Positions 1-64,000 of a stretch of 64,000 nucleotides of DNA are shown in pieces (positions within the stretch are counted from its first letter, which is position 1; each line of letters opens with the position of its first letter). Below the pieces are notes generated by a model. The model saw only the letters and a program-made list of their open reading frames with translations, was not told the origin of the DNA and searched no databases. This stretch comes from Flavobacteriales bacterium (GTDB lineage: Bacteria; Bacteroidota; Bacteroidia; Flavobacteriales_D; Sanyastnellaceae). A program made the translations under genes and the position numbers. Location of the stretch: NCBI GenBank assembly GCA_027491075.1, contig JAIXWX010000016.1, positions 86,582-150,581 of the forward strand. Direction: 5' to 3'.

Positions 1-2
1 AT

Positions 3-1589
3 ATTTTCGGTGTTTTATTGATGTTCGTTTTTCACGGGGAACGTGGGTTTGCACAGGTTTCTGAAAGGACCATTCAGGATCGTTTTGCAATGGGGATTAC
101 TCCTGAAGAATTGAAGGAGCATTTGTATATACTAGCATCTGATGCCTTTAAGGGAAGAGATACAGGTTCACCCGAGTTGAAAAAGGCTGCGGAGTATTTG
201 GCTGATTATTATAAAGGACTTGGTGTTAAGCCCGCTGTTAATGGTGTTTCTTATTTTCAAGAATATCGTTTAAAGCGATCAGTAATCAAGAGTTCTACTA
301 TTCAGGCTGGAAAGAAGCAAGTGTATTCTTTTAAAAAGGATTACTACTCTTTTGGTGGTTTTGAGTCTGTGAATTGGAACAATGCTCCTATTGTTTTTGC
401 TGGATATGGAATAGAATCAGAGAAGTACAATGATTATAAAAATATTGATGTAAAGGGTGCGATCGTGTTATGCATTGATGGGGAACCGACTGATCGTTCG
501 GGAAACTCTATTTTCACGGGGAACAGTTCAACGAGTGATTGGAGCGATGATTTTCGATTGAAGCGAGATATTGCTCAGAAAAAGGGAGCATTGGGAATTG
601 TATTGGTTGACAAAACGTTTGACTATGTGATTGAACGAATCACCTATTTTTTGGATCAGCCACGGATGAGTTTGGATTATCCAGGAGAAAAGGAAGAACA
701 GGTGTTGCCTTATTTTTTTATTTCCCCAAAAATGGCGGATGCTTTACTAAGGGGCTCGAAAGTTAGATCAATAGCAGATTTTGAGAAAAAGGTGGCCGAG
801 GGAGGAGCGGCAGTTCGTAGTAAATTGAAGAGAAAGCTGAGTGCAACGTATGAAATGGTTACGGAGAAGTTTACAGCAGACAATGTGTTGTGCTATATTG
901 AGGGTAGCGATCCACTGTTAAAAAATGAAGTGGTAGTGATTAGCGCTCACTATGATCACGTGGGAGAAATGGGTGGAAAAATTTACAATGGTGCAGACGA
1001 TGACGGCAGTGGAACGGTAAGCGCCATGGAAATTGCTGAAGCATTTGTTGAAGCGAAACAATCAGGAAACGGCCCACGCCGGAGTGTTTTAGTATTGCAT
1101 GTAAGCGGCGAAGAAAAGGGGCTTTTGGGCAGTGAGTGGTACTCGGAGTTTCCTATTTATCCGCTCCAAAATACCGTTTGCAATTTGAATATTGACATGA
1201 TTGGTAGAGTGGACGATCAACACAAAGACAATCCAAATTATATTTATTTGATAGGGTCAGATAAGTTAAGTACAGATCTTCACAAAATCTCGGAAGAAAC
1301 TAATAAACGCTTTACCCAGTTGGCGCTCGATTATACATACAACGATCCGAATGATCCGAATAGATTTTACTATCGATCGGATCATTATAATTTTGCGAAG
1401 CATAATATTCCTGTCATCTTTTACTTCAGCGGAGTGCATGAGGACTATCATCAACCTGGAGATGATCCCGAGAAGATTATGTATGATAAAATGGCCATCA
1501 TTGCTCGTTTGATATTTTATACAGCGTGGGAAGTTTCTAATAGAGACGAACGTTTGAAAGTAGATGTAGTCAATGATTTTAAGAACTAG
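3..1589 (+). CDS. M28 family metallopeptidase, 5' end missing
   Basis: Secreted zinc aminopeptidase-like protein of family M28. The frame is open to the window edge (base 3). The hydrophobic run just before GFAQ reads as the end of a signal peptide, so the true start probably lies upstream; the TTG at 18 and ATG at 21 are unlikely starts. A PA-like segment (about residues 120-270, counted from base 18) precedes the peptidase core. Metal and catalytic motifs are visible: AHYDH (His311), GADDDGSG (Asp about 328), SGEEKGLLGS (Glu365/366), NIDMIG (Asp393) and DYHQPGD (His478). The full M28 set is therefore intact and the enzyme should be active in the periplasm or outside the cell. No sorting domain is seen at its C-terminus. 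A small hairpin separates it from ferrochelatase. Confidence 0.9.
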   Translation: MFGVLLMFVFHGERGFAQVSERTIQDRFAMGITPEELKEHLYILASDAFKGRDTGSPELKKAAEYLADYYKGLGVKPAVNGVSYFQEYRLKRSVIKSSTIQAGKKQVYSFKKDYYSFGGFESVNWNNAPIVFAGYGIESEKYNDYKNIDVKGAIVLCIDGEPTDRSGNSIFTGNSSTSDWSDDFRLKRDIAQKKGALGIVLVDKTFDYVIERITYFLDQPRMSLDYPGEKEEQVLPYFFISPKMADALLRGSKVRSIADFEKKVAEGGAAVRSKLKRKLSATYEMVTEKFTADNVLCYIEGSDPLLKNEVVVISAHYDHVGEMGGKIYNGADDDGSGTVSAMEIAEAFVEAKQSGNGPRRSVLVLHVSGEEKGLLGSEWYSEFPIYPLQNTVCNLNIDMIGRVDDQHKDNPNYIYLIGSDKLSTDLHKISEETNKRFTQLALDYTYNDPNDPNRFYYRSDHYNFAKHNIPVIFYFSGVHEDYHQPGDDPEKIMYDKMAIIARLIFYTAWEVSNRDERLKVDVVNDFKN

Positions 1590-1590
1590 T

Positions 1591-1606
1591 TCGAACATTC
1601 GTTCGA
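1591..1606 (+). other. short inverted repeat between M28 peptidase and hemH
   Basis: TCGAAC-ATTC-GTTCGA, a perfect 6-bp stem with a 4-base loop, begins one base after the peptidase stop codon. There is no T-tract, so a processing hairpin or protein site is as likely as a terminator. Confidence 0.4.
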
Positions 1607-1625
1607 TCAATAATGTTTGCGGAGT

Positions 1626-2642
1626 ATGACAAAGAAGACGGCGGTATTATTGGTAAACTTGGGTAGCCCAGACAGTCCAGCACCCAAGGATGTGTATCGT
1701 TATTTGACAGAGTTTTTGAACGATCCACGCGTGATAGATATCAATGCAATAGGCAGAGCGATATTGGTGAATGGCATTATTGTTCCATTTCGACATCGAA
1801 AAAGCGCTAAAGTTTATAAGGAGCTATGGACGGAAAATGGATCGCCCTTGATTCATTATGGAAGAGAGGTTCAGAAGATGCTTCAGGATAGATTTAACAA
1901 GGAGGAGACTCGTGTTTATTTGGGCATGCGCTATCAGAATCCCTCTATCGCCTCGGCATTAGCAGCCATCGAAGAATGGGAACCCTCAGAAATTATTTTA
2001 ATTCCGTTGTTCCCTCAGTATGCTTCTGCAACAACGGGATCTGTAGTAGAAAAGGTAATGGATATTGTGGGTAAATGGTGGGTTATTCCATCGATGCGTA
2101 TCGTTTCGCAATTTTATGATCACCCATTGTTCATTAAGGGTTTTGTAGAAAGAGGACAGGCATACGATTGGAAGGACTATGACCATGTGTTGTTTAGCTA
2201 CCATGGCTTGCCAGAGCGTCAACTGGATAAAATTTACAAAGACAGAAAATGCAGAAACCACAGTTGCGAGCATGAGATCAATGAAGAAAATAAGCTCTGC
2301 TATAAAGCAACGTGTTATGCTACTACACGTTCGATTGTTTCTGGTTTAGGTATTCCCGAAGATCGCTACACGGTATGTTTTCAAAGTAGATTGGGAAGAG
2401 GCTGGATAGAGCCATTTAGCGATAAGATCATTGAGGAGTTGGGCAAGAAAGGGGCTAAGAAATTACTGATATTTTCTCCTGCATTTATTGCTGACTGTTT
2501 AGAAACAACTATTGAAATAGGAGAAGAATACCAAGAGCTATTTGAAGAGCACGGTGGAGAGAAAGTGCAGTTGGTAGCAAGTCTCAATGATAGTAAGACC
2601 TGGATAGATTGTTTGGAAGATCTGGTAAAAAACCTGCAGTAA
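1626..2642 (+). CDS. hemH: ferrochelatase
   Basis: Inserts Fe(II) into protoporphyrin IX, the last step of protoheme synthesis. The ATG at 1626 gives the usual N-terminus with the motif VLLVNLGSP; an in-frame TTG at 1617 is a weaker choice. The catalytic histidine lies in SYHGLP (His193) and the conserved acidic residue in CLETTIEI (Glu293). The length of 338 residues fits the family. Unusually, four cysteines sit in the segment after SYHGLP (Cys209, 214, 225, 230, spaced C-X4-C-X10-C-X4-C), a pattern that could bind metal or an Fe-S cluster as in some bacterial ferrochelatases; this is inference. The gene converges on the next one with only two bases between the stop codons. Confidence 0.96.
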   Translation: MTKKTAVLLVNLGSPDSPAPKDVYRYLTEFLNDPRVIDINAIGRAILVNGIIVPFRHRKSAKVYKELWTENGSPLIHYGREVQKMLQDRFNKEETRVYLGMRYQNPSIASALAAIEEWEPSEIILIPLFPQYASATTGSVVEKVMDIVGKWWVIPSMRIVSQFYDHPLFIKGFVERGQAYDWKDYDHVLFSYHGLPERQLDKIYKDRKCRNHSCEHEINEENKLCYKATCYATTRSIVSGLGIPEDRYTVCFQSRLGRGWIEPFSDKIIEELGKKGAKKLLIFSPAFIADCLETTIEIGEEYQELFEEHGGEKVQLVASLNDSKTWIDCLEDLVKNLQ

Positions 2643-2644
2643 TT

Positions 2645-3157
2645 TTATTTAAACCAAGAAGAATAGAAAATGTAATTGTTGGCGATGCGTTGAATTTCTC
2701 CTTCGAATAATTCACGTGAAACCTCTTTTACTTTTTTGGCTGGTACGCCCGCATAAATAGATCCAGAAGCCACATGCGTTCCTTCTAGCACCACAGCACC
2801 AGCGGCGATAATCGAGTTTGATTCGATGACACAATTGTCCATCACAATAGCGCCCATGCCGATGAGAACATTGTCATGAATAGTGCATCCATGTACGATG
2901 GCGCGATGACCGATAGACACATTGTTGCCAATAATTGTCGGGCATTTTTGATACGTACAATGAATTACAGCTCCGTCTTGTATATTCACTTTGTTTCCCA
3001 TTTTAATGTAATGAACATCCGCTCGCACAACTGCATTGAACCAAAAGGAGCATTGACTTCCTGATTCGACTTGACCTACGATGGTTGCATTTTCTGCGAT
3101 GAAGTTGTCGTCGCCGAGTTGTGGCATGACGCCGTTGACGGGAAGAATCAGGGGCAT
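2645..3157 (-). CDS. gamma-carbonic anhydrase family / hexapeptide-repeat protein
   Basis: A 170-residue left-handed beta-helix protein of the gamma carbonic anhydrase-like family (YrdA/PaaY/CaiE type). Hexapeptide periodicity runs through most of the chain, and the family's three candidate metal-binding histidines are in AVIHCTY and SIGHRAIVHGC. The C-terminal helix (about residues 145-170) is standard. The family binds zinc or another divalent metal, but carbonic anhydrase activity is unproven for most members. It has its own -7 element (TACATTTG) 17 bases upstream of the ATG, placed just beyond the stop codon of the PorP gene, so it can be transcribed independently of the surface-protein operon behind it. 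Confidence 0.92.
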   Translation of the reverse strand: MPLILPVNGVMPQLGDDNFIAENATIVGQVESGSQCSFWFNAVVRADVHYIKMGNKVNIQDGAVIHCTYQKCPTIIGNNVSIGHRAIVHGCTIHDNVLIGMGAIVMDNCVIESNSIIAAGAVVLEGTHVASGSIYAGVPAKKVKEVSRELFEGEIQRIANNYIFYSSWFK

Positions 3158-3174
3158 ATTTTAATATTAAGCCA

Positions 3175-3182
3175 CAAATGTA
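3175..3182 (-). promoter_or_regulatory. Bacteroidota -7 element TACATTTG
   Basis: Exact match to TAnnTTTG on the minus strand, 17 bases before the ATG of the gamma-carbonic-anhydrase-like gene. Confidence 0.55.
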
Positions 3183-3190
3183 CGCGATGA

Positions 3191-4171
3191 TTAAAACCCA
3201 CAATACACGAACCCCATTTCAAAGCCGCCTCTGCTGCCGCTGAATTGTTTGAGCGGGCTGGTTACGATGTCGTAAGAAATTCGGAAAATGTTGTTGCGGT
3301 GTTTCATTCCTAGATGAAGAATTACACTGTCCTTCACTCGTACAGAAGCACCACTGAGCAGGGCGTATCCCTTAGGATTCAAGGTATATGCAACCAATGC
3401 CCCAGCATTGATTTCTCGGGCGCGAGCTTGTTGCATAAATAGAACATTGGGAGTAACGGTCCACTTTTCATCAATGTGAATGTCGCAATTAAAAATCCCA
3501 TTGACGCGCATCGGGAGTCTGCTTTTTTCTCCAGTAAATGATTCGTTTGGGCGCGTAACATGGAATAATGAAAACCCAATCGAGGGCTCCCACTTCTTAT
3601 TTGGATGCGTGAATTTATAGTACACTCCAACATTAGCATCGAACCTCACAATACTCAGATCTGCGAGAGACTCCCCATTGGGAAGTGTTGGATCAAATCC
3701 CGCTAAACCGTTGTATTGATTTTCGAATAACAAGTCTCGTTGCGAGAATTTTTTCTGAAAAATTCCCATTTGTAATCCCGCAGATAAAAAGTGGTCTTTA
3801 CTGGAAGGATCAGTAATTTGATAGGCTCCTGAGAGCATCATTTGAAATGCATCGAAATTGGAAGCGCCGGCGATATGATTCATCAACACAATTCCAGCAC
3901 CATAGCGATTGAATGGCATGTCGTAACCCGCTCCAACCGCTGCATAGGGCTTTCCATTTAGCTTTTGCCATTGTGAGCGATATGTTCCAGAAAATCGGTA
4001 GGGAATGTTTTCCGCTGCGTTGTACATCCCTGTTTGGGCAGGATTGTAATATAGCGGTAACATATCGTATTGTGAGAGGTGAAAATCTTGTGCGCGCAGC
4101 AGGGATGACCACAAAGAAAGAACGGCCGCAAGTACAAAGATGTAAACGATGGTATGGATATTTTTTCTCAT
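3191..4171 (-). CDS. PorP/SprF family T9SS outer-membrane protein
   Basis: A 326-residue outer-membrane beta-barrel of the PorP/SprF family. It has a signal peptide ending near LLRAQ and the characteristic start of the mature protein, with DFHLSQYDMLPLYYNPAQTG, followed by a stretch with SQWQKLNGKPY and amphipathic strands to a C-terminal aromatic end (GFVYCGF). Family members help secrete and anchor T9SS substrates with type B sorting domains, as SprF does for SprB. It starts 8 bases after the stop of the type B giant gene on the same strand, so the two are almost certainly one transcript and this is probably the dedicated partner of that protein. The pairing to this cargo is inferred from position. 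Confidence 0.93.
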   Translation of the reverse strand: MRKNIHTIVYIFVLAAVLSLWSSLLRAQDFHLSQYDMLPLYYNPAQTGMYNAAENIPYRFSGTYRSQWQKLNGKPYAAVGAGYDMPFNRYGAGIVLMNHIAGASNFDAFQMMLSGAYQITDPSSKDHFLSAGLQMGIFQKKFSQRDLLFENQYNGLAGFDPTLPNGESLADLSIVRFDANVGVYYKFTHPNKKWEPSIGFSLFHVTRPNESFTGEKSRLPMRVNGIFNCDIHIDEKWTVTPNVLFMQQARAREINAGALVAYTLNPKGYALLSGASVRVKDSVILHLGMKHRNNIFRISYDIVTSPLKQFSGSRGGFEMGFVYCGF

Positions 4172-4179
4172 GGTCTGAA

Positions 4180-7100
4180 TTATTTAATAAGTGTCACATT
4201 GCCGCTGAGTTTGAGTTTTTTACCCTCAAGAGTGACGGCGGTTGCAGTGAATACATAGACACCTCCTGGTTGATCGACGCCTTTGTAAGTACCATCCCAT
4301 CCGATTTCTGGATTGATGGTGGCGAATATTTCATTGCCCCAATTATTGTATATTCTAAAGTCAATTTCTTTGAAAGGCCCGCCAAGGACGAAAAGCACGT
4401 CGTTGTTTCCATCATCGTTGGGCGAGAATCCCGTGGGTACCGCGAAAGGTTCGATTTCTTTTTCTCTTGCCTGAATCACAGAAGAAATAGTATCGGTACA
4501 TCCGCTGGAAGCGGTGACAACAAGCGTTACTGAAAATTGTCCAGCATCTGGGAAGAGAATAAAAGGATTTTGGGAAGAAGATGTAGCACCGTTTTCAGTG
4601 GACCATTCCCAAAGTACGGCGTTGATTGACTCATCAGTAAATTGAACTGCGAGCTCTTCATTGGATAGTGAAGAGAATCCCGCAACAGGAGATGGTTGTA
4701 TGAATACCACTAAGGAATCAGATGATGCAGGACACAGACCATTCCCCGTGGAAGTGAGCACAAATGTTATTTGACCGTTCACCACATCATTTAACGTGGG
4801 GGTGTAAACGGTGTTGAGAGTATCATTTGATGGAGTGAAAATGCCGCTTCCGTCCGCAGTCCAAACACCTTGTTCTGAAGGAGAATCGATGATTCCTGAA
4901 AGTGGAATTTCTTTTTGCGAAGCGCAGATATTGAAATCTGAACCCAGCGTAGTGATGGCAGGAGTGGTCAATGAAATAGTAAGTGTATCGGTCGTGTTTG
5001 GGCATATTCCTGTGGCGGAAGAGGAAAGCACCAAATTCACTTCACCATTTAGAATGTCTGCTGCTGACAGAGTATAAACAGGAAAAACCGAATGATCATT
5101 CGAAGGACTGAAGCTTCCAGATCCAAGCGTAGTCCAAAAACCAGATGTGGATGCACCAGAAATAGAACCACCAAGGTTGAACTGAGGACTAGTAGTACAA
5201 ACAGCCACGTCATTTCCCGCAAACACCGCAGACGGTGCTGTTATGCTAACCGAAAGAGTATCTGAGCCTTGTATACAATTGCCGTGATCTGTAGTAGAGT
5301 GAACTAATTCTAGTTCTCCAAGAAGAATGTCTTGAGGAGTTATAGTGTAAGTCGTATTGAGGGCAGCATCATTTTCGAAGTTACCCGTTCCATTGGTGGT
5401 CCATAGTCCTTGAGAAGCTCCGCCCGAAATGCTTGCAGAAATATCAATCACTGTTTGAGTTCCACAAACGATGAGATCATTGGAAACTACGACTTGTGCG
5501 GCATCTGTGAAGGTGATAGAGAGTGTATCTGAAACAACAGGACAATCTCCTTCTGGACTAGCAGTAAAAACCAATTGCACGCTTCCAGAAGTGACGTCTG
5601 ACGAGCTGAATTGATAGATTGCGTTGAGCGTATTGTTATCGGGAACAAAAGAACCACTTCCAAGAGTAGACCATGTACCAGAAGAAGCGCCATTGGAAAC
5701 GGAAGCAAATAGTTCGGCGGATTCTTCTGAAGAACAAATGACTTGGTCTGTGCCAGCATTGATGATTATTCCAGAACTCATGGTCAAGGTAACTATGTCT
5801 GAAATGGGTAAACAGAGGCCGTTTCCAGTAGTAGTGGCAGTAAGTATTACCTCACCGAATATTTGTTCGGTAGGAGAAGGAGTGTAAAACACTGTTGGGC
5901 TATTGTTAGTTGGAGAGAAGGTTCCGTCGCCACCAGACCAACTTATTCCAGAAGATATAGCATAGGATGCAGAGAGTTCGAATACTGGATTTTGTGAACA
6001 AATGAATGCATCGAGTCCAGCATCTATCGTTGGTGCTTGAGTAAATGAAAGAGCTAAAGTATCAGCAGCAACATTGCACGCTTGCGTTGCAGTAGCAACG
6101 AGCATAACACTTCCATTTTGTATGTCTTGAGCACTTGCTGTATAACTGGTATTTGCGAGATTGTTTGGACTAAAGAGCCCAGTCCCCGATGTATTCCAAA
6201 TGATGTCCGAAGATCCACCGCTGATCGCAGCAGAGATCAATGCTGTGGGGTTGTTTTCGCAGATGCTCACATCTGAACCAACATTAACACTGACTGCTTC
6301 ACTGATAGTGAGAACGAGTTGATCAGATATCACTCCGCACAAATCATTGTTGGTAGTAGAGAGGGTGAGGATTACATTGCCCGTTGCGATATCTAGAGCG
6401 GATGGAATGTAATTAGTAATGAGAGCTGATGAGGAAGGCATGAAGGTTCCAGATCCGCTGGAAGTCCATATTCCTGTTGCAGGACTGCCCGTTACTGATC
6501 CGTTCAGCTCTACGGTGTTGATATTAGAGCAAATGCTCACATCATTTCCTGCTTCAACAATTCTAGCTGGAACCACGGTGACCGTCATGTCGTCACTCTC
6601 TTGGTTGCAACTGTTGGTGGTAGTGAAAGTAAGGACAACACTACCGTTTTGAAGATCTTGCTCGCTCGGTGTGTAGATGGCGTTTGGTTCAATATTATTG
6701 GGAGAGAAGAGGCCGGTTCCGGAAGATGTCCATACGCCTTGTGTAGCACCACCAGTGAGTTCCCCAGAAAGAGTTACTTCGTTATCCAATGAACAAATAA
6801 GTTGATCGGGTCCAGCGACAGCACCGCCAGCAGGGAATATGTTTAGTGTGATGACATCAGATATTGGCCCGCAGAGGTTATTGTTCGTTGTTGTTAATGT
6901 GAGTTCAATGGTTTGTGCTGCAATATCTGCCGAACTAGGAGTGTACATTGCATTGAGCGAGGAAGCATTTGGTGAGAAGCTGCCACTACCACTTGTGGTC
7001 CAAACTCCAGTAGGAGGAGTGCCGATAATGGTTCCTTCTAGTTGAACTTGATTTACATCTGTGCAAATAGTGACATCCGTTCCAGCGAGGACTTCCCGCA

Positions 7101-10100
7101 CTCTAAGAATAGTGACCACCATGTCATCCGAGGCATCATTGCAACTATTTATAGCCGAGAAAGAGAGTGTAACACCTCCGTTGATAATGTCTTGTTCGCT
7201 GGGCTCGTAGGTAGCGTTAGGGGCGTTGCTCGTTGGTGCGAAAGTACCCGTACCACTGGAGGTCCAAGCGCCTTGTGTTGCGCCTCCTGAAAGCGCACCA
7301 TTTAATTGAATCAAGTTTTGATTGGAACAAATCGCCTGATCAGGCCCTGCGGATACTCCTCCAATTTGGAAAATATTTAGAGTCATCACATCAGACACAG
7401 GAGCACATGAACCGTTGTTGGTGGTGGTAAGAGTGAAAGAAATATTTTGTGAAGCAATGTCTTGAACTGAGGGAGTGTAGGTAGCGTTGAGCGCGGTGTT
7501 GGAGGGTGAGAAAGAACCTGTTCCGTTGGTAGTCCAAATGCCAGTAGGCGCACCACCAAGAATTTGACCCTCTAGAATAATGGATCCTTGATCCGCACAA
7601 ATGGTTTGATCATTTCCGGCATTTACCACACGAACAGGGGTGATCGCGACGCTTAGCTCATCCTCTGCTGCATTACAGCTATTGGCAGTTAGAGTAAGCG
7701 TTACATCTCCATTAGCAATATCGAAACTGCTGGGTATATATGTCGCATTCAGCACTGTATTTGAGGGTGAGAAAGAACCCGTTCCAGAGGTAGTCCATAC
7801 ACCAGAAGACGCGCCCCCACTCACGGAACCATTTAAGACAATATTGGCATTGTTGCCACAAACCGTTTGATTACTTCCTGCGTTCGCAATTCCAGCAGGA
7901 AGGATGAATATTGTCATTTGATCAAGGACGGCGATGCACGGTGATTGATTGGTAGTGGTAAGAGTAAGTGTTACGCTGCCCACGAGTGAATCAGCGCTGC
8001 TACATTGATAGATCGCATTTAGTGAGGTATTGTTAGGAATGAATATCCCAGAACCCGACGAAGTCCAAACTCCAGTATTTGTGATTCCAGAAACGCTTCC
8101 ACTGAGTTGCACATTGAGGTTGTTTACACAAATGGTTTGATCCAACCCAGCGCTTACAATAGGAGAGGCCTCGATTGAAAGCACAACATCATCCGATTCG
8201 GGTAGGCAGTTTCCATTTCCAGTAGTAGTTAAGACAAGCGTAACCTCACCCGCGGATATTTCATTTGCACTAGGTACATAAGTAGCAGAAAGCGAGTTAG
8301 CCGAGGGTACGAAGTCGCCTTCTCCGCCAGACCAGACACCTCCAGAGGATACAGCAATAGTTCCAGAAATCAATAAGTTTGGATTGTTGGCACAAGAAGT
8401 AGCAGAGAGCCCTGCGTTTGCAACAGGTGCTGGCGTAAAGTTTATTCGTATTATATCGGTCACAGCAATGCAAGAGCCGTTGCCAGTGCTGGTTAAAGTG
8501 AGATCTACAAAACCATTAGCGATTTCATTAGCATTAGCGACGTATGTGGCGGTCAATGAGTTGTTGCCAGGGTTAAAGCTACCTAGTCCGCCAGACCATT
8601 GGCCCGCAGCCGCGAAATTGACGAAACCACTTAAATTAACGGTTGGGTTGTTTCCACATACCGTTTGATCTGTACCGGCATTTACAATGGGAGCTGGCGC
8701 AAAGGAGATGAGTACATCATCTGAAACGGCGATACAGTTTCCGTTTCCAGTGCTCGTAAGCGTGAGTATTACCTGGCCGTTTGCAATTTCTTGCGCTGTT
8801 GGAGTATATACTGCGTTTAGTGAAGTGTTGGACGGAGTAAAAGTTCCAGAGCCACCGCTCCAAATTGCACCCGTAGCATTGAATACCTGGGCATTCAGGG
8901 CCACCGAAGCGTTGTTAGCACATGCAGATATATTAAGCCCCGCGTTGACTAAAGGCGCTGGAGAAATAACGACATTGACTACATCACTTACTGGAATACA
9001 ACTTCCGTTTCCTGTGGTTGTTAATGTGAGAGACACGCTTCCCAGTGCAATTTCTTGAAGTGTTGGTGTATACGCGGCATTTAAGGCGTTTGCGTTGGGA
9101 GAGAATACACCGCTACCTCCGCTCCAAGTTCCCCCGCTCGCAATGGAGACATTTCCAATTAGGTTTACGGTTGCGTTGTTTGCGCAGCTTAATATATCTG
9201 ATCCCGCGTTTGCAGTAGGAGAAGGAGTGAAGCTAATGGTTATTTGATCTGTAACAGCGGTGCAGTTTCCGTTTCCTGTTGTGGTTAAAATAAGAGTAAC
9301 ACTTCCTGCAGCGATTTCAGCAGCCGAAGGTGTGTAAGCGGCATTCATCGCATTTGCGGAAGGGCTGAACAAGCCTAGTCCTCCGCTCCATGTGGCGCCG
9401 GTCGCAATGGTAAATGATCCATTTAGTTGAGCAATGGGATTGTTAGAGCAGAGTGTTTGATCTATTCCAGCATTTACCGTAGGAGGGCTTGTATAAAAAA
9501 TGGTTATATCATCAGAAACCGAGTTACAGTTGCCGTTTCCAGTTGAGGTGAGTGTAAGTGTTATACTGCCGTTAGCAATTTCAGCAGCCGAAGGAGTATA
9601 TGTTGCGTTCAGCGTACTTGGAGAGGGAGAAAATGTACCTGTACCCCCCGTCCATACTCCGCCGGCGGCATTGGTAATGCTGCCGTTTAATACGGCTGCA
9701 GGATTGTTTCCGCAACGTGTAATGTTGGCACCAGCATTTACAATTGGAGCTGGAGTGAATGTGATAAGGATGTTATCAGAAGCGGGATTACAAATTCCAT
9801 TTCCCGTTGAAGTAAATGTCAAAACGATACTACCCGATGCGAGCTCCGTAGGCGAAGGAATATATACAGGATTGAGTATATTGTTACCAGGAACGTAAGT
9901 ACCCGTTCCTCCTGTCCACACGCCACCCGTGGCCACCGTAACGGATCCATTGAGCGAGACGTTTGAATTGTTTCTACAAACAGAAATATCGGCACCCGCA
10001 TTAGCAGTTGGCGCAGGGGTAATGGTAAGTGTCATTTGATCACTGACAGGAGTGCACGCACCAGTGGAAGTAAGTGTAAGCGTCACTGTGCTCACTGCCG

Positions 10101-11679
10101 CATCCGCTGCGGAAGGTGTATAAACTGCGTTAAGAGCGATATTGTTGGGAGTAAAACTACCTGTACCACTAGAGGTCCAAATACCGGTTGTAGATCCTCC
10201 CGCAACCGTACCTTGTAGTTGGGCCGTGGTATTGGCACAAATGGTTTGATTTACGCCAGCATCAGCCACAATGGGTGCGACGAACTCTGAGAAGTATCCA
10301 TATTTACAGCCTGTGGTAGCTCCTCCGTTTACAACACCTAATGCAAACACATCAACAGAGTTGGTGATGCGAAATGTACTGTCTACAGGAACCTGTGTCG
10401 TATTGTATTGAATTCGCGCAGCACGCCATTCGCCACCTGTTCCAGGAACATTCACAAAGCTCGAAGGATTTATCGTGGCGGTACCCGGTCCGGTCACCGT
10501 AAACCCATTTACTGCAGTTGCTCTGCACAATATGGTGAGAAAGAAAGCTTGAGAATTTCCCCGAACGAAATTCAATTGTTGAGAGCCAGCGCAATTGAGA
10601 GGAGGAAGTTGTGCCATTCCCATTTCACAACCAAACCCCGTGATGTGCATCGCGTAGGTGGGTTTTGTGCAGTGAATATAGACGGAGTTGTCGGGACCAG
10701 TGGTGAGATAGTCCATATCGATTCGATAATATTCTCCAGCAAAGAGAGTCGCTACAGGAGTAGATGCTCCGTTAAGAAAAACCTGAGTGTTATTTTGTGT
10801 AGCCATCAACACAACGCTTTCGTCGCCATTGTTATTGAGGCTGCCCTTCACAGCAATGTAGTCTTCACCTACAATATCAACGGGAACAATTTGATCACCT
10901 AGAATATCGTAGCAACCCCCGCTGGGGTTGCGGTTCGAGTCGTCTTTTAAAGATACTGTGATGGGTTTAGATGATAAGACAATAGCTCCAGAAGGGTGTG
11001 TTGCAGGATTGGTATAATTGGTACCAGTCCAACCGCAGCTGTAGGTCTGACCTCTATTGAGAGTAATTGAAAACTGTTGCAGTGCGGGAAATCCGTCTAC
11101 CTGTGTAGGAGAGTAAATGGTGACAACAGTATTGTTGTCAGTAGCGCATATATCAAAGGAAGCGAAGGCGGGATGAGGTGCACTGAAGAGGAAGTTTTGG
11201 AAAGGGTTGTGCTTGTGCAGAGGAATATAGAACTCCGTGCCGAGCCCATTCGGACCTTTCAGCGCCCATATATCCGTATTGTTGTTGTTTGCACATTCAT
11301 AGTAACATGTAATAGTGGAGGTCGATGATATTCGAAGACCTGTATTTAAGACAGCATTAGTTGGTCTTGTTTCTAAGGCAGTCTTTAGAGATGTAAGGTT
11401 GACGCGAGTGGATTTATTTGCTGCTACAGACACAACGATAGGCGCACCTCCGTTGAATGATGGATTGGCAGGTTGTTCTATAGTTACTGTGGCAGGTTGT
11501 CCAGTGGAAGATAGAAAGAGAAACAAAGGTTCTCCTCCTGGCGAGTTATGTAAATCTGTTATGTCTGGGGGAGCGAACCAAAACTCTGTACCACTTTGAG
11601 CAATAGCATCATTAGGTATTACCAAAGATATTGAAACAATTGCAATAAATATTTGGCGGAGTATAGAAGTGTTGTGCAT
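4180..11679 (-). CDS. giant repeat surface protein with IgGFc-binding-like domain and T9SS type B sorting domain
   Basis: A 2,499-residue secreted protein. Order seen: signal peptide (about 1-28, ends DAIAQ); an IgGFc-binding-protein N-terminal-like region (about 30-440); 21 tandem repeats of about 88 residues (about 470-2325); a PKD-like domain (about 2330-2410); and a gliding-motility/CHU_C type B sorting domain (about 2411-2499) beginning TGFSPNDDGNND and ending NVTLIK. Each repeat opens with a NAGxDQTIC-like motif and carries a second cysteine before a conserved SD, so one intrarepeat disulfide is plausible. It is likely a SprB-like adhesin or surface filament, exported by T9SS with the PorP/SprF protein 8 bases downstream. 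The ligand is unknown. Confidence 0.93.
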   Translation of the reverse strand: MHNTSILRQIFIAIVSISLVIPNDAIAQSGTEFWFAPPDITDLHNSPGGEPLFLFLSSTGQPATVTIEQPANPSFNGGAPIVVSVAANKSTRVNLTSLKTALETRPTNAVLNTGLRISSTSTITCYYECANNNNTDIWALKGPNGLGTEFYIPLHKHNPFQNFLFSAPHPAFASFDICATDNNTVVTIYSPTQVDGFPALQQFSITLNRGQTYSCGWTGTNYTNPATHPSGAIVLSSKPITVSLKDDSNRNPSGGCYDILGDQIVPVDIVGEDYIAVKGSLNNNGDESVVLMATQNNTQVFLNGASTPVATLFAGEYYRIDMDYLTTGPDNSVYIHCTKPTYAMHITGFGCEMGMAQLPPLNCAGSQQLNFVRGNSQAFFLTILCRATAVNGFTVTGPGTATINPSSFVNVPGTGGEWRAARIQYNTTQVPVDSTFRITNSVDVFALGVVNGGATTGCKYGYFSEFVAPIVADAGVNQTICANTTAQLQGTVAGGSTTGIWTSSGTGSFTPNNIALNAVYTPSAADAAVSTVTLTLTSTGACTPVSDQMTLTITPAPTANAGADISVCRNNSNVSLNGSVTVATGGVWTGGTGTYVPGNNILNPVYIPSPTELASGSIVLTFTSTGNGICNPASDNILITFTPAPIVNAGANITRCGNNPAAVLNGSITNAAGGVWTGGTGTFSPSPSTLNATYTPSAAEIANGSITLTLTSTGNGNCNSVSDDITIFYTSPPTVNAGIDQTLCSNNPIAQLNGSFTIATGATWSGGLGLFSPSANAMNAAYTPSAAEIAAGSVTLILTTTGNGNCTAVTDQITISFTPSPTANAGSDILSCANNATVNLIGNVSIASGGTWSGGSGVFSPNANALNAAYTPTLQEIALGSVSLTLTTTGNGSCIPVSDVVNVVISPAPLVNAGLNISACANNASVALNAQVFNATGAIWSGGSGTFTPSNTSLNAVYTPTAQEIANGQVILTLTSTGNGNCIAVSDDVLISFAPAPIVNAGTDQTVCGNNPTVNLSGFVNFAAAGQWSGGLGSFNPGNNSLTATYVANANEIANGFVDLTLTSTGNGSCIAVTDIIRINFTPAPVANAGLSATSCANNPNLLISGTIAVSSGGVWSGGEGDFVPSANSLSATYVPSANEISAGEVTLVLTTTGNGNCLPESDDVVLSIEASPIVSAGLDQTICVNNLNVQLSGSVSGITNTGVWTSSGSGIFIPNNTSLNAIYQCSSADSLVGSVTLTLTTTNQSPCIAVLDQMTIFILPAGIANAGSNQTVCGNNANIVLNGSVSGGASSGVWTTSGTGSFSPSNTVLNATYIPSSFDIANGDVTLTLTANSCNAAEDELSVAITPVRVVNAGNDQTICADQGSIILEGQILGGAPTGIWTTNGTGSFSPSNTALNATYTPSVQDIASQNISFTLTTTNNGSCAPVSDVMTLNIFQIGGVSAGPDQAICSNQNLIQLNGALSGGATQGAWTSSGTGTFAPTSNAPNATYEPSEQDIINGGVTLSFSAINSCNDASDDMVVTILRVREVLAGTDVTICTDVNQVQLEGTIIGTPPTGVWTTSGSGSFSPNASSLNAMYTPSSADIAAQTIELTLTTTNNNLCGPISDVITLNIFPAGGAVAGPDQLICSLDNEVTLSGELTGGATQGVWTSSGTGLFSPNNIEPNAIYTPSEQDLQNGSVVLTFTTTNSCNQESDDMTVTVVPARIVEAGNDVSICSNINTVELNGSVTGSPATGIWTSSGSGTFMPSSSALITNYIPSALDIATGNVILTLSTTNNDLCGVISDQLVLTISEAVSVNVGSDVSICENNPTALISAAISGGSSDIIWNTSGTGLFSPNNLANTSYTASAQDIQNGSVMLVATATQACNVAADTLALSFTQAPTIDAGLDAFICSQNPVFELSASYAISSGISWSGGDGTFSPTNNSPTVFYTPSPTEQIFGEVILTATTTGNGLCLPISDIVTLTMSSGIIINAGTDQVICSSEESAELFASVSNGASSGTWSTLGSGSFVPDNNTLNAIYQFSSSDVTSGSVQLVFTASPEGDCPVVSDTLSITFTDAAQVVVSNDLIVCGTQTVIDISASISGGASQGLWTTNGTGNFENDAALNTTYTITPQDILLGELELVHSTTDHGNCIQGSDTLSVSITAPSAVFAGNDVAVCTTSPQFNLGGSISGASTSGFWTTLGSGSFSPSNDHSVFPVYTLSAADILNGEVNLVLSSSATGICPNTTDTLTISLTTPAITTLGSDFNICASQKEIPLSGIIDSPSEQGVWTADGSGIFTPSNDTLNTVYTPTLNDVVNGQITFVLTSTGNGLCPASSDSLVVFIQPSPVAGFSSLSNEELAVQFTDESINAVLWEWSTENGATSSSQNPFILFPDAGQFSVTLVVTASSGCTDTISSVIQAREKEIEPFAVPTGFSPNDDGNNDVLFVLGGPFKEIDFRIYNNWGNEIFATINPEIGWDGTYKGVDQPGGVYVFTATAVTLEGKKLKLSGNVTLIK
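4705..10275 (-). repeat. array of 21 tandem ~88-residue repeats inside the type B giant
   Basis: Twenty-one diverged copies counted from the recurrent AG-D-x-x-x-C motif, average period about 265 bp. Repeats 2-8 form one subtype (TGNGNC near the end). Repeats 9-15 alternate between two subtypes, one ending with TTTNN-C-SD and the other with a shorter S-C-N-x-x-x-D end. Repeats 16-21 are mixed. Confidence 0.9.
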
Positions 11680-11787
11680 GCGAACTAGATTGGCCTGGGC
11701 CGTATACGCAAATTGTCGCTGCTAGTTTCACAATAAGGAATTTTTTCGGAAAGGCGCTCCGAACGTATCAATCCGTGAGGGTGATTT

Positions 11788-12804
11788 TCAAACCAAGATT
11801 ACTGAGTAGATTTTTTCTTGATTTACACCAGCATGAATCAGTGCGTTTTTCCAGTCGGCGTGACGCTGTAAAGACTTCTTTTGTGATGTGCCATGAATCC
11901 AGATGAAATTCTTCTTTGACAACACCTCTAAATTTTCTTCACCAAACTTTCCTTCGGAATACAGCGCCATGAATGTTTTGGCATCAATCAACTCGACGTC
12001 TTTATGTGCGTCTGGATTAATGTCGTCAATGATGGTGTATTGCGCAGAACGCCAATTCCAAGGGAGATTTTGATACGAGTTGTTTAGATCTAAAAGACTA
12101 TAAAGTTTGATGGCTGTAGTGTAATAAGTGGTCTTATTTTTTATTGCCTTTTCATTGGCAATGGCTACCCCGAGCGATGTTTTTCCCTTTTCGAACTCAC
12201 CGAAAATGAGCAAGTGCTTTCCCGTAGCTTCCTCATTCATGTAGTTGTTTATGGCTTCTATATCTTGTTTCGAAAACGAAGTGTCTAGTTGACTTAATCT
12301 TCTTTGGAATGGAAAATTGCCGTGTTGTTGATAGACCCGAATTCGATACCAACGAACACTAAAGAATAAGAGCACCAAGGTCAAGACTATCATAGCAGTA
12401 ATAAAAAATAATCTTGAATCCATGACAAGTCCATAAGCCATAGCGCCATAAATGAAGAACAATACATCAACAGAAGTGTCTTCAATTACGTTGCGATAGT
12501 CAGGCCTGAACGCACTTTTTTTGGATTTAGATTGTGAAAACTGCCACAGTATATTGAATAGTTCGAACCCAAACCACACACCTGCTGAGAGGAAGCAACC
12601 CAATAGTAAGGCGTCGTTGATAGTGGGAAAGAAACGCTGAATAGACAGGTGTAGGAACAACGCGGGAATGAACCCCAAGCCAAAGTGCCCGAACTGATTG
12701 GCGAGCCACGCGTAAGTCAAGGAAATGCCGCGATAGCTATCCTTTCCGAGAAGGTCGAGCCTCAATTGAGACAGCATTAGTTTTCTAATTGCGCCGTATG
12801 CCAT
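11788..12804 (-). CDS. membrane-anchored DnaC/IstB-like P-loop ATPase, function unknown
   Basis: A 338-residue protein not assignable to a named family by eye. The N-terminal half has four probable membrane segments (about 31-55, 62-88, 111-128, 132-152) with the motif NQFGHFGLGF at the first. The C-terminal half is a cytoplasmic ATPase: Walker A GEFEKGKTS (202-210), Walker B-like YTIIDDI (256-262) and a later beta strand FIWIHGTS (300-306) in the position of a sensor. The order and spacing (YYTT-AIKLYSLL between Walker A and B) recall the DnaC/IstB helicase-loader ATPases, which are normally soluble. It starts 7 bases after the stop of a histidine kinase, so the two are probably cotranscribed. 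A signal output role is inference only. Confidence 0.75.
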   Translation of the reverse strand: MAYGAIRKLMLSQLRLDLLGKDSYRGISLTYAWLANQFGHFGLGFIPALFLHLSIQRFFPTINDALLLGCFLSAGVWFGFELFNILWQFSQSKSKKSAFRPDYRNVIEDTSVDVLFFIYGAMAYGLVMDSRLFFITAMIVLTLVLLFFSVRWYRIRVYQQHGNFPFQRRLSQLDTSFSKQDIEAINNYMNEEATGKHLLIFGEFEKGKTSLGVAIANEKAIKNKTTYYTTAIKLYSLLDLNNSYQNLPWNWRSAQYTIIDDINPDAHKDVELIDAKTFMALYSEGKFGEENLEVLSKKNFIWIHGTSQKKSLQRHADWKNALIHAGVNQEKIYSVILV

Positions 12805-12811
12805 AGACTTT

Positions 12812-13936
12812 TTATTCTTTAAATAATAAATAGAATGTGCTGCCCTCTCCCACTTTGCTTTCTACCTGGATCTTTCCGCCCATAGCCTCCATTTGGTTTT
12901 TGGTGAGGAAAAGCCCAATTCCACGGGCGTCTTCATTGCCATGAAATGTTTTGTATAGTCCGAATAGCTGAGATTCATAGCGTACTAAATCGATGCCGTA
13001 GCCGTTGTCTTTGATTGATAAAACCATGTATGAATTCTCTCTGTAGGCTGTTATTTCGATGATGGCTTCCTTGTCTTTGTCGCAGTATTTTATCGCATTG
13101 CTCAGTATATTAATTAGAATGCTGTCCAGAAATGCAGGGATGGCACTAATGGTGTAATATTCTGGTATTTCTATTTTGATGGATACATTTTTTTGTATGA
13201 TAAGGGCGTGGAGACTACCTAGCGTTTGTTCTATTTCATGTGCAAGCTTTAGATTTTCTCTTGGCCCAGAAGCGTTATCATGAATGTGGATAATGTCATT
13301 GAGGTTTTGAATTGTTTCTTCGAGTTTATCGGTACTCGTTTTGAGCATTTGAAAAAACAGTTCTTTTTCTTCTTCAGAGTCTGCCCCTTCCATAAACTCT
13401 ACAATGGAGGTGAGGTTAGCTGAGTGGGAGCGTATGTTGTGACTAAGGATTTGAGAGAAAGATTGGAGTTGTTCGTTTTGAAATTTAGTTAGCTCGTAAG
13501 TATGCGTCAATGCGTTTTCTGCGATTTTTCGTCTGGTGATGTCGCGAGAAATAATAATCATAGCATTGATCGATGGGTTGCTGAGTTGATTGTTGCCTTG
13601 CGCCTCTATATAGAAGTAGTTTCCAGAACGGTTGAGTAGACGAAACTCAGCAGTCGGTCCAGGACCAGGTTTGGAAAGCGCCGCAGCAAATTGTTGTTTG
13701 ATGAGATTATGATCATCAGGGTGAGTAACCTCGAAAATGTTCTTATCTTTTAATTCATTTTCTTGATAGTCCATGGTTTGACGCACGGATGAGCTTTGAT
13801 ACAGAATTTTTCCGTTTTGATCAAGCAGAGTAATTATATCAGAAATATTGTGTAAAAGAGAGAGCAGTGGTTTCACAGCGTCTTCCTTTCCTGTGCCCTG
13901 AATGAGGGCTTCGATTAATGTGGAATTAGCAGTCAT
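12812..13936 (-). CDS. PAS domain sensor histidine kinase
   Basis: A 374-residue cytoplasmic kinase with no membrane segment. One PAS domain spans about residues 22-140. The dimerisation/H-box contains ILSHNIRSHSAN, with His166 as the probable phosphorylation site. The HATPase region shows an N-box (ILSNAIKYC, about 277-285), DNGYGID (310-316), GIGLFL (339-344) and a final GSTFYLLF strand. All catalytic boxes are present. No response regulator or receiver domain is adjacent; the only linked partner is the downstream membrane ATPase, 7 bases away. A TATCTTCG -7-like element lies 24 bases upstream of the ATG, in the region shared with the divergent glycan operon. Confidence 0.93.
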   Translation of the reverse strand: MTANSTLIEALIQGTGKEDAVKPLLSLLHNISDIITLLDQNGKILYQSSSVRQTMDYQENELKDKNIFEVTHPDDHNLIKQQFAAALSKPGPGPTAEFRLLNRSGNYFYIEAQGNNQLSNPSINAMIIISRDITRRKIAENALTHTYELTKFQNEQLQSFSQILSHNIRSHSANLTSIVEFMEGADSEEEKELFFQMLKTSTDKLEETIQNLNDIIHIHDNASGPRENLKLAHEIEQTLGSLHALIIQKNVSIKIEIPEYYTISAIPAFLDSILINILSNAIKYCDKDKEAIIEITAYRENSYMVLSIKDNGYGIDLVRYESQLFGLYKTFHGNEDARGIGLFLTKNQMEAMGGKIQVESKVGEGSTFYLLFKE

Positions 13937-13960
13937 TCGATAGTATTATTCTCGAAAGGG

Positions 13961-13968
13961 CGAAGATA
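13961..13968 (-). promoter_or_regulatory. -7-like element TATCTTCG for the kinase/ATPase operon
   Basis: One mismatch from TAnnTTTG, 24 bases before the kinase ATG. The same TAnnTTCG variant recurs before the porin and phosphoheptose isomerase genes. Confidence 0.4.
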
Positions 13969-14007
13969 TATATTTTCGCTAGGTTTGGTAGATTTGTTTG
14001 GAACCTG

Positions 14008-14015
14008 TACTTTAG
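14008..14015 (+). promoter_or_regulatory. -7-like element TACTTTAG for the glycan operon
   Basis: One mismatch from TAnnTTTG, 15 bases before the acyltransferase ATG, with TTTG at 13993 and 13997 upstream. Confidence 0.35.
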
Positions 14016-14030
14016 TCCTGTTTACACTCT

Positions 14031-15149
14031 ATGGACCAAAATCACAAGCAGTCTTTATTATGGTTAGACCTTTTAAGAGGATTAGCGGCTTTGGTCGTCA
14101 TGGCGGGACATTTGCGATCTGTCATGTTTGTGGATTTTGAATCTCTCCTTTCACCAGGTCTGCCAGAGAAGGCTTTCTATTTTGTTACTGGATTTGGCCA
14201 TCAAGCGGTGATTATCTTCTTTGTGCTTTCTGGGTTCTTTATCATTAGAAGTGTTCATCAATCTTTGATGCAGGAAAAATGGACTTGGAGGGTGTATTTT
14301 ATAAATCGACTGACCCGCCTTTGGACGGTGTTGATACCAGGTTTGGTTCTTGGTTTTTTCTGGGATAAAATTGGCCTTGCTCTGGATCCTACTTATGAAG
14401 TTTATACGGGCATTGTAGATCACTTGGTCTATTTTGATCCTAATGGAAAACTCAATCTTTTTACCCTTCTAGGCAACCTTGTTTTTGTTCAAACGATTTT
14501 CGTGGAAACTTTTGGTACCAACGGTGCATTATGGAGCTTAAGCAATGAGTTTTGGTACTATATTGCTTTTCCGCTCATTTATGTGGGTTTTCGAACTCGA
14601 AAAGCGCTTTGGGGGGTTGTATTGGGAATTTCAATTATTGTCTGTTTTGATTATTTCGCTTTGGATAACGCGACCCATCCTGCACTTTACTTCGGTGTAT
14701 GGTTATTGGGTGGTATAGCCTTTTGGTTGAGCAGCCGCTTGTCAGCGGTTCAACATCGCGGCCTTTATGCCTTGTTGGTGGCTTTGCTTTTGTTATTGGT
14801 GCTTGCGGGAATTAGAGGAAAGTCGTTGCCCGTGTTGTTTAATGATTACTCGCTTGGATTGGTGACAATGTTACTTGTTGCACTTCTTTCAAGTCTTGAA
14901 ATGCGTTTGTCTTTGGTCAAGATCACAGCTTCTTTTTTGTCTTCTATTTCGTATACCTTGTATGTGGTGCATTTGCCTCTTGCCGTATTTTGCTCTGCTT
15001 TCTTTTTTGAACAAAGAGCAACATTCACCAACGGTAGTGTAGGAATTTATATGCTTGTGTTTGCTATTATTCTCTTTTATGCATGGGTTGTATATTTCCT
15101 TTTTGAAAGAAACACTGACCGTATAAAGCGGTTACTTTTGCGTCATTAA
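14031..15149 (+). CDS. acyltransferase 3 (OafA/NodX-like) membrane protein
   Basis: A 372-residue integral membrane O-acyltransferase. The N-terminus carries the family signature LDLLRGLAALVVMAGHLRS, with the conserved histidine after the first membrane helix, followed by FFVLSGFFI and about ten hydrophobic segments. Members transfer acetyl or other acyl groups to sugars of LPS, exopolysaccharide or glycolipids on the periplasmic side. It is the first gene of a forward cluster, 23 bases before a glycosyltransferase, so its substrate is probably the glycan built by that cluster. The acyl group and acceptor cannot be told from sequence. Confidence 0.92.
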   Translation: MDQNHKQSLLWLDLLRGLAALVVMAGHLRSVMFVDFESLLSPGLPEKAFYFVTGFGHQAVIIFFVLSGFFIIRSVHQSLMQEKWTWRVYFINRLTRLWTVLIPGLVLGFFWDKIGLALDPTYEVYTGIVDHLVYFDPNGKLNLFTLLGNLVFVQTIFVETFGTNGALWSLSNEFWYYIAFPLIYVGFRTRKALWGVVLGISIIVCFDYFALDNATHPALYFGVWLLGGIAFWLSSRLSAVQHRGLYALLVALLLLLVLAGIRGKSLPVLFNDYSLGLVTMLLVALLSSLEMRLSLVKITASFLSSISYTLYVVHLPLAVFCSAFFFEQRATFTNGSVGIYMLVFAIILFYAWVVYFLFERNTDRIKRLLLRH

Positions 15150-15172
15150 AACCTTAACACCTCTGTCTGCGA

Positions 15173-15979
15173 GTGAAAGTGCGATTGTCTGTTGTTACCG
15201 TAAACCTCAATAATGCTGATGGCTTGAGAAAAACCATGGACAGTGTTTTGTCTCAAACGATTTTCTCGGAGATCGAATACATAGTTATAGATGGTGCCTC
15301 AACCGATGGCAGCGTGGAAGAGATTCGAGAGCGCTCAAAAGACCTGAACTTTTGGTGCAGTGAGAAGGACAGTGGCGTATATAACGCAATGAATAAGGGC
15401 ATTACTAAGTGCACAGGGGATTATATTCTTTTTTTGAATAGCGGAGATCATTTTCTTGAAGAAAATACTGTGGAGAAGGCTCTGGAAGGGGCAAATGAAG
15501 ACATAATTTATGGCTTTATTGAATCTCCAAGAGGTGTCCAAACCTCTCCTGAAAGGCTTACCACATCTGCCCTTTTGAAAATATCATTGCATCATCAGGC
15601 TACTTTTATCAAAAGAGAACTCTTTGAAAGGTTCGGAACCTATGCAGAAGACAATAGATTTGAATCAGACTGGGAGTTTTTCTTGAAGTGTATTTTGGTA
15701 GAAAAAGTAAATGTCAGACAGTACCCTCACCCCGTTTCTTTCTTTGAAATGGGGGGCTTGAGCAGCAATGAACGTTTGGAAGAGGCGAAAATGCTTGAAA
15801 AAATAAAGGTTGTTCAGCGCGTTCTTCCAGATATTGCAGAGCTTTATCAAGATTATTTGTCAGCACGAAGATCGCTCAAGGAGCTGCAAAGAAGGAACTT
15901 AGGTTTTTTATTCAGAATGGCTTGGAGGATTGAAAACTCGATGCCGGTGAATATTATAAAGAAATGGAAGAAAAAGTGA
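15173..15979 (+). CDS. glycosyltransferase family 2 protein
   Basis: A 268-residue GT-A fold enzyme. It starts with GTG at 15173, which places the first strand LSVVTVNLNN directly at the N-terminus as in homologues. Nucleotide-sugar motifs visible are VIDGASTDGS and, at the DXD position, FLNSGD; an HHQATFIKRELFE segment and ESDWEFF (about residues 140-175) form the acceptor half, as in WcaE-like transferases. It should add one sugar to a surface glycan in the cytoplasm. The last 16 bases overlap the start of the methyltransferase gene, indicating translational coupling. Confidence 0.92.
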   Translation: MKVRLSVVTVNLNNADGLRKTMDSVLSQTIFSEIEYIVIDGASTDGSVEEIRERSKDLNFWCSEKDSGVYNAMNKGITKCTGDYILFLNSGDHFLEENTVEKALEGANEDIIYGFIESPRGVQTSPERLTTSALLKISLHHQATFIKRELFERFGTYAEDNRFESDWEFFLKCILVEKVNVRQYPHPVSFFEMGGLSSNERLEEAKMLEKIKVVQRVLPDIAELYQDYLSARRSLKELQRRNLGFLFRMAWRIENSMPVNIIKKWKKK

Positions 15980-16914
15980 CCAACTCATTGGATTCAATAT
16001 ATGCGTATGCCTATTGGAGGCATTGTATTTCTCTAGGTGATGGAAATTTTACCCCAGGAGTTCGCTTTGAGAACAACTGGGAAAAGCTTCATTTCCCTTC
16101 CTCTTTGAAGGGCATGAGTTTTTTAGACGTGGGCGCCAATGATGGCATGTATTGCTTTTTAGCAGAAAGTCGTGGGGCGAGCAGAGTGGTTGCCGTTGAT
16201 ATTTATCACAACGAGAGGCATCAGTGGGAGATGACCAACGGCTGGCCTGTATACGGCATTCAGGCAGTGAAAGATTATAGAAAGTCCAAAGTGGAGATTG
16301 AATCTAAATCCATCTTGGACCTGAATTATACCGAACGTTCATTCGACTATGTTTTTTGTGGGAATGTGATAATGTGGGTGAATGATCCGTATTCCGCTCA
16401 TTTCAAGTTAGCAGCTATTGCGGGGAAAACACTGCACATCAGAGAAGACATGTTTGTGAATGAAGGCCCTGCACAACTTCGTTTCTCGAAGCTGTGGAAA
16501 CCCGGCGGTGAGAAGCCCATGTTTGCGGCGAATAAGACTTATTACCGTGAGGTGTTAGGAGCCGCGGGATTTAAGGACATCGAATTTTACGAAATAGATG
16601 AGCAGCAAGAATGGAGGGAGTTTATTCGGAAGTGTCCCCGAATTATAGCGCCAGCCGGTACAAGTACCTTTGTACTTCCACAGAACTCAGAACCCTCAGG
16701 AGTTTTGCGTGAATCTCGCAATGGTCGTATTTCCGCACAAGTTGGTGATAAAGCATATGTGGTAGGAATAGGTTGGCTGAGAATAGGAGATTTAAAAATT
16801 ATCACAGAAGATAGCGCGGATCCAAGTGTGTTTCAGCGCTGGAAGATGCGTCTTGAAAATCGGAGAAACAGAGAAAACAGACAATCAAATTTTTCAATAA
16901 TAGCTCATAGATAA
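15964..16914 (+). CDS. class I SAM-dependent methyltransferase
   Basis: A 316-residue methyltransferase. Motif I is FLDVGANDGMYCF (about residues 55-67), followed by the acidic end of strand beta2 (VVAVDIY) and a motif-IV-like FDYVFCGNVIMWV. The first half resembles the CmoB/DUF1698 type; the C-terminal 100 residues are not recognised. Its location between a glycosyltransferase (16-base overlap) and a DegT aminotransferase suggests sugar or glycan methylation rather than tRNA modification, but this is context inference. Confidence 0.82.
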   Translation: MEEKVTNSLDSIYAYAYWRHCISLGDGNFTPGVRFENNWEKLHFPSSLKGMSFLDVGANDGMYCFLAESRGASRVVAVDIYHNERHQWEMTNGWPVYGIQAVKDYRKSKVEIESKSILDLNYTERSFDYVFCGNVIMWVNDPYSAHFKLAAIAGKTLHIREDMFVNEGPAQLRFSKLWKPGGEKPMFAANKTYYREVLGAAGFKDIEFYEIDEQQEWREFIRKCPRIIAPAGTSTFVLPQNSEPSGVLRESRNGRISAQVGDKAYVVGIGWLRIGDLKIITEDSADPSVFQRWKMRLENRRNRENRQSNFSIIAHR

Positions 16915-16924
16915 TCGAATAAAG

Positions 16925-18028
16925 ATGAAGATTCCTTTTGTTGATTTGCATGCACAGTATCATTCGTTAAAGACAGAAATGGACGCGGCGATATTCAAGG
17001 TAATTGAAGAAGGAGCCTTTATTTCTGGTGGATATGCGCATCGTTTTGAGGAGGAGTTTAAGGCTTATTTGGGCCTTGCACATTGTGTTGCGTGTGCCAA
17101 TGGAACAGATAGCTTAGAGATACTGTTGAAAGCAATGGGAGTGGGCATTGGCGATGAGGTTATCGTTCCGGCAATGAGCTGGATTAGTACTTCAGAGGCC
17201 GTGTCTGCCGTGGGAGCGAAGCCTCTGTTTGTCGATGTAGACGATCAATTACTGGTAGATATTGAAAAAATTGAGTCTGCGATTACTGCACATACAAAGG
17301 TTATTATTCCTGTGCATCTCTATGGAAATCCTGTGAATATGCCTCGCGTGATGGAGATAGCAAATAGACATGGACTTCGCGTGATAGAAGATTGCGCTCA
17401 ATCTCATGGTGCACGAGTAGACGGCAAACTTGCCGGTACCTTTGGAGACGCAGCAAGCTTTAGTTTTTACCCGGGAAAGAATTTAGGCGCATATGGCGAT
17501 GCTGGTGCCATGGCCACGAATGATGCAGCTTTAGCTGACGTTGCTAGAATGATTGCCAACCATGGTCAGAAGGGCAAGCACAATCATTTAATAGAAGGCC
17601 GCAACTCTAGAATGGACGGAATTCAAGCAGCGGTGTTATCTGTAAAAATTCCACATTTAGATGCATGGACCGATGCGAGAATTAAGAACGCTGCCATATA
17701 TGATCGCTATCTTGGACCAGAGATTTCCAAACCGAATATTCATTCGGGGAAAAAGCATGTGTTTCATTTATATGTTATTCGGAGTAAAAAACGAGATGCA
17801 TTGAGCGCATTTTTAAAAGAGCATGGCGTGGAGAATGCGATACACTATCCGGTTCCGCTTCCGCTCATGCCTTGTTACACTTCACATCCCGAACAAGCGA
17901 AAAGTGAATTTCCGGTGGCGGCTGACGCAGCAGGAGAAATATTGTCTTTACCGATGTACGCCGAGCTGACGGAAGAACAGATATCTTATGTTTCTTCGTT
18001 GGTGAGAAAGTTTGAACTTGGAATTTAG
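16925..18028 (+). CDS. DegT/DnrJ/EryC1/StrS family sugar aminotransferase
   Basis: A 367-residue PLP enzyme that aminates a nucleotide-linked keto-sugar. The hallmark N-terminus (IPFVDLHAQYHSL), the CANGTDSLEI phosphate-binding loop, EDCAQSHGA, and the PLP lysine Lys185 in FYPGKNLGAYGD are all present, as are the closing segments for the dimer interface. It is the last gene of the four-gene cluster, 10 bases after the methyltransferase. It implies that an amino sugar is part of the glycan, though the sugar nucleotide synthesis genes are not in this window. Confidence 0.94.
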   Translation: MKIPFVDLHAQYHSLKTEMDAAIFKVIEEGAFISGGYAHRFEEEFKAYLGLAHCVACANGTDSLEILLKAMGVGIGDEVIVPAMSWISTSEAVSAVGAKPLFVDVDDQLLVDIEKIESAITAHTKVIIPVHLYGNPVNMPRVMEIANRHGLRVIEDCAQSHGARVDGKLAGTFGDAASFSFYPGKNLGAYGDAGAMATNDAALADVARMIANHGQKGKHNHLIEGRNSRMDGIQAAVLSVKIPHLDAWTDARIKNAAIYDRYLGPEISKPNIHSGKKHVFHLYVIRSKKRDALSAFLKEHGVENAIHYPVPLPLMPCYTSHPEQAKSEFPVAADAAGEILSLPMYAELTEEQISYVSSLVRKFELGI

Positions 18029-18053
18029 TAAGAAGAAAGCCTTTCGTATTACC

Positions 18054-18920
18054 TTACTTCACGCTTGGACTTACTGTAAACCCAGCTTTTCTCAATAATG
18101 AAATAACTCCGTACTCACCCCCTAGATGGCCAGCACCAACAGCATAGAAGCATGCGCTCTTCGCAGAGTTAGCTTTAATTTTTTCTATCCATTCAGTGTT
18201 TCGCTCAAACAACATGATGTCTAAGTAATTGGACATCTCACCATCTTCTTCCATCATGGAATACATGCCAGGAACGTCTTTAGTTCGGTACAAACCGAGC
18301 ATTTGTTCGGTTTGTGTTTTAAAGGAGTTAGGAGTAAGCAGATATTCTTTGAGCATTTTTGTTTGTTCTTCAAAGGGAATTTTATCGAATATGCTCATTT
18401 GACGAGCCACGGTTTCTAGACCGTGAATTCCCATTTTATTCGTAGTTGCATGAGTTACCAGCACTCCTTCTGGAGAAGAAGGAGCGCAACCCAATACTCC
18501 TGGATAGAGAAAAGAAGCGGTGAGCATGGGTTTCATTCCAACAAAAGGCTCAAGTGGATAACCAGACATTTTTTGCATGGCGTCGTTCATCTGTTTGAAC
18601 TCTTCTTCTGTCACATACTTTTTAACGCTTTCTCCATTTCCCTTCATCATTGCTTGTTGCATTTCGGTGATCATATTAGGATCATCAAAATCCAACTCGA
18701 GATATAGATTACTGCAAGTGTTTAGTTTCTTGTAAACAAGTGAATCTAACTTCAAGTCATTTTCACAGAGCAGGTGAAAGGTTCCATATAAATAGGAACT
18801 GCTTTTTAGACCATTTCCAGAAATCTCCCATAGCAAGGACTTCTCGGTTGGAATTTGAGAGTAAGCAGTAACACTATAGAAAAAGGATAATACGAGATAT
18901 AGAAGAGTGCGCTTCAGCAT
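18054..18920 (-). CDS. TraB/GumN family protein
   Basis: A 288-residue secreted or periplasmic protein with a signal peptide (about 1-21, ends TAYSQ). TraB/GumN features are present: LLWEISG, the YGTFHLL motif near the N-terminus (about residues 44-50) and the C-terminal FYAVGAGHLGGEYGVISLL motif with its conserved histidine. The family is related to Tiki metalloproteases, whose histidine and glutamate motifs could bind metal, but bacterial members are poorly characterised. A CATATTTG -7-like element lies 16 bases before the ATG, so it is probably transcribed on its own. Confidence 0.92.
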   Translation of the reverse strand: MLKRTLLYLVLSFFYSVTAYSQIPTEKSLLWEISGNGLKSSSYLYGTFHLLCENDLKLDSLVYKKLNTCSNLYLELDFDDPNMITEMQQAMMKGNGESVKKYVTEEEFKQMNDAMQKMSGYPLEPFVGMKPMLTASFLYPGVLGCAPSSPEGVLVTHATTNKMGIHGLETVARQMSIFDKIPFEEQTKMLKEYLLTPNSFKTQTEQMLGLYRTKDVPGMYSMMEEDGEMSNYLDIMLFERNTEWIEKIKANSAKSACFYAVGAGHLGGEYGVISLLRKAGFTVSPSVK

Positions 18921-18936
18921 GAAAATAGAGTTTTAA

Positions 18937-18944
18937 CAAATATG
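18937..18944 (-). promoter_or_regulatory. -7-like element CATATTTG before the TraB gene
   Basis: One mismatch from TAnnTTTG, 16 bases before the start codon on the minus strand. Confidence 0.35.
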
Positions 18945-18984
18945 TAAAATATGTAGGAAGATTACTACAAAAGGGAGAAATAAA

Positions 18985-19509
18985 TTATTTACACTGAATG
19001 GTTTTATTCAGTCGGGTAATATCGAAACCCTTATCGGCGGCACGTTTGACAATTTCCGTGTATTGGGTTTCATCCATTTGTGGAGTTCTAGAGAGAATCC
19101 ATAGATAATTTCTATTGGGATGTCCGACTACCGCGTAGGAGTAGTTGCTATCAAGGTCAATAATCCAATAATCACCCTTAAAAGGCCAAAAAAACTGCAC
19201 GCTTAGTTTTGCGTTGTTTGATCCCTCTTGAATGAATGCTTTTCCTTTAATATAGCTTTCTGCACCCGTTATACTGTCTTTGTTGCATCTGTTTTCAACG
19301 ATGAGAAATCCCTCTTCACTTTTGGTGTAATTCGCGGTAGTGCAATGACAACCCTCTTGAAACTTTTGTGGAAAAGAGGCGATTTCGTACCACAAGCCCG
19401 CATATTTGTCTATATCAACAGACGCAACGGTTTCTAGCGCAGGATGTGAAGATCCACATCCAAAAAGAAGGAATGATAGAACACTAAGCGTGACAAGGAA
19501 TTTGTGCAT
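18985..19509 (-). CDS. lipocalin family outer-membrane lipoprotein (Blc-like)
   Basis: A 174-residue lipoprotein: a short signal peptide with lipobox LFGC (Cys18), then the lipocalin motif YAGLWYEIASFPQKFQ and later strands including YSYAVVGHPNRNYLWILSRTP, which match bacterial Blc lipocalins. These bind fatty acids or lysophospholipids at the outer membrane and are often linked to envelope stress. Its ATG overlaps the pgk stop codon by one base (TAATG), so it is translated from the glyQS-pgk transcript, an unexpected partner for glycolysis and translation genes. Confidence 0.93.
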   Translation of the reverse strand: MHKFLVTLSVLSFLLFGCGSSHPALETVASVDIDKYAGLWYEIASFPQKFQEGCHCTTANYTKSEEGFLIVENRCNKDSITGAESYIKGKAFIQEGSNNAKLSVQFFWPFKGDYWIIDLDSNYSYAVVGHPNRNYLWILSRTPQMDETQYTEIVKRAADKGFDITRLNKTIQCK

Positions 19510-20705
19510 TATATTTTTTTTATTGCTGCTATACCGGGAAGTTCGATTCCTTCGAGGCTTTCGAGCATAGCGCCACCGCCGGTGCTGACATAACTTACTT
19601 GATCTGCCAAACCAAACTGATTCACCGCCGCTACGCTATCTCCTCCTCCAACGAGTGTAAACGCATTATTGGATTTTGTTGCCTCTGCAAGGGCTTCAGC
19701 AATCGCAATGGTGCCCTTTGCAAAAGTTTCCATTTCAAATACACCCATGGGGCCGTTCCACAAGATTGTCTTACTGCGAAGAATGACTTCTTTAAAGCTT
19801 TCAATAGAAGCTGGGCCAATATCTAAACCCATCCAGCCATCTGGAATAGAGCCGATGCTTGTAATTTTCGTATTTGCATTTGCAGCAAACTGGTCGGCAA
19901 TAACAGCATCTGTTGGAAGCAATAAGTTTACGTTTTTATTGCGCGCCATCGTGATTAGATCGAGTGCAATCTCTAACTTGTCGTTTTCTACCAAGCTGCT
20001 ACCGACTTTGCCTTTTTGAGCTTTGATAAAAGTAAATGCCATGCCTCCTGCGATCAACAAATTATCAACGCGATCCATGAGGTTTTCGATGATGGCGATT
20101 TTACTGCTCACTTTACTTCCACCGATTATCGCTGTAACAGGAGTTTGATTGCTATTCAAAACGCGATCGATGTTTTTGACCTCGTCTTCCATCAGATAAC
20201 CGAATAAACGATCGGTTGGGAAAAATTTGGCAATGACCGCGGTAGATGCGTGGGCGCGATGTGCTGTTCCAAACGCATCATTGATATAAACATCGCCATT
20301 TTCAGCGATTTGACCAGCAAAGAATTCGTCGCCGCCTTCCTCTTCCTTATAAAAGCGAAGGTTTTCGAGCAAAGCTACATCGCCATCTTGCATTTGATTG
20401 ACAATGGCTGCGGCCTTTTCTCCTATGCAATCATCAGCGAAATGAATGGTTTTATTCAATACTGCAGACACCGCAGGGACGATGTTTCGCAAACTATATT
20501 TTTCCTCGTATCCACCTTTAGGCCTGCCAAGGTGTGACATCAAAATGGCCTTGCCCCCATCATTCGTTACTTTGAGAATGGTCTTAGCGGCGGCACGGAT
20601 GCGTGTATCGTCGGTTACCTGAAGATTATCGTTGAGAGGCACGTTAAAATCTACGCGAATGAGGACTCGCTTGCCTTTTAGGTTTACTTGATCAATCTGA
20701 TACAT
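19509..20705 (-). CDS. pgk: phosphoglycerate kinase
   Basis: Converts 1,3-bisphosphoglycerate and ADP to 3-phosphoglycerate and ATP in glycolysis. At 398 residues it is full length. Signature regions are RVDFNVPLN near the N-terminus, [10 protein letters not shown], the hinge region with [23 protein letters not shown] and the nucleotide-binding GGGDSVAAV. It lies 3 bases after glyQS and overlaps the lipocalin gene by one base, forming a tight three-gene operon. Confidence 0.98.
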
Positions 20706-20708
20706 GGT

Positions 20709-22244
20709 TTAAACAAGTAGTTTTCTTAATGATGTTCTTTCTTCGATAATGGAATATAAGCGATCAATAGGCACGCGTTCTTGTTGCATGCTATCGCGCT
20801 CACGAATAGTTACTGTATTGTCTTGAAGGGTATCGTAGTCAATGGTGATACAGAAAGGCGTTCCTATCGCGTCTTGTCTTCTGTATCTTCTTCCGACTGC
20901 GTCTTTATCGTCATACTGAAGGTTGAAGTCCAGCTTTAAAGCGTCAACAATTTGCTGCGCTTTTTCTGGCAGGCCATCTTTTTTCACCAAAGGGAGAATC
21001 GCGACCTTCACCGGCGCGAGCGCTGGAGGTATTCTCAACACGATTCTTTCAGAACCGTCTTCTAGTTTTTCTTCTTCGTATGCGGCACTGAGCGTTGCAA
21101 GAAACATTCTATCTAAACCAATGGAGGTCTCGATGACATACGGCACAAAGCTCTCATTGCTTTCTGGATCGAAATAACGTAGCTTTTTACCACTGAATTT
21201 TTCGTGTGCTCCAAGATCGAAATCGGTTCTAGAATGAATTCCTTCTAATTCTTTAAAGCCCATTGGGAAATTAAACTCGATGTCGCAAGCGGCATTGGCG
21301 TAGTGTGCTAGCTTCAAGTGATCATGGAACTTATAGTTTTGCTCTCCCATTCCAAGGGCTTTGTGCCATTTGATTCTCGTTTCTTTCCAGTAGTTATACC
21401 ACTCGAGTTCTGTTCCTGGTTTAACGAAGAACTGCATTTCCATTTGTTCAAATTCTCTCATGCGGAAGATGAACTGTCTAGCGATGATCTCATTGCGAAA
21501 AGCTTTTCCAATTTGGGCGATGCCAAAAGGCAGTTTCATGCGACCACTTTTCTGTACGTTGAGAAAATTGACAAAAATTCCTTGAGCGGTTTCTGGACGC
21601 AAGTAGATAATGCCCGCGTCGCCGCTGACAGCGCCCATTTCTGTTTTGAACATGAGATTGAACTGGCGCACTTCCGTCCAATTACGGCTGCCTGTTTCTG
21701 GGTCTGCTATTTCGCATTCTTCAATGAGAGCCTTGAGGGCATCTAAATCGTTGTTTTCGAGGGCTGTTTTCATTTTGCCCTCTACAGCATTGATTTTTTC
21801 TTGATTTCTAAGAACGTTTGGATTGGTGCTTCTAAACTGTTCTTCATTGAAAGTGTCGCCAAATTTGTTTTTGGCCTTTTCTATTTCCTTGTCAATTTTC
21901 TGCTCGATTTTTTTGATAAAGTCTTCGAGCAATACGTCTGCACGATATCTTTTTTTACTGTCTTTATTATCAATAAGAGGGTCGTTGAACGCGTCGACGT
22001 GGCCAGAAGCCTTCCAAGTAGTGGGGTGCATGAAGATGGCCGCATCGATGCCAACAATGTTTTGATGCATGCGCGTCATGGCGGTCCACCAATAGTTTTT
22101 AATGTTATTCTTTAATTCCACGCCGTACTGCCCGTAGTCATAAGTGGCAGAAAGACCATCGTAAATTTCGGAAGAGGGAAATACAAAGCCATACTCTTTA
22201 GCGTGAGCAATGACCTTTTTAAGTTTGTCGTCGTTGTTTTGCAT
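20709..22244 (-). CDS. glyQS: glycine--tRNA ligase, single-chain alpha2 type
   Basis: Charges tRNA-Gly. This 511-residue protein is the homodimeric class II enzyme found in Bacteroidota, archaea and eukaryotes, not the alpha2beta2 GlyQ/GlyS type. Class II motif 2 is at FRNEIIARQFIFRMREFEQ and motif 3 at GLDRMFLATL; the C-terminal anticodon-binding domain begins near APVKVAILPLV. The start region, with a YGFVFPSSEIY segment, is typical. An exact -7 element (TATCTTTG) ends 8 bases before the ATG, so the leader may be only a few bases. Confidence 0.97.
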   Translation of the reverse strand: MQNNDDKLKKVIAHAKEYGFVFPSSEIYDGLSATYDYGQYGVELKNNIKNYWWTAMTRMHQNIVGIDAAIFMHPTTWKASGHVDAFNDPLIDNKDSKKRYRADVLLEDFIKKIEQKIDKEIEKAKNKFGDTFNEEQFRSTNPNVLRNQEKINAVEGKMKTALENNDLDALKALIEECEIADPETGSRNWTEVRQFNLMFKTEMGAVSGDAGIIYLRPETAQGIFVNFLNVQKSGRMKLPFGIAQIGKAFRNEIIARQFIFRMREFEQMEMQFFVKPGTELEWYNYWKETRIKWHKALGMGEQNYKFHDHLKLAHYANAACDIEFNFPMGFKELEGIHSRTDFDLGAHEKFSGKKLRYFDPESNESFVPYVIETSIGLDRMFLATLSAAYEEEKLEDGSERIVLRIPPALAPVKVAILPLVKKDGLPEKAQQIVDALKLDFNLQYDDKDAVGRRYRRQDAIGTPFCITIDYDTLQDNTVTIRERDSMQQERVPIDRLYSIIEERTSLRKLLV

Positions 22245-22252
22245 ACCGGTGG

Positions 22253-22260
22253 CAAAGATA
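22253..22260 (-). promoter_or_regulatory. -7 element TATCTTTG for the glyQS-pgk-lipocalin operon
   Basis: Exact TAnnTTTG on the minus strand, 8 bases before the glyQS ATG and inside the 34-base gap after the porin gene. It would give an almost leaderless mRNA. Confidence 0.5.
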
Positions 22261-22278
22261 ACGCTACAAGGGGTATCC

Positions 22279-23361
22279 TCACCAACGGATCATTAAGGCT
22301 GTGGTGAAGTAGGTTTGGGAAAGCGAAGTCCCTGAGGTTTGACGCGCTTCTATTCGCCACAGTGCGTTCTCGCTGATTTGAACGTCAAGATTCGCGGAGT
22401 ACCCGCTGGCTTCAAATCCATTTCCGAGGCGGTCGCTAATTATTACTCCATTACGGTCGTTGTAGTGTTCAAATCGAACTGCAGCCCTTAAGCGTTTGGA
22501 CAGTTGGTTTTGAATGATAAAAACAGGACTCCACCAATGATGATAAGGTCCGTTGGTTAGGCCTTCGTTTGCATTTTGTTGCTGTAACCCATTGTCTATT
22601 CCCAACACGAATGTCCATTCGGTTTTAATTTTTCCCTGAAGATAGAAGTTATGAAAGTACCTCATTTTTCTTAGTCTGTCGGGGGTGTCTGTGCCTAGAA
22701 AAGAACTGCTATTAATAATCCAACCGTCTTTCGGCTTCCATTGAATTTGGTGGCCAAAAGATGGGGTAGAATAACCATCGGGACGCTGAATTCTTTGCCA
22801 TCCATTGAGATACATTCCGCTGAACAACCAACGATTGGAAGGAGTGATGTAAGTGATTTTAGCACCCGATTCGAAATAAGGAGAATTGTCTGCCAATATG
22901 CTTCGAGTGAGATTCATGCAATCCATCCCAATAGCACTTTCGAAACCAATGTGAGAGGGCATGACTCCCATATCGATCCAGAGGTTGTGTTTTTGAGAAA
23001 TTTTTACTCCTGCGTTGGCTTCAAAAATATTCCTTAGCACACCGGGCTCTTGTGCCAAATTAGCATTGGCATAAGTACCCGTCATAAACGCCAAATTTGC
23101 TCTTGTTTTTTCACTCGAGTGACTTGCTTTGAGAAAAGCGAGGTTTATGTTTACCTCATTATTTCGGTTGTGTGAATAAATCCAAGGGTCTCGTTGATGA
23201 TCGGAGGGGGTTTCAATGTCGTAGAGGAAATAGGTTTCAATATACCCAGACAGCGCGAGTTTTGGTAGGGTGTCAGGTTTTTGTCCCGTTGCTGGAGAGA
23301 AATAAGACAGTGCTGTCCATAGTATACAGCGCCGAAGAGTAATGAGATTTTTGAGTAGCAT
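22279..23361 (-). CDS. outer-membrane beta-barrel porin (BBP2/OmpL-like)
   Basis: A putative 360-residue porin. The mature protein begins near KLALSGYIETYFLYD and continues with repeated amphipathic strands rich in Trp and Tyr, a W-G-N-x-x-R-like pattern, and a C-terminal barrel strand ending TTALMIRW. This matches the putative beta-barrel porin-2 family of Bacteroidota. An in-frame ATG at 23388 exists, but the ATG at 23361 gives a better signal peptide (LLKNLITLRRCILW..) and sits 8 bases after a TACTTTCG -7-like element, so the later start is chosen. Transported solute unknown. Confidence 0.8.
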   Translation of the reverse strand: MLLKNLITLRRCILWTALSYFSPATGQKPDTLPKLALSGYIETYFLYDIETPSDHQRDPWIYSHNRNNEVNINLAFLKASHSSEKTRANLAFMTGTYANANLAQEPGVLRNIFEANAGVKISQKHNLWIDMGVMPSHIGFESAIGMDCMNLTRSILADNSPYFESGAKITYITPSNRWLFSGMYLNGWQRIQRPDGYSTPSFGHQIQWKPKDGWIINSSSFLGTDTPDRLRKMRYFHNFYLQGKIKTEWTFVLGIDNGLQQQNANEGLTNGPYHHWWSPVFIIQNQLSKRLRAAVRFEHYNDRNGVIISDRLGNGFEASGYSANLDVQISENALWRIEARQTSGTSLSQTYFTTALMIRW

Positions 23362-23369
23362 TTCCAGAA

Positions 23370-23377
23370 CGAAAGTA
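23370..23377 (-). promoter_or_regulatory. -7-like element TACTTTCG for the porin gene
   Basis: TAnnTTCG variant on the minus strand, 8 bases before the chosen ATG. It would overlap the coding region if the 23388 start were used. Confidence 0.4.
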
Positions 23378-23383
23378 CAAAAA

Positions 23384-23403
23384 GTCAATAGTATTCTATT
23401 GAC
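23384..23403. promoter_or_regulatory. perfect inverted repeat in the porin/beta-helix divergent region
   Basis: GTCAATAG-TATT-CTATTGAC, an 8-bp perfect stem with a 4-base loop, immediately upstream of the porin -7-like element. Its position suits an operator or a regulator half-site pair. There is no T-tract for a terminator. Confidence 0.45.
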
Positions 23404-23497
23404 GATACCAATATCTGCCCACTATTCTAGAGACAACGGCACCGTATTGAGTGAATTATTTCGAGTCCAAAGTGAGTTTTGTATTAATTTCACGGAG

Positions 23498-25198
23498 ATG
23501 AATTTTTACAACGCCTTCAGAAAGACGTGCTGGATCGCGGTGTTTTTTGCCGCTTTGCACGCATCTGCATTCGCTCAAACATCCTACTATGTTTCCCAAT
23601 TTGGAGACAATGGAAACACCGGACTCATGGGTTCGCCTTTTAGGGATGTACAAGTTGCTTTGAATGCTTGTGTGCCGGGAGATACCGTTATCATTTACGG
23701 TGGCGCATACTATGAGTTTTTAACGGTACCAGAAGATCACATTACTATTAAGAAAGAATGGCCTCTGGACGAAGTCTGGATCAACGCTCCGTTTAATACG
23801 GATGGCACAGGCATGGCCTTATTACTAATTGAAGGAAAGAGTAATATCCATATAGACGGATTGACCTTTTCTTTTCATGCCGCAAACTATGCTAAAGGCG
23901 TATATGTAAGAGGAAACAGTGATAACATAATCATTGAAAATTGCAACTTTAACAATATTCACTTTTCTCCAAATTCGAGCGCACCCGTCAACGAAAATAC
24001 CAACGCGCAACCACTTATCGTTGAAGGAACTTCAGAAGATCCAATAGAAAACCTAATCATTCGAAATTGTACAATTGAAGATTGCAGGCTTGGATATAGT
24101 GAAGCCCTGGCGTTGAATGGAAACGTGGACTCTTTTGTAATTGAAGGAAATCGTTTGGATCAGCTTTCTAATATTGGCATAGTGGCTATAGGGCATGAGG
24201 GAACATGTTCGAATCCACTTTTAGATCAAGCTAGAAATGGTGTTATCCGAGGAAACTGGGTTTCTTCATGTTTGTCGCAATACGCCACGAGCGGAGGTAT
24301 TTATGTGGATGGCGGAAAGGACATTTTCATTGAGCAAAACTACTGTAACCACAACGGTTACGGAATAGAAATAGGGTGTGAGCACCCGGGTAAATCCGCG
24401 TCGAATGTGGTTGTAAAAAACAATATTCTTCAAGACAATCAGGTAACTGGATTGGCGGTTGGAGGATATGATTTTCCCAATATGTCGGGAACGGTGAGTC
24501 AGGTTTTAGTTAGAAATAATACTTTTTATAAGAATGACTATATCAATGATTTCACAGGGGAGTTTTTGATTACGCATTGCAATAACCTGGATATGCATAA
24601 CAATATTTTTTTCTTAAACAACCAAGGCATTCTTGGTTATTCAGAAAACGATGGAGGAAACAACCAAGTCCGATACAATGTGGTTTGGAATCCTTTAGGA
24701 AGCATGGAGCTCACGTGGTTTGGTGAAACAGCGGAATCTTTTTCAGAGTTGAGCACCGTTTTGGGGTGGAGCGAACCAGGAGTATGGGGAAATCCACTTT
24801 TCGTGAGCGCACAGCAGGAGAATTTTAGGATACAACCCAACAGCGCTGCAAGGGATTATTCTCTTCCTGAGACTGGTGTAGAAGATGGAGAATTAGATTA
24901 CTATGGAGAAAACCGCTTAAACGGAATACTAGACAGCGGTGCTGCGGAAGAAACCACCATTATTAATGTAGAAGAGAACGAACCGAATGAATATTCGGTT
25001 TTTCCAAACCCTGCAGTAGATAAGATTTATGTAAAGGGAATTACGAGTCGAAGCAGTGTTATTGTTTACAATTTGTCTGGTGAAATAGTAAAAGAAAAAG
25101 TTCTGTTTAAAGATGAACCTTTAGGCATTCAAGACTTGTCCAGAGGAATTTATTTTTTGAGAATTGGAGAGGAGTGCCACCTATTCTCGAAGTTTTAG
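23498..25198 (+). CDS. right-handed beta-helix protein with T9SS type A sorting domain
   Basis: A secreted protein of 566 residues when started at the ATG at 23498, which gives a clean signal peptide (MNFYNAFRKT through ASAFAQ); the open frame back to 23342 has no signal and overlaps the divergent promoter. After YYVSQFGDNGNTG the chain follows the parallel beta-helix (PbH1/pectate-lyase fold) pattern, with repeats such as IIENCNFNNI, LIIRNCTIEDC and VVKNNILQDN (about residues 30-440). A type A sorting domain starts at YSVFPNPAVDKIYVKG and ends KF. The fold is used by polysaccharide lyases and by inert surface proteins; no catalytic set could be identified. Confidence 0.88.
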   Translation: MNFYNAFRKTCWIAVFFAALHASAFAQTSYYVSQFGDNGNTGLMGSPFRDVQVALNACVPGDTVIIYGGAYYEFLTVPEDHITIKKEWPLDEVWINAPFNTDGTGMALLLIEGKSNIHIDGLTFSFHAANYAKGVYVRGNSDNIIIENCNFNNIHFSPNSSAPVNENTNAQPLIVEGTSEDPIENLIIRNCTIEDCRLGYSEALALNGNVDSFVIEGNRLDQLSNIGIVAIGHEGTCSNPLLDQARNGVIRGNWVSSCLSQYATSGGIYVDGGKDIFIEQNYCNHNGYGIEIGCEHPGKSASNVVVKNNILQDNQVTGLAVGGYDFPNMSGTVSQVLVRNNTFYKNDYINDFTGEFLITHCNNLDMHNNIFFLNNQGILGYSENDGGNNQVRYNVVWNPLGSMELTWFGETAESFSELSTVLGWSEPGVWGNPLFVSAQQENFRIQPNSAARDYSLPETGVEDGELDYYGENRLNGILDSGAAEETTIINVEENEPNEYSVFPNPAVDKIYVKGITSRSSVIVYNLSGEIVKEKVLFKDEPLGIQDLSRGIYFLRIGEECHLFSKF

Positions 25199-25229
25199 TT
25201 TGTGAGGAAAGAAACCTCCTCGGCACTAT

Positions 25230-25560
25230 TCAGTTATGTTTCCCGTCATGTTCATGGGTGCTTCCGGTAAAGGCGAGTGCCCATATGATCCCAATGGCAA
25301 TACCCTTTAATTGATCCACGCAAATACCCATGGAGAGTTGGCTCACGATTTCTTGGATCTCGCTACCGAGGAGGTTCACGATGAACTTCTGAGCTGGGTG
25401 TTATTTACAAAGGCCGTTTCTTTGTCTGTAATGGTTGAGAAAGTGTGTTTGGTGAATTTAATAGCTATCCCAACCCAGTAAAACGGTCGCGCATATGCTG
25501 GAAAGTGGGCGGTAGAGAGGTAGGGCCCATAAATCACTTGTTTTGTCGATATTTTGGTAT
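25230..25560 (-). pseudogene. possible decayed gene remnant with one frameshift
   Basis: Reading the minus strand, one frame is open from above 25560 down to about 25385 (contains ARPFYWVGIAIKFTKH and TDKETAFVNNTQL). A frame offset by one base then continues to a TGA at 25230-25232 (FIVNLLGSEIQEIVSQLSMG, then a hydrophobic segment and HEHDGKHN). The join is compatible with a single-base deletion near 25388. The composition looks protein-like, but no family is recognised. A 56-codon forward frame is also open here, so this could be chance. Confidence 0.3.
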
Positions 25561-25586
25561 GAGTAACGGATTTTTTAGCATATTTG
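25542..25586 (+). promoter_or_regulatory. TTTGTCGAT motif plus -7-like element before the 4,766-residue giant
   Basis: TTTGTCGAT at 25542-25550 is the same 9-mer found before two other giants. CATATTTG at 25579-25586 lies exactly 37 bases downstream of the motif start, matching the distance from the first motif copy to the -7 box in the other two. The second copy, expected at 25563, is degenerate. In an alternative alignment, the 13 bases ending in this motif match the second copy at 48488-48500, which would put a poor -7 (TATGAGTA) at 25558. Confidence 0.5.
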
Positions 25587-25670
25587 TTAGATAAGAAGTG
25601 TATTTAATACACTTTTTTGCTCCGTTTTACGGAAACAACCATTCTATAACCAACCAAAAACAAATTCAAT

Positions 25671-28600
25671 ATGAGAGTATCTTCTCTCTTTGCCCATCTT
25701 GTCTTAACGCTTTGCGTTTTTTCCTTGACACTGATTTCATATGCTCAACCAGGAGCTTTAGGAACAAACAATATTGTTGGTGCTGGATTTAATTGCACCA
25801 ATTTAACTGACCTAGGGACATTTCGACAAGCACGACTTCTTGCAGGAACGAACTCAACCGGAACGTTTGAGTTTCCTGCAACATGCAGCTACCCAGGAGA
25901 TATTTGGCGTCCGTATGTCGGAGGTTCGCCACAATCTGTTTTTAATGCGATTCTCGCTCCAAATCCAGGTGGTAATTTCGGGGCTTTGTATAATTCAGGA
26001 AATGGCGGGGCCTCTGGTAATGTTGCGGCAGTGACAAGCGGTCGTTATTACACTTTCAATATTCGTGAGTTAGCGGCTCCAAACAACCTGCACTTTTCAA
26101 TTCTAGAAACCAACTTCAATCCTGTCGTCCTAAGCTCGGTTACGAGCGCTTGGGGAAATTACGGTACTCGCGTGGTGACTGTTACTGCGGCGGCGGCGCC
26201 CTCCTCCGGTGAAAACGTTTATGTGCGCTATACGACTGACAGCTATGTTACTTCTACTATTATTCCAGTAAGTTTCGTGGGAGCAACGGGGACCGCGACC
26301 ATTCCTACATTGGCACAAAACGCTAGCGTGAGTTTCTATGTCTATTCGTCCAATAAGTCTGTTTCTGCAATCAATACTGACGTTACGAATCATGGACAAT
26401 TTGCTCATGACTTGAACACATTGAATTTAGGCGCTGGCGGCTCTTACGCTATACCGAACAACCCAGTAATCGTTACATCTTCAGGGGGAAGTGCTGCAGC
26501 AGTGGCGACCGGTTATGCTACACTTACCGCAGCGTTCACAACAATCAATGGCGCCGCCATTCACTTAGGGGCTATTACCATTGCAATCAATGGAAATACC
26601 AACGAAGGAACTGGAACAGCAGCGCTCAACCAAGTGGCAGGTGTAACCTCTATTGGCATCCAACCAACAGGGGGCGTTGCTCGAACTATAACAGGCGCGA
26701 CAACAGCGGGTAGCCCTTTAATAAATTTCACTGGTGCCGATAATGTTACCATCAATGGTCTAAATACGGGAGGAAATTCTTTGACCATATCGAACACCAC
26801 TGTTTCTAATTCTTCTGGGACGGCAACGATTCGTTTTGGCTCAGACGCCACCAGCAATACGATAACCAATTGTAACCTTCAGGGGTCGATGACGATGGCT
26901 GCGGGCACGAATGGAGGAATCGTTTTCTTTAGTACTGGAACCACTACGGGTAACGATAACAACATTATTTCTAATTGTAACATTGGGCCTGCGGGAAGCA
27001 ATTTACCCTCCTTGGGAATAGTAGGTAACGGTTCACAAACAACCACCGCAATCGGAAATAGTGGCATTCAAATCACCAACAATAACTTCATTGATATTTT
27101 TAATGGTAGCGTTTCTTCTAGTGCGATCTACACGAGCGCGGGTTGCAACACCTGGACCATTGACGGTAATAGAATTTTTCAAACAGCATCCAGAGCATTC
27201 ACGGCTACGAGCACTTACTCGCCGATATCCATATTGAATTCATCAGCGACCTTTGGTGCCCAGGGCTTTACCATTTCAAATAATATCATTGGGTATGCCA
27301 GTGCAACTCAAACAGGCACCATGACTTTCACGGGTGCTTTTGCATCGAGATTTTTTGGTATTCGAATGAATGGAATAACTGGCGGAACGCTGAATACCAT
27401 TTCTGGAAATACGATCGCTGGAATTTCCTTTACTGGTTCTACTGCGAACGGAACACTTAATAACTCTCCATTTTATGCGATCTATGCGGAAAACGGGGTT
27501 ATCAATATCACCAACAATACCATTGGTAGTTTGTCTGCTACTGGTAGCATTGTTTATTCTTTTAGTACAACAACGGCAACTGATGCGCACGGTATATTGA
27601 ACTATTCTCTTGATGTCACGACTATTTCCAACAATAATATTGGAGGGATAAATGTCACAAACACCTCTACTGGGACAACGATATTTTACGGGATAAGAGC
27701 GCAGACGTTGGGTACCTTTGCTTTTACATGCGAGAACAACGTAATTGGTGGAACTGTAGATAATTCAATAGCTCTTTCATCTTCTTCTGCTAGCTCAAGA
27801 GTCTTCGGTATAACCAACGATGTCTCGCCAGCGCAAATCAACACCAACACCGTTAGGAACCTGACATCCAACGCACCCAATACTGGGACAGGCACAACTG
27901 CAGGAGTGATTGGTATAAGAAACGTTCCTGCTACGGTGATTACTGTTTCTGGAAATACTGTTCATAGTTTATCGAACACTACGGCTACTGCGGCTACATC
28001 GGTTGTTGGAATTTCTATTTCTGCAACTACTGGAACCATTAGCAGAAACCTTGTTCATTCATTGAGCATTTCAAGCAGCAGCGCTTCAAGTGAAATGACG
28101 GGTATTGCTATTCAGTCAGGAACTAACGCTGTATCGAATAACATGGTTCGACTGGGTATAAATGCAGCGGGAAGTTCATTGACCACAGGTTATACTATAA
28201 GTGGAATTAATGATGCGCTTGGAACCAATAATTATTATCACAACTCCGTCTTTATTGGTGGAACAGGCGTGGGAACGGGTGTTGCAAACACTTTCGCTTT
28301 TAATAGCACAGTGACAACAAACACAAGAGAATTTTTAAATAACATCTTTGTTAATGAGAGATCAAATGCGACCACAGGAGGGAAGCACTATGCTGTTCGT
28401 GTTGGCGGAAGTGGGGTGAATCCAGGAGGACTCACTTCCAACTTTAACTTATTTAGAGCAACTGGAACGGGTTCATTTATCGGTTTGTTTAACGCAGCGG
28501 ATAGAGCCACCTTGGGCGACTGGCAAGCGGCAACGGGACAAGACCAGAACTCTATTGTTGGAAATCCTCAGTTCCTCGTGCCCAATGGCAACGCCGCAGC

Positions 28601-31600
28601 AGTTGACTTGCACATTAGCACCGTAGCGGCCACCCCAATAGAAGCGGCAGGAACAAACGTTGCTTCAGTTACGGTAGACTTCGATAACCAAACGCGTTCT
28701 TCACTGTCTCCTGTAGATATTGGAGCGGATGCAGGAAACTTCATTGCAGCGGACGTAAGTGCGCCAACCATTGCTTACACCGCTCTTCCAACTAATAACT
28801 GCGGCTTTGCTGATGTTGCTCTTTCTGGTGTAACCATTACAGACGCGACAGGATTACCTGTTAGTCCATCTTTGGGTACTAGCGTAGATCGACCGCGCAT
28901 TTATTTCAGAAAAAATACGGGTTCATGGGTTAGTGCACCTGGAACGCTTACATCTGGAACCGCAACCAACTCTGTCTGGAGTTTCACCATATCTAGTGCG
29001 GCGATGGGTGGCTTAGTCACTAACGATGTGGTATCATATTACGTGATCGCTCAAGACGCTGCTTCCACCCCGAACGTAGGATCAAATCCGAGCAACGGAT
29101 TGGTGGCAACCAACGTGAATACAGTAACGACACATCCAACAACACCCAATAGCTACACTGTGCGAGAAATATTAAATGGTATATACACGGTTGGAGCTTC
29201 AGGAAGCTATCCAACATTGACAGCAGCAGTGAACGCTTGGAATACTCAGTGTATTGGAGGGCCTGTGGTATTTAGTTTAACAGACGCAACTTACAGCTCT
29301 GGTGAAACTTTCCCTATTGTCATTAACGCTAATGCACAAGCAACAGCTGTAAACAATTTAACCATTAAACCCGCCGCAGGGGTGAGCGCGACAATAACGG
29401 GCTCTGCTGCAACGAATTTAATTCGACTTAACGGGGCGAACTTCATAACAATCGACGGGTCCAATACCGTCTCAGGAACGACAAAAGACCTCACCATCAG
29501 TAATACAAATCTTGGTGGAACGGCAGTCACGTTCATCAACGACGCAAGCAACAACGCCATTCGCAATACTATTCTCCGGAGCGTCAACAATAACAATAAC
29601 ACTGGTACCATTTTGATTGGAGCGCATGTCGCTACAGGTAATGATAACATAACCATTGACAATTGCGACCTTGCCCCAGGAGCCACGACGCCTTGGAATG
29701 CGATTTGGTCTTCTACAGGTAGCACGACTGTAAGGAATGGGAACATCACGGTTAATAACTGTAATATATTCGATTACTTCAGTGACTTTGGAACACAGGC
29801 AGGCATAAACCTAGGCACAGGAAACAATGCTTGGACCATTACGAATAATAGAATCTATCAAACAACCCCTAGAACATTTTCAATAACAGCATCCCAAACC
29901 AGCGGTATTTTAATCAACGATACTGGTGCTGGTGGTGATGGGTTTGTAATTAGCAACAACACAATTGGATTTGCAAACTCGAGCGGTACAGGAATTTGGT
30001 CACAAAGCTCTGGACCGAACAGGTTCGTTGCTATCGATGTGAATACCACAGAAACTACACCCGCTTTATCCACCATGAACGGGAATGTTATAGGGGGTAT
30101 ATCTATGTCTTCTACAACAGGGGGTACAGGATTGAGCTCGCTTTTCTCGGGTATTTTGGTTCGTACAGGAAGATGGGATATAGGCAACACCAATGGAAAT
30201 ATCATTGGAAGCATCAACGGAACGAATCCTATTTCTGTAACATCAACATCCTCCACCACTTCCGATGTTTACGGCATTTATAGCTTAGCAAATCTGCAGA
30301 CCAACATCTCCAATAACCAGATTGGCAACATGTCTGTTACCTTCAACTCAGGAGCGCTTGCCTTCTTTGGCATACGAGCTAATTTAGTTTCTTCTGTAAC
30401 GGCAACAATTTCAAATAACACGATCGGCTCAGCTACTTCACCGAACACCAATTCCTCAACCGCAACAGCGGCTAGAAGTGTGGGTATTCAAGTAGATGCT
30501 GCTGCTAGCCAAATTACTGGCAATACTATTTCGAACCTTATTGGTAATACCACAAACACCTTATCCTCTGTTGGATCAACAGGAATTGTAGGGGTCTCGG
30601 TAGGTGCGACTTCGGCGAGCTCTCATTTAATTTCACAGAACACTATATTCAGTCTTGAAAACGCGAATTCGGCTACAGCAAGCAGTTGGATAATGGGTAT
30701 TCAATTAAGCGGCTCTACTTCGCTTGGAAATTTAATAGAGCGAAATAGTGTTCATTCATTTGATGCTGCACAAAACTCATGTCAGTTCATCGGAATTGAA
30801 TGTACCACTGGTAATGTTACTGTTCAGAATAACATGGTTCGTTTGGGAATCGATGCTGGAGGAAATAGTATTACCACCTCTAACCCCATCTTCGGAATTA
30901 GAAAGAACGGTACTGGAAATCAAAACTTCTATTTCAACAGCGTATTCATTGGTGGAACAGGGGTTGGAACGATTGCTAATAACTCCGCTGCATTCAGACG
31001 TAACAACACAGGAACAGATATTATTCGCAATAACATCTTTGTCAATAATCGTTCGAATGCAACCACAGGAGGGGTGCATTATGCTGTAAGCTTGAATGGC
31101 GTTAGCACGCTTACCCTAAACAACAACGTTTATCAATACAATGGCACAGGGGGTGCGTTTGCTTTGAATAACGCGACTGCAGTTTCGGTATATGCTCCGA
31201 ACTGGGTAGCCGGTGACGCATCGAGTTTGGTTGGAAATCCGAACTTCATTGATCCTACTGGAAGCGCTTCTTCAGTGAATCTTCGCATCAATGCATTAGG
31301 CGGTTCTGCAGCTGAATCTGCAGGTGTAGAAATCGCGGGAATAACTTCTGACATTGACGCGACAAATGCAAGACCTGCAGGAGGCTATCCATTGGGAGGT
31401 CAAGCCAACGGAGGTGGAACAGCGCCCGACGCTGGTGCAGACGAAGGAGATTTCGCGCCAGGAGGTGATACCACGCCTCCTATTATTACGTACACCGCTG
31501 TGGGCAACACTTGTGCTACAGGAGACAGAACAATTTCCTCAGTGAATATTACAGATGTTATAGGCTTGCCTTCTTCCCCATCTTTAGCGACAAGTACCTT

Positions 31601-34600
31601 GAGACCAAGGGTATATTATCGCAAGAACGCAGGAGCATGGTTTAGTAACGCAGGAACATTGACATCGGGAACGGCGACCTCTAGCGTTTGGAGTTTCACC
31701 ATCATAGCGGCCGACATGGGTGGGCTTACAAGCAGCGATGTTGTACAGTACTACATTATAGCACAGGATGACGCATCTACGCCTAATGTCGTGTCGAATC
31801 CATCTTTAGGGCTTGTAGCAACGGATGTGAATACAGTTTCTACACACCCAACCACTCCGAACTCCTTTACAATAACGCCAACGCTGAACGGTGCTTATAA
31901 CGTAGGGGTAGGACAACCGTTTACTACGGTGACAGCCGCAGTAAACGCCTACAATACATCTTGCTTAACAGGTCCCGTTACATTCACTCTTACAGACGCT
32001 ACTTATCCTTCGGAAACGTATCCAATAACGATTAATGCTAATGTGGACGCAAGCGTGACGAACACGCTCACGATTAAACCGACACAAAGCGCAACCACAT
32101 TTAGTGGAACAAGCTCTTCTGCCTTGATCGTGTTAAACGGAGCGGATTACGTGATCATTGACGGATCTACTGGAACAATTGCCAATAGTGTTTGCCCAGA
32201 AGTTTATGCGTCGAGGAACTTGACATTTACCAATAGCTCAGCGTCAACTTCTAGTGCGGTTCTTTGGATGCAGACCACAGCAGCTAATGATGCCGCAACC
32301 AATAACATTATTCGGAATTGTAATGTCGTTGGAAATTCTGTTACAACGACGCTCGTTGGAATCGGTAGCGGAAGCACGACTATTTCAACTTCTAGTGCCG
32401 GTAATGGAAACAACAACAATAGAATTGAAAACAATAATATCTCTCGCGTTCAGATTGGTATTCAATCCCGCGGGACAAGCGTTTCGAACAAAACGACAGG
32501 TACGGTAATTAATAACAACCAACTTAATGGTGTGAGTCCCAATAACATTTTGTTGGCGGGCATCCACGTGGGTTTTGAAGATATCATTAACATTGAGCGC
32601 AATACGATAGCAAACATCGGAAACCCTTCTATAGGAACAACGGACGGTTTTGGTATTGCTTGTGGCTCACTATCTATTTCTAACACCTCATTTGGTGGTA
32701 ACGAAGTGACAAATGCTAATGTCTCGCATAATAACATTACGAACATCCGCAGCACCGCCTCTTACACGTCTGTCGGAGTATATATAGCCCCCGCGACTAA
32801 CAGCGGAACAAACAACATTGTGAACAACATGATTAGCAATGTAGTCGCAAGTGGGTCAGCTGGTGATTTTGGAGCAGGAATATTTGTTGGAGGTGGCGCT
32901 GGAACGCATAATATTCATTACAACTCCGTATACGTGAATAACACAACGGTTAATAGTGGATCGGGAATAAACTTTGGTGTTGCCATTGGAGGGTCAAACC
33001 CAACTGTAAGTCTTAGAAATAACAGCGTGAGTGTAACTACAGGCTCTCAGACCACGGGAGCACCAACTCGTGCTATTGGACTTGCTTATTCAACGTACAC
33101 TAACCTTTCTTCTAACAACAACTCATTCTTTGCAAGCGGAGGGAATACTACCGCATCTGGTCTAGGAATAGTAGGTTCTTTAGTGAATGGAACAGGTACC
33201 AATCAGGCAACACTTGCTGCGTGGCAAACCACCACCTCTCAAGATGCAAACTCATTAAATGTACAGCTCGTCCCTGTTTCGGGCACAGACTTGCACGTGA
33301 TAGTTGGAAGTAATATCGCATTTGATGGTGCGGGCGCACCAGTTGCTACTACAGTAGATTTTGATTGTGCAGCGAGAAATGCCACCACACCAGACATCGG
33401 GGCGGATGAATTTGATGTTCCTCAAAACGATGCAGGTGTTACCGCTGTTTCTCCTTCTAATCCTTGTGCTGGCTCTAATACGTTAGGTGTTACAGTTTCC
33501 AACTTTGGTGGATCACCAATTACTAGCGTGGACTTAGTTTATTCTGTGAACGGAGGAGGGTCAACAACTCAGAGCTTCTCTTCTTTGAATATCGCTCCGG
33601 GCTCCTCAACCGTTCTATCCTTATCAGGTGTAGTTTTCACTAACTCCTTGTCCAATCAATCCATAACGATTAGCACATCTAATCCAAACGGTGTTCCTGA
33701 TGTGATAAATGGAAATGACACCTTCACAAACAATGCTGTTTTGATTGCACTGAGCGGCACCTATACAGTGGGCAGTACAGGGAATTTTGCCACCATTACG
33801 AGTGCCGTAAACAGAGCCAATACATCTGGCTTGTGCGGCCCAGTTGTGTTCAGCCTTATTGACGCTGCTTATACAGCCGAAACACTCCCTATCACCATCA
33901 ACTCCCTCAGCGGTTCTAACACAACCAATACGCTTACCATTAAACCTAGCGGTGTTACAGCCATTTCAGGTACAAGCGCCTCTGCTATTTTCGTGCTCAA
34001 TGGAGCGGACAACATCATCATGGATGGTAGCTCAAGTACCACTGTCAATTCAGTTTGTCCGCTTGTCCAAGCTTCTCGCGATCTTACCATTACAAACAAT
34101 TCAACGTCGTCGTCTAGCGCGGTCATCTGGTTACAGTCTTTAGGAGCAGGATCGGGTGCAACGAATAACATCATCCGCAATACCAACCTTGTGGGGGGGT
34201 CTTCTACTGGAACACTGGCGTGTATTGGCCAAGGTTCAAGTACGATTGCAACTGGAAGCAATGGAGCAGATAATGACAATAACCGTTTTGAAAACAACAG
34301 TTTTTCTAGAGCCCAATACGGAGTTTTCTCTCAGGGGTTGAGCGCTCTCAATTTTAACACAGGAACCACAATTGAGCTGAACAGCACCCTATCCACACCT
34401 TCGAATAATATCAGTAGGGCGGGTGTTTATGTTGGTTTTGAAGACGGCGCCATCATTCGCAAAAACACGATTAGCAACATCAGTGGGAATACTACAGATG
34501 CATACGGAATTAGTGCAGGTTTGACTACCGTTTCTGTCAGCAATCCTACCGGTAATCAAAGCATCAACCTATTGATTGAGGCAAATACGATTACCACAGT

Positions 34601-37600
34601 TCGAAGCAACTCATCTTCTGCAATGGGCGTAGCGATTTGCACGGTAACTGCCGCGGGCCCAAATAGAATACATAACAACATGATCAGCGATGTTTTGAAT
34701 ACAGCAGTCAGCGCTGATTATGGAAGCGGGATCCTCGTTGGAGGAGGGTCGGGAGGCTCGACCCAAGTTTATAATAACACTGTTTCGATGTCGGGAACTG
34801 CAACTGGAACAGATGTGAGAAATTACGCATTATCTATTCAAGGAACGAACCCTGTTGTCGATGTTCGGAATAACATATTCGTAAATACTGTAGTCTCTAA
34901 TGCAACACTCTCTCCTGGCGTTCCCAACGGGACTTCTTGTATTGGACTTGCATACAACTCGCCGTATACGAACTTGACTTCTAATAACAACGCATTCTTT
35001 GTAAATGCCGGCGGGAACATTGGTTCGTTCGGAGGACTTACTAATGCGAACCCATTGGCATCTCTAAGTGCTTGGCAGACCACTATTGGAGTCGATGGCA
35101 GTTCAATCTCAGGAACCAATCCTGTTTTTGTATCAGCTACTGACTTGCACTTGGACGCTAGTAACACAACGAATTATGTATTCAACGCAATAGCAGCGAA
35201 CCTTGCTTCCATAACCATTGATATTGACTGCGAAGCACGAGTAAATCCATATGACATAGGTGCCGACGAAATCACGGTGCCCAATTGCTCAGCGGCCATT
35301 GGAGGAACAGCTGTGGCTACAAATCCACTTATATGCGGAGCCTCAGGAAGCACTACCATTACCGCTTCAGGATTCAGTCCTTTGTTTGTGGGTATTTCGT
35401 ACTCATGGGAAACTTCCAACGATGGAGTGAGTGGATGGACAGCTACGGGACAAACAAATCCGGCATCATTTAATACCGGTACTATAACAGCAACTCGTTT
35501 TTATCGATTAGCGGTGACTTGTAGTTTTGGTCCAGTTACAAACTATTCAAATGTTGTAACGGTTACCGTAGCACCAGTGCCAACGGCCACAGCATCATCA
35601 AACTCACCTGTTTGTGAAGGAGCGAACTTGAATTTATCTGGTGGCTCGGACATTGGTGTGACATATGCGTGGACAGGTCCAAACTCCTTTAGTTCGACCG
35701 CGCAGAATCCTACAATTACTGGTGTAGCCATTAACGCTGCAGGAACCTATAGTCTGATAGCAACTAGCGCCGCTGGTTGTCCTTCTGTAGCCTCTGTCAT
35801 TGAAGTCATTGTAAACGGACTACCACCGACTCCAACGATTTCTCCAGTTACTGCGACCATTTGTAATGGAGGAAGTATCTCTTTGTCTGCGTCAACCGCA
35901 GGAGCTAATGGAAACGTCATTCAGGGAAGCGGTGCACTTACCACCACGGGCAACACAAACTTAAGTACACTAGGCCCTAACCCTCTTCAGAACTATTATG
36001 GAGGATCGAAGCAGCAAATGATATTTACGAGTGCGGAGTTGAGCACGCTCGGCTTTGTGGCAGGGACTCAAATAAACTCCATTGGAGTTCACATGAATTC
36101 TGCTAACACTACCTATGCTTTACAAAATCTTGTAGTAAAAGTTGGTCACACTTCGGCATCCGACCTTTCAGTCAGTTGGATCGGAGGGTTGACTACGGTT
36201 AGGCCGGCAGCTAGTTATACGTTGAATACAGGAGTTAACACCCTTACCTTCTCGACTCCATTTACTTGGAATGGATCCAGCAACTTGGTAATTGAGATAA
36301 ACTACTCCAACAACAATACTGGGACTACTACCACCTTCAATACAGCGACCTTCGACAACACAGGTACTACTGTTACAACTCGTTTCTATAGAGTAGATAG
36401 CCAAACAGCAGCGACGGTTGACGCCTTTGTTGGAGCGCCAACATTTACTTATACCTCAAGAAACAGAATCACATTCAATACAACAACGGCATATACCTAT
36501 GCATGGACTCCAACCACAGGCTTAACGCCTGTTTCGGGAATTGGAGCTACTGTTACCGCTGCCCCAACGAGCACTACCGTTTACTCGGTCACAGCGACCA
36601 ATTCAGTGGGTTGTAATAATACGAGTTCTCGAACTGTTACGGTCAATCAAAGACCTACTGCTTCCATTGCAGGAACAACGACTATTTGCGCTGGAGCAAC
36701 AGCGACTTTGACTTTAACAGTGACCGGAACAGGAACCGTGACCGGACAATTAAGTGATGGAACCACATTTAGCGGCACTGCACCAAGCATTTCGGTGAAT
36801 GTTACACCGTCCAGCACGACGACGTATACGATTACTAGTTTAAGCGATGCAAATTGCTCTTCGAATGCCGGAGATTTGAGCGGTAGCGCAACCGTCACCG
36901 TAAACCCACTTGTGACACCATCGGTTACCATTGCGGAGGCGCCGAGCAATTCCATTTGTGCTGGAGACAATGTAACTTTCACAGCAACACCTACAAACGG
37001 TGGAACATCTCCAAGCTATGCATGGACGGTGAATGGAGTTTCGGCAGGAACGAATAGCGCCACTTTCTCTTCAACAACGTTGACGAATGGTGCGGTTGTC
37101 CAAGTCACCATGACAAGTGATGCGGTGTGTCCATCCCCAACTTCCATCGGCTCGAATACGATCACCATGGTAGTTCAAACTCCAGTCACGTATTATCAAG
37201 ATGCAGACGGAGACGGCTTCGGTAATCAAAGTGTTTCTTTGAGCGCATGCGCGCAGCCCGTGGGCTATATTGAAGCACCCGTGGGAGATTTAAATGGAGA
37301 TGGATTGCCCGACTGGGACTGTGCCGATAACAACGACGATGTTAATCCATCGGTAGAAGAGTATTGCAGCGGCATCGACGACGATTGTGATGGTGCTATC
37401 GATGAGTTCTTACCCGTTCTGACGTACTGGCAAGATCTCGATAACGATGGATTCGGTAACTCTGCGGTATTTATTGCAACATGTGAGCAGCCGTTTGGAT
37501 ATGTACTTGGCGTTCCTGGCCAAAGCGATTGCAATGACAGCAACGCGAGCATCAATCCGGGCGTAATGGAGATTTGTCTTGATTTAGTAGACAACGATTG

Positions 37601-39971
37601 CGACGGCAGTATTGATGAAGGATGTGTGTTCAACGATCAGCGTGTATCCGCGCAGTTTTTACCAGTTGGAGATCGCTACGATTGTCAAACGACCAGTGGT
37701 ACCCTTGCGGGAGCAACAGCTTCTCCTCAAGCAACAGCGCCAGTGGTTACAGGGGAAGACGTATGGTATTATTTCACCGCAACTTCCGAAGGTGTGAGCA
37801 TTCGTTGTATTACAACGAGTGCCAACGTGACTCTTGAACTACAAAGCGATGGAGGAACTCCATTGAGCATCGAAAACGTGAATACAGGAACTTCACAGAT
37901 CAATGCTATCGGTAATGAGATATTGAACTATGTCGGACTAACACTCGGACAGACCTACTTCTTGTGTGTGCGAAATGTGAATAGCGCACAAGGTTCTGGC
38001 TCATTCCAGTTGTGCAGCGAGAAATTAAGTGCATCAGAATGTGATGTGTTGACATCTGTTTCAAGTCCATTGGATTTGTGCGATAACTTTAAAGCGAAGT
38101 TCACAGGTGCTAATCAGTACATATATACTTTCAATGGCACTGCAGTGGTGAATGGACCAACCAATGGTAGCACAATTTTACCCGCTGCGAACATTCCAGG
38201 AGTTCTGCCTGGTCAAACCTATACAGTGAGCATTTCTGCACGATATGATTTGACCAATGGATTAGGCCAAGCAGAAGTATTTACAGTCGGGCCACTGAGT
38301 ACTTGTAATTTGCATACCGGTCAGGCGCTAATGACATTGCGCAATGACTTTGCTTGCCCCAACAACGTTACTTCAACGCAATGGGTCAGAGCAGTACCGA
38401 CCGCTTGCGGACCCGTGATTGGATATCAGTGGGAATTTACTAGAACACTGCCGAGCCCTGCAGCAGCGATAACCGTGAATAGAATGGTCAATAGTCCGTT
38501 ATTCCCTATCTCTACCATTCCTGGTGTACAACCTGGTTTTGCTTACACGGTAAGAATACGGCCGATCTATACAGGGAATGTATTCGGGACATTCGGTGCT
38601 TCAACCTGCATGCAATTGCAAGGGGCAGCGGCCACGAACAATGAACGAACCGCCGCAGCCATTCTTCCAGTAGGCTTGCGCAATGCTTGCACATTAGTAA
38701 GTGGAACGCTCACAGGAGCTACAAATTCACCAGAGGCTAATTCGACCACGATAACTGGAGAAGACGTATGGTACTCTTTTGTTGCTCCAGCAGAAGGGGT
38801 GAGCATTCGCTGTATTACAGTAACCAGTAACATCGTTTTAGAATTGCAAACCGCTGCGGGATCAACCATCAATACTGAGAACCTCAATACAGGAGTGACC
38901 ATGATCAATCCACTAGGCAACGAGGTGTTGAACTATGTGGGCTTGACCATTGGGCAAACTTATTTCTTGGCTGTGCGAAACTTTAATAGTGGACAAGGAA
39001 CGGGCGTTTTCCAATTGTGTGCAGAGCGTTTAGCGGCATCTCAGTGCGATATTTTTACCACGCCCACCAATCGTCTTGGTTTATGTGGAAACTTCAAGGC
39101 TCGATTTACTGGTGCGAATCAATACATCTACACGTTTGATGGAACCAATGTGGTAAACGGTCCAACAACAGGAAGTACGTTTTTGCCATTAGCAGGAAGC
39201 GGATTGATGCCCAACTCACAATACACTGTTTCTATTGACGCCATATACAACATACAAAATGGACTTGGCGTGACAGAAGTGTTCACAGTGCCTGGTGTCA
39301 CCGGTTGCATATTGTACACTGCACAACACGAAGCAATGGCGCTTCGCCTACAGGACGCCTGTCCAAATGCGCGGAATCTTTCAACGTGGGTGCGAGCGAT
39401 GCCAACTGCTTGTGGACCCGTGATCGGATACGATTGGGAGTTTACAAGAACACTACCTACTGCTTCAGCACCAATTGCTGTTCAACGCATGGTGAATAGT
39501 CCATTCTTCCGAGTGGGAGATATTCCTGGTGTTCAATTGGGAGCTACTTATAACGTAAGAATGAGACCGATTTATACAGGCAATGTTTACGGTGTATACG
39601 GCGGCGTTAGTTGCTTGGTAGTTTCTTCTACAGGTATGGGTCTTGCTTCGGAGGAAATCAACCCAGAATCCTTGCTGCGAATAGAAACAGAAGAAGTACT
39701 TGAGACAGGTACATTAATAAATGTGTTCCCTAATCCAAGCAACGGAAACTACGTGCAAGTTGCATTGACAGGAATGCCTGAAGGAGACCTTACTTTGCGC
39801 ATTTTGGATGAAATCGGAAGAGAAGTATATATTAATCGCTACGTAATAGAGTCCGGTCAATTGTATGCATTTATCGAAATGACCAGTCGTTTAAGCGCAG
39901 GAGTGTATATGATAGAATTTAGAGCTTCCGATGGAAGCACACAAACACGTCGTTTGGCGATTCAGAACTAG
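25671..39971 (+). CDS. giant beta-helix/Ig/MopE surface protein with T9SS type A sorting domain
   Basis: A 4,766-residue secreted protein. Order: signal peptide (about 1-25, ends SYAQ); four right-handed beta-helix modules (about 280-1030, 1170-1930, 2074-2585, 2696-3200), the last three opening with a GxYxVGxxxxxxTxxxAVN motif; two ~135-residue linker domains with RPR(I/V)Y(F/Y)RKN after modules 1 and 2; a CARDB-like domain after module 3; several Ig/PKD-like domains (about 3205-3840), one carrying a nested insertion; two MopE-like metal-binding repeats (3841-3984); two copies of a ~330-residue PPC/FN3-like module (3988-4650); and a type A sorting domain from INVFPNPSN to the end. No catalytic motif is apparent; a cell-surface adhesion or scaffold role is inferred. 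It ends at a strong terminator. Confidence 0.93.
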   Translation: MRVSSLFAHLVLTLCVFSLTLISYAQPGALGTNNIVGAGFNCTNLTDLGTFRQARLLAGTNSTGTFEFPATCSYPGDIWRPYVGGSPQSVFNAILAPNPGGNFGALYNSGNGGASGNVAAVTSGRYYTFNIRELAAPNNLHFSILETNFNPVVLSSVTSAWGNYGTRVVTVTAAAAPSSGENVYVRYTTDSYVTSTIIPVSFVGATGTATIPTLAQNASVSFYVYSSNKSVSAINTDVTNHGQFAHDLNTLNLGAGGSYAIPNNPVIVTSSGGSAAAVATGYATLTAAFTTINGAAIHLGAITIAINGNTNEGTGTAALNQVAGVTSIGIQPTGGVARTITGATTAGSPLINFTGADNVTINGLNTGGNSLTISNTTVSNSSGTATIRFGSDATSNTITNCNLQGSMTMAAGTNGGIVFFSTGTTTGNDNNIISNCNIGPAGSNLPSLGIVGNGSQTTTAIGNSGIQITNNNFIDIFNGSVSSSAIYTSAGCNTWTIDGNRIFQTASRAFTATSTYSPISILNSSATFGAQGFTISNNIIGYASATQTGTMTFTGAFASRFFGIRMNGITGGTLNTISGNTIAGISFTGSTANGTLNNSPFYAIYAENGVINITNNTIGSLSATGSIVYSFSTTTATDAHGILNYSLDVTTISNNNIGGINVTNTSTGTTIFYGIRAQTLGTFAFTCENNVIGGTVDNSIALSSSSASSRVFGITNDVSPAQINTNTVRNLTSNAPNTGTGTTAGVIGIRNVPATVITVSGNTVHSLSNTTATAATSVVGISISATTGTISRNLVHSLSISSSSASSEMTGIAIQSGTNAVSNNMVRLGINAAGSSLTTGYTISGINDALGTNNYYHNSVFIGGTGVGTGVANTFAFNSTVTTNTREFLNNIFVNERSNATTGGKHYAVRVGGSGVNPGGLTSNFNLFRATGTGSFIGLFNAADRATLGDWQAATGQDQNSIVGNPQFLVPNGNAAAVDLHISTVAATPIEAAGTNVASVTVDFDNQTRSSLSPVDIGADAGNFIAADVSAPTIAYTALPTNNCGFADVALSGVTITDATGLPVSPSLGTSVDRPRIYFRKNTGSWVSAPGTLTSGTATNSVWSFTISSAAMGGLVTNDVVSYYVIAQDAASTPNVGSNPSNGLVATNVNTVTTHPTTPNSYTVREILNGIYTVGASGSYPTLTAAVNAWNTQCIGGPVVFSLTDATYSSGETFPIVINANAQATAVNNLTIKPAAGVSATITGSAATNLIRLNGANFITIDGSNTVSGTTKDLTISNTNLGGTAVTFINDASNNAIRNTILRSVNNNNNTGTILIGAHVATGNDNITIDNCDLAPGATTPWNAIWSSTGSTTVRNGNITVNNCNIFDYFSDFGTQAGINLGTGNNAWTITNNRIYQTTPRTFSITASQTSGILINDTGAGGDGFVISNNTIGFANSSGTGIWSQSSGPNRFVAIDVNTTETTPALSTMNGNVIGGISMSSTTGGTGLSSLFSGILVRTGRWDIGNTNGNIIGSINGTNPISVTSTSSTTSDVYGIYSLANLQTNISNNQIGNMSVTFNSGALAFFGIRANLVSSVTATISNNTIGSATSPNTNSSTATAARSVGIQVDAAASQITGNTISNLIGNTTNTLSSVGSTGIVGVSVGATSASSHLISQNTIFSLENANSATASSWIMGIQLSGSTSLGNLIERNSVHSFDAAQNSCQFIGIECTTGNVTVQNNMVRLGIDAGGNSITTSNPIFGIRKNGTGNQNFYFNSVFIGGTGVGTIANNSAAFRRNNTGTDIIRNNIFVNNRSNATTGGVHYAVSLNGVSTLTLNNNVYQYNGTGGAFALNNATAVSVYAPNWVAGDASSLVGNPNFIDPTGSASSVNLRINALGGSAAESAGVEIAGITSDIDATNARPAGGYPLGGQANGGGTAPDAGADEGDFAPGGDTTPPIITYTAVGNTCATGDRTISSVNITDVIGLPSSPSLATSTLRPRVYYRKNAGAWFSNAGTLTSGTATSSVWSFTIIAADMGGLTSSDVVQYYIIAQDDASTPNVVSNPSLGLVATDVNTVSTHPTTPNSFTITPTLNGAYNVGVGQPFTTVTAAVNAYNTSCLTGPVTFTLTDATYPSETYPITINANVDASVTNTLTIKPTQSATTFSGTSSSALIVLNGADYVIIDGSTGTIANSVCPEVYASRNLTFTNSSASTSSAVLWMQTTAANDAATNNIIRNCNVVGNSVTTTLVGIGSGSTTISTSSAGNGNNNNRIENNNISRVQIGIQSRGTSVSNKTTGTVINNNQLNGVSPNNILLAGIHVGFEDIINIERNTIANIGNPSIGTTDGFGIACGSLSISNTSFGGNEVTNANVSHNNITNIRSTASYTSVGVYIAPATNSGTNNIVNNMISNVVASGSAGDFGAGIFVGGGAGTHNIHYNSVYVNNTTVNSGSGINFGVAIGGSNPTVSLRNNSVSVTTGSQTTGAPTRAIGLAYSTYTNLSSNNNSFFASGGNTTASGLGIVGSLVNGTGTNQATLAAWQTTTSQDANSLNVQLVPVSGTDLHVIVGSNIAFDGAGAPVATTVDFDCAARNATTPDIGADEFDVPQNDAGVTAVSPSNPCAGSNTLGVTVSNFGGSPITSVDLVYSVNGGGSTTQSFSSLNIAPGSSTVLSLSGVVFTNSLSNQSITISTSNPNGVPDVINGNDTFTNNAVLIALSGTYTVGSTGNFATITSAVNRANTSGLCGPVVFSLIDAAYTAETLPITINSLSGSNTTNTLTIKPSGVTAISGTSASAIFVLNGADNIIMDGSSSTTVNSVCPLVQASRDLTITNNSTSSSSAVIWLQSLGAGSGATNNIIRNTNLVGGSSTGTLACIGQGSSTIATGSNGADNDNNRFENNSFSRAQYGVFSQGLSALNFNTGTTIELNSTLSTPSNNISRAGVYVGFEDGAIIRKNTISNISGNTTDAYGISAGLTTVSVSNPTGNQSINLLIEANTITTVRSNSSSAMGVAICTVTAAGPNRIHNNMISDVLNTAVSADYGSGILVGGGSGGSTQVYNNTVSMSGTATGTDVRNYALSIQGTNPVVDVRNNIFVNTVVSNATLSPGVPNGTSCIGLAYNSPYTNLTSNNNAFFVNAGGNIGSFGGLTNANPLASLSAWQTTIGVDGSSISGTNPVFVSATDLHLDASNTTNYVFNAIAANLASITIDIDCEARVNPYDIGADEITVPNCSAAIGGTAVATNPLICGASGSTTITASGFSPLFVGISYSWETSNDGVSGWTATGQTNPASFNTGTITATRFYRLAVTCSFGPVTNYSNVVTVTVAPVPTATASSNSPVCEGANLNLSGGSDIGVTYAWTGPNSFSSTAQNPTITGVAINAAGTYSLIATSAAGCPSVASVIEVIVNGLPPTPTISPVTATICNGGSISLSASTAGANGNVIQGSGALTTTGNTNLSTLGPNPLQNYYGGSKQQMIFTSAELSTLGFVAGTQINSIGVHMNSANTTYALQNLVVKVGHTSASDLSVSWIGGLTTVRPAASYTLNTGVNTLTFSTPFTWNGSSNLVIEINYSNNNTGTTTTFNTATFDNTGTTVTTRFYRVDSQTAATVDAFVGAPTFTYTSRNRITFNTTTAYTYAWTPTTGLTPVSGIGATVTAAPTSTTVYSVTATNSVGCNNTSSRTVTVNQRPTASIAGTTTICAGATATLTLTVTGTGTVTGQLSDGTTFSGTAPSISVNVTPSSTTTYTITSLSDANCSSNAGDLSGSATVTVNPLVTPSVTIAEAPSNSICAGDNVTFTATPTNGGTSPSYAWTVNGVSAGTNSATFSSTTLTNGAVVQVTMTSDAVCPSPTSIGSNTITMVVQTPVTYYQDADGDGFGNQSVSLSACAQPVGYIEAPVGDLNGDGLPDWDCADNNDDVNPSVEEYCSGIDDDCDGAIDEFLPVLTYWQDLDNDGFGNSAVFIATCEQPFGYVLGVPGQSDCNDSNASINPGVMEICLDLVDNDCDGSIDEGCVFNDQRVSAQFLPVGDRYDCQTTSGTLAGATASPQATAPVVTGEDVWYYFTATSEGVSIRCITTSANVTLELQSDGGTPLSIENVNTGTSQINAIGNEILNYVGLTLGQTYFLCVRNVNSAQGSGSFQLCSEKLSASECDVLTSVSSPLDLCDNFKAKFTGANQYIYTFNGTAVVNGPTNGSTILPAANIPGVLPGQTYTVSISARYDLTNGLGQAEVFTVGPLSTCNLHTGQALMTLRNDFACPNNVTSTQWVRAVPTACGPVIGYQWEFTRTLPSPAAAITVNRMVNSPLFPISTIPGVQPGFAYTVRIRPIYTGNVFGTFGASTCMQLQGAAATNNERTAAAILPVGLRNACTLVSGTLTGATNSPEANSTTITGEDVWYSFVAPAEGVSIRCITVTSNIVLELQTAAGSTINTENLNTGVTMINPLGNEVLNYVGLTIGQTYFLAVRNFNSGQGTGVFQLCAERLAASQCDIFTTPTNRLGLCGNFKARFTGANQYIYTFDGTNVVNGPTTGSTFLPLAGSGLMPNSQYTVSIDAIYNIQNGLGVTEVFTVPGVTGCILYTAQHEAMALRLQDACPNARNLSTWVRAMPTACGPVIGYDWEFTRTLPTASAPIAVQRMVNSPFFRVGDIPGVQLGATYNVRMRPIYTGNVYGVYGGVSCLVVSSTGMGLASEEINPESLLRIETEEVLETGTLINVFPNPSNGNYVQVALTGMPEGDLTLRILDEIGREVYINRYVIESGQLYAFIEMTSRLSAGVYMIEFRASDGSTQTRRLAIQN
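26515..35270 (+). repeat. four beta-helix modules of two types in the 4,766-residue giant
   Basis: Modules 1 and 2 resemble each other most (both carry NNMVRLGI, SVFIGGTGVGT and RSNATTGG-HYAV). Modules 3 and 4 share NSVCP followed by ASR(N/D)LT, NNIIRN and GVYVGFED-like motifs. The arrangement is AABB. Confidence 0.75.
37191..37627 (+). repeat. MopE-like metal-binding repeats, giant 1
   Basis: Two units with the putative metal-binding motif: DADGDGFGN then DCADNNDDVNP, EEYC and DDDCDG; and DLDNDGFGN then DCNDSNASINP, EIC and DNDCDG. The acidic loops resemble calcium-binding loops. Confidence 0.85.
37632..39633 (+). repeat. tandem pair of ~330-residue PPC/FN3-like tail modules, giant 1
   Basis: Copy 1 starts with NDQRVSAQFLPVG at 37632, copy 2 with NNERTAAAILPVG at 38637. 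Each contains GEDVWY-F, GVSIRCIT, ENLNTG/ENVNTG, YFL-VRN, QYIYTF, WVRA-PTACGPVIGY and RIRPIYTGNV-like motifs. The first half resembles pre-peptidase C-terminal (PPC) jelly rolls, the second an FN3-like fold. Confidence 0.8.
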
Positions 39972-39994
39972 TTCTCTCTTAATAATTTTTTTCT

Positions 39995-40027
39995 TGAAAA
40001 ACCTCTTCACATTGAAGAGGTTTTTCA
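39995..40027 (+). terminator. strong terminator after the 4,766-residue giant
   Basis: Stem TGAAAAACCTCTTC / GAAGAGGTTTTTCA (14 bp) with loop ACATT at 40009-40013, followed by TTTTT. The flanking A and T runs allow it to work in both directions. Confidence 0.85.
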
Positions 40028-40121
40028 TTTTTAAGCAAATGGTTAGAGTATAATTTGTTTCTCTTCACTTTTTTCTTTTGAGGAATCAGATATATCCTAT
40101 TTTGCGCGGGATTACGAACCT

Positions 40122-41012
40122 ATGACCAAAGCCTTATTGTTTTTCGCGTTATTACTAACGCTAAATGTGATCGCGCAGGATGGCGAGGGTGCGAAGAAGC
40201 GCTCTCGTGAAGCGTATCTTTATTGGGGCTATCATCGCAACTTTTATGCGCCTTCAGACATTCGTTTTAAGAGCGATCGGTATGATTTTACGCTGCATGA
40301 TGTAAAGGCGAATGATATGCCTGCCGAGTGGAGGCAATATTTTAATCTCAATTCTTTTTCCGTTCCTCAGTTTAATTTTCGAGCCGGGATGGAATGGAAA
40401 AACAATTGGTTTTTTTCATTGGGATATGATCATCACAAGTACAGACTCACACGCGTTCAGCAAGTAAGAATTTCTGGAAATATTGGTGCAGAAGCATCGG
40501 ATTATTATGCGCCACTTTCTCAAGAAGTGGATCTTTACACAGGCTCATTCAATAAAGATACATTGCTGTATAATGGAGCATTTATGGATTATCATCATAG
40601 CAATGGAATGAATTTTATTCGCGCTGCTTTGGAGAAAAGAGGAACATTTGTGGACTTTCCTAAACTTAAGTCACGGGTTGATTGGTATGGAGGGGTTAGT
40701 GCGGGTGCCGTTTTGTGTTGGACAGATTTTACATTTCTGAGACAACGTTATTTAAACAATCTCCGATTTACTGGAGTTGGTATGAGTGCAGTATATGGCG
40801 TGCGCTGGGTGTTCAACGATCGCTTGTTTGTGCAATACGGATTTCAAAACGGAATAAATTTTTTGTTCGACATTCGTTTGGAGCATAAAGAAATTTCTGG
40901 AAATGCGCCGAGTGATTTAAACGCGAAAGCTCGACAGAATATACGGTTTTTTGAGAGAGGAATGCAAATAGGATATGTATTTCGCATCGGCAACTCAGCA
41001 GGTTGGAGGTAA
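40122..41012 (+). CDS. putative outer-membrane beta-barrel protein, function unknown
   Basis: A 296-residue protein with a signal peptide (about 1-19, ends VIAQ). Mature sequence alternates hydrophobic and polar residues with many Tyr, Trp and Phe, and short turns, as in a small barrel: EAYLYWGYHRNFYAPSD, WFFSLGYDHHKY, SAGAVLCWTDFTF, LFVQYGFQNGINFLF, and a last strand before IGNSAGWR. No named family is recognised. It sits alone between two giant T9SS genes, 150 bases after one and 91 before the next, so a role in their export or anchoring is possible but unproven. Confidence 0.7.
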   Translation: MTKALLFFALLLTLNVIAQDGEGAKKRSREAYLYWGYHRNFYAPSDIRFKSDRYDFTLHDVKANDMPAEWRQYFNLNSFSVPQFNFRAGMEWKNNWFFSLGYDHHKYRLTRVQQVRISGNIGAEASDYYAPLSQEVDLYTGSFNKDTLLYNGAFMDYHHSNGMNFIRAALEKRGTFVDFPKLKSRVDWYGGVSAGAVLCWTDFTFLRQRYLNNLRFTGVGMSAVYGVRWVFNDRLFVQYGFQNGINFLFDIRLEHKEISGNAPSDLNAKARQNIRFFERGMQIGYVFRIGNSAGWR

Positions 41013-41078
41013 CAAATCCTTAATCAATAGATAATGGGAGAAGCGCGCAAATCAAACACCTTTTTGAGTGATAGATTC

Positions 41079-41086
41079 TACCTTTG
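41079..41086 (+). promoter_or_regulatory. -7 element TACCTTTG before giant 2
   Basis: Exact TAnnTTTG, 17 bases before the ATG. TTTGAGTGAT begins 16 bases upstream at 41063, the same spacing as the TTTGTCGAT motif before giant 3, but the motif itself is not conserved here. Confidence 0.5.
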
Positions 41087-41103
41087 TTTGAAATTACGAC
41101 TTC

Positions 41104-44100
41104 ATGCGCTACATTATCGTATTTGGAGCTTTGCTCTTATCTTTATTGGGCACATCTCAAGTGACCATCTCGCAACAAGACTTTGAAACGGTTCCTGCCA
41201 CTCCAACGTTGAACTTTAGCAACGCTGGTGCTGGAGCTAATACTACAGGAAATAACCCAGCGGGAGGCTCACCCTCAAATTCACCACTTTTTGCGGGTGG
41301 TTCGAGAGGATGGGGTGTTACTCCTGGGTCGAATGTTTCAACAACAAGTACCTTAACATTTGCTAACCAAAGTCTAACTGGATTTACGAATTGTTTTGCG
41401 ACCTTTAAGTTGGCCGGTATGTCGGTGAACTCTGGAAATGGTATTGACTCTGGTGATTTGATGACTGTTTTTATGAGTGTAGACGGCGGTACGACCTGGT
41501 CTTCTGAACTAACAATCAATGGCGCTACCGGAAATAGTACATGGGCATTTTCCGCTACTGGTGCTGCGAACATCAACTATGATGGAAACAATACCCCAAC
41601 ATCGCTATCCTCTTCAAGCGGAATTGCTGGCTTGAGTACAGTTAGTATAAATATTCCAAACGGTAGTTCTCAAATCAGATTGAGGATTTCTTTGAATTGC
41701 GATAATAGCAACGAGCGTTGGATCATCGACAACGTTCAAATTCGGGGCACCGCATCGGGGAGCAGTGCAGTCATCAGCGACTTGTCTCCACAAACTCCCG
41801 CACAAGTGGTCTTCGCAAACACAACGAACAATGTCCTTCATCAGTTTTCAGTACTAGCGAACGCGAATATTACGGTTTCTGGGTTGACCTTTACAACCAC
41901 CGGTACATACGATGCCTCTGATATCGTCAATTTTAAACTTAGATATTCTACCGATGCCACATTGGATGCGGGAGATGCAACGCTGAGTACATTGTCGAGC
42001 CCAGGCACCGCTGGATTGAAAACGTTTCCTTCTTTTACCAATCAAGCGATTGCAAACACTGCCACGGGATATTTTTTCATCACCATGGACATTTCCGCTA
42101 ACGCGGAAACTGGAGGAAATACAGTTGCTTTAGTTGGTTTAACAACCGCCGATTTATCCATTCTTTCTGGAACGAAAACCGGAAGTACAACGGCAAGTGG
42201 AACGCAAACGATTTTGCCGACCCCAGTGAAAGAAATTGTTTTTACTGAAGTCGACGCGGATGGAGATGAAGTGGAATTTCTCACCTTGACAAAACTCACC
42301 TTGAATGGTTGGAAAGTAACCGACAACGGAATTCTAGCCGATGGAACACTTCAAACAGGAGAAAACATGTATACTTTTCCTGCATCGGGATTTACAGATG
42401 TCCCTGCGGGAACATCCATTCGTCTGCTAAGTATTACAGGGACAAATGACCTCGATTTTTCAGATGGGGTAATCAGTATTTTTAGTTCAGGTTTGGGGGG
42501 ATTGAATGCAAGCGGCGAACAAGTCATTGTATTTACTGGAACAAACACTTATAGAAGTGGAATCAACTGGGGAAATAGCGGATGGAATTCAGGAGCCATT
42601 GATAATAGTACCAGCCGAGCTCCCTTTAGCGCCACGGATTTCGCACCTAACACGACATTGGATGAAATCTATTTTGATCCATCCTCGACTCTAACAGGCG
42701 ACGTGGATGCAATAATTTCGTCAACGGGCCCCGGTATCCGGAATTTTTCGAATTGGGCTGGAACCAACACGGGAAATTCAAATGACTGCACATTAAAGGA
42801 CATACTTTTCACCCAAAGCGACTACGTTTCTGGTACTATTTCAGCGTCTGGAATTTCTGGATCTAACGCGACGCTGAATCTTAGCGCTTTGGTTTTTTCA
42901 GGTACGAACGCTGACACACGATATGCAGTAGTGATCAACCCCTCAGCGGCTCCGGGTTCACCTGTAGACCGATATACCTGTTATTCTGGAATCAGTTCAA
43001 ATGTTGCTACCGCTCCATTGGTGGTGAGTTCTGTTACAGGTCAGCCCGTTGGTAGCATTGGCAATTCTTCATGTGGAACTCCTTCTGTAGGCGCTGGGCG
43101 CATGGTGTATTTTGATTATGCTCTTCCTTCTTCTCTTATCCTTTCTGGATTATTGTCAGGTACAAATTACGAAGTACGGGTGTATGCTGTAAATGGAAAT
43201 GGAATCACGGCGAATGTAGGGGTTCCCAACAGTGCTGGATCTTTCAGCACTACGGGCTGTGTTGCTCCATCTGTTGCCACGAGCAACATAACATTTTCTT
43301 CTCCGGGCACCACATCTCTTCAACTCAACTGGACTTCAGGAAACGGAAGTGCGAGATTGATTTTAGCTCGCGAATCCGCGTCCCCATCAGCGACTCCAAC
43401 GAATGGCGTTACTTATACTTCCAATACTGATTTTTCGCTTGCACCAACACTTGGTGATAGCAAAGTTGTCTATAACGGAAACGCAGCGTCTGCAGTAATC
43501 ACTGGATTGACGCCGGGAACGAATTATTTCTTCACCATCATAGAATACAATTGCAGCAGTGGGCAAGAGCTGTATTTCGGCAATTCATCTAATAGTCGAT
43601 TTACGACTCCAAGCAATGTGATTTTATCCAAAGGATGCACGGATAATTCAACTCAAGAGCTAGCCTGGACTTTTGGATCTGGAGCTTACGATGAAGTGGT
43701 CATTTTTGCGCGAGCAGTGGGTGTTCCCGTTGGACCAGGGTCAAACAATGCATCATCCTACACAGCGAATTCAAACTTTTCTCTCGCTACAGATCTTGGA
43801 ACGCAAGGGCGTTGTGTGTACAAAGGCACAGGAACAACCGCAACAGTGACCGGGCTTACAACTGGTGTGAATTATACGTTTGCGGCATTTACCTATCGCA
43901 ATGCAACTGGAACGGTTTGGTCTTCGGGCACTACGACGTCTCAAGTTATTGCACTACCGAATGTTCAGTCGGTTGCTGCAATTCCAGACAACAACCAAAT
44001 AAATGTTTCATGGCAGAATCCTAGTTTACTTTGTTTTGATGAAATAATGGTAGTGGCCAATCAGGGAGCGGTGGTCTTTAATCCAAGCGGAGATGGCACC

Positions 44101-47100
44101 GCATATACTGCAAACAGTGTTTATTCTTCCGCAAATCAAGTAATGTATAAAGGAACGAGTGTTGGATGTTCTGTATCTGGCTTAACGAATGGAACAAACT
44201 ATTGCTTTAGAATTTTTGTAAGAAGAGGAACGCAGTGGTCAAGTGGAATTGAGGTTTGTGCGATTCCAGCAATAGTAACCAATTTTGAGCCCGGAGACTT
44301 AGCTATAGTAGCCATCAATACCCAAGTCCTTGGATCGGGAAGTACGGACGAGGTGTGCTTTGTCGCATTTAAGGATATCACCCCTGGCACAACATTTTTC
44401 ATGACTGATAATGGATACGAAAGGGCCAACGCAAATCAATGGGGAGATACGGAAGGACTGGTGCGATTGACAAGAAGCACGAGCGCATCCACTATTCCAG
44501 CAGGAACTGTTATCTGCATCAATGGACCATATACTACCGATCCGCGTTATGATGTAGTGGTTTGCGGTGTAATAGATAACTCAAATTGGATCGTTGATCC
44601 TAATGTGATTGGCGCGGGTGTTTCCACCTTTGACTTGAACTCTACAGACCAAGTTTGGATTACACAAGGTGGAGCTTGGAATAATCCAAGTGGAGCGCAA
44701 AATGCGACATACTCTGGCACTCCTCTTTATGGGTGGTCTGGCATAGATTGGAAAACCAACATCGGAAACACCTCACCAACGTGGACCACTTCTGGCTCGC
44801 GATTGATTCCCGGCACAGAATGTTTTACAACAAGCTTGAATGCGGTAGTGAACAACGATAAATCAAAATACACTGGACCTATTACGACTACTACAAGATT
44901 GGGATGGATTGCTCGTATTAATAATCCTGGCAATTGGTCGGGATACGCATCAAATTCGGGATACGATGGTGCACCAGCGGCTTATGACTATGTCAACCAA
45001 TGCATAGTATTCAATATTAGCACTGCAACCGAAGTAGCAGGAAGGTGGACTGGAGAAAAGAATGACGATTGGTTTGATTGCGCCAACTGGGAAACGCGAG
45101 TTGTGCCGGATCAGACGACAAGTGTTATCATTCAGAATGTGGCTGGCCCAAACAATAACGCAAACATTGACTACAATGCAACCAATGCCTATTTGTATGG
45201 TGGTGTTGCGTCTTGCAATGATCTAACTATTTCTCAAAAAGAATTAAGACTTACAGGAAGCGCTTTGGACGTACTAGAGGTGTTTGGAAACATTAACATA
45301 GGCTTAGCTGGAACACTTGATATGAGTGACGGCTCGGCGGCGCTGGATGGAGAAGTGCGACTGAGAGGAAACTGGACGAATGCATTAGAAGCAAACTTCA
45401 AACAAGGAGACGGAACGGTTCGATGCATTGGAAGTCAGCTACAAATTATCAATACCGCTGATGCAAATGAAGTATTCAATGTTCTAAGCATTGAAAATGT
45501 AAATCACGTTGCCCTATCAAAGCCGGTTCAAGTGCTTTCCGAATTGAGAATGGTTGCTGGAAATATTCAAAATGGAGCTAACACCCTCACTCTTGGTTCA
45601 GGCACTTCAACACCTGGAGTACTATCCCACACCTTAGGAAGAATTATAGGCAGCTTTAATCGTCGCCTGAATGCCAATGGAGTCAATTATCTATTTCCTA
45701 TTGGAACGAATACACAAAGTCGCTTTACGACATATAACTTCTCAAATGTTACTCCTGGAAGTTTAACGGTGTCCTTCAACGGCATCGATCCGGGAAGCTT
45801 GGGCTTGCCTCTTTTAGAAAACAACGTATCTATTGACGCGAATTTCACAGAAGGTTATTGGAACGCTATTCCAGCAAATGGATTAGCTTCAACAAACTAT
45901 GCGTTAACCATAGACGCAGTAGGTTTTACAAGTCAATCGCTTACGAACGCCACTCGTTTAGTTAGAAGGAATTCCACGGGTTCTTGGGTGCTTGACGGCT
46001 TACATCAAAATCTTTCTGGCACATTGATAAGAAGACAAGGCATGACTTCTTTTGGAGAATACGGAGCAGCGAGCGGAAGAGAATGTATAACTAGTCTAAA
46101 CGGGCCGAGCATTCCATCTCAAATAGTTTGCACTTCTCAAGAATTATCTCCTGTAACAGTAACTCCTGCAAATGGCACTGGACCCTTTACTTATCAATGG
46201 TACAACAATCCTATCAACAGCAATACAGGAGGATATAGCCAAGGAAGTCTATTGGGTGGACAAACCAATACGCTCGCACCTCCTGTGGACGCAGAAAGCA
46301 GCATTTATTATTATTTAGAAATAACACAACCGGGATCGCTATGTCCGATGATTGCTTCTACACCCGCATTGGTAAGCGTGATAGAAGTGATAGCATCAAC
46401 CGTAACCATCACTGCATCTGTACCGAACGTTTGTTCGGGAGGCTCAGTTACGTTTTCTTCTTTTGTGTCGAATGCTGGAGCAAACCCATTGTATCAGTGG
46501 TTTAGAAATGACTCTCCTATACCTAGCGAAACAGGTGCTGCGTACAACACTAGCGGATTGATGAATGGAGATGAAATTCAGTTAAGAGTAACTTCAGTTT
46601 CATTTTGTACCAATGGAACACAGGTGTTCAGTAACTCCATCATTTCCAGTGTGACTACCCCGCAGATGTATTATGTAGATATTGACGGTGATGGATACCC
46701 GGCCAATACGGGTGGTGTATTAACCTGTGTAGCACCTAGTGGCTACGTAGCATTGCCGCCCGGTGACATCAACAACGATGGCCAACCTGATTTTGATTGC
46801 GCAGATAATAACGACGATATAAACCCCGTAGTGGAAGAGTATTGCAATGGTCTAGACGACGATTGCGATGGCTCAATTGATGAAGGATTAGGAGCGGTCA
46901 TTTATTATGCGGATGCAGACGGCGATGGATTTGGTAATTCAATGAGCAGCCTTTCTTCTTGTGATATCCCAGTGGGTTATGTGATCAATGCTTTGGACTG
47001 TGATGACAACAATCCACTGAATAATCCCCTTGGCTTGGAAGTGTGTGATGGATTCGACAACGACTGTGATGGTACAATAGATGAAGGTTGCGGCCCCATC

Positions 47101-48429
47101 AATGATCAACGGGCCAATGCGCTTTTGCTACCAATGCAGAATTACGGAGTGTGCAGCACCATAAACGGAACATTACTCGGTGCGACTGTTTCACCGCAAG
47201 CTTTGAGCACGGTTATTACAGGTCAAGATGTTTGGTATTATTTCACTGCGACGAGTCCTGGTGTTTCAATTACCTGTTCGACCGCTCTGAACAACATCTT
47301 ATTGGAATTCCAATCTTCTTCAGGAACTTTGATTAATGTGGAGAATGTTAATAGTGCAATTGGAGAAGAACGACTGAATATTCAGGGGCTTTTATTAGGT
47401 GAAACCTATTATTTGTGTGTGAGAAATTTTAATAGTGCTCAGGGAGTGGGAGGACCGTTTAGTCTCTGTGGCCAACGTTTAATGGCCAGCGAATTGACCA
47501 ACGAGACCGCACCAATAAATCCTTGTGCTACCATTAAAGCCTCCTTTACCAATGCTAACCAATACATATTTAACGTCAATGGAAATGCACTGAACGGCTT
47601 GTTTGCAAGCACGGTTGGTGGTTCCGTAAACACGCTTCTTTCGTTGAATGGTGTGCCGGGCATCACCTACGGCACTACTTATACAAATGTTACAGTAGAT
47701 GCAATGTATGCTCTAACCGATGGCTTAGGAAATGCAGAGAGCATAACCATTACAGGAGTCGTTGCGAAGTCTTTCAGCACAAGTGTACAACCCTCTTTAC
47801 AACTTCGTGTTCAGGATTCTTGCCCGAATCAGGTTACGGCATCAACATGGGTAAGGGCTGATCCACAACTCTGCGGAGGAGTTATTAATTATGAATGGGA
47901 GTTCACACAAGTGCTTCCTACTCTAGCCTCCGCTGTAACTGCTTTGAGAAATGCCAATGATCGATTGTGGAGAGTGAGCTGGATTCCGGGCGGTGCGCAA
48001 GCTGGTGCTACTTACAATGTTCGCGTGCGCCCCATCTTTACAGGAAACATACCCGGCTCATGGAGCACCGCAGCGAGCTGTTTGAAAATTGCTGGTGGAT
48101 CGGGAATGGTGGTCCAAGAGGGAAATGAAGATTTCTTACATTCCGCCGATATCACTATAGAGAGTAGTACATTAAAAATTTACCCGAATCCAATTACGAA
48201 CGGTATTTTGAATTACTACATCGAGGGTGCAGGCGACGGGCTTAAAGAAGTTAAGCTTTACGATGGGATGGGTAAGCTGGTCTGGGTGGATAAAGCAATT
48301 GCTGAGGAAGGGCAAATGATTGGGACATTAATTCTTCCATCAGGTCTAGCCCCTGGTCTCTATACTCTTTCTATTGGCCAAGTGGAACACGGTGTTGTTA
48401 GTAGTTCATTACTACTGCTGAAACAATAA
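41104..48429 (+). CDS. giant lamin-tail/FN3/MopE surface protein with T9SS type A sorting domain (giant 2)
   Basis: A 2,441-residue secreted protein. Signal peptide about 1-19 (ends GTSQ). Order: N-terminal jelly-roll-like domain (about 20-215, starts VTISQQDFET); a ~150-residue domain before a lamin-tail-like domain (about 377-560, with KEIVFTEVDADGDEVEFL); FN3-like domains (about 570-1055); a second lamin-tail-like domain (about 1060-1310, with FEPGDLAIVAINTQ); a beta-rich domain introduced by RWTGEKNDDWFDCANWE; an Ig-like pair; MopE-like repeats (about 1856-1998); one PPC/FN3-like tail module; and a type A sorting domain (KIYPNPITNG onward). It is co-linear with giant 3 throughout, so the two arose by tandem duplication. 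Function inferred as surface attachment or matrix. Confidence 0.92.
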   Translation: MRYIIVFGALLLSLLGTSQVTISQQDFETVPATPTLNFSNAGAGANTTGNNPAGGSPSNSPLFAGGSRGWGVTPGSNVSTTSTLTFANQSLTGFTNCFATFKLAGMSVNSGNGIDSGDLMTVFMSVDGGTTWSSELTINGATGNSTWAFSATGAANINYDGNNTPTSLSSSSGIAGLSTVSINIPNGSSQIRLRISLNCDNSNERWIIDNVQIRGTASGSSAVISDLSPQTPAQVVFANTTNNVLHQFSVLANANITVSGLTFTTTGTYDASDIVNFKLRYSTDATLDAGDATLSTLSSPGTAGLKTFPSFTNQAIANTATGYFFITMDISANAETGGNTVALVGLTTADLSILSGTKTGSTTASGTQTILPTPVKEIVFTEVDADGDEVEFLTLTKLTLNGWKVTDNGILADGTLQTGENMYTFPASGFTDVPAGTSIRLLSITGTNDLDFSDGVISIFSSGLGGLNASGEQVIVFTGTNTYRSGINWGNSGWNSGAIDNSTSRAPFSATDFAPNTTLDEIYFDPSSTLTGDVDAIISSTGPGIRNFSNWAGTNTGNSNDCTLKDILFTQSDYVSGTISASGISGSNATLNLSALVFSGTNADTRYAVVINPSAAPGSPVDRYTCYSGISSNVATAPLVVSSVTGQPVGSIGNSSCGTPSVGAGRMVYFDYALPSSLILSGLLSGTNYEVRVYAVNGNGITANVGVPNSAGSFSTTGCVAPSVATSNITFSSPGTTSLQLNWTSGNGSARLILARESASPSATPTNGVTYTSNTDFSLAPTLGDSKVVYNGNAASAVITGLTPGTNYFFTIIEYNCSSGQELYFGNSSNSRFTTPSNVILSKGCTDNSTQELAWTFGSGAYDEVVIFARAVGVPVGPGSNNASSYTANSNFSLATDLGTQGRCVYKGTGTTATVTGLTTGVNYTFAAFTYRNATGTVWSSGTTTSQVIALPNVQSVAAIPDNNQINVSWQNPSLLCFDEIMVVANQGAVVFNPSGDGTAYTANSVYSSANQVMYKGTSVGCSVSGLTNGTNYCFRIFVRRGTQWSSGIEVCAIPAIVTNFEPGDLAIVAINTQVLGSGSTDEVCFVAFKDITPGTTFFMTDNGYERANANQWGDTEGLVRLTRSTSASTIPAGTVICINGPYTTDPRYDVVVCGVIDNSNWIVDPNVIGAGVSTFDLNSTDQVWITQGGAWNNPSGAQNATYSGTPLYGWSGIDWKTNIGNTSPTWTTSGSRLIPGTECFTTSLNAVVNNDKSKYTGPITTTTRLGWIARINNPGNWSGYASNSGYDGAPAAYDYVNQCIVFNISTATEVAGRWTGEKNDDWFDCANWETRVVPDQTTSVIIQNVAGPNNNANIDYNATNAYLYGGVASCNDLTISQKELRLTGSALDVLEVFGNINIGLAGTLDMSDGSAALDGEVRLRGNWTNALEANFKQGDGTVRCIGSQLQIINTADANEVFNVLSIENVNHVALSKPVQVLSELRMVAGNIQNGANTLTLGSGTSTPGVLSHTLGRIIGSFNRRLNANGVNYLFPIGTNTQSRFTTYNFSNVTPGSLTVSFNGIDPGSLGLPLLENNVSIDANFTEGYWNAIPANGLASTNYALTIDAVGFTSQSLTNATRLVRRNSTGSWVLDGLHQNLSGTLIRRQGMTSFGEYGAASGRECITSLNGPSIPSQIVCTSQELSPVTVTPANGTGPFTYQWYNNPINSNTGGYSQGSLLGGQTNTLAPPVDAESSIYYYLEITQPGSLCPMIASTPALVSVIEVIASTVTITASVPNVCSGGSVTFSSFVSNAGANPLYQWFRNDSPIPSETGAAYNTSGLMNGDEIQLRVTSVSFCTNGTQVFSNSIISSVTTPQMYYVDIDGDGYPANTGGVLTCVAPSGYVALPPGDINNDGQPDFDCADNNDDINPVVEEYCNGLDDDCDGSIDEGLGAVIYYADADGDGFGNSMSSLSSCDIPVGYVINALDCDDNNPLNNPLGLEVCDGFDNDCDGTIDEGCGPINDQRANALLLPMQNYGVCSTINGTLLGATVSPQALSTVITGQDVWYYFTATSPGVSITCSTALNNILLEFQSSSGTLINVENVNSAIGEERLNIQGLLLGETYYLCVRNFNSAQGVGGPFSLCGQRLMASELTNETAPINPCATIKASFTNANQYIFNVNGNALNGLFASTVGGSVNTLLSLNGVPGITYGTTYTNVTVDAMYALTDGLGNAESITITGVVAKSFSTSVQPSLQLRVQDSCPNQVTASTWVRADPQLCGGVINYEWEFTQVLPTLASAVTALRNANDRLWRVSWIPGGAQAGATYNVRVRPIFTGNIPGSWSTAASCLKIAGGSGMVVQEGNEDFLHSADITIESSTLKIYPNPITNGILNYYIEGAGDGLKEVKLYDGMGKLVWVDKAIAEEGQMIGTLILPSGLAPGLYTLSIGQVEHGVVSSSLLLLKQ
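46669..48105 (+). repeat. MopE-like repeats and PPC/FN3-like tail module, giant 2
   Basis: Metal-binding units at about 46669-47095 (DIDGDGYPAN, DCADNNDDINP, DDDCDG; then DADGDGFGN, DCDDNN, DNDCDG). The tail module begins with NDQRANALLLPM at about 47101. The segment 47800-47990 is almost identical at DNA level to 55215-55405. Confidence 0.8.
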
Positions 48430-48470
48430 AGGGGTGAGTCAAATGTTAAGTTATTGCTGAAGAGTAAGTT

Positions 48471-48515
48471 TTTGTCGATTAAATAGTTTGTTTTGTCGAT
48501 AAATTGTTATCTTTG
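48471..48515 (+). promoter_or_regulatory. tandem TTTGTCGAT motif and -7 element before giant 3
   Basis: TTTGTCGAT at 48471-48479 and again at 48492-48500 (21 bases apart), then TATCTTTG at 48508-48515. A TTTG at 48487-48490 lies 17 bases before the -7 and could be the -33 element. The same geometry appears at 59701-59745. Confidence 0.65.
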
Positions 48516-48536
48516 CGGCCCCCTAACTTAAGTAAC

Positions 48537-51500
48537 ATGCGATTTTATCCCGTTTTAACCGCGCTCTTGGCGGTTATGTTTAGTTTTTCATTGTCTGCCC
48601 AAACAACGATTGGTCAGCAAGATTTTGAAACGAGTCCTGCGGCTCCTATTCTCACTTTTTCCAATACTCTTGGCTCCAATTCCTCAGGGTCGAGCCCTGG
48701 ATCTGCAAATCCGTCTAACTCAGCTTTGTTTACAAGCGGAAGCCGCGGTTGGCAAGCGATCAACCAATCGTCAGTGGTCACATTTGCAAATCAAAGTATC
48801 ATTGGATTTACCAATACTTTTTTGACCTTCCGTCTTGCGGGTATGTCCGTGAACAATTCCAATGGAATAGACAATGGTGACCTCGTAACGGTTGCTGTTT
48901 CAACGGACGGGGGTACAACGTATTCCAATGAAATGACTATTACTTCGACCGGTAGCAATATTCGTTGGCCGTTTAGCGCAACGGGAGTGGCAACAGCAAC
49001 TTTTGATGGAAACAATGTTCCTACCGCATTTACTTCTGCTGGCGGAAGTTCGGGGATCTCAACAGTTACGTTGAATTTTCCAAATGGGCTTTCTCAAGTG
49101 AGGGTGCGTATAACCTTGACGAATAATGACAGCAACGAAAGATGGGTCATGGATGATGTTAGAATTAGAGGAACCCAAGTGCCAAATGCGGCCGTTCTCT
49201 CTGATCTAGCACCGCAAGTCCCTGCTCAGTTCGTTTTTGCTAATTCTACAAATAATGACCTTTTTCAATTTTCATTATTGGCGGGTAACACCATTTCCGT
49301 GACAGGCTTGACCTGCACCACCGCAGGCAATTACGACGCGACAGATGTATTAAATCTTAAGGTGGTCTACTCCACAGATGTGACTTTAGATCTTTCGGAT
49401 GTGGTGTTAAGTACCTTGACAAACCCAGGCGCTGCTGGTCTTAAAACTTTTCCGAGTTTTACAGCGCAAACTATCGCGAACGGGGTGACAGGATACTTCT
49501 TTATTACCGCAGATTTTGCTTCAGGAGCAGAAAGTGCTGGAAATGCAATAAACATTAATGCATTAACCACCACTAATTTCACAATTGCCTCCGGTACCAA
49601 AGGAGGAAGCACGACGAGCGCTGGAACACAAACGATTCTGCCAGATCCTTTAAAGGAAGTGGTGTTTACAGAAGCAGACGCTGATGGAAATGAATTTGAG
49701 TTCATGACGCTAACGCGCTTGGATTTATCCAACTGGAGAGCTACGGATAATGGAATTTTTGCCAATGGATCTTTTAGAACGGGAGAGGACATATACTCAT
49801 TTCCAACAACCGGGCTAAGCGCTGTTCCTGCGGGTACATTTATTAGAGTGCATAATGCAGCGGGTACGAATGACTTGGATTTTTCTGATGGAATAGTCAG
49901 CTTATATGGCTCTCCTATTTCACCAAGTGGATCTGGAGAACAAGTTATTTTGTATGTTGGCACAAACACCTTTAAGGGTGGAATCAACTGGGGTAACAGT
50001 GGTTGGGTAGCAGACGCGACAAATGGAAATGACAGTCGAGCACCATTCACCGGAACGGACTTCGCGCCAAGTACAACGCTCGATGACATCGAGTTTGTGC
50101 CCGCGAGTGTGCTTGTTGGAACACCCGACCAAATTATAAGTACAGCGGGTTTAGGGGTTAGAAATTTTGGCAACTGGATAGGAAATGACAATGGCACGGA
50201 GAACACCGTCTTGATAAAGAATATACAGCTAAATCAGAATGATTATTCCTCTGGTAGTGTTGCAGTGAGTGGGATTACGACAACTCAAGCAAGTTTGAAT
50301 TTAAGTTCCATCAATTTTGGCGCGACCACCGCGGACACGCGTTATATGGTAGTCATCAATGGAGGGAGTGCACCAAGCTCTCCTACGGATCGTTATACAT
50401 GCTATAGTTCCGTTTCAGGAAATTTTTCAACGGCACCCAATGTAGTAGCGTCCGTTACTGGACAAGGAATAGGTGCAAATGGAACAAGCTCATGTGGTAC
50501 ACCCACTGTTGGAGCGGGCAAGGTCGTATATTTTGGTTACACTCTTCCTTCTGCACTTTTGCTTAGCAATTTGGCGTCTGGTGTGACTTACGAAGTAAGA
50601 GTGTTTGCTGTCAACGGAAATGGCGTGACCGCCAACGTTGGAGTGCCCAATCCATCGGGCTCATTTACTACATTGAATTGCCCGAATCCTTCAACGGCTT
50701 CTTCTAATCTTTCGTTCAGCAATATCACTACTACAGGCTTGACGTTGAGCTGGACTGCGGGCAACGGAACTTCTAGAATAGTATTAATTCGTCAAAACGC
50801 GGAGCCAACTGCTGCGCCAGTAGATGGAGTTTCTTATACAGCGAATAGTAGTTTTAATGCCGCGCCAGTTCTAGGGGATGCAAGAATCTTATTTGTCGGA
50901 ACAGGTAATTCGGTGAACGTTACAGATCTTACTCCGGGGGGCTGGTATTTCTTTGAGATTTTTGAATTCTCATGTTCTGGCGGTTTTGAAAACTATGCCT
51001 CGGCTTCAGCCGTTTCCAACTCACCCGTGCCTCCGAGCAACGTAGCACTAACTGCGGGATGCCCCACCAATACCACTCAATCGTTGAGCTGGTCGTATGG
51101 AGCAGGAGCGTATGATGAAGTGGCTATTTTTGTCAGAGAAGGAGCTGCCCCCGCTCCACCCGGCATGAGCGCTATCATGTATGGAGCAAATGCAAATTAT
51201 GCCGCCGCTCCAGCTTATGGAAATACAGGAAGATGTGTTTATAAAGGAGCTGGAACTTCAGTAACAATTACTGGACTGACCCCTGGTGTGAACTATTTCA
51301 TTTCTGCCTTTACTCACGAGAACTATGTCCTTACCATTTGGTCAACTGGAACTACAATTAATATTACTCCTGCTATGCCAAATGTTACCGGTGCGAATGC
51401 ATTTGCAGACAACGGTGCTGTAAACTTGAACTGGTCGAATCCAACTGCGGCTTGTTTTGATGAGGTACTAGTGGTAGCGAATACTGGAACGGTCACTCTA

Positions 51501-54500
51501 TCTCCTACGGGCAATGGTTCGGCTTATGTGGCCAATACTGTTTATACCTCCTCCAATCAAACGGTTTATAAGGGCACGGCAACAGCAGTCACCGTTACAA
51601 ACTTAACGAATGGCACTAGCTATTGCTTTAAAATATTTACAAGAAAAGGTACAGAGTGGTCGACTGGTATAGAGGTCTGCGCAACACCGAGCGCAGCTAC
51701 TGCTTTCGAAGAAGGAGATATTGCAGTGGTTGCTATCAACACACAGGCACTGGCCTCTGGAAATGCAGACGAGGTGTGCTTTACCACGTTCAAAGCAATT
51801 ACCGCGGGAACGTCATTTTTCTTAAATGATAATGGATTTGAAAGAGCTGGCTCAAACACTTGGGGAGACACAGAAAGCGTAATTCGAATCACAAGAAACA
51901 CAGGAGCATCCACTGTAGCAGTGGGTACTTCTATTTGTATTATCGGACCTCTTGCATCAGCACCATTTTTTGAAGTATACGTATGTGGTGTTTTGGATAA
52001 TGCGAATTGGCAAATTGATCCCAATGTGATTGGAACAGGTGCTACGGCATTCGATCTTGACGCCACGGATCAACTTTGGATTACGCAAGGAGGAGCATGG
52101 ACAAACCCTGCCGGATCCAATGATGTGACGTACAACGGTAAAGTGCTCTATGGTTGGACGGGCATTGACTGGAAAACGAATATTGGCTCTAGCTCACCAG
52201 TATGGACTACCGCGGGATCGAGATTAATTCCAGGCACAGAGTGCTTTACAGTGAACACCACGACACTGACTAATTCAAACAAAGTAAAATATACAGGAGC
52301 TGTTACCTCAACAACTCGTTTAGGTTGGATAGCTCGAATCAATAATCCAACAAATTGGACGGCATATGCAAGTAATACCGCGTTTGATGCAGCACCAGCA
52401 GCTTACAATTATGCCAACGCGTGTGTGATTTTCCCTGTTAGTGCATCTAGTGTAACAGCAGGAAGATGGACTGGAGAAAAAAACACAGATTGGTTTGACT
52501 GTGCAAACTGGGAAGACAGAATGGTACCTGATGCAACGACCAATGTAATTGTAGCAACAGTTGCAGGGCTAAATAGCAATGCGAATATAAACTTTGATGC
52601 GTCGGCGGCCTACCTATATGGAGGCATAGCAAACTGTAATGATTTGACTGTTACAAATAAGCAAGTTCAGCTTACAGGAAACGCCTCAGATAAACTAATG
52701 GTATCAGGTAACCTGACATTGAACGGAGGAGTGTTGCTTATGAGTGACGGCACGGCAGCCGCAGACGGGGAACTGCAATTGAAGGGTAATTGGAGCAACA
52801 ATCTCGAGTCTAACTTTGTGCAGGGTGATGGGGTTGTTCGATTAGTAGGCAACACGGTACAAACTATTCAAACAGCGGATGCAACGGAAATTTTTAATAT
52901 TCTCAGCGTTGAGAATTCGGCGGGTGCGATTTTCGCTAAGCCTCTGCAAGTGACTACCGAGCTTAGAATGCTTGGCGGAAATATTCAGAACGGTTCTCAG
53001 CTTTTGACCCTTGGGAACCTTACAGGAACACAAGGCACATTAACGTATAGCTCTGGTAGAATAATTGGTTCATTCAATAGAAGAATGAACGCTACCGGAA
53101 CAGAGTATCTGTTTCCTATTGGTACAGCAACAAACAATCGATTTGCTAGATTTAACTTCAGTAACATATCTGCAGGAAATTTGACCCTGTCGTTTATTGA
53201 GTCAAGTCCCGCACTTACAGGCCTTCCTCTTTTGGATGCGAATACGTCAGTGGAGGATATCTTCACGGAAGGTTATTGGTCCACAAGCATTGCAGGGGGA
53301 CTTGCATCTATTTCCTATACATTATCATTAGACGCTGTAGGTTTTTCAAGCCACGCACTGAACTCCTCTTCTCGTTTGGTGCGAAGAAGTACCGCAGGAT
53401 CTTGGGCGGTTAACGGATCACATTTGGCCTTAAGCGGAAATTTGGTTCGCAGACAAGGGATGTCTCAGTTTGGAGAGTTCGGTGTAGCAACAGGTAGAGA
53501 TTGTGTCACTTCCTTAAGCGGCCCCAGTATTCCTTCTCAGTCTGTTTGTACCTCCCAACAGCTTTTACCTGTTTCTGTAACACCTGCCAATGGAACAGGA
53601 CCGTTTTCGTATCAGTGGTTTAATAATCCAGTAAACAGCAATGCTAATGGGTTTAGCCTGGGTTCACAGATTGGTGGCCAAACCAACACGTTGACTCCAC
53701 CGGTTGATGCTGAATCGAGTATTTACTATTATGTTCAAGTAAGTCAAACAGGATCTGTTTGTCCTGTGATTACCTCTAGCACTGCACTTATTAGTGTCGC
53801 TGAAGTGATTGCGCCTACAGTGAGTATTTCTGCGTCTTCACCGAGCGTTTGTTCGGGTGGTGTATATTTATTTAGCTCATCCTTTGCTAATGCAGGTGTG
53901 ACTCCCCTTTACCAATGGTTTAGAAATGGAAGTCCGATATCAGGAGCAACGAGTTTTTCGTACTCTTCATCCTCATTGAGCAATGGCGACATCATCACCC
54001 TGAGAATTACATCTACAGCCTTTTGTACTAATGGTCAGCAAGTATTTAGTGGCCCTGTTTCCGTTGTAATAGTTACTCCCCAGATGTTTTATCCTGATGC
54101 AGACGAAGACGGATATCCTTCATCCGTAGGCGGTATCCTTACTTGTAATCCACCCGCGGGTTACACAACGGTTGTTTCTGGTGATATCAATAGTGATGGT
54201 CTACCAGATTTTGATACCAATGACAGCAATGAAGACATAAATCCAGAAGTAGAAGAGTATTGCAATGGTCTTGATGACGACTCAGATGGACAGGTTGATG
54301 AAGGATTTTCTCCTCAAACCTTCTATGCAGACCTAGATGAAGATGGATTTGGAAATCCAAACTCTACTGTATTGAGCTGTGAAGAGCCTGAAGGATACGT
54401 TTCTAATGCTTCGGATTGTAACGATAACGATGTCAACATCCGCCCAGGTGCAACGGAAGTTTGCGATGGTGTGGACAATGATTGTGATGGTATCATTGAT

Positions 54501-55850
54501 GAAGGCTGCGGAGTGACGAATGACCAGAGATCTAATGCTACACTACTTCCTCTTTCCGCTTATGGAAATTGCAATTTCATCAACGGCACGTTGGTGGGCG
54601 CATCACCATCAGCGGAGGCCCAGACCACAGTTATCGGTGGTCAGGATGTGTGGTATTATTTTACTGCAACTTCTCCAGGAATAAGCGTCACTTGTAATAC
54701 TACTGTTACCAACGTGTGTATTGAATTACAGGATAATCTTGGAGCCCTCATAAATGTTGAAAATGTCAATTCGGGAGTGGGCAGCGAGCGCTTGAACTAC
54801 AATGGCCTGGTCAATGGGCAGACGTATTTCGTATGTATTCGAAACGCTAACTCCACACAAGGAGCGAATGGTGTTTTTCAATTGTGTGCTCAGCGCCTAT
54901 TAGCGAGCAGCCTTGAGTCCAATGCGAATGCGGTTAATCCGTGTGCCACTATCAAGGCAACTTGGACGAATGCAAACCAATATATTTTTAATGTTAACAG
55001 CAGCAGCTATGCTGGCTTGTTTGCTGCACAAGCGGGGGGTTCGAATAATACGATACTATCGCTATCCGGTATACCAGGAATTACCTATAGTAACTCCTAT
55101 ACCGTTTCCGTTGATGCTTTGTATGCTTTAACAGACGGAATGGGAAATGGTGAGAACATCATCATTTCAGGAGTGGTGAGTGGAGTGTTCACAACGACAC
55201 AGCAACCCTCATTGCAACTTCGTGTTCAGGATTCTTGCCCGAATCAGGTTACGGCATCAACATGGGTAAGGGCTGATCCTCAACTCTGTGGAGGAGTTAT
55301 TAATTATGAATGGGAGTTTACGCGAATTCTTCCTACTCCAGCCCCTGCTGTAACTGCCTTGAGAAATGCCAATGATCGATTGTGGAGAGTGAGTTGGATT
55401 CCAGGAGGAGCTCAACCGGGAGCAACATATAACGTCCGTGTGCGTCCTATTTTTACAGGGGATGTTCCTGGCACATGGAGCACTGTAGCTAGTTGTTTAA
55501 GAATCGCAGGAGGTTCAGGAATGGCAATGGCAGAGCCACAATTTGAAACGTCTGAGGCTGTTGGTTTCCAAAAAGATGCTGAGCTGAGAGTATATCCTAA
55601 CCCAATTTCCAGCGGAATGAACCTGACCATTTTTGCAGAAGGATTTGAGAATGGATGGGCGCAGTTGGAGTTGTTAGACGCTTATGGCAAGCTTCTCTTA
55701 ACAGAAAAGTTATACATCGATGATGAAGGTTTGACGTTTGAGTTACCCCTATCGGCTTCATTTGCCAGTGGGTTATATGTGGTACGCTGTTCGCAGTTCA
55801 CCACTAAAGGACAAACGATTCAAACCAAAACCGTTTCTATACTACACTAG
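48537..55850 (+). CDS. giant lamin-tail/FN3/MopE surface protein with T9SS type A sorting domain (giant 3)
   Basis: A 2,437-residue secreted protein, paralogue of giant 2. The ATG at 48537 is chosen because it gives a signal peptide (MRFYPVLTALLAVM through LSAQ) and lies 21 bases after an exact -7 element; the open frame back to 48504 overlaps that element. Domain order follows giant 2: jelly-roll-like start (TTIGQQDFET), lamin-tail-like (KEVVFTEADADGNEFEF), FN3-like repeats, second lamin-tail-like region, RWTGEKNTDWFDCANWE domain, Ig-like pair, MopE-like repeats, PPC/FN3-like tail module and type A sorting domain (RVYPNPISSG to ILH). Oddity: the first MopE unit has lost two of its three core cysteines (Thr1894, Ser1916). 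A terminator follows directly. Confidence 0.92.
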   Translation: MRFYPVLTALLAVMFSFSLSAQTTIGQQDFETSPAAPILTFSNTLGSNSSGSSPGSANPSNSALFTSGSRGWQAINQSSVVTFANQSIIGFTNTFLTFRLAGMSVNNSNGIDNGDLVTVAVSTDGGTTYSNEMTITSTGSNIRWPFSATGVATATFDGNNVPTAFTSAGGSSGISTVTLNFPNGLSQVRVRITLTNNDSNERWVMDDVRIRGTQVPNAAVLSDLAPQVPAQFVFANSTNNDLFQFSLLAGNTISVTGLTCTTAGNYDATDVLNLKVVYSTDVTLDLSDVVLSTLTNPGAAGLKTFPSFTAQTIANGVTGYFFITADFASGAESAGNAININALTTTNFTIASGTKGGSTTSAGTQTILPDPLKEVVFTEADADGNEFEFMTLTRLDLSNWRATDNGIFANGSFRTGEDIYSFPTTGLSAVPAGTFIRVHNAAGTNDLDFSDGIVSLYGSPISPSGSGEQVILYVGTNTFKGGINWGNSGWVADATNGNDSRAPFTGTDFAPSTTLDDIEFVPASVLVGTPDQIISTAGLGVRNFGNWIGNDNGTENTVLIKNIQLNQNDYSSGSVAVSGITTTQASLNLSSINFGATTADTRYMVVINGGSAPSSPTDRYTCYSSVSGNFSTAPNVVASVTGQGIGANGTSSCGTPTVGAGKVVYFGYTLPSALLLSNLASGVTYEVRVFAVNGNGVTANVGVPNPSGSFTTLNCPNPSTASSNLSFSNITTTGLTLSWTAGNGTSRIVLIRQNAEPTAAPVDGVSYTANSSFNAAPVLGDARILFVGTGNSVNVTDLTPGGWYFFEIFEFSCSGGFENYASASAVSNSPVPPSNVALTAGCPTNTTQSLSWSYGAGAYDEVAIFVREGAAPAPPGMSAIMYGANANYAAAPAYGNTGRCVYKGAGTSVTITGLTPGVNYFISAFTHENYVLTIWSTGTTINITPAMPNVTGANAFADNGAVNLNWSNPTAACFDEVLVVANTGTVTLSPTGNGSAYVANTVYTSSNQTVYKGTATAVTVTNLTNGTSYCFKIFTRKGTEWSTGIEVCATPSAATAFEEGDIAVVAINTQALASGNADEVCFTTFKAITAGTSFFLNDNGFERAGSNTWGDTESVIRITRNTGASTVAVGTSICIIGPLASAPFFEVYVCGVLDNANWQIDPNVIGTGATAFDLDATDQLWITQGGAWTNPAGSNDVTYNGKVLYGWTGIDWKTNIGSSSPVWTTAGSRLIPGTECFTVNTTTLTNSNKVKYTGAVTSTTRLGWIARINNPTNWTAYASNTAFDAAPAAYNYANACVIFPVSASSVTAGRWTGEKNTDWFDCANWEDRMVPDATTNVIVATVAGLNSNANINFDASAAYLYGGIANCNDLTVTNKQVQLTGNASDKLMVSGNLTLNGGVLLMSDGTAAADGELQLKGNWSNNLESNFVQGDGVVRLVGNTVQTIQTADATEIFNILSVENSAGAIFAKPLQVTTELRMLGGNIQNGSQLLTLGNLTGTQGTLTYSSGRIIGSFNRRMNATGTEYLFPIGTATNNRFARFNFSNISAGNLTLSFIESSPALTGLPLLDANTSVEDIFTEGYWSTSIAGGLASISYTLSLDAVGFSSHALNSSSRLVRRSTAGSWAVNGSHLALSGNLVRRQGMSQFGEFGVATGRDCVTSLSGPSIPSQSVCTSQQLLPVSVTPANGTGPFSYQWFNNPVNSNANGFSLGSQIGGQTNTLTPPVDAESSIYYYVQVSQTGSVCPVITSSTALISVAEVIAPTVSISASSPSVCSGGVYLFSSSFANAGVTPLYQWFRNGSPISGATSFSYSSSSLSNGDIITLRITSTAFCTNGQQVFSGPVSVVIVTPQMFYPDADEDGYPSSVGGILTCNPPAGYTTVVSGDINSDGLPDFDTNDSNEDINPEVEEYCNGLDDDSDGQVDEGFSPQTFYADLDEDGFGNPNSTVLSCEEPEGYVSNASDCNDNDVNIRPGATEVCDGVDNDCDGIIDEGCGVTNDQRSNATLLPLSAYGNCNFINGTLVGASPSAEAQTTVIGGQDVWYYFTATSPGISVTCNTTVTNVCIELQDNLGALINVENVNSGVGSERLNYNGLVNGQTYFVCIRNANSTQGANGVFQLCAQRLLASSLESNANAVNPCATIKATWTNANQYIFNVNSSSYAGLFAAQAGGSNNTILSLSGIPGITYSNSYTVSVDALYALTDGMGNGENIIISGVVSGVFTTTQQPSLQLRVQDSCPNQVTASTWVRADPQLCGGVINYEWEFTRILPTPAPAVTALRNANDRLWRVSWIPGGAQPGATYNVRVRPIFTGDVPGTWSTVASCLRIAGGSGMAMAEPQFETSEAVGFQKDAELRVYPNPISSGMNLTIFAEGFENGWAQLELLDAYGKLLLTEKLYIDDEGLTFELPLSASFASGLYVVRCSQFTTKGQTIQTKTVSILH
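54085..55515 (+). repeat. MopE-like repeats and PPC/FN3-like tail module, giant 3
   Basis: First metal-binding unit is altered (DADEDGYPS, DTNDSNEDINP, DDDSDG); the second keeps its cysteines (DCNDNDVNIRP, DNDCDG). The tail module begins with NDQRSNATLLPL at about 54519. Confidence 0.8.
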
Positions 55851-55855
55851 TAATT

Positions 55856-55880
55856 GGGCCCTTCTATAAACGAAGGGCCC
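55856..55880 (+). terminator. terminator hairpin after giant 3
   Basis: Perfect 9-bp stem GGGCCCTTC / GAAGGGCCC with loop TATAAAC, 5 bases after the stop codon. The following sequence is only moderately T-rich. Confidence 0.75.
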
Positions 55881-55888
55881 GATTTATT

Positions 55889-55896
55889 TATCTTCG
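55889..55896 (+). promoter_or_regulatory. -7-like element TATCTTCG before gmhA
   Basis: TAnnTTCG variant, 17 bases before the chosen ATG at 55914 and just after the terminator hairpin. Confidence 0.4.
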
Positions 55897-55913
55897 TGGG
55901 CGAATCTAAGTCT

Positions 55914-56483
55914 ATGAAAGAGCACATCCTTCGTCATTTTACAGAAGCACAACAAGTACTTCATGATTTTTTTTCTGAAGAAAAGAACATAGAACGAATA
56001 CTCCAAGCAGGAGAGTTGATGGTGAATTCTTTAAAGCAAGAAGGGAAAATCATTTCTTGTGGAAACGGTGGCAGCATGTGCGATGCGATGCATTTTGCAG
56101 AAGAATTGACCGGGCGTTATAGAAACGATCGACCGTCAATTGCAGCTATTAGCATGAGCGATCCATCTCATCTTTCATGCGTGGGAAACGACTACGGCTA
56201 CCAATATGTTTTTTCCAGGTACCTTCAAGGAGTGGGAAGAAAAGGCGATGTTCTTCTGGCCATCAGTACCAGCGGAAATAGCGGAAATGTATTGGAAGCT
56301 GCTAAAGCAGCAAAGGAGAAAGGAATCCATGTGGTGGGTCTTACAGGAAAAGATGGAGGACAATTAGCACCATGGTGTGATGTAGAGATCAGAGCTCCTT
56401 GGAATGGTTATGCAGATCGCATTCAAGAAATTCATATAAAAGTGATTCATTCCCTAATCGATTATATAGAGCGTTCAATCTAA
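55914..56483 (+). CDS. gmhA: D-sedoheptulose-7-phosphate isomerase
   Basis: Makes D-glycero-D-manno-heptose 7-phosphate, the first step of heptose supply for LPS core. At 189 residues (ATG at 55914) it has the normal size; the frame open back to 55854 runs through the preceding terminator and is not used. SIS-domain features are present: [20 protein letters not shown], containing the His and Glu of the active site, and [25 protein letters not shown] and [14 protein letters not shown] with the conserved Gln and His. It stands alone between terminators, far from the other glycan genes of the window. Confidence 0.95.
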
Positions 56484-56522
56484 TTCAAATTTAAGGTCAC
56501 TACCAGAATATTCTAGGAATAC

Positions 56523-56549
56523 AAACCGAATAATTATTCGGTTTTTTTT
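56523..56549 (+). terminator. intrinsic terminator after gmhA
   Basis: Stem AAACCGAAT / ATTCGGTTT with loop AATT, then an unbroken T-run to 56549. Clear rho-independent structure. Confidence 0.88.
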
Positions 56550-56594
56550 ATTCCTAATTGCGGCATCTTCGCTGCGATTAATGAATTAATAAGA

Positions 56595-58133
56595 ATGCTT
56601 GTAAAAACTTTTGGGAGTGCTGTTTTTGGTGTGCACGCTGCTACTATAACTATAGAGGTGAATGCCGATAGGGGAGCGCAAATGGCCATTGTGGGTTTGC
56701 CGGACACTGCGGTGAAAGAGGCGCAGCAACGCATTAAAGCGGCATTGGTGAATGCTGGTTATGAAACACCGGTGCGCAGCTTGACCATCAATATGGCACC
56801 CGCTGACATTCGGAAAGAAGGAGCAGCGTATGACCTGCCTTTGGCAATAGGACTCTTGGCGGCAACAGAACAAATTCCTCAGGACCTGTTAGGGGATTTT
56901 ATTATTATGGGAGAGTTGTCATTGGATGGTGGATTGCGCCCCATCAAAGGCGCACTTCCAATTGCTTTACAAGCGAGGAATGAAAAATTTCGAGGGATGA
57001 TAGTTCCTCTTGAAAATGCGAAGGAAGCGGCTATTGTCAGCGAAGTCGAAGTATATGGTGCTTCGACCTTAAATGAAGTTGTTTCATTTTTTCAGCAAAC
57101 AGCTTCATTGGAAAGAGTAGTGATCAATTCTAAAGAAGAGTTCATTCGCGGAATGGACAATTATAGCGTCGATTTTGCAGATGTAAAAGGACAAGAAAAT
57201 ATAAAACGGGCATTTGAAATTGCAGCGGCAGGAGGGCACAACGTGATTCTCATTGGACCGCCCGGCGCGGGAAAAACCATGCTCGCAAAGAGATTACCCA
57301 CCATACTTCCTCCCCTAACCCTTAATGAAGCGCTGGAGACAACTAAGATTCACAGTGTTGCAGGAAAGACGAAGAGAGAAGAATCTTTGATCAGTATTCG
57401 GCCCTTCCGTGCGCCGCATCACACCATAAGTGACGTGGCGCTGGTCGGGGGAGGAAGTTTTCCGCAGCCAGGTGAGATTTCCCTTGCGCACAACGGAGTC
57501 TTGTTTTTGGATGAATTACCGGAGTTCAAACGAACGGTTCTTGAAGTAATGCGCCAGCCGCTGGAAGATCGTGTGATTACCATTTCACGAAGTAAATTTT
57601 CTGTAGAGTACCCAGCAAGCTTCATGTTAGTGGCGTCAATGAACCCTTGTCCTTGCGGATATTACAATCATCCTGAAAAGGAATGTCTCTGCGGAAGTGT
57701 AAACGTTCAGAAGTACCTCAATAAGATTAGCGGACCTTTATTAGACCGCATTGATATACATATTGAGGTAACACCTGTTGGATTCAGTGAATTATCGTCG
57801 CAGCGTTTATCGGAGAGCAGTGAATGCATAAGGAAGAGAGTCATCACTGCACGCCAAATACAATCCGAGAGATACAAGAAGAAAAGGGACATGCATTGCA
57901 ATGCACAGATGGACAGTAAAATGCTGAAACAGTTTTGTCAAGTGGATGAAACGGGAAACAAACTACTGCAAACTGCGATGAGTCGACTAAAACTTTCAGC
58001 GCGCGCTTATGATAGAATACTGAAAGTGGCCAGAACGATCGCAGATCTTTCTGAAAGCCCCGAAATTCGAACGGAACATTTGGCAGAAGCAATCAATTAT
58101 CGAAGCTTGGACAGAGAGAATTGGGCGGGGTAA
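56595..58133 (+). CDS. comM: YifB/ComM family Mg-chelatase-like AAA+ ATPase
   Basis: A 512-residue AAA+ protein. The N-terminal Lon-protease-like domain (about 1-165) starts LVKTFGSAVFGVHAATI. The ATPase follows, with Walker A GPPGAGKTML (about 219-228), Walker B VLFLDELPEF and a cysteine cluster PCPCGYYNHPEKECLCG, then GPLLDRIDIHIEV and the Mg_chelatase_C domain ending SLDRENWAG. In naturally competent bacteria ComM is a hexameric helicase that helps branch migration during integration of incoming DNA; YifB homologues occur widely. The last 14 codons and the stop are duplicated exactly at 59612-59657. Confidence 0.95.
   Translation: MLVKTFGSAVFGVHAATITIEVNADRGAQMAIVGLPDTAVKEAQQRIKAALVNAGYETPVRSLTINMAPADIRKEGAAYDLPLAIGLLAATEQIPQDLLGDFIIMGELSLDGGLRPIKGALPIALQARNEKFRGMIVPLENAKEAAIVSEVEVYGASTLNEVVSFFQQTASLERVVINSKEEFIRGMDNYSVDFADVKGQENIKRAFEIAAAGGHNVILIGPPGAGKTMLAKRLPTILPPLTLNEALETTKIHSVAGKTKREESLISIRPFRAPHHTISDVALVGGGSFPQPGEISLAHNGVLFLDELPEFKRTVLEVMRQPLEDRVITISRSKFSVEYPASFMLVASMNPCPCGYYNHPEKECLCGSVNVQKYLNKISGPLLDRIDIHIEVTPVGFSELSSQRLSESSECIRKRVITARQIQSERYKKKRDMHCNAQMDSKMLKQFCQVDETGNKLLQTAMSRLKLSARAYDRILKVARTIADLSESPEIRTEHLAEAINYRSLDRENWAG
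58088..58133 (+). repeat. 46-bp direct repeat, copy 1 (comM 3' end)
   Basis: The end of comM including its stop codon; identical over 46 bases to 59612-59657. The copies are 1,524 bp apart and enclose one complete gene. Confidence 0.95.
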
Positions 58134-58137
58134 TCAC

Positions 58138-58145
58138 TACATTTG
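58138..58145 (+). promoter_or_regulatory. -7 element TACATTTG before the T9SS cargo gene
   Basis: Exact TAnnTTTG, 17 bases before the ATG at 58163 and 5 bases after the end of repeat copy 1. Confidence 0.5.
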
Positions 58146-58162
58146 TGTAAAGCTCAAGTCAA

Positions 58163-59569
58163 ATGAGAGTGGCTATCGCATTTCTTTTCTACGTATTTGC
58201 ATTTTCAGGGTTGGGTCAAAATGCGAATAAGAACTGGTATTTCGGTACAGGCGCGGCCTTGACTTTCAGCAATGGAGAGGTATTGATGGAGCAGGGTAAT
58301 CAGTCAATGATATGCCTCGACAATGGTGCTTCTGTTTCTGATCCTTATTCTGGAGAACTTCTTTTTTATTCCAATGGATATCAAGTTTGGAACGTCAATC
58401 ATGAAGTAATGCCAAATGGTTCTGGACTACTCGGACACAATTCTGGAGGGAACTGTGCACATGCGGTACAAAATCCTGGAAATAGTAATGAGTTTTATCT
58501 TTTCACAAGCGACGCATGGGCTGGATCAAATGGCATAAGGTATTCGATCATCAATATGGCTCTGGACGAAGGGAATGGTGATATTGGATCGGTTAAGAAT
58601 GAGATGTTATTGGACCAAGCGACAGAAAAAATTTCTTCGGTTCGACACGCCAATGGAAATGACGTTTGGTTAATTGTGCATGACTGGGGATCATCATTGT
58701 TTTTTTCTTATTTGATTTCAGAAAACGGCATTAGTGAGACACCGGTAGTTTCTGACGTTGGATCGATTCATTATGGTGGCGCAGGACTAAATTATAATGC
58801 TGCAGGACAAATAGTAGCCAATGATCAGAATAATAAAATTGCATGTGCTATCTACCAGATGGGGACAGTTGAAATTTTTGATTTCAATAATGTTACGGGA
58901 GCATTGAGTGATCCAAAAATTATTTCCGATGACAACGCATGGGGACTGGCATTCTCGCCGAGTGGAGAATTTCTCTTTGTTTCTCATTGGGGTGGATCTA
59001 AAAGGAATACGATTCATCAATATAAAGTTTCCTATGATGATGAAGGAGCAATAGAGGAGAGCCTTGTAGCCATAGCAGGGCTAACTGGGCCGAACGCCAG
59101 TTATATAGGAGGTTATTTGCAAAAAGGCCCGAATAACAAAATATACATCGCTAAATTTCAAAGTAATTTCTTAGCAGAAATTCAGAACCCCAATGCGCTC
59201 GGTCTCGAGTGCAATATCGTTGATAATGCAATTAATCTCGGACAAGGGGTAAGTCAAGCAGGTCTTCCAAGCATTACTGTTGCTAAGGCAGGAATTGTTT
59301 CTACTCAGGAGGTTTTAAAGGATGAATGGATAAAGCCCTTGAAAATCTATCCCAACCCTGCGAATGAAATATTTAATATCGATTTGAATACAACACATAA
59401 AAACACCTTAGTCCAAGTGTTCAAGTCGAATGGTGAATTGCTGTTAAAAGATTATTTCAGTGAGCAGAAAATCGATATTGATGTTTCTAACTACCAAAAC
59501 GGATGTTATTACTTACAAATTATTACTTGCGATCAAGTTGTATATAATTCAATTCTCGTAAAGCAGTAA
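58163..59569 (+). CDS. beta-propeller-like secreted protein with T9SS type A sorting domain
   Basis: A 468-residue secreted protein. Signal peptide about 1-18 (ends GLGQ), then NANKNWYFGTGAALTFSNG, a start common to Bacteroidota WD40-like/propeller proteins. Blade-like segments recur, for example GELLFYSNGYQVWN, NEFYLFTSD, DVWLIVHDWGSSLFFSYL, GEFLFVSHWGG and NNKIYIAKFQ (about residues 60-370). The type A sorting domain starts at LKIYPNPANEIFNIDL and ends VKQ. The gene has its own -7 element and a weak AT-rich palindrome with a T-run after it (59582-59597). It lies exactly between two copies of the comM 3' end, indicating it was inserted or duplicated into this place. Confidence 0.88.
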   Translation: MRVAIAFLFYVFAFSGLGQNANKNWYFGTGAALTFSNGEVLMEQGNQSMICLDNGASVSDPYSGELLFYSNGYQVWNVNHEVMPNGSGLLGHNSGGNCAHAVQNPGNSNEFYLFTSDAWAGSNGIRYSIINMALDEGNGDIGSVKNEMLLDQATEKISSVRHANGNDVWLIVHDWGSSLFFSYLISENGISETPVVSDVGSIHYGGAGLNYNAAGQIVANDQNNKIACAIYQMGTVEIFDFNNVTGALSDPKIISDDNAWGLAFSPSGEFLFVSHWGGSKRNTIHQYKVSYDDEGAIEESLVAIAGLTGPNASYIGGYLQKGPNNKIYIAKFQSNFLAEIQNPNALGLECNIVDNAINLGQGVSQAGLPSITVAKAGIVSTQEVLKDEWIKPLKIYPNPANEIFNIDLNTTHKNTLVQVFKSNGELLLKDYFSEQKIDIDVSNYQNGCYYLQIITCDQVVYNSILVKQ

Positions 59570-59611
59570 ATTGATAAGTCCATTCTAGAATTTTTTTCTG
59601 ATAGAATTTAT

Positions 59612-59657
59612 AGCAATCAATTATCGAAGCTTGGACAGAGAGAATTGGGCGGGGTAA
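59612..59657 (+). repeat. 46-bp direct repeat, copy 2
   Basis: Exact copy of the comM 3' end (58088-58133), now outside any gene. The bases on both sides differ from those at copy 1. Confidence 0.95.
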
Positions 59658-59700
59658 GAAGGCCGAATCAGCTTAGCGAAAAACTAACTAATTAACTCAA

Positions 59701-59745
59701 ATTGTCGATAAAACGAATCAATTTGTCGACAAATCGATATATTTG
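59701..59745 (+). promoter_or_regulatory. tandem TTGTCGA motif and -7 element before the last giant
   Basis: ATTGTCGAT at 59701-59709 and TTTGTCGAC at 59722-59730 (21 bases apart), then TATATTTG at 59738-59745, 16 bases after the start of the second copy. Geometry is identical to 48471-48515. Confidence 0.65.
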
Positions 59746-59779
59746 TTCTGCGAATTAAATCTAACCTAAGCTTTAAAGT

Positions 59780-62700
59780 ATGTTTCTCTTGATTACCACG
59801 CTTAGGTCGCTGACCTCACGCTTGCTTTGCTGCGCGCTGTTCACGACCATGGTGTTCCAACTCGGAGCCCAAAAAATCTCTGGTGATTCTCGTCCCAATC
59901 CTTTTCTTACAAAAGACCGGGCAGGATTCACAGCCAACCCAACCATTGATCCTGAAGTAGAAAAACTTCTCCATTATTACAATGAGAAGATTTACTTCGT
60001 AGAAAACAAAGGCCAATGGAACAATCAAATTGACTTCAACGCGAAGTTCAAATTGGGCACAGCCTCTGCCATGGAAGACGGAATGCTCTTGAGCACATTT
60101 CTAGCCGAAGACATCAAGGCGCAATCGGATCAAATCTTGAGAGCGGAAATTGCAATGAGTGAAGGCAGAGTATTGGAGGAAACTCCAGTAAGCATTCGAA
60201 CACATTCTTGGAAAATGAAGTTTGCAAATGCAAGCGATAAAATGCAATTAAGCGCAAAAAAGCAACATAACGAAAGCTATAATTATTTTATCGGAAATGT
60301 CAACGCAACGGACGTTCGTTCCTTTCAGGAAGTGTGGTACACAAATGTGTATAACAAGGTCGATGTGCGCTACTATCCGGCAGCGGATGGATCATTGGAG
60401 TACGATATCGTTTGCAAACCAGGCTTCGACAAGTCATCGATAGAAATCGTTTTAGAAGGTCTGTCGGGACTTGTATTGAATGAGAATGGAAGCCTTGTTT
60501 TGACAACGAGCGTCGGAAAAATGAATCTTCCCGCGCCTGTCGTTTATCAAATGATCAATGATCAAAAAGTAATTATTGAGTCATCTTATAAATTAACGGG
60601 AAGCAATTCTTTCGGCTTTGTTTTGGGAACATTTGATCCAAAGGCTCCTTTAATTATTGATCCTATCGCATTGCGTTGGGCTACTTGGGTAAATAGTAAT
60701 TCTTCTGTTTTCGGTTCAGGTACCAGCGGCGACAATCACGGTCATGGTATATGGGTGGATCCTGCTGATGGTGCCATCTATGTTTTGGCTCGTGTGGACG
60801 GTCAAACAAATCTCATTACACCAGGTGCTTTGGAAGTGACTCCAAACGGTGCCTTGGATATTATTTTAGGAAAATATTACGAGCCAGAAACGGTTGGCGG
60901 TGCTGGTGTTCGCGTATGGCAAACATACCTAGGTGGATCCAGCGATGACAATCCGTATGCTCTTGAAATGGGCGGCGATGGTAATTTGTATATCGTAGGT
61001 CAAACTTCAAGTAGTGATTTTCCGTTGATTGCAGGAACTGCTTTCGGCTCAACCGGTGGCATCGACCATCGTTCGGAGTCGCAAAACAATGTTTTTGTTG
61101 TCAAAGTAAATCAAGCTGGAAACGCACTAAAGGCGGCTGTGTTAGGAGGAAACCAAACCGATAACGCCTATGATCTGCGCGTTTCTGAGAGCGGTGATAT
61201 ATATGTTGGAGGAATGACGTTGTCGACCAACCTTGCTACGAAATATCCGTCTTCAGGAGCTGTCAACAGAGCAAACGGAAATCAAAACGAAGACTTTTTT
61301 ATTTTTAAACTCAGCGGTAGCTTAAACAGCATTGCTTGGATGAAGAATTATGGCGGTACCGGTGATGACCGAGCAAACATTCTGTTGCTCAATTCCGCAT
61401 CAGGCGACGTGTTTGTGGGCGGTACAACAGCATCCACCAACTTCCCAACATTGAATCCTAGACAGAATAGCCGCGGAGGCGATGGAGCTGGGGTGCTTGA
61501 GAAAATTAGAATGTCAACTGGTAATATTGTATGGTCTTCCTACTTCTCCGCCTCGAGTGGTAGAGAAGCCTCTATCCTTTGTATGGAATTCAACCAACAA
61601 AAGAACGTTCTTTATTTCGGTGGTTTGACGACGGGACTTCCTGCTTCCAATTTATTGAACGGATATGATTTATCCTATAATACTGACGGAGACTTTTTCA
61701 TCGCAAAGATGGACACTGCACAAACTTTACTGGCATCTACTTACGTAGGAGGAAACAATGAAGAACGCAACATGATGGGCTTGAACGTGGATGATTCTGA
61801 TCACGTGTATGTGTTTGGATATTCTAATTCTACAAACTTCCCAGTAACAGCAGATGCGCTTCAGACCTTATTGAACAACTCGGCGACTAATGGCTCGGAT
61901 CCAAATAGCGATAAGGTGTTTTTCAAAATGGATGGGTCTTTAAGCCAAGCTCCCGTGTTTTCTACCTATTATGGTGGATCTGGAAATGATTATGATCCTG
62001 TTGGTCAAAGAGGAATTAAATTTTCTAATTGTAGAGTTTATACTATTGTAACTTCTAGATCGAATAATCTTCCATTAACAGAAGGTGCACTAACTCTTAC
62101 CAAGGAAAGCTCAACATCGATCTACGAGCCCGGATTGGTGGTTTGGAGCAATCCTCCTGATATGCAGGATAATGAGATTTTTGGAAATCAAGTCGTGTGT
62201 GCGGGTGTACAACCCGAGGGTTTATTCGGTAGCATGCCTTCGTATGTTCTTCCAAATATCAGTCGAAACAATGTGATAACTAGCTATCCAGTTATTGCTC
62301 CAGATGAGATGACCTTTACATGGCAGAAAAGTGCCGATGGTGTTTCTTGGGAGAATATTCCAGGCGGTAATGGACAGAACCTTGCGGGTGAAACCATTGG
62401 TATTATCAACGAAACAACCTATTTCAGAAGATTGATCTCTGGAGTGGCCTGTGTAATTCCCGAGGCTCCGAATCAAATTGTGACAGTGGCTACCATAGGT
62501 GCCAATGGATCTATTCAGAACATTTCTTGTAACAATGCAGCAGACGGGCAAATTACACTTGACCCGATCGGAGATGCGCCTTTCCAGATTTCATGGGAAA
62601 ACGGATCGAATGCCTTGACTCTAGACAACCTTGATGCAGGAACATATACCGTGACAGTCACCGATGCTAACGGATGTGATGATGTGAGTTCGTTTACGTT

Positions 62701-64000
62701 AATGAATCCGGCGCCGCTACAAGTTCAGATCAATACGGTTAGCACGGTGTGTTCTGCCTCCAATGGTGTGGCGAATGCAATAGTAAATGGTGGAACTGCG
62801 CCTTATACCTATAACTGGAATAATGGAGAAACAGCTTCTTTTGCATCAGGCTTGGACGCGGGCTTTGTATCTGTAGAAGTTACAGATAACAACGGCTGTG
62901 TAGAACCGGAGAGTTCAGTTATTGAGTCTGTTTCAGATTTGGATATTGTGATTGTAGATGCCTCCAATCCATCTTGTCAGCTTGGATCGAATGGTTCAAT
63001 ATCCGCAGCATTTGTTGGAGGTACTGCCCCTTATGCTTTTGCAATTAATGGCGGTGCTTCTCAAGTGTCTCCAATTTTCACTGGTTTATCTGGTGGAGAA
63101 TATCAAGTGACAGTGACCGACGCGAACGGTTGTGTTGCGGGAATATCTATGACACTCACTAGCGCTGGTCCTTTGGGAATTAATATCGAAAACGTCACTA
63201 ACGTTTTGTGTTCTAATAATGAAACTGGAAGCGCTGAGGTATCAGTCGACGGCGGCTCTGCACCCTATAACTATAATTGGTCTACAGGAACATCAAACAG
63301 TCCTGTATTGAACGGATTATCTGCAGGATCTTATTCCGTGAGCGTTTCCGATATCAATGGTTGTGTTTCTGACGTACTATCTTTTGAAGTGGAAGTGTTG
63401 GATACAGAGGCTCCTTTAGTGGTCATTGCACCTGAGAACGCAACAATTCTTTGTACAGAAGAACTTCCAGCAATACCAGAAGTGTCTTTCACAGACAATG
63501 GCAGCGAAGAGGTTTCTATTGAGTATGCAGAGTCTACCACTGTGGATGCATGCAACACGACCATCGTGCGCACATGGACCGCTATGGATGCGTGCGAGAA
63601 CGTTTCAACGGTTTCTCAATCCATATCTGTAATCGACAATGTTGCTCCAGTGATTCATCCGTTTACTCCATATATTTATGTGGAGTGCAATGAATTAGAT
63701 TTGATCACCATTACTGCTTCTGATAACTGCAGCGATGTGGTGATTACGTACACGGATCAAATGAACTCTGGTGGTTGTCTAGGCACCCTTGAAAGAACCT
63801 ACCGAGCGACAGACGTTTGTGGAAATGTTACTACTGCTGTTCAGTATATCGGAATAGAGGATAATACTGGCCCTGTGATCAATCATCCTGCGGATCAAAC
63901 CGTAGAGTGTAACGAGGCACCTACAAGCATACCTTCTATCGAAATTTATGACGCGTGTGGTCTTGAAATAGAGATTCTCGAATCAAGCCAAGAGATCATT
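59780..64000 (+). CDS. giant DUF7948/SBBP/SprB-repeat surface protein, 3' end beyond the window
   Basis: An open frame of 1,407 codons from the ATG at 59780 to the last base, 35 bases after an exact -7 element. Order seen: signal peptide (about 1-30, ends QLGAQ); a DUF7948-type domain (about 70-300) with IYFVENKGQWNNQIDF and LIIDPIALRWATW; SBBP-like propeller repeats (about 310-790) with WQTYLGGSSDDNPYA and IVGQTSSSDFP-type units; an Ig-like region; four SprB-type repeats (about 910-1200) with the GTYTVTVTDANGC pattern; then HYR-like repeats (VIDNVAPVI, IEDNTGPVI). Such proteins usually end in a T9SS type B sorting domain and act as gliding or adhesion surface proteins; the end is not visible here. 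Confidence 0.9.
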   Translation, partial: MFLLITTLRSLTSRLLCCALFTTMVFQLGAQKISGDSRPNPFLTKDRAGFTANPTIDPEVEKLLHYYNEKIYFVENKGQWNNQIDFNAKFKLGTASAMEDGMLLSTFLAEDIKAQSDQILRAEIAMSEGRVLEETPVSIRTHSWKMKFANASDKMQLSAKKQHNESYNYFIGNVNATDVRSFQEVWYTNVYNKVDVRYYPAADGSLEYDIVCKPGFDKSSIEIVLEGLSGLVLNENGSLVLTTSVGKMNLPAPVVYQMINDQKVIIESSYKLTGSNSFGFVLGTFDPKAPLIIDPIALRWATWVNSNSSVFGSGTSGDNHGHGIWVDPADGAIYVLARVDGQTNLITPGALEVTPNGALDIILGKYYEPETVGGAGVRVWQTYLGGSSDDNPYALEMGGDGNLYIVGQTSSSDFPLIAGTAFGSTGGIDHRSESQNNVFVVKVNQAGNALKAAVLGGNQTDNAYDLRVSESGDIYVGGMTLSTNLATKYPSSGAVNRANGNQNEDFFIFKLSGSLNSIAWMKNYGGTGDDRANILLLNSASGDVFVGGTTASTNFPTLNPRQNSRGGDGAGVLEKIRMSTGNIVWSSYFSASSGREASILCMEFNQQKNVLYFGGLTTGLPASNLLNGYDLSYNTDGDFFIAKMDTAQTLLASTYVGGNNEERNMMGLNVDDSDHVYVFGYSNSTNFPVTADALQTLLNNSATNGSDPNSDKVFFKMDGSLSQAPVFSTYYGGSGNDYDPVGQRGIKFSNCRVYTIVTSRSNNLPLTEGALTLTKESSTSIYEPGLVVWSNPPDMQDNEIFGNQVVCAGVQPEGLFGSMPSYVLPNISRNNVITSYPVIAPDEMTFTWQKSADGVSWENIPGGNGQNLAGETIGIINETTYFRRLISGVACVIPEAPNQIVTVATIGANGSIQNISCNNAADGQITLDPIGDAPFQISWENGSNALTLDNLDAGTYTVTVTDANGCDDVSSFTLMNPAPLQVQINTVSTVCSASNGVANAIVNGGTAPYTYNWNNGETASFASGLDAGFVSVEVTDNNGCVEPESSVIESVSDLDIVIVDASNPSCQLGSNGSISAAFVGGTAPYAFAINGGASQVSPIFTGLSGGEYQVTVTDANGCVAGISMTLTSAGPLGINIENVTNVLCSNNETGSAEVSVDGGSAPYNYNWSTGTSNSPVLNGLSAGSYSVSVSDINGCVSDVLSFEVEVLDTEAPLVVIAPENATILCTEELPAIPEVSFTDNGSEEVSIEYAESTTVDACNTTIVRTWTAMDACENVSTVSQSISVIDNVAPVIHPFTPYIYVECNELDLITITASDNCSDVVITYTDQMNSGGCLGTLERTYRATDVCGNVTTAVQYIGIEDNTGPVINHPADQTVECNEAPTSIPSIEIYDACGLEIEILESSQEII

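Follow-up and report, generated by a model that had tools for sequence, protein, structure and literature searches.

What does a gene for a membrane-anchored ATPase do directly beside a histidine kinase gene? The locus that raises this question lies in a 64,000-nucleotide stretch from a Flavobacteriales bacterium (GCA_027491075.1, contig JAIXWX010000016.1, positions 86,582 to 150,581, forward strand), the whole of which we call the window. The first-pass annotation had described a kinase gene and an ATPase gene on one strand, 7 bases apart, and both open reading frames are present as described:

11788..12804, minus strand: ATPase gene (338 aa; Lipocone/DUF2238-like membrane domain and IstB/DnaC-type P-loop ATPase)
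12805..12811, no strand: intergenic gap of 7 bp (12 bp in the congener locus L002/L010)
12812..13936, minus strand: PAS histidine kinase gene (374 aa)
12818..13135, minus strand: HATPase_c domain of the kinase, residues 268-373 (Pfam)
13508..13861, minus strand: PAS domain of the kinase, residues 26-143 (TIGR00229)

The kinase is clear from its PAS (Pfam E 1e-12) and HATPase_c (Pfam E 4e-16) domains. The common -7-like element claimed for the pair held up in part: a near-consensus TATCTTCG stands at 13961-13968 with one mismatch, but the exact TAnnTTTG is absent on the minus strand upstream of the kinase gene and of the ATPase gene. As the annotation had noted, no response regulator is encoded within the window. 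The genome has 35 receiver domains, and the nearest on the contig is about 17 kb from the pair. On one side the pair is flanked by the gene of a 2499-aa secreted protein (4180-11679, minus strand) with an IgGFc_binding domain, repeats of about 75 residues, a PKD domain and a CHU_C type IX secretion signal. On the other, an Acyltransferase_3 gene is followed by glycosyltransferase-, methyltransferase- and DegT aminotransferase-like genes (14031-18028, plus strand; named by sequence), suggesting that a surface-polysaccharide cluster begins here. PADLOC returned no meaningful defence match on the window.

The two halves of the ATPase protein

We modelled the ATPase protein with AlphaFold2 from an alignment of 74 sequences (mean pLDDT 92.7). 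The predicted structure agrees with the earlier description of four membrane helices (29-58, 65-94, 103-128 and 132-161) fused to a P-loop domain of alpha/beta type, with the Walker motifs where they had been recognized. All parts are on the minus strand:

12727..12756, minus strand: N-terminal, apparently cytosolic motif DLLGKDSYRG, residues 17-26; D17, G20, K21, D22, R25 and G26 invariant in 74/74
12421..12720, minus strand: membrane helices 1-3, which align with DUF2238
12322..12411, minus strand: fourth membrane helix, leading into the cytosolic ATPase domain
11791..12279, minus strand: P-loop domain, residues 176-338; alpha/beta core of five strands, the last not followed by a lid (AlphaFold2, Foldseek)
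12175..12201, minus strand: Walker A GEFEKGKTS, residues 202-210; Lys208 in 73/74 relatives
12022..12036, minus strand: Walker B TIIDD, residues 257-261; both Asp (D260, D261) in 74/74 relatives

The proposed likeness of the P-loop domain to DnaC and IstB was borne out by profile search and predicted fold alike. The NCBIfam IstB model (IS21_help_AAA) matched the window ATPase with E 4.5e-5 and 72 of the 74 relatives (best 1.8e-13). In a profile search against the PDB, DnaI (1e-6), DnaC (3e-6), IstB (2e-5) and DnaA ranked first, while the six best Foldseek matches of the model were all IstB, DnaI or DnaC (IstB E 1e-6; DnaI and DnaC 1e-4). Judged by these profile and model comparisons, the likeness exceeds chance. 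It is a likeness at a distance, the IS21_help_AAA score of the window protein being 23.3 bits, far under the equivalog cutoff of 200.

The first-pass annotation had also entertained a membrane-located nucleoprotein remodelling module, that is, a tethered DnaC/IstB-like loader. Although IstB, DnaI and DnaC are the nearest solved folds, we consider this very unlikely. In the model the chain terminates right after the fifth strand, so that a lid is absent. No position after Walker B holds one conserved Arg in most members; the sole basic column that we noted, a mixed K/R at 296, precedes the sensor-1 strand, and the family thus lacks the arginine finger expected after that strand in IstB/DnaC-type AAA+ proteins. 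Transposase, replicative helicase and other replication genes were absent among the neighbours of five representative loci. Given the missing lid and Arg, the likeness of the ATPase to IstB/DnaC is one of fold, and the suggestion of nucleoprotein remodelling found no support.

The membrane half, whose affinity the earlier annotation had overlooked, resembles DUF2238 (PF09997). Pfam itself gave weak matches in 23 of the 74 members (best E 0.0014, below the gathering cutoff) and none for the window protein. Comparison of the membrane half by hhalign with DUF2238 proteins of other Bacteroidota, however, gave a probability of 94-95% (P about 1e-7 to 2e-8), against 0.3% for the ATPase half as a control, and 7/7 DUF2238 proteins outscored 86/86 membrane-protein controls. 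N36, Q37 and H40 in the first helix, E81 and N84 in the second, and D109, D113 and G120 in the third are invariant in 74/74 family proteins, the polar ones lying within the helices. Burroughs, Nicastro and Aravind place DUF2238 in the Wok family of the Lipocone superfamily, which they characterize by a His in H2, a Glu in H3 and, in H4, an Asp, a further polar position and a Gly close to the helix end (PMC12419801). H40, E81, D109, D113 and G120 of the ATPase protein match these positions. From sequence comparison, then, the membrane half is related to the VanZ/DUF2238 (Lipocone) kind, and lipid head-group chemistry is a prediction for the superfamily (PMC12419801).

We then examined the charges of the loops. 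The N terminus has a mean K+R count of 5.7 and the TM2-TM3 loop one of 3.8, against values below 1 for the other two loops. By the positive-inside pattern, both termini and the polar site appear to be on the cytosolic side, which would put the site beneath the ATPase.

Alternatively, the main role of the protein could be that of a Lipocone-type enzyme acting on lipid head groups, its ATPase a regulatory or energising appendage, with the LuxR-type regulator described below merely tuning it and the kinase in the window an unrelated neighbour. Every active-site position of the superfamily is invariant, the Walker residues are nearly so, and Wok proteins are predicted to carry out cardiolipin-like head-group exchanges (PMC12419801). 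The site here is, however, apparently cytosolic, whereas that paper predicts an outer-leaflet site for integral forms, and at the inspected loci no lipid-synthesis gene was a constant neighbour of the ATPase. We regard this alternative as possible but somewhat unlikely. That the membrane site and the Walker motifs are both nearly invariant speaks for two functional halves in most members. The exception is the relative at L007:1474-2634 (minus strand), in which Walker A is lost (GDEKHENNEL) and Walker B changed, although a LuxR partner and a strict upstream dyad (see below) are retained.

The usual partner and the place of the kinase

A profile search of genome contigs found 124 relatives of the ATPase, of which 80 were kept; together with other searches these gave 84 distinct loci with a readable next gene. 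Counted across them, the kinase and the ATPase are neighbours in 2/84 loci, both from one genus (the window and its congener L002, the same as L010). The usual partner, missed before, is a convergent, tail-to-tail PAS-LuxR gene found in 71/84 loci (70 by script and L031 by hand), from Flavobacteriaceae to Spirosomataceae. Its product of about 243 aa matches PAS_3 weakly and GerE clearly (model pLDDT 89.8). The two genes are spaced from -45 to +27 bp, with one case at +96, and stop-codon overlaps are frequent; since the pair is convergent, its genes do not share a transcript. The outer neighbours vary; identified by sequence, they are asnS and rpoN in Polaribacter, an acyl-CoA dehydrogenase gene and apt in Pedobacter, and others elsewhere. 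At L028:1801-3466 (minus strand) two PAS-LuxR genes stand in tandem beside the ATPase gene, with the dyad ahead of the outer copy. More distant PAS-HTH relatives (L124-L127) adjoin an aminoacyl-tRNA synthetase-like gene in one or two copies, and no ATPase gene was seen near them.

Six more genomes with the ATPase carry the PAS-LuxR gene unlinked. It was not found in the genomes of the window, L010, L008, L009, L055, L013 and G546, several of which are incomplete; in the window's genome, candidate matches elsewhere were rejected, as they were response regulators that matched in their GerE part alone. Among 399 genomes sampled from the order, a close LuxR was present in 5/7 genomes with the ATPase and in 1/392 others (Fisher p 1.5e-9, for genomes that are related and not independent). 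One close LuxR ortholog (L122, genome G265) has no detectable ATPase although 567 bp past its stop codon are present, and G546 and the window's clade have the ATPase without LuxR, so neither strictly needs the other.

The ATPase family itself is sparse: a phylum-wide search with the full profile matched 214/345 genomes, just two of them full-length, and the remaining matches listed were rejected as P-loop cross-matches, mostly DnaA-sized frames aligned at residues of about 200-280. A scan of IMG/VR with the family alignment found no viral relatives. Our literature search brought up no paper that describes a Lipocone-ATPase fusion or the PAS-LuxR family of its partner.

In the tree, the window groups with L010, L008 and L009 in a single clade (SH-aLRT 91), all without LuxR, and the kinase pairing has a single origin (support 89), where long branches meet and in which we place moderate trust. 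Mapped onto this tree, the sequence data indicate that the window's clade lost its LuxR partner and that two members acquired the PAS kinase. Because the clade is LuxR-less and the pairing arose once, the kinase is best described as a derived, lineage-specific partner whose link to the ATPase is real but local. We also weighed a general two-gene design that puts the ATPase under direct control of the kinase. The short gaps (7 bp in the window, 12 bp in the congener) persist at 42% ATPase and 58% kinase identity between differing outer neighbours, and the kinase ortholog (58%) was seen solely beside the ATPase of this one congener; a third congener has neither the ATPase nor a close kinase ortholog. 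Two loci of 84, a single origin and an ATPase without a receiver domain speak against such an output system, which we find unlikely. Of the original proposal of a membrane ATPase in a signalling setting, the IstB/DnaC core at the membrane thus stands, and the kinase-ATPase pair as a general unit does not.

Upstream of the LuxR genes we found a dyad, CAACTGYG-N6-CGCAGKTT, present with at most one mismatch in 58/70 cases and in 0/700 shuffles, and usually 28-62 bp ahead of the LuxR start codon. A strict dyad preceded 8/600 control genes, and almost every one of these shares the site of the LuxR gene, that of the ATPase gene or a LuxR paralog. At L004-L007, from the window's order, it lies 73-105 bp before the ATPase gene instead, strict in L005 and L007, and altered in one arm in L004 and L006. 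Neither upstream of the window operon nor elsewhere in the window was a lux-box-like dyad found. In a clade with LuxR unlinked from the ATPase, three LuxR copies have the same dyad palindrome just after the stop codon, not before the start (L129:2235, L131:2231, L132:1476). A search of 0.97 Mb from three relatives gave full scores to no sites other than those of the LuxR genes themselves, so the putative circuit looks narrow.

The pairing might also be inherited linkage without function, with the dyad serving LuxR autoregulation only. This would suit the six genomes in which unlinked LuxR copies persist and keep a dyad. It fits poorly with a pairing that persists across several families while the outer neighbours change, with the strong co-occurrence of ATPase and LuxR, and with the dyad ahead of the ATPase gene in one clade, and we judge it decidedly unlikely.

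A possible lipid-signalling module and its known relatives

What the sequences show directly is the domain composition, the set of invariant residues, the tail-to-tail PAS-LuxR pairing in most lineages and the lux-box-like dyad. Beyond this, the ATPase protein and PAS-LuxR are probably part of a membrane-lipid signalling circuit. The reading that we favour, with somewhat less than even confidence, is that the ATPase serves as the membrane part of a two-gene signalling module of Bacteroidota, so far undescribed, in which the state of a lipid head group would set PAS-LuxR (the kinase in the window) through an ATP switch. On the cytosolic side of the membrane, the Lipocone-like site would bind or process the head group of a lipid or isoprenoid, and this would change the nucleotide state of the IstB/DnaC-type ATPase. 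That state may then hold, release or otherwise set the activity of PAS-LuxR, by capture and release or by allostery, and PAS-LuxR would act on its own promoter or, in one clade, on that of the ATPase gene. In the window, the PAS histidine kinase would replace PAS-LuxR as the signaller coupled to the membrane ATPase. Going further, we put forward tentatively, as a doubtful possibility, a new class of membrane signal transduction, in which a cytosol-facing Lipocone site for sensing or editing lipid head groups would drive an IstB/DnaC-type ATP switch that controls a PAS-containing output protein. In evolution, a PAS histidine kinase would have replaced a PAS-LuxR that binds a lux box as this output.

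The fusion joins a Lipocone-type membrane domain to a helicase-loader-type ATPase, two kinds unconnected in the papers that we found. The fusion is in turn tied to a transcription factor with a defined putative DNA site, which makes the circuit testable through the gene pair, the predicted active-site residues, the residues for ATP binding and the dyad, which could be used as a reporter. The locus may also show a natural swap of output, with a histidine kinase taking over from a one-component regulator.

With the IstB, DnaC and DnaI helper ATPases of the AAA+ class, the protein shares the P-loop core, Walker A and B and its best fold and profile matches. It differs in its fusion to four membrane helices, in the absence of a lid and of a conserved Arg after Walker B, and, relative to IstB, in reaching 23 bits where the equivalog cutoff is 200. 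The kinase resembles PAS two-component histidine kinases in having PAS and HATPase_c, but no response regulator is found within about 17 kb. The LuxR partner shares the GerE DNA-binding domain with LuxR regulators that bind the lux box, ACCTGTAGGATCGTACAGGT (PMC4444344), and its dyad has the same CTG-N10-CAG spacing, as expected for the site of a GerE protein. In contrast to those regulators, it carries PAS instead of an autoinducer domain and has its dyad mostly at its own gene.

With DUF2238/Wok (PF09997; PMC12419801), the membrane half has in common GHF-x-x-GF-P, FE in the next helix and D-T-x-x-D ... GA in the third, and thus an intact His/Glu/Asp pattern. Unlike Wok proteins, the ATPase protein is modelled without a two-TM N-terminal extension; one short helix (2-19) is all that precedes its membrane helices. 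It adds a C-terminal helix and the ATPase, and its site seems to face the cytosol. The main text of PMC12419801 contains none of the words AAA, P-loop, LuxR and PAS. The multi-component Lipocone systems described there (VanZ-1 with HAAS/PadR, Skillet-2 with ZnR/HTH, Skillet-DUF2809 with wHTH) likewise link a Lipocone membrane gene to the gene of a transcription regulator; here, by contrast, a P-loop ATPase is part of the Lipocone-like protein, and the regulator gene encodes a PAS-LuxR and is convergent.
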